From assembly GCA_027577415.1 (NCBI GenBank), contig JANBQS010000751.1, positions 1 to 12,555 of the forward strand: 12,555 nt of DNA, written 5' to 3'. Below, piece by piece: positions 1 to 12,555 of this stretch (position 1 is the first letter of the stretch; each line of letters begins with the position of its first letter). The notes beneath the pieces were generated by a model. It was not told where the DNA came from, did no database searches, and worked only from the letters and a program-made list of their open reading frames with translations. The DNA comes from Coemansia sp. RSA 922 (lineage: Eukaryota; Kickxellomycota; Kickxellomycetes; Kickxellales; Kickxellaceae). A program made the position numbers and the translations under genes.

Positions 1-1335
1 ATGCACTACCCCCAGTTGGAGCCAACTACACCAAAAGCGACGCTATCTAGCCAGCAACATCCCGCTGCCGCTGCCGCCACGCAGTTTGGAGGGTACTACT
101 ACCGCGATCCACCTGCAGCTAACCCGCACTCGATGTATCAGCCTCCTGACTATACCAGTCGCCCGGTTTCGCACTACCAACAGCAGGCGCCGCCTCAGCT
201 GCATCTACCGCAGCAGCACTCGCGTGGCCATGCCGACGCCTACCCCTGGCACTACGCCAACGGCGCGAATATTGCCACCATCCACACTCCAACTGGAAAC
301 CACGGACCAAGCTTGGCTGCCTCGAATGCCGCACCTGTTTCTGGCTACGAGGCCCATAGCACGGACATGTCGTCGCAGTCACGCAGTGGTGGTAAGCGCA
401 AGGCTGGAGCGCCAATAGATTCCGGTTATTTTCCTGAGCCACTGGGGTCTGTAGCCGACGGATATCCAGCCGGCAGCGCTCACAATGGCCACTCGAGCCC
501 CATTGCTAGTGGACCGCCTAACAGTGGTCTCGGTGCATCACGGCCCATGCCTCGTAACTTTTCATCAGGTTCACTGTTCACCACGGCGCCGTTAACTAGT
601 ACCGGCTCTCTGGCCTCGCCTGGTGGCTACACTACAAACAACAAGGGTTGCAACTTGCCGCCGCTTGTCTCGCACGCTGCCACCCAACCAGCAGCTGCCG
701 CGGTTGCTGCCAATGGCGGTAACGTTAACCTTCCACCTCAGCACCCGTACCACCAGCAGCGCCATCACTTGCTGGGCAGTCACCCTTCGTCGGGAGCGAT
801 GGCGGGCAACGGGATGTCCACCCGCCTGCCAATAGATGCTAATGCAACGCCAACGCTGACTATTGCCTCGACTGCGACTCCAACGCCCGGGTCGACAAGC
901 ACGCAGCTAGGAAACGGAGCTCCATTGCAGGCCGTTGAAGGCAACTCAACACTGGCAGCTGGTGCGCTCAAGCTGGCCGGGCGCTCTCTGCCCTCGCTGC
1001 CCCTGAGCAACGGCATGCCAGCGCGCTCAAACTTTGCGGACGCGGCGCAGCAGCAGCAGCAGCAGCAGCAGCAGAATTCTAGCTACTACTACCGCCAAAA
1101 CGTGGCAGCTCACAAGTTGCAGCCCCCAGTGTCTCCAGTAGCTCACTCTCAGCAGATGCATGCGAGCCGCGGCGGGTATCCGAACCTGCCGCCTGCGCAA
1201 ACTCTGTTGCAGCAAGTACCACCAGTCCAGCAGCAGGTATCAAGTGCACTTGGAGGACATGGAGATTACGCGCACCACCATCACCACCAGCAGTTTGCCT
1301 CGCCGTCGACAGCCCACCACTACCCAAATTATTGA
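1..1335 (+). CDS. Low-complexity Gln/His/Ser/Pro/Ala-rich protein, possibly 5'-partial
   Basis: I do not recognise this protein. It is 444 residues from an ATG that is the very first base of the window, so the true start may lie upstream. It ends at TGA 1333-1335. It looks intrinsically disordered throughout: Ala5 at residues 22-26, Gln9 encoded by nine pure CAG codons (1048-1074), His5 near the C-terminus (about 1272-1286), and many Ser/Pro/Asn/Gly stretches. A Tyr-Tyr-Tyr-Arg motif occurs twice, at residues 32-35 and 362-365. A short basic KRK patch at 132-134 could be part of a nuclear signal. No zinc finger, kinase or membrane segment is visible. Such composition is common in fungal transcriptional regulators and RNA-binding scaffolds, so a regulator whose DNA-binding part lies upstream of the window is possible but unproven. 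The uninterrupted long frame and gene-like GC content support a real gene. Confidence 0.7.
   Translation: MHYPQLEPTTPKATLSSQQHPAAAAATQFGGYYYRDPPAANPHSMYQPPDYTSRPVSHYQQQAPPQLHLPQQHSRGHADAYPWHYANGANIATIHTPTGNHGPSLAASNAAPVSGYEAHSTDMSSQSRSGGKRKAGAPIDSGYFPEPLGSVADGYPAGSAHNGHSSPIASGPPNSGLGASRPMPRNFSSGSLFTTAPLTSTGSLASPGGYTTNNKGCNLPPLVSHAATQPAAAAVAANGGNVNLPPQHPYHQQRHHLLGSHPSSGAMAGNGMSTRLPIDANATPTLTIASTATPTPGSTSTQLGNGAPLQAVEGNSTLAAGALKLAGRSLPSLPLSNGMPARSNFADAAQQQQQQQQQNSSYYYRQNVAAHKLQPPVSPVAHSQQMHASRGGYPNLPPAQTLLQQVPPVQQQVSSALGGHGDYAHHHHHQQFASPSTAHHYPNY
1048..1074 (+). repeat. (CAG)9 microsatellite coding for polyglutamine
   Basis: Nine perfect CAG codons in a row encode Gln9 inside the low-complexity protein. 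Pure triplet tracts of this kind vary in length by replication slippage without breaking the frame, so the length may differ between strains. Confidence 0.95.
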
Positions 1336-1628
1336 TGTCACTTCGTTTTTACCTTAAAATACTCAACTGTACAGCATTAACCTCATTAAAACTTAAATGG
1401 CTCATGTGCCAATATCTACATACTCATTGTTAACATATAGTTGAATCAGTGGATTTGCCGCAATCTATGTTGGTAATTACATCTAAATGCTACCTTGGCT
1501 TGCGTAATCGTTACCTCTCGTCCGCAGTTCTTGCTTTCTTTGTTTCCCAACTTTTCTCCTCCCTTTTTAAAGTCAAATATCCTTCTATTCGCTTTTGTTT
1601 TACGACAGCTTATTCGACAGAACAGAAA
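1336..1628 (+). promoter_or_regulatory. Intergenic: 3' end of first gene and pyrimidine-rich leader of the FunK1-like gene
   Basis: This 293-bp gap must hold the terminator of the upstream gene and the promoter of the next. From about 1515 to 1600 it is rich in C and T on the + strand, including a run of cttttctcctccctttt, typical of fungal leaders. No clear TATA box is seen. The frame of the downstream gene stays open through this stretch back to an ATG at 1467, discussed with that gene. Confidence 0.45.
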
Positions 1629-3806
1629 ATGAACTCACAAGCTAGCCCGGCGACAAGCATGCAACCACTGCAACCGGCCAACGTCATACCCGGCGAAAAG
1701 CTTGACTTTGGTACCTTGGGTGTTCGTGATGAGAGCCTCACAGCTCTAATAACAGATAGTTTGCGCCCTAACTGCGAGGCTGTCAACAAGATAGCCGCTC
1801 CCCGCTCTACAGTGGTTTGCACAATGGCAGGCGAACTTGTCAATGAGGTTACCGCCGATCTAGAGGCACGCCTGCTGAGGGTGGATCGTATAAATCGCAA
1901 ATCTGCGGAGTCTCTGGATGCTTGGGCGATGGACATAGTTGGCTGGACTGGCCATTGCGACTCAGATCCCGGTCAGCTGAGAGATTACGATATTGTCGAA
2001 TGTTTTGAATCATTCCTCTTGTTTGTCGCACACCATGCCAAGGCTTACTTTGGCAAGCAGATCGCTGCCGGGTTACTCGAGTCTGAGGGCTGCCGACTGA
2101 TATTGCCTATTACATGTATGAAGGAGGAACCCGAGTCCTTTGATTTTTACGGGACTGATTGTAACTACCCTAATACCTCCGAGTGCGGGATGTTTCCGCT
2201 GGACAGCAGCGTGGAGAACCACACGACGCCCGCTCCTCTCCGTGTCGTGGCTGTTGTGGAGGTAGGAGAGTCCCATGAAGAGCTATTCCACGAAATGCAA
2301 AGATTGGCCGTAAGGACGACGAGGGTATATGCTAACCAGCACAACCGCCGGTTTGCCTGGGGACTGACTGTCACTGGTAGCTATATTCACGCATACGTTT
2401 TTGGGCCCGATGTTCTCTGGACATCGAATGAGATTAATATGGCCAGCGCCAGCGGTCGCCATGAGTTTATCTCGCTGCTTGTAGACTGGTCGCTGTGTTC
2501 CGTCGACGGTCTTGGATTTGACCCGAGCATGCGATATGTCCTTGACGACAATGTTGGCGGTCCTTACTTGGAGATTGATATCCACGAGATGGATGAGAAT
2601 GCGAGCCATGTGAATAAGCACACGTACTACAGCAAGAGGTGCGTTGGAGCAGCCACCGATCTGATTGGCTGTCACCCCAGATACTTTGCTGCCTCCACTG
2701 GTCTCGAGTCAATGGACCGCCCCTCAGTTTTAATCAAGGACGTGTGGATGCCCTCGGAGAGCGACTCTGCCGATAACAGGAGCTCGATTCTTGATCTACA
2801 CGCTGCGCTTGAGGGAACTGGTGAGCTCGAGGGCAAAATTTCGCAGATCGTGAGTGCTGGATCCGTGTACCTTTGCCAAGGGGGTACTTTTGTTAAGGAT
2901 ACGACGGCCTCTGCCTTTCCCGATCTTGCGACCGCTTCGCTGCATATATCCGGCAGCCAGTTCCGCCAGCACAAGCGCACGGTGACGAGGTGGGGTGGGA
3001 ACGTGATTTCTGTGGCAAGCGACCCAAACCAAGTCGTTGTTGCAATCGCCGACGCAATGGCAGCACACAATGCGGCGTATGTCAAGTGCAAGATCCTTCA
3101 TGGCAACATTAGCAATCGAGCCATTCTGTTCCAAGAGACCGCCAATGGCGTAACCGGAGTTCTGGCGGACTTTGACTATGCTGCTCCTGTCAGCGATGCT
3201 GGTACTGCTAAAATTAAATCGCCGGAGCACGTGTTGTTTCAGTCTATCCGTAGACTGGAGAACGCCGAGACACCCTGTACTCGCCTGGATGACTGGGAGT
3301 CCTTGCTGTATGTTATTTGTGTCGTGGGCGCTATTGGATTTAGCCAGATGGAGAGAGATGAGTTTGCTGCGGGTAGATCGGGCCGCCGCTACATCAAGTC
3401 GTGGAACTCACATCGTGCGCTAAAAGCCTCTAGAGAGAGGTGCCGCGAAATGAGCAAGCCACTCTTTTATAATTTCCTCCACGACAACATCCGCCATATG
3501 CCATTGCATCGACTAGCGATGGACATTCTCGAGTCTCTGTTCCATCACGAGTGGTGCTCTGAAGAGCAGTCGCGCGAATATGCGCTCAACGATATTACTT
3601 TGCGCGATACCATTGAGGACGAGATTGTGGCGAAGCTTTTGAGCATTGTGGAACGTCACAAACAAGAGGCACTCGCAGCGCTAGGTGATAAGGAATCCAC
3701 TACCGCTGTTGTAGCTGAAGAGAGCGATGGTCCTCTAAGGAAGCGTAATCGTGACGAGACCCCTGCGACTTCGCCCATGGCGACGCGATCAAAGGCAAGG
3801 CTCTAG
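1629..3806 (+). CDS. FunK1-type fungal protein kinase-like protein, probable pseudokinase
   Basis: The 725-residue protein fits the fungal-specific FunK1 family (Pfam Pkinase_fungal). Seen in sequence: a beta-3-like VLIKDVW segment with the ATP-lysine position at K370; a catalytic-loop equivalent HGNISNRAILF at 491-501; a DFD at 514-516 followed by YA; then LDDWESLLYVICVVGAIGF, matching the family's 'DDxESLxYVL' helix. The C-terminus is basic (RKRNRDE and TRSKARL), as often in this family, and may direct nuclear import. Known family members carry HRDIS..NI in the catalytic loop. Here the Asp is Asn493 and the downstream metal-binding Asn is Ala498, so phosphotransfer is doubtful although K370 and D514 remain. 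I chose ATG 1629 (context gaaaATG, A at -3). An in-frame ATG at 1467 would add 54 residues of hydrophobic/basic sequence that looks like translated leader. Family assignment is confident; biological role unknown. Confidence 0.85.
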   Translation: MNSQASPATSMQPLQPANVIPGEKLDFGTLGVRDESLTALITDSLRPNCEAVNKIAAPRSTVVCTMAGELVNEVTADLEARLLRVDRINRKSAESLDAWAMDIVGWTGHCDSDPGQLRDYDIVECFESFLLFVAHHAKAYFGKQIAAGLLESEGCRLILPITCMKEEPESFDFYGTDCNYPNTSECGMFPLDSSVENHTTPAPLRVVAVVEVGESHEELFHEMQRLAVRTTRVYANQHNRRFAWGLTVTGSYIHAYVFGPDVLWTSNEINMASASGRHEFISLLVDWSLCSVDGLGFDPSMRYVLDDNVGGPYLEIDIHEMDENASHVNKHTYYSKRCVGAATDLIGCHPRYFAASTGLESMDRPSVLIKDVWMPSESDSADNRSSILDLHAALEGTGELEGKISQIVSAGSVYLCQGGTFVKDTTASAFPDLATASLHISGSQFRQHKRTVTRWGGNVISVASDPNQVVVAIADAMAAHNAAYVKCKILHGNISNRAILFQETANGVTGVLADFDYAAPVSDAGTAKIKSPEHVLFQSIRRLENAETPCTRLDDWESLLYVICVVGAIGFSQMERDEFAAGRSGRRYIKSWNSHRALKASRERCREMSKPLFYNFLHDNIRHMPLHRLAMDILESLFHHEWCSEEQSREYALNDITLRDTIEDEIVAKLLSIVERHKQEALAALGDKESTTAVVAEESDGPLRKRNRDETPATSPMATRSKARL

Positions 3807-4189
3807 GCGTCAGAGACCTAGTGCCATTTTCATGGGTTATTTTTATTATTTTGGATCTAGCTCAGGAATATGATCTATTAGCTTTATATTTGGATACACC
3901 CGACGAATGGCAAAGGTACTTTACCATAAACAAATTTTTTTATGAAAGTGGCTCCAACATTACAAACCCGTTGCCCTGGTATCCATATCGTCAGAGCTCA
4001 TGGTCATATAAACCCACACTTTCTCACTAAAAGCGTGGTTGGGGGAGTTCCTCAACAATTTTTTGCGCCAAATAAGCTCATCCTATTGCATTTCAGTCTA
4101 GTTGCGTCAAACTCTATACTTTTTTTTTTTAATCGACGAGTATTATTCTATTGTCTGTGAGAGACACGCAAAGACATAATATTTTAGCG
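3807..4189. other. Intergenic, 383 bp, AT-rich; no gene supported
   Basis: It holds the 3' end of the FunK1-like gene and the promoter of the methyltransferase gene. A T10 tract at about 4121-4130 lies some 60 bp before the methyltransferase ATG and may act as a nucleosome-depleting promoter element. Short open frames here (for example about 3821-4030) lack an ATG start and resemble no family. No RNA gene was recognised. Confidence 0.6.
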
Positions 4190-5014
4190 ATGGCGAGTTC
4201 TAGAAACAGCGAAGAAATGGACAATGATTTTAACTTGTTCCAAGAGCCAGAAGACTACTACCCACCCGAGCCCGAAGACAAGGTCGAGGTATTCGAGCGC
4301 AACCCCGAATGGGTAACAGCAGGCACGCCATCGCAAATTACGGTCAACCTCTTAGGCGCGCATCCGCTGTGGGGTCATTATCTGTGGAATGCGGCCAAGG
4401 TGTTTGCCAACTACCTCGACGAGCGCAAACACATTGTGCAAGGAAAATCCGTACTGGAGCTAGGTGCTGCCGGTGCACTTCCCTCGCTTGTGTCTGCATG
4501 TAATGGAGCCAGTCGGGTAGTCATTACCGATTACCCTGACCACGATCTTGTTGAGAACATTAGGAAGAACGTAAATGCCAACGTACCTGCTGATAAAATC
4601 GCTGAGGGACTGGTGACTGTGGAGGGATTCAAGTGGGGGTATGATATTGAGAAAATCGCAAAGCTGAGTACGCAGAATGGAGCCTTTGATGTCCTGATTT
4701 TGTCCGACTTGGTGTTTAACCACTCGGAACACTCGGCTTTACTTCGCTCCGTCGATCGGCTCATGGCTAAACCGCGGGCGGATGGAAATGGTGGTGGTGA
4801 GGCATATGTGTTTTTCACTCATCATCGCCCGTGGTTGGCAGACAAGGATATGGACTTTTTGACTCGTGCTCATAACGAGTTGGGTCTCACTGTCACTAGG
4901 CTGGTAGAAGACTATACAGGTGCGATGTTTGACTCGGATCCTGGAGATGAGCGTGTACGTGGAACTGTTCACGGTTTCTGTCTGACATCTCCTCCATCAT
5001 CGCTTCAAAGTTGA
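4190..5014 (+). CDS. EFM7: EFM7/NNT1-type protein N-terminal and lysine methyltransferase (eEF1A)
   Basis: The 274-residue protein matches the yeast Efm7 (Nnt1) family of seven-beta-strand, SAM-dependent methyltransferases, close to the roughly 260-residue yeast length. In yeast Efm7 methylates the N-terminal glycine and adjacent lysine of eEF1A in the cytosol. Seen here: an N-terminal FQEPEDYYPPEP segment typical of the family; the HPLWGHYLWNAAK signature at 58-70; SAM-binding motif I VLELGAAGALPS at 88-99; the acidic post-I site TDYPD at 113-117; and the motif LSDLVFNHSEH at 171-181. The C-terminal part with GDERVRGTVHGF closes the fold as expected. The frame opens earlier at a TTG (4151), but the first ATG is 4190, with G at -3 and G at +4. 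All motifs are intact, so an active enzyme is expected. The substrate is inferred from the family, not visible here. Confidence 0.9.
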   Translation: MASSRNSEEMDNDFNLFQEPEDYYPPEPEDKVEVFERNPEWVTAGTPSQITVNLLGAHPLWGHYLWNAAKVFANYLDERKHIVQGKSVLELGAAGALPSLVSACNGASRVVITDYPDHDLVENIRKNVNANVPADKIAEGLVTVEGFKWGYDIEKIAKLSTQNGAFDVLILSDLVFNHSEHSALLRSVDRLMAKPRADGNGGGEAYVFFTHHRPWLADKDMDFLTRAHNELGLTVTRLVEDYTGAMFDSDPGDERVRGTVHGFCLTSPPSSLQS

Positions 5015-5239
5015 TAAAATTTTATGGTAATAACATTTATTCGCTAACTGGAGGCGGCCAGAAATTTAGCCCATGGAGGGAGACACTGATGAACAATTTA
5101 CGTGTTTGCTTAATAATGGTGCCCAAGAGATGACAACCTGGCTACTTTGAGTAAGAAAGTAGTTTGTAGCGGTGAGCCTGATGACGAGACAAATTTGCAA
5201 TAATGACGAATACCGATGTAACTAAGCATCATAGACAGC
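5015..5239. other. Start of AT-rich island; 3' flank of EFM7
   Basis: This is the 3' untranslated and spacer sequence after the methyltransferase stop. AT-rich sequence with taataacattt shortly after the stop could serve in 3'-end formation. A TGATGAC resembling a snoRNA C box occurs near 5179, but no paired D box was found. No gene is supported. Confidence 0.5.
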
Positions 5240-5595
5240 AGTGGGCTTTTGTAATAGCACCTAAACAACACATAACCAACACGAAAGTACACCACTTTGG
5301 AAACAATGTACGGCAATTCGTTCACCTCTGTTCTTTGTTTCAAAGGAAACACGTCAGTTGGGTAATGCCTCTGTCTCTTTGCTGTGCGCCAAAGAAGAAG
5401 AAAAAGATAGGGAAGAATAGTGCGCAGGTTGGCGCGCTTTCAGACAAATGCCTGCTCTCCAAAGTCTCAACACCAATGCAAAAGGGTGGTTGGGTGCCTT
5501 TTTAGAGGCTAAGCCTTAGTTGCTGCTACTCCTTTCTGCTTGCCAAAGAAACGGTTGGGGGAAGCAGAGCGCAAACTTCACCTTGTCTGGCTATC
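5240..5595 (+). repeat. Degenerate ~150-bp upstream modules of small-gene copy 1
   Basis: The stretch holds diverged repeat modules. One runs from about 5240 to 5385 and includes acgaaagtacaccactttgg. A second starts at about 5386 with gcgccaaagaagaag and includes ctccaaagtctcaacacc. A partial third begins at about 5540 with ttgccaaagaaac. The same landmarks recur upstream of copy 3: acgaaagcactccattttgg at 7071 and ctccaaagtctccaca near 7238. Boundaries are approximate because alignment was by eye. No protein is encoded. They may be duplicated regulatory DNA carried along when the gene cassette was copied. Confidence 0.6.
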
Positions 5596-5742
5596 CCTTC
5601 AGTGAGAAAATGCACTGCCCTTTCTCTGCTATATAAACCAAGCAAATTATGCCTCCACTTTTATTTTCAAAACATTCACAACACCCACTTTTCTCTGCCA
5701 ATTATAATAATTGACCGCCTGCTTCAAATAATACTTGTAAAA
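5596..5742 (+). promoter_or_regulatory. Core promoter and 5' leader of small-gene copy 1
   Basis: A TATA box (tataaa, 5632-5637) lies 111 bp before the ATG. An inverted repeat CAGTG-N8-CACTG (5600-5604 and 5613-5617) lies just upstream. The leader shares with copies 2 and 3 the landmarks ttttcaaaacat, ctctgccaatt and attgacc. This is the most diverged of the three promoters but aligns along its whole length. Confidence 0.75.
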
Positions 5743-6069
5743 ATGGTGCGTATTGTCTATGTTGGTTATAGTACGGATCACTTTGTAGTTAATAGTTATG
5801 ATCCGCTGCCTGACCCATCTCATATAGCCGAAATTGAGAAGGAATTGACAGCTACCCTCAAGCCGGGCTATAATGTCATAGTCATTGAGAAGACCAAGTT
5901 CACGCACATTGATGAAACTACAGTGACTAAATATGATACAGATAAAGCAGGTAATATCTTTATATTCTGTGGACTTGATGCAGATCTTAAGCAATTGGAG
6001 GCGTATGCCAATGATATAGGGCACGATAAATGTTATAATGCTCTCATATACTTGGCAAAAAATATATAA
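5743..6069 (+). CDS. Small orphan protein, family copy 1 (108 aa)
   Basis: I do not recognise this family. The ATG at 5743 (context taaaaATG) follows the conserved TATA and leader at the spacing seen in the sister copies, and that decides the start although the frame is open back to 5602. The protein begins MVRIVYVGY and shows alternating hydrophobic beta-like segments and helices: a strand at 2-8, a helix around 27-38, a strand YNVIVIEK, a TVTKYDTD turn, a strand NIFIFCG at 71-77, an acidic helix DADLKQLEAYAND, and a C-terminal ALIYLAK. The KT..V.KYD.D..N-hydrophobic-G pattern aligns with copy 3 (AKT..., VAYNDVDNFYMIMG), so the two are homologous though weakly similar. There is no signal peptide or membrane helix, so it is probably cytosolic. 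Codons are AT-rich compared with neighbouring housekeeping genes. Function unknown. Confidence 0.75.
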   Translation: MVRIVYVGYSTDHFVVNSYDPLPDPSHIAEIEKELTATLKPGYNVIVIEKTKFTHIDETTVTKYDTDKAGNIFIFCGLDADLKQLEAYANDIGHDKCYNALIYLAKNI

Positions 6070-6196
6070 GCTATTATCAAGTGCAGACTTGGATGGTCAG
6101 GTCAACATTTGTCTGTCTCAGTCGTAGCACTGTGATATCAACAGTCAACGATCCGAGGCGATGAGTTTAGTTTTGTCTTCTAGTGTTTATACACTC

Positions 6197-6354
6197 GTCT
6201 GCCCATCCTTGCATTAAGTGGTGATGCCACCTTTTTTGCTATAAAACTACACTGCTTCTGCCTCTATTTTTGTTTTCAAAACATCCATAACACGCACTTT
6301 TTCTCTGCCAATTGTATCTTTTGACCAATTGCTACTACTACTAGTGTTTTCAAG
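6197..6354 (+). promoter_or_regulatory. Core promoter and 5' leader of small-gene copy 2
   Basis: TATAAAA (6240-6246) lies 115 bp upstream of ATG 6355. The stretch aagtggtgatgccacc (6216-6231) is 24 bp before the TATA box, exactly as in copy 3. The leader repeats ttttcaaaacatcca, ctctgccaatt and ttgacca. By eye roughly four in five positions match copy 3 from here to the ATG. Unlike the other copies, no upstream modules were found in the short gap after copy 1. Confidence 0.8.
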
Positions 6355-6762
6355 ATGTCAAAATATATCTATGTTGTCATTGAAGAAGGCAAGCTTGCCT
6401 ATAAGAGTGATATTATTAGATTTTAGAGCGGAGTGAACTAGCGTAGCTTATAAAATCTTAAGTGTCAATAAATTAAATATTGGAAAGGTTAAAGAAAAGA
6501 AAAAAGATGTTAACCGGTCAAACACGCACTATATCCAAAGTGCCAAACAAACCAGTGAACCGTGGGAACTGGACTGAGCCAAGTCAAGTCATATGACAAT
6601 GGTACTGAGATCCAAAAGAGATATTTAACAGATATAATATCTTATACCAAGGGGGGTGTAGCCAGTCGTAAGGAAGCTTTATGTAATTCGGTTGGTGCGG
6701 GTAAAGGATATTGCTATTTTGTCTTTGGAGAAACAACATGGAGACCCATTAAGGAGGTAACT
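6355..6762 (+). pseudogene. Decayed small-gene family member (copy 2)
   Basis: From ATG 6355 only 23 codons can be read (MSKYIYVVIEEGKLAYKSDI...) before TAG at 6424-6426. Family similarity then continues in other frames. ILERSELA (from 6420) resembles LIERSFDS of copy 3. SVNKLNIGKVKEKKKDVNR (6461-6517) resembles FINKVLEKKGKNKDVNR. HYIQSAKQT follows where copy 3 has KYMFIIAKT. VKSYDNGTE (about 6583-6609) and YCYFVFGE (about 6709-6732) match later family motifs. About 100 bp more separates these last motifs than in copy 3. Several frameshifts with a good promoter suggest a recently silenced gene. A 40-nt GT...AG interval (6407-6446) would join two of the frames, so a spliced gene cannot be excluded, but later breaks remain. 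The 3' limit is approximate. Confidence 0.6.
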
Positions 6763-7014
6763 TGCCAGGTCTTGGTCTCTCTTAGCCTTGGATTAATGGG
6801 TCGCCAAGCCTTTGTAGGTGGAGGCAGAGGTGTCTGTGTGAGGGTTGCTTGCCCAAATTGGGAGGCCAGTAGACCCGAGTGTGCCCTTTTCGGGGGTACC
6901 AGTTTGTAGTAGCAATTCATATGAGCTGCCACCCAATTTGAATATTAATGCAAATTATTATATTTAAAAAAGCATGTTAATTAAATTTACATTTTTTCCT
7001 GTGAACTAGTTGGT
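6763..7014. other. Spacer after copy 2; nothing recognised
   Basis: The reading frame carrying the last copy 2 remnants stays open to 6909, but the sequence after about 6762 is Gly/Val-rich and matches neither sister copy. The remainder is AT-rich. No RNA gene or repeat was recognised. Confidence 0.4.
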
Positions 7015-7491
7015 TGCCAGAGAAAATAAAACAGGGGGAGGGGAATGGGTGCACACAATAATTTGCATCCACGAAAGCACTCCATTTTGGAAAGGGCACA
7101 TCAGCAGACACCAGCTCTCTTTTGAAACAAAGGAAGCACAATAAACAAAAGAAATTTTTTTTTGCTTTTCAGTAAAGAATAATAAGGGGAGAGAGTTGTA
7201 CAATTTGTTGCTTTTGAAGAGGGGGGAAACACATGATCTCCAAAGTCTCCACAGCATTGAAGAGTACTTGGGCGTCCTTTGGGGCTAAGAGTAGCAATTA
7301 TTGCCGTTGATTGCCAGAGGAGAAAGTGGGGAGGAAAGTGCACAGTTTGTCGCTTTCGCAGCTGAATACGTCATTCTCAAAGCCTCAACTATTGCACATT
7401 GCATGGACAACCTTTGAGGCAAAGGGCTGTGCTTGTCGATGACGCTTGATGCTTGCCAAAAAAGTGGGGATAGGAAGGCAGCATTTTTTTT
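7015..7491 (+). repeat. Degenerate ~145-bp upstream modules of small-gene copy 3
   Basis: Successive modules begin at about 7015 (ttgccagagaaaataaaa), 7158 (diverged start), 7308 (ttgccagaggagaaagtg) and 7452 (cttgccaaaaaagtgggg, partial), a period near 145 bp. Shared internal marks are the A/G-rich start, a tttgttgcttttg or tttgtcgctttcg element, ctc(c)aaag(t/c)ctc, and ccttt-g-gg-(c)taag or ccttt-gaggcaaag. The set parallels the one upstream of copy 1 but contains about one more module. Copies are diverged and limits were judged by eye. Confidence 0.6.
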
Positions 7492-7756
7492 GCCTGTGTA
7501 GGATCGACACATCGCATCGGCGAGCGATCCCACATTTCGATCACGTGACTGATCTATCGCCCAACGGGGCGATCCTTAATGTTGACGACTAGCGCTACTG
7601 CGCCATGACCTTGGTTATTAAGGAACCGCGCACGGAACACCGGCTTAGGTTTCAATCAATCACTTCTTATATCTTTATTATTTACTTAATACGAGACATT
7701 AGAACGGTGACTTAGGCTGACGCCAAATAAGCTAGATACTACACATCTACAGCCTG
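7492..7756. mobile_element. Solo LTR (7497-7751) with 5-bp target duplication GCCTG
   Basis: The 255-bp element starts TGTAGGATCG and ends CATCTACA. Its TGTAG and CTACA ends are perfect inverted repeats with the TG...CA termini of LTR retrotransposons. The identical pentamer gcctg flanks it at 7492-7496 and 7752-7756, the 5-bp duplication expected of integrase. There is no internal gag-pol sequence, so this is a solo LTR left by recombination. Removing the element and one duplication leaves ttgcctggctctccttgc, which aligns with ttgtctggctatcccttc (5583-5600) in copy 1 and tcgtctgcccatccttgc (6195-6212) in copy 2, supporting the insertion model. It contains a TCACGTGA palindrome (7541-7548) and inverted AGGATCG/CGATCCT segments (7500-7506, 7570-7576). 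Superfamily and orientation are not determined. Confidence 0.85.
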
Positions 7757-7908
7757 GCTCTCCTTGCAGCAAGTGGGGATGCCACCTTTCCTGCTATAAA
7801 ACTAAGCTGCTGCTGCCTCTACTTTTATTTTCAGAACATCCACAACATACTTTCTCTTTACCAATTACTTTTATTGACCAACTACTCTAGTTATTAGTGC
7901 TTACAAAC
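7757..7908 (+). promoter_or_regulatory. Core promoter and 5' leader of small-gene copy 3
   Basis: TATAAAA (7795-7801) lies 114 bp before ATG 7909. aagtggggatgccacc (7771-7786) contains GTGG-N5-CCAC and matches copy 2 in sequence and position. The leader repeats ttttcagaacatccacaac and ttgacca. The solo LTR ends 43 bp upstream of the TATA box, separating this core from the upstream modules. Confidence 0.8.
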
Positions 7909-8268
7909 ATGCCAAGAGTCATGTTTTTTGTTGAGAATGGCAGGTCTAAGGCTGCATGTCTTATTGAACGAAGTTTTGATAGTCCGGATATTGCAGGATT
8001 TATCAATAAAGTATTAGAGAAGAAGGGCAAGAATAAAGATGTGAACAGAGGAAAATATATGTTCATTATTGCAAAAACTGGGTTGGTACTCATTAATAAC
8101 TCAGTAGATAAGATTGTAGCATACAATGATGTCGATAATTTTTACATGATCATGGGAAACGAAGAAGAGATAGTGGACATGGAGAAACACATAGAGAGTG
8201 TAACGTATAAAAACTATTTAGAGGAAATAAAAGGATTGGCAAATGCCTTTGCCAGTCCTTCTTCGTAG
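7909..8268 (+). CDS. Small orphan protein, family copy 3 (119 aa)
   Basis: This is the longest intact member of the unrecognised family. ATG 7909 is set by the conserved TATA-leader spacing; a GTG twelve bases upstream is in frame but unlikely as a start. The protein opens MPRVMFFVENG (strand), then a helix with FINKVLEKKGKNKDVNR, a strand KYMFIIAKTG, VLINNSVDKIVAYND, a strand NFYMIMG at 77-83, an acidic helix EEEIVDMEKHIES, and a C-terminal tail KGLANAFASPSS absent from copy 1. Charge is mixed. No signal peptide, membrane segment, cysteine pattern or known catalytic motif is seen. It is AT-rich in codon use compared with RIO1 downstream. The retained frame despite an LTR in its promoter suggests selection or recent insertion. 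Function unknown; homology to copy 1 rests on pattern and shared promoter. Confidence 0.8.
   Translation: MPRVMFFVENGRSKAACLIERSFDSPDIAGFINKVLEKKGKNKDVNRGKYMFIIAKTGLVLINNSVDKIVAYNDVDNFYMIMGNEEEIVDMEKHIESVTYKNYLEEIKGLANAFASPSS
8231..8260 (+). other. 13-bp hairpin at the 3' end of copy 3
   Basis: Arms at 8231-8243 (aaggattggcaaa) and 8248-8260 (tttgccagtcctt) pair over 13 positions, with one G-U wobble in RNA and a four-base TGCC loop. It lies inside the coding sequence, ending five bases before the stop codon, and encodes most of the tail not found in copy 1. Confidence 0.7.
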
Positions 8269-8645
8269 ACTACCGTTTCATCTCTTCAAGTGGTTGCGCC
8301 TGGAGGGTTTTAGAGCATCTCTGTTGGTAGCTTTTGCTAGTGGTAGCCGACAAGCCAGTTGACTGCACCGCTTTCTCATAGAAGGTTTTTATAAACGTAG
8401 TTTTTCTATTTATGCTATTAAAAATTTATACAATTATGTTGTTAAGAGACATGTGTTTAATGGCATATATGTGGTGAACTTCAAATAGCAAGCCTAAATT
8501 TAGATCAAATCAGATTACCACACTTTTTTTTCTCTCCTCTGATCAGCCTTTGAGAGGCAACTTTGGATAGCTTTTTTTTCCAGTCTAAAATAGTTTATAC
8601 ATTTTACTCTTTAATTATTTCTTTGCTTGAACCAGTTCATTCACA
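8269..8645. other. Intergenic, 377 bp; copy 3 3' flank and RIO1 promoter
   Basis: AT-rich spacer. T8 tracts occur at about 8524-8531 and 8573-8579, within 125 bp of the RIO1 start, as is common in fungal promoters. TATA-like ataaac near 8390 is too far to assign. No gene or RNA was recognised. Confidence 0.5.
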
Positions 8646-10520
8646 ATGTCCTTGTCGCAAACGCCCACGGCTGACAGTACGCCCGTCGTCGAGGAGGAAC
8701 AGTACGCACAGGTTGGGAATACCGGCAGCGAGGACAGCGAGATATATTCTGAAGACGACTATGATTCAGAAGAGGCTGAGGTCGAGGCCGACGATCTGCT
8801 GGGACATATTGAGAACTGGGGCGAGAACGGGTGCGACTTTACCAAGCAGTATAACCGCATGCGGCAGCAAGCAGTCGTACTCCAGAGCAACGGCAAGCCC
8901 ACCGCTGCGTCTAGCGCCCAAGCCAGAAAGGCCATTATAGACACGGTCGCTGGTGGAACTGGCGCCAACAGTAAGCCCAGTATCAATGGCAGTGGGACGC
9001 TGAAAAGCGTTGACTTGAACAAGTACTCTAGCCGCATTAAGCTTGACGAGTTTGTTGGACAGCCTAGCAAAGAGAGCGTCAGCCTCGGTGGCAGCCGCAA
9101 AGCACAGGGAGCATTGACTGCGCAGCGCAAGGATAAGGCGGATCGTGCTACGACAGAGCAAGTACTGGACCCGCGGACGCGCATTATATTGTTCAAGCTG
9201 CTCAACCAAGGCATAGTGTACGAGGTGCATGGATGCATTAGTACTGGCAAGGAGGCTAACGTGTATCACGCGGTGACGGAGAGCGGCGAGCACCGAGCGA
9301 TCAAAATTTACAAGACGTCGATTCTGATCTTCAAGGACCGCGATCGCTATGTGTCAGGCGAGTACCGGTTCCGTCACGGATACTCGAGACACAATCCGCG
9401 CAAGATGGTTAGACTGTGGGCCGAAAAGGAAATGCGCAACTTGAAGCGACTCAACGCGGCTGGCATCCCCTCGCCCAGCCCTGTTATCTTGCGGCAGCAC
9501 GTGTTGGTTATGGAGTTTTTGGGTACTCCCGAAGGATGGGCTTACCCTAGGCTCAAGGACGCTGTGATCCCTGCCAACCGGTTCCCGGCGCTGTACTACC
9601 AGCTAGTGCGCGACATGCGAGTAATGTATGCGGTGTGTAAGCTAGTTCACGCGGATCTGAGCGAGTACAATATTTTGTACCATGGCAAGCGCTTGTACAT
9701 TATCGACGTGTCTCAGTCGGTGGAGCACGATCACCCGCACGCCCTCGATTTCTTGCGGCACGACTGTAACAACGTGACAGAGTTTTTCCGTAAGCGCGGC
9801 AATGTGCGGACCATGTCTCTGCGGCGGCTGTTTGAGTTCATCACGGATCCGGCGGCCGGAAGCTCGAGTGACGATATAGATCAGGCGCTGGAGGTCATTC
9901 AAGAGGAAATGGAGCATGTGTTGGACGAGGAGCTGTTGAAGCTTCGGGCTGACGATGAGGTGTTTAGGCAGTCGTATATTCCGAGAACTTTGGATGAGGT
10001 CGAGGACTATGTACGCGATGTAATCAAGATCAATGACGGAAAGACCGATGAGCTTATCTACAACAAGCTTGTCGGTTTGAGCCTGTCCACGGCCAATGTC
10101 CCTGATGGCGACGACAGCCAAAAGCCCGCGGGCGTTGTGGCCAATCCTGTTCAGGAGAAGGAAAAGTCTAAAAAATCTGCTGGTGTGCGCTTCGCCGAGG
10201 AGCCAGCGTCGGCAGCAAAGGCACTGTCTATTCAAGATACAACTGAGCAGCAAGTATCCCAAATGGCGGCGCTTCTTAAGGGGGACAGCGCCGATGGTGC
10301 CGATGTTCCTACTGCTGAGGGCGATGCAGAGGAGTCTAGCGACGAGGATGATAGCGATGATGACAGTCAAGACGAGTCAAAGGGCCGGAAGAACGAGACC
10401 AAGGAGGAGAAGCGCGAGCGGAAGCAGGCAGTCAAGGAAGCCATGCGCGAGCGGCGCAAGACAAAGATGCCCAAGGCAGTCAAGAAGCGCAAGGTGCGTT
10501 CTTCTAACGGCAAAAAGTAA
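8646..10520 (+). CDS. RIO1: RIO1 atypical serine/threonine kinase/ATPase
   Basis: RIO1 acts in late cytoplasmic maturation of the 40S ribosomal subunit, where ATP hydrolysis drives its release from pre-40S; yeast Rio1 also has nuclear roles. The 624-residue protein carries the full RIO1 signature: ATP-loop STGKEANVYHA at 199-209, ATP lysine K220 in AIKIYKT, the RIO1-type flexible loop after it (SILIFKDRDRYVSGEYRFRH), hinge VMEFLG, catalytic loop HADLSEYNILY at 335-345 with D337 and N342, and metal-site IDVSQ with D354, followed by VEHDHPHALDFL. The N-terminus is acidic. The C-terminus has an Asp/Glu/Ser tract (EESSDEDDSDDDS) followed by a Lys/Arg-rich tail, as in RIO1 orthologues, although the whole is longer than yeast Rio1 (484 aa). 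No intron or break is seen. ATG 8646 has A at -3. Confidence 0.97.
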   Translation: MSLSQTPTADSTPVVEEEQYAQVGNTGSEDSEIYSEDDYDSEEAEVEADDLLGHIENWGENGCDFTKQYNRMRQQAVVLQSNGKPTAASSAQARKAIIDTVAGGTGANSKPSINGSGTLKSVDLNKYSSRIKLDEFVGQPSKESVSLGGSRKAQGALTAQRKDKADRATTEQVLDPRTRIILFKLLNQGIVYEVHGCISTGKEANVYHAVTESGEHRAIKIYKTSILIFKDRDRYVSGEYRFRHGYSRHNPRKMVRLWAEKEMRNLKRLNAAGIPSPSPVILRQHVLVMEFLGTPEGWAYPRLKDAVIPANRFPALYYQLVRDMRVMYAVCKLVHADLSEYNILYHGKRLYIIDVSQSVEHDHPHALDFLRHDCNNVTEFFRKRGNVRTMSLRRLFEFITDPAAGSSSDDIDQALEVIQEEMEHVLDEELLKLRADDEVFRQSYIPRTLDEVEDYVRDVIKINDGKTDELIYNKLVGLSLSTANVPDGDDSQKPAGVVANPVQEKEKSKKSAGVRFAEEPASAAKALSIQDTTEQQVSQMAALLKGDSADGADVPTAEGDAEESSDEDDSDDDSQDESKGRKNETKEEKRERKQAVKEAMRERRKTKMPKAVKKRKVRSSNGKK

Positions 10521-10662
10521 TTTTATGATCACCCCCATACCAATCCAAAATACAAAGATCAGCCGACCCTCTTCTAATGCCAAAATTGACTTTGCTTATC
10601 TTGGCAAATAATCTCTGTCAAAAAAGCCATATATCTCAATTATTTTTTTTTTACTATAAAAG
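10521..10662 (+). promoter_or_regulatory. Short RIO1-TIM54 spacer with poly-T and TATA-like site
   Basis: Only 142 bp separate the RIO1 stop from the TIM54 start, so terminator and promoter must overlap here. A T10 run with an adjoining TTA (10643-10653) is followed directly by tataaaa (10655-10661), one base before the ATG. That is too close to act as a normal TATA box for this start, so it may simply be an A-rich start context. Confidence 0.5.
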
Positions 10663-11781
10663 ATGTTGGCTGCTTTGCGAAAGAGGTTGCCGTCTCGTAA
10701 TACGGCGCTATTCTGGGGCAGTGTATTCAGCGTAGTAGGATTTTATAAATACAACAGTAACGAGAGCAAAAAGCGGCTAGCGTTCTACTGCAAGCAGGCA
10801 GAGGCTGTGGCTAATGAGCCGATGGGAGCACTGGACACACCACGCAAGGTGCAAGTGTATATTGCGGCACCGATGGGAGAGCTAGGCACGCGAAAGGCGC
10901 GACTGCACTGGGAAAAGTACATTCTGCCCGTGTTTGTAGCCGGAGCCTTGGACTACGAACTGACACTGGTGAACGACACAGAGACGATCAACGATGTGGA
11001 AAAGGTCGTGCGGGGCGGAGTACACAGTCGGGTTGCAGAGGAGATCAAGGAGCAGAGACGCAAGGCGCTGGAGCTAGAGGAGGGCAATGAGGAGCTGAAG
11101 CTGTGGCGGCAGGCGATCGTCGAGAGAAAGAAGGACAACGAGGCTAGGGAGATTATGAATCGCATTGGTCGCGCGCCTGGAGAGGCTAATGTCAGTTCGT
11201 GGAAGCCTGAGCCGTACCCTGGCGTCATGGACGTCGTGGCTGTTGGCCGCGAGACCTGGGTCGAAGTCATTAATGGGCTGAGCGAGGGCGCCACTGAGTC
11301 GCTCAACTACAGCGTGCCACCTTTGGTGCCGCTCGACTCGGAGGCGAGGGCGCAGCAGGAAGAGAACCGTGCTATCAGCACATCGGACGCTGCGGTGATT
11401 GACACGGCTGGGACGGTGGCCCCATCGGCTCCTGCAGAGGTAGTGGCGCCTCAGGTGGTGGACTATGACCGGTTTGACAGTAAGCGCAGAGTGGGGCTGC
11501 CGGCCGCGGCGTATATTGCGCACTACAACCTCACGGGCTGGGGCAGCCTGCCATTGCGCATATGGCACTTCTTCCATGACCAGGAGAACGTCGACTTGTA
11601 CGCGCGCCAGGCCCTGCAGGTTGTGTTTGAGTCTACGCGGCGTCCGGCACGCGACGCCCAAGAGGTCATCGACATGGGCAGGGACGAAGAAACACAGCCG
11701 GTCTGGGAGGGCCAGAGCTTGGATGTGGTTGTGGATCCGGCCGTGGCTGCATCGCTGGATATCTACGATACGCAAGCATAG
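10663..11781 (+). CDS. TIM54: TIM54-type subunit of the mitochondrial TIM22 inner-membrane translocase
   Basis: Tim54 is a fungal subunit of the TIM22 complex, which inserts carrier proteins into the mitochondrial inner membrane; it has one N-terminal membrane segment and a large intermembrane-space domain. The 372-residue protein starts MLAALRKRLPSRNTALFWGS, with the family's basic PSRN segment and a membrane stretch at about residues 14-29. There follow a conserved Lys/Arg-rich KKRLAFYCKQAE region, PRKVQVYIAAPMGE (60-73), and YILPVFVAGALDYEL, all placed as in Tim54. A charged coiled-coil-like region lies around 125-165. Near the C-terminus HYNLTGWGSLPLRIWHFF (287-304) and VDLYARQALQVVFE match the family's end. 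It is shorter than yeast Tim54 (478 aa) but has both conserved ends. There are no introns. Confidence 0.88.
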   Translation: MLAALRKRLPSRNTALFWGSVFSVVGFYKYNSNESKKRLAFYCKQAEAVANEPMGALDTPRKVQVYIAAPMGELGTRKARLHWEKYILPVFVAGALDYELTLVNDTETINDVEKVVRGGVHSRVAEEIKEQRRKALELEEGNEELKLWRQAIVERKKDNEAREIMNRIGRAPGEANVSSWKPEPYPGVMDVVAVGRETWVEVINGLSEGATESLNYSVPPLVPLDSEARAQQEENRAISTSDAAVIDTAGTVAPSAPAEVVAPQVVDYDRFDSKRRVGLPAAAYIAHYNLTGWGSLPLRIWHFFHDQENVDLYARQALQVVFESTRRPARDAQEVIDMGRDEETQPVWEGQSLDVVVDPAVAASLDIYDTQA

Positions 11782-12402
11782 AGCACATGAGTGGGTAGGG
11801 GCTTGCCCTCATAGCATTGTGTATCTAAATTGTCATCTTCCCTAGATCTGTTTTGGTATCGGACGAGAAACAATTAAAAACTTTTATTTTGTTGGTGTCA
11901 TTTTTATTTCTATTTTTTTTTTTTGCAGCTGGTATTTCTCAAGAAGGAGAGGAAAAGAAAAAAAACGGGGCGATGTGATAGTGCATGTAGGTTCTTCTCA
12001 CAGCTGAGGCCAGTGTCTATGTAAGTGGCTGACAGAGTGAATGGGCGCTGTATCTTAGTGCTGTATCGCAGATCACAAGGACTATCACGATCTAAATAGC
12101 CTAGTATCTTCTGACGGGAAATAAAAGGACAGCTGTTTAGGCTTGAGGAACGTGCGTGCTGCGAGTGTCCAAAAACGGTGTGCATGGGCAAGATGCACAG
12201 GTGTGGCCAATCTTGTGGGCAGTTGACGATTTCAGATCTCGGCTTGCAAATCACAGGCGGCAATGCACGGCTTGGGAGAAGGGGGGAGAGGAGCGGATGA
12301 TTGCCCGCTCACACATACTGGTTGGAGGCGTACTGCCCAAATGGAGGGGAAAAAAAGGGGGGAGGCACAGATTCGCATCGCAGAGTCAGGCCTGCTTGTC
12401 CA
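11782..12402. other. Gene-poor 3' flank of TIM54; nothing recognised
   Basis: The TIM54 3' end probably lies near 11870-11890, where caattaaaaacttttatttt offers A/T-rich 3'-processing signals. A T12 tract followed by gcag at about 11914-11929 resembles an intron acceptor, but no matching exon is seen. Minus-strand frame 11910-12263 has no family resemblance. I looked for tRNA boxes and for SRP and RNase P signatures and saw none. Confidence 0.5.
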
Positions 12403-12500
12403 CTTTTTTGCTTTTGTCTTTCTTTTTTTTTTTCTTTATTTTTTTTTTTTTTTCTTTTTTTTTTTTGATGCCAAAATATTTTTTTTTTTTTTTTTTTCTC
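12403..12500 (+). repeat. Long imperfect poly-T tracts
   Basis: Runs of about 10 to 20 T, broken by single C, A or short tatt and ctt interruptions, cover most of this stretch; gatgccaaaata splits it. It may be a poly(dA:dT) promoter element of a gene beyond the window, or an A-rich tail on the minus strand. Read as protein it gives only phenylalanine runs. Confidence 0.8.
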
Positions 12501-12555
12501 TTGCGCGTTGAATATTTTTATTTGGTGATCAAGGATTACTCTTGATATGATCCAC

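What the first reader, a model, noticed from the sequence alone, without database searches (positions are those of the whole stretch)
5596..8268. Small-gene family with conserved promoter/leader but strongly diverged proteins
Three cassettes (ATGs at 5743, 6355, 7909) share an alignable block from about 50 bp upstream of TATA to the ATG, with TATA-ATG spacings of 111, 115 and 114 bp. Yet the proteins MVRIVYVGY..., MSKYIYVVIE... and MPRVMFFVEN... retain only a faint common pattern. Genes usually diverge the other way round. This is what is seen in families under diversifying selection (recognition, competition or conflict functions) or where promoters are homogenised by gene conversion. I recognise no known family. 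The predicted beta/alpha pattern and absent signal peptide point to a cytosolic protein.
Basis: partly seen in the sequence, partly recalled or inferred. Interest (0 to 1): 0.75.

Follow-up and report, generated by a model that had tools for sequence, protein, structure and literature searches.

The report
Hypervariable fungal gene family, constant promoter
A Coemansia-like fungus carries about fifty small, unannotated genes that share one promoter and leader but encode fast-changing proteins, so that genes in matching places of two contigs can be barely alike, which is how recognition or conflict genes often look.

Summary
The 180 bp before one cassette's ATG find 33 places in this genome; all 33 precede a frame of one new protein family. 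Among 741 pairs of 39 cassettes the leader beats shuffles in 593, the coding sequence in 232. Leaders are depleted of ATG (3 seen, 33.7 expected). Two subclades show positive selection, two other pairs purifying selection; at least six copies are broken or shortened. Contigs C494 and C73 match at both ends and through housekeeping genes (95-98%), yet their cassettes encode proteins only 24% identical; whether they are alleles or duplicates is open. No known family matches; a low-confidence model suggests a beta-grasp-like fold. Best reading: a repertoire of intracellular recognition or conflict proteins, expressed from a common promoter and diversified by selection, birth and death, and cassette replacement. 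The exact function (allorecognition, anti-parasite defence, selfish element) is not shown. The window's copy 2 is a 23-codon remnant.

The parts
5577..5742 (+). Promoter and leader of copy 1; TATA-type box starts at 5630
   Evidence: matches leaders of other cassettes
5743..6069 (+). Copy 1, intact family member, 108 aa
   Evidence: 18 matches listed at E<=10 in the own genome with this protein, itself included, the weakest ones not significant alone; 68% identical relative in Coemansia sp. RSA 2531; AlphaFold2 model pLDDT 69
6206..6354 (+). Promoter and leader of copy 2; TATA-type box starts at 6240
   Evidence: 79% to the copy 3 leader, E 2.4e-27
6355..6426 (+). Copy 2, truncated remnant, frame ends after 23 codons
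   Evidence: sequence; length list
7497..7751 (.). Solo-LTR-like insertion (255 bp, TGTAG...CTACA ends, 5-bp target duplication GCCTG) just upstream of the copy 3 leader
   Evidence: an 80% identical copy lies beside cassette C3a
7752..7908 (+). Promoter and leader of copy 3; TATA-type box starts at 7795
   Evidence: 91% and 90% identical to leaders of C3a and C529a
7909..8268 (+). Copy 3, intact family member, 119 aa
   Evidence: A1 profile score 80 bits (it is itself a row of A1); model pLDDT 55 with a similar strand/helix order

Best explanation
This is a lineage-specific repertoire of small intracellular recognition or conflict proteins in a Kickxellales-like fungus. Each gene is a cassette with one uninterrupted frame: a shared promoter with TATA-type box, a shared leader of roughly 85 nt after it, then about 95-154 codons. 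The common promoter keeps the repertoire under one expression programme (inferred). The proteins appear to keep a common order of strands and helices (two low-confidence models), while residues change under positive selection in at least two subclades, and whole cassettes are replaced at fixed chromosomal places, probably by recombination through shared flanks (the pattern is shown, the mechanism inferred). Such a combination is expected when a protein must differ from, or track, a moving partner: nonself versions in fused hyphae (allorecognition), or a virus, plasmid or other parasite. I put allorecognition slightly ahead because divergence can be extreme between apparent alleles at one place; that last step is inference.
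For: Leader linked to the family: 33 of 33 places (30; C118, C619, C128:24648); 14 of the 30 were not in the profile and all scored. ATG depletion in 44 leaders, 3 seen against 33.7 +/- 4.5. Positive selection in two of two subclades tested by site models and pairwise dN/dS 2.56 [1.44-5.63] for C54c/C402. Purifying selection in C497/C103 (p 0.003) and C44a/C20 (p 0.03) shows real coding genes. Cassette replacement: C494/C73 flanks 96% identical on both sides (935 and 836 bp aligned), coding bins 37-55%, protein 24%; C513/C892b upstream 85-100% and about 90 bp downstream 93-100%, coding 42-57% (C513 is a short frame); C328b/C755c upstream 97.8%, protein 42%. C494 and C755 match C73 and C328 at both contig ends (95.5-97.8%), with Prenyltrans (BET2-like) and PAT1 genes at 98%, as alleles would. 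Broken or shortened copies: C750b, C118, C643, C513, C419, C559. Apart from the window's own protein, three database searches found one relative, in Coemansia sp. RSA 2531.
Against: No expression data, no phenotype, no partner identified. Allele versus segmental duplication is not settled: the RIO1-Tim54 block of the window is found once, one of the two C497 ends and the one C88 end tested found no match at the predicted place, a stretch about 6.5 kb from the C73 cassette is only 81% identical to C494, and paired contigs range from 81% to 98%. In four pairs fitted alone none is significantly above 1 and two are significantly below. Recombination between cassettes can inflate site-model tests, and the site models are my own code. 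The protein search reaches only near relatives, so the restriction to Kickxellales may be overstated.
Confidence: 0.5

Rival explanations
1. Intracellular defence proteins against mycoviruses, plasmids or mobile elements: each cassette binds or blocks a parasite protein, and the arms race drives divergence; no self/nonself role.
For: Same evidence of positive selection, copy-number change and broken copies; small single-domain proteins with a possible beta-grasp fold.
Against: No parasite target known; whole cassettes differing between near-identical flanks is more typical of balanced recognition loci, but does not exclude this.
Confidence: 0.25
2. Ordinary expanded housekeeping or stress family with a shared regulon promoter; divergence is mostly relaxed constraint, and leader likeness comes from gene conversion and promoter constraint.
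For: Leader distance is below dS in 19 of 22 near pairs (pairs not independent); most of these pairs have dN/dS intervals that include 1; shortened copies are common.
Against: M2a beats M1a in two of two subclades and neutral simulations do not reproduce the first (0 of 60); purifying selection in C497/C103 and C44a/C20. That intact frames persist is weak evidence, since frames were part of how members were found.
Confidence: 0.15
3. A selfish or drive-like family (as wtf in fission yeast, recalled): cassettes spread because they harm cells or spores without them, with exchange among copies keeping flanks alike.
For: Dispersed copies, local clusters (C246 four, C54 three, C755 three, C750 three), mosaic copies and decay.
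Against: No membrane-spanning or paired poison/antidote design was noticed (by eye only); one frame per cassette; sexual cycle of Coemansia hardly known (recalled).
Confidence: 0.1

Closest known systems
Fungal heterokaryon-incompatibility (het) genes, e.g. of Aspergillus fumigatus (PMC11138114, abstract and passages seen)
   Same: [quoted passage not shown] an absence allele is also reported there.
   Different: Those loci were mapped by genetics and three were confirmed by expression; here there are about fifty small homologous genes, no phenotype, another fungal phylum, and no known domain found.
Podospora hnwd family (PMC2873952, search listing only)
   Same: Multi-copy nonself-recognition family that diversifies quickly.
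   Different: Diversity there lies in WD repeats of large proteins (size recalled); here in one small domain.
Trypanosome VSG cassettes and fission-yeast wtf drivers (recalled)
   Same: Constant flanks around variable coding cassettes; recombination among copies.
   Different: VSGs are surface proteins and wtf proteins sit in membranes (recalled); here no signal peptide is evident by eye and cassettes carry their own promoter-like block.
Beta-grasp / ubiquitin-like domains (UBX, PB1, SUMO, DIX)
   Different: No sequence match; no Foldseek match at E<=0.001; model confidence low; extra C-terminal helices.

Membership tests
Heterokaryon-incompatibility / allorecognition genes | Highly diverged alleles at one locus with narrow footprint | tested here: inconclusive
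   C494/C73 and C328b/C755c show the pattern, but alleles are not separated from segmental duplicates
Heterokaryon-incompatibility / allorecognition genes | Diversifying selection on the protein | tested here: met
   two of two subclades by site models; pairwise, one of 22 near pairs has an interval wholly above 1
Heterokaryon-incompatibility / allorecognition genes | Cell death or rejection on fusion of unlike strains | not testable with these tools
   needs genetics in the fungus
Heterokaryon-incompatibility / allorecognition genes | Known HET, NACHT or similar domain | tested here: not met
   42 members scanned against Pfam: six families, each matched by one member at E 0.016 or weaker, none of them HET or NACHT; many het genes lack these domains too (recalled)
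Beta-grasp (ubiquitin-like) fold | beta-beta-alpha-beta-beta(-beta) sheet grasping a helix | tested here: inconclusive
   [not shown]
Crinkler-type N-terminal domain (recalled as ubiquitin-like) | Match to the family profile | tested here: inconclusive
   not among matches at E<=0.1 for 42 members; I did not check that such a profile is in the library
wtf-type meiotic drivers | Poison and antidote from one gene, segregation distortion | not testable with these tools
   no crosses; one frame per cassette seen

The most novel reading that the evidence does not exclude
An early-diverging fungal lineage has its own nonself-recognition system: a battery of about fifty tiny single-domain proteins, driven by one shared promoter-leader, whose specificities are swapped as whole cassettes at fixed housekeeping loci, so that two haplotypes of one strain carry different sets.
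Probability: 0.27. Interest if true: 0.88.

Novelty: new variant of a known kind. Interest (0 to 1): 0.68.

Why it matters
Fungal allorecognition and intracellular defence are worked out almost only in Ascomycota and Basidiomycota (recalled; in the main text of the one review checked, the words Zoopagomycota and Kickxell- do not occur). A hypervariable family whose members can be pulled out by one 180-bp leader gives a ready entry: cassettes can be collected from other Coemansia genomes, compared between strains and tested. It is also a clear case where regulatory DNA stays alignable after the protein has diverged, the reverse of the usual order.

Tried and rejected
Dispersed non-coding repeat: rejected, 33 of 33 leader places precede a family frame; three more places that are not in that list (C672a, C3a and the window's copy 2) also do, copy 2 only as a remnant. 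Structured RNA leader: no Rfam match at gathering score in the window; RNAalifold gave no fold for 44 leaders, but its column-shuffled control was also zero, so that test is weak. My own first idea of a longin/profilin fold, from the order of elements: the structure lists hold mostly beta-grasp-like chains; longin is not listed, which does not exclude it. Shared 3' UTR: seen by eye between some copies, but over all pairs the first 100 bp after the stop are at shuffle level (50.9 against 50.5%), so I do not claim it. My first identity count used a gap-lenient score with a shuffled control of 73% and was replaced. Domain and sequence searches in Pfam, NCBIfam and PDB gave no significant match; PADLOC and PHROGs were not searched. 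The tandem family at C73 about 21.5-25 kb is not a member by profile (about 2 bits). Papers: searches listed no title or abstract start describing this family; that covers open-licence PMC only, and I opened two papers (passages).

Full report
What the window is. The window (G000:C750, 12,555 bp of a 20.4-Mb, 960-contig genome) is fungal: a Pkinase_fungal protein (1626-3806), a Methyltransf_16 protein (4190-5014), RIO1 (8646-10520) and Tim54 (10663-11781) are recognised by Pfam. The only relative of copy 1 found besides the window's own sequence is a partial protein of Coemansia sp. RSA 2531 (68% identity over 81%; Kickxellales), so I take the genome to be a Coemansia or close kin; this is inference from one hit.

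The observation. The three cassettes are as described, except that copy 2 is a remnant of 23 codons. Copies 1 and 3 are intact.

Collecting the family. The leader of copy 1 finds 8 places and that of copy 3 finds 10, each including itself and the other window copies. The 180 bases before the ATG of a third cassette (C54) find 33 places, itself included (the tool calls such counts lower bounds). Thirty of these were cut out, and in all thirty the longest ATG frame starting between 30 bp before and about 230 bp after the match end scores against a profile of 30 members (A1), the weakest at 13 bits for a 64-aa frame; 16 of the 30 were in A1 and 14 were not. Of the other three, C118 is a family frame with an early stop, C619 is in A1, and C128:24648 was unknown until read: it carries a 127-aa frame with a 'NVFIFFGS' stretch, 13.7 bits against 7.6 for the best of 200 shuffles. 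So 33 of 33, of which C118, C513, C419 and C559 are broken or shortened. Protein searches add members, some without a clear leader (C386; C643, whose leader is lost beyond -71). By my tally 49 cassettes were read and four more are listed only (two on C111, one on C20, and a weak one on C239).

Leader against protein. In 741 pairs of 39 cassettes, leader identity over 120 bp exceeds the 97.5% point of shuffles in 593, coding DNA in 232, protein in 224. A strict TATA[AT]A lies 85-135 bp before the ATG in 26 of 33 cassettes; with a wider pattern 41 of 44 have one, median 113 bp, range 88-125. The last 85 bases of 44 leaders hold 3 ATGs, two of them in C755b whose start has shifted, where 33.7 +/- 4.5 are expected. 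That is what a transcribed, scanned 5' UTR of a protein-coding gene should look like.

Selection. Pairwise dN/dS among 22 near pairs runs from 0.17 to 2.56; the bootstrap interval excludes 1 upward only for C54c/C402 (2.56, 1.44-5.63) and downward for C497/C103 and C44a/C20. My own implementation of site models gives, for six sequences (C328a, C755b, C54c, C672a, C809, C402; 129 codons), omega 1.61 overall (p 0.012 against 1) and M2a over M1a by 2dL 16.3 (p 3e-4, 31% of sites at omega 3.5); 60 data sets simulated under M1a reach at most 10.2. Five sequences of a second subclade (C73, C619, C328b, C755c, C54b) have omega 0.91 overall and give 2dL 22.1 (p 2e-5, 12% of sites at omega 7.4), not simulated. 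Four pairs fitted alone have omega 0.20, 0.39, 0.47 and 1.41; only the first two differ significantly from 1. Recombination can inflate such tests.

Mosaic cassettes. Segments of one cassette have different nearest relatives. C54c/C809 leaders are 98.3% identical although upstream is 63-69% and coding DNA 75%; C809/C402 are 99-100% alike from -360 to -120 and 83% in the coding part, with the drop near the ATG. C494/C73 are 92-100% alike per 60-bp bin from -1620 to -780 and 85-100% from +480 on, 67-70% in the leader and 37-55% in the coding part; over the outer flanks 96%. C513/C892b behave likewise over the shorter flanks held, though C513 is a short frame. C128/C294 share a right flank at 90% (627 bp) with proteins 31% identical. 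In 19 of 22 near pairs the leader has diverged less than synonymous sites, in 3 more. I read this as promoter/leader constraint plus occasional exchange.

Alleles or duplicates. C494 (16.7 kb) matches C73 at its first 800 bases (97.8%) and last 840 (95.5%), and C755 (12.5 kb) matches C328 at its start (95.6% over 1,178) and last 880 (96.3%). Nearby lie genes that are normally single: a Prenyltrans (BET2-like by recall) and PAT1 pair at 98% over 3,061 bp, a helicase frame with AAA_11/AAA_12 domains (SEN1-like by recall) beside C73 and a Sec63-domain frame (Brr2-like by recall) beside C328. A 1.5-kb stretch about 6.5 kb from the C73 cassette is 81%. Further ends tested: C870/C172 both match (94.8 and 85.9%), C809/C402 the one tested matches (97.8%), C497/C103 one of two (92.8%), C672/C137 the one tested matches (94.1%), C88/C3 the one tested does not. 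The RIO1-Tim54 block of the window occurs once, but every contig I saw is over 10 kb, so short second-haplotype contigs may be missing from the copy held (inference). I judge two haplotypes likelier than duplications, at about 65:35. On that reading one locus carries C328b and C328a in one haplotype and C755c, C755a and C755b in the other.

Comparison with known systems. [quoted passage not shown] The C494/C73 pattern has the same shape. Membership is not shown: no phenotype, no known domain.

Verdict. The feature is real, matches no family in the libraries searched, and is of a kind that often marks recognition or conflict. The mechanism (which partner, which outcome) is inferred, not shown.

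Noticed in passing
7497-7751: A 255-bp solo-LTR-like element with TG...CA ends and a GCCTG target duplication sits directly upstream of the copy 3 leader and splits its upstream region; an 80% copy lies next to cassette C3a (L004).
   Followed up: partly
L086 (C73:22000-23499), with C494:12477-15896, C683, C739, C838: A second tandem family of small frames (e.g. 151 aa, MHHFFLLTMSVDADF...) that also differs between C73 and C494 (81% where another gene pair is 98%); not related to the leader family by profile.
   Followed up: partly
5743-6069 and 7909-8268: Cassette genes are A+T-rich (35-38% G+C) against 50-60% for the other genes of the window.
   Followed up: no
L004 and L040: Frames resembling DDE transposases of mariner/IS630 type (DNARPH...PDL.PCDF) lie beside cassettes C3a and C137; by eye only.
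   Followed up: no
6900-7490 and 5270-5600: Upstream of the window cassettes lie several diverged copies of a block around TTGCCAAAG, GGGAGGAAAGTGCAC and CTCAAAGCCTCAAC, possibly a regulatory repeat or remnants of older cassettes; by eye only.
   Followed up: no
L016/L017 and L035/L039: Other small frames (MVTIRIYMSEGGEDG..., MFKLPTKSVYHCNG...) lie near cassettes C88/C3b and C297/C643 in both copies of each pair.
   Followed up: no
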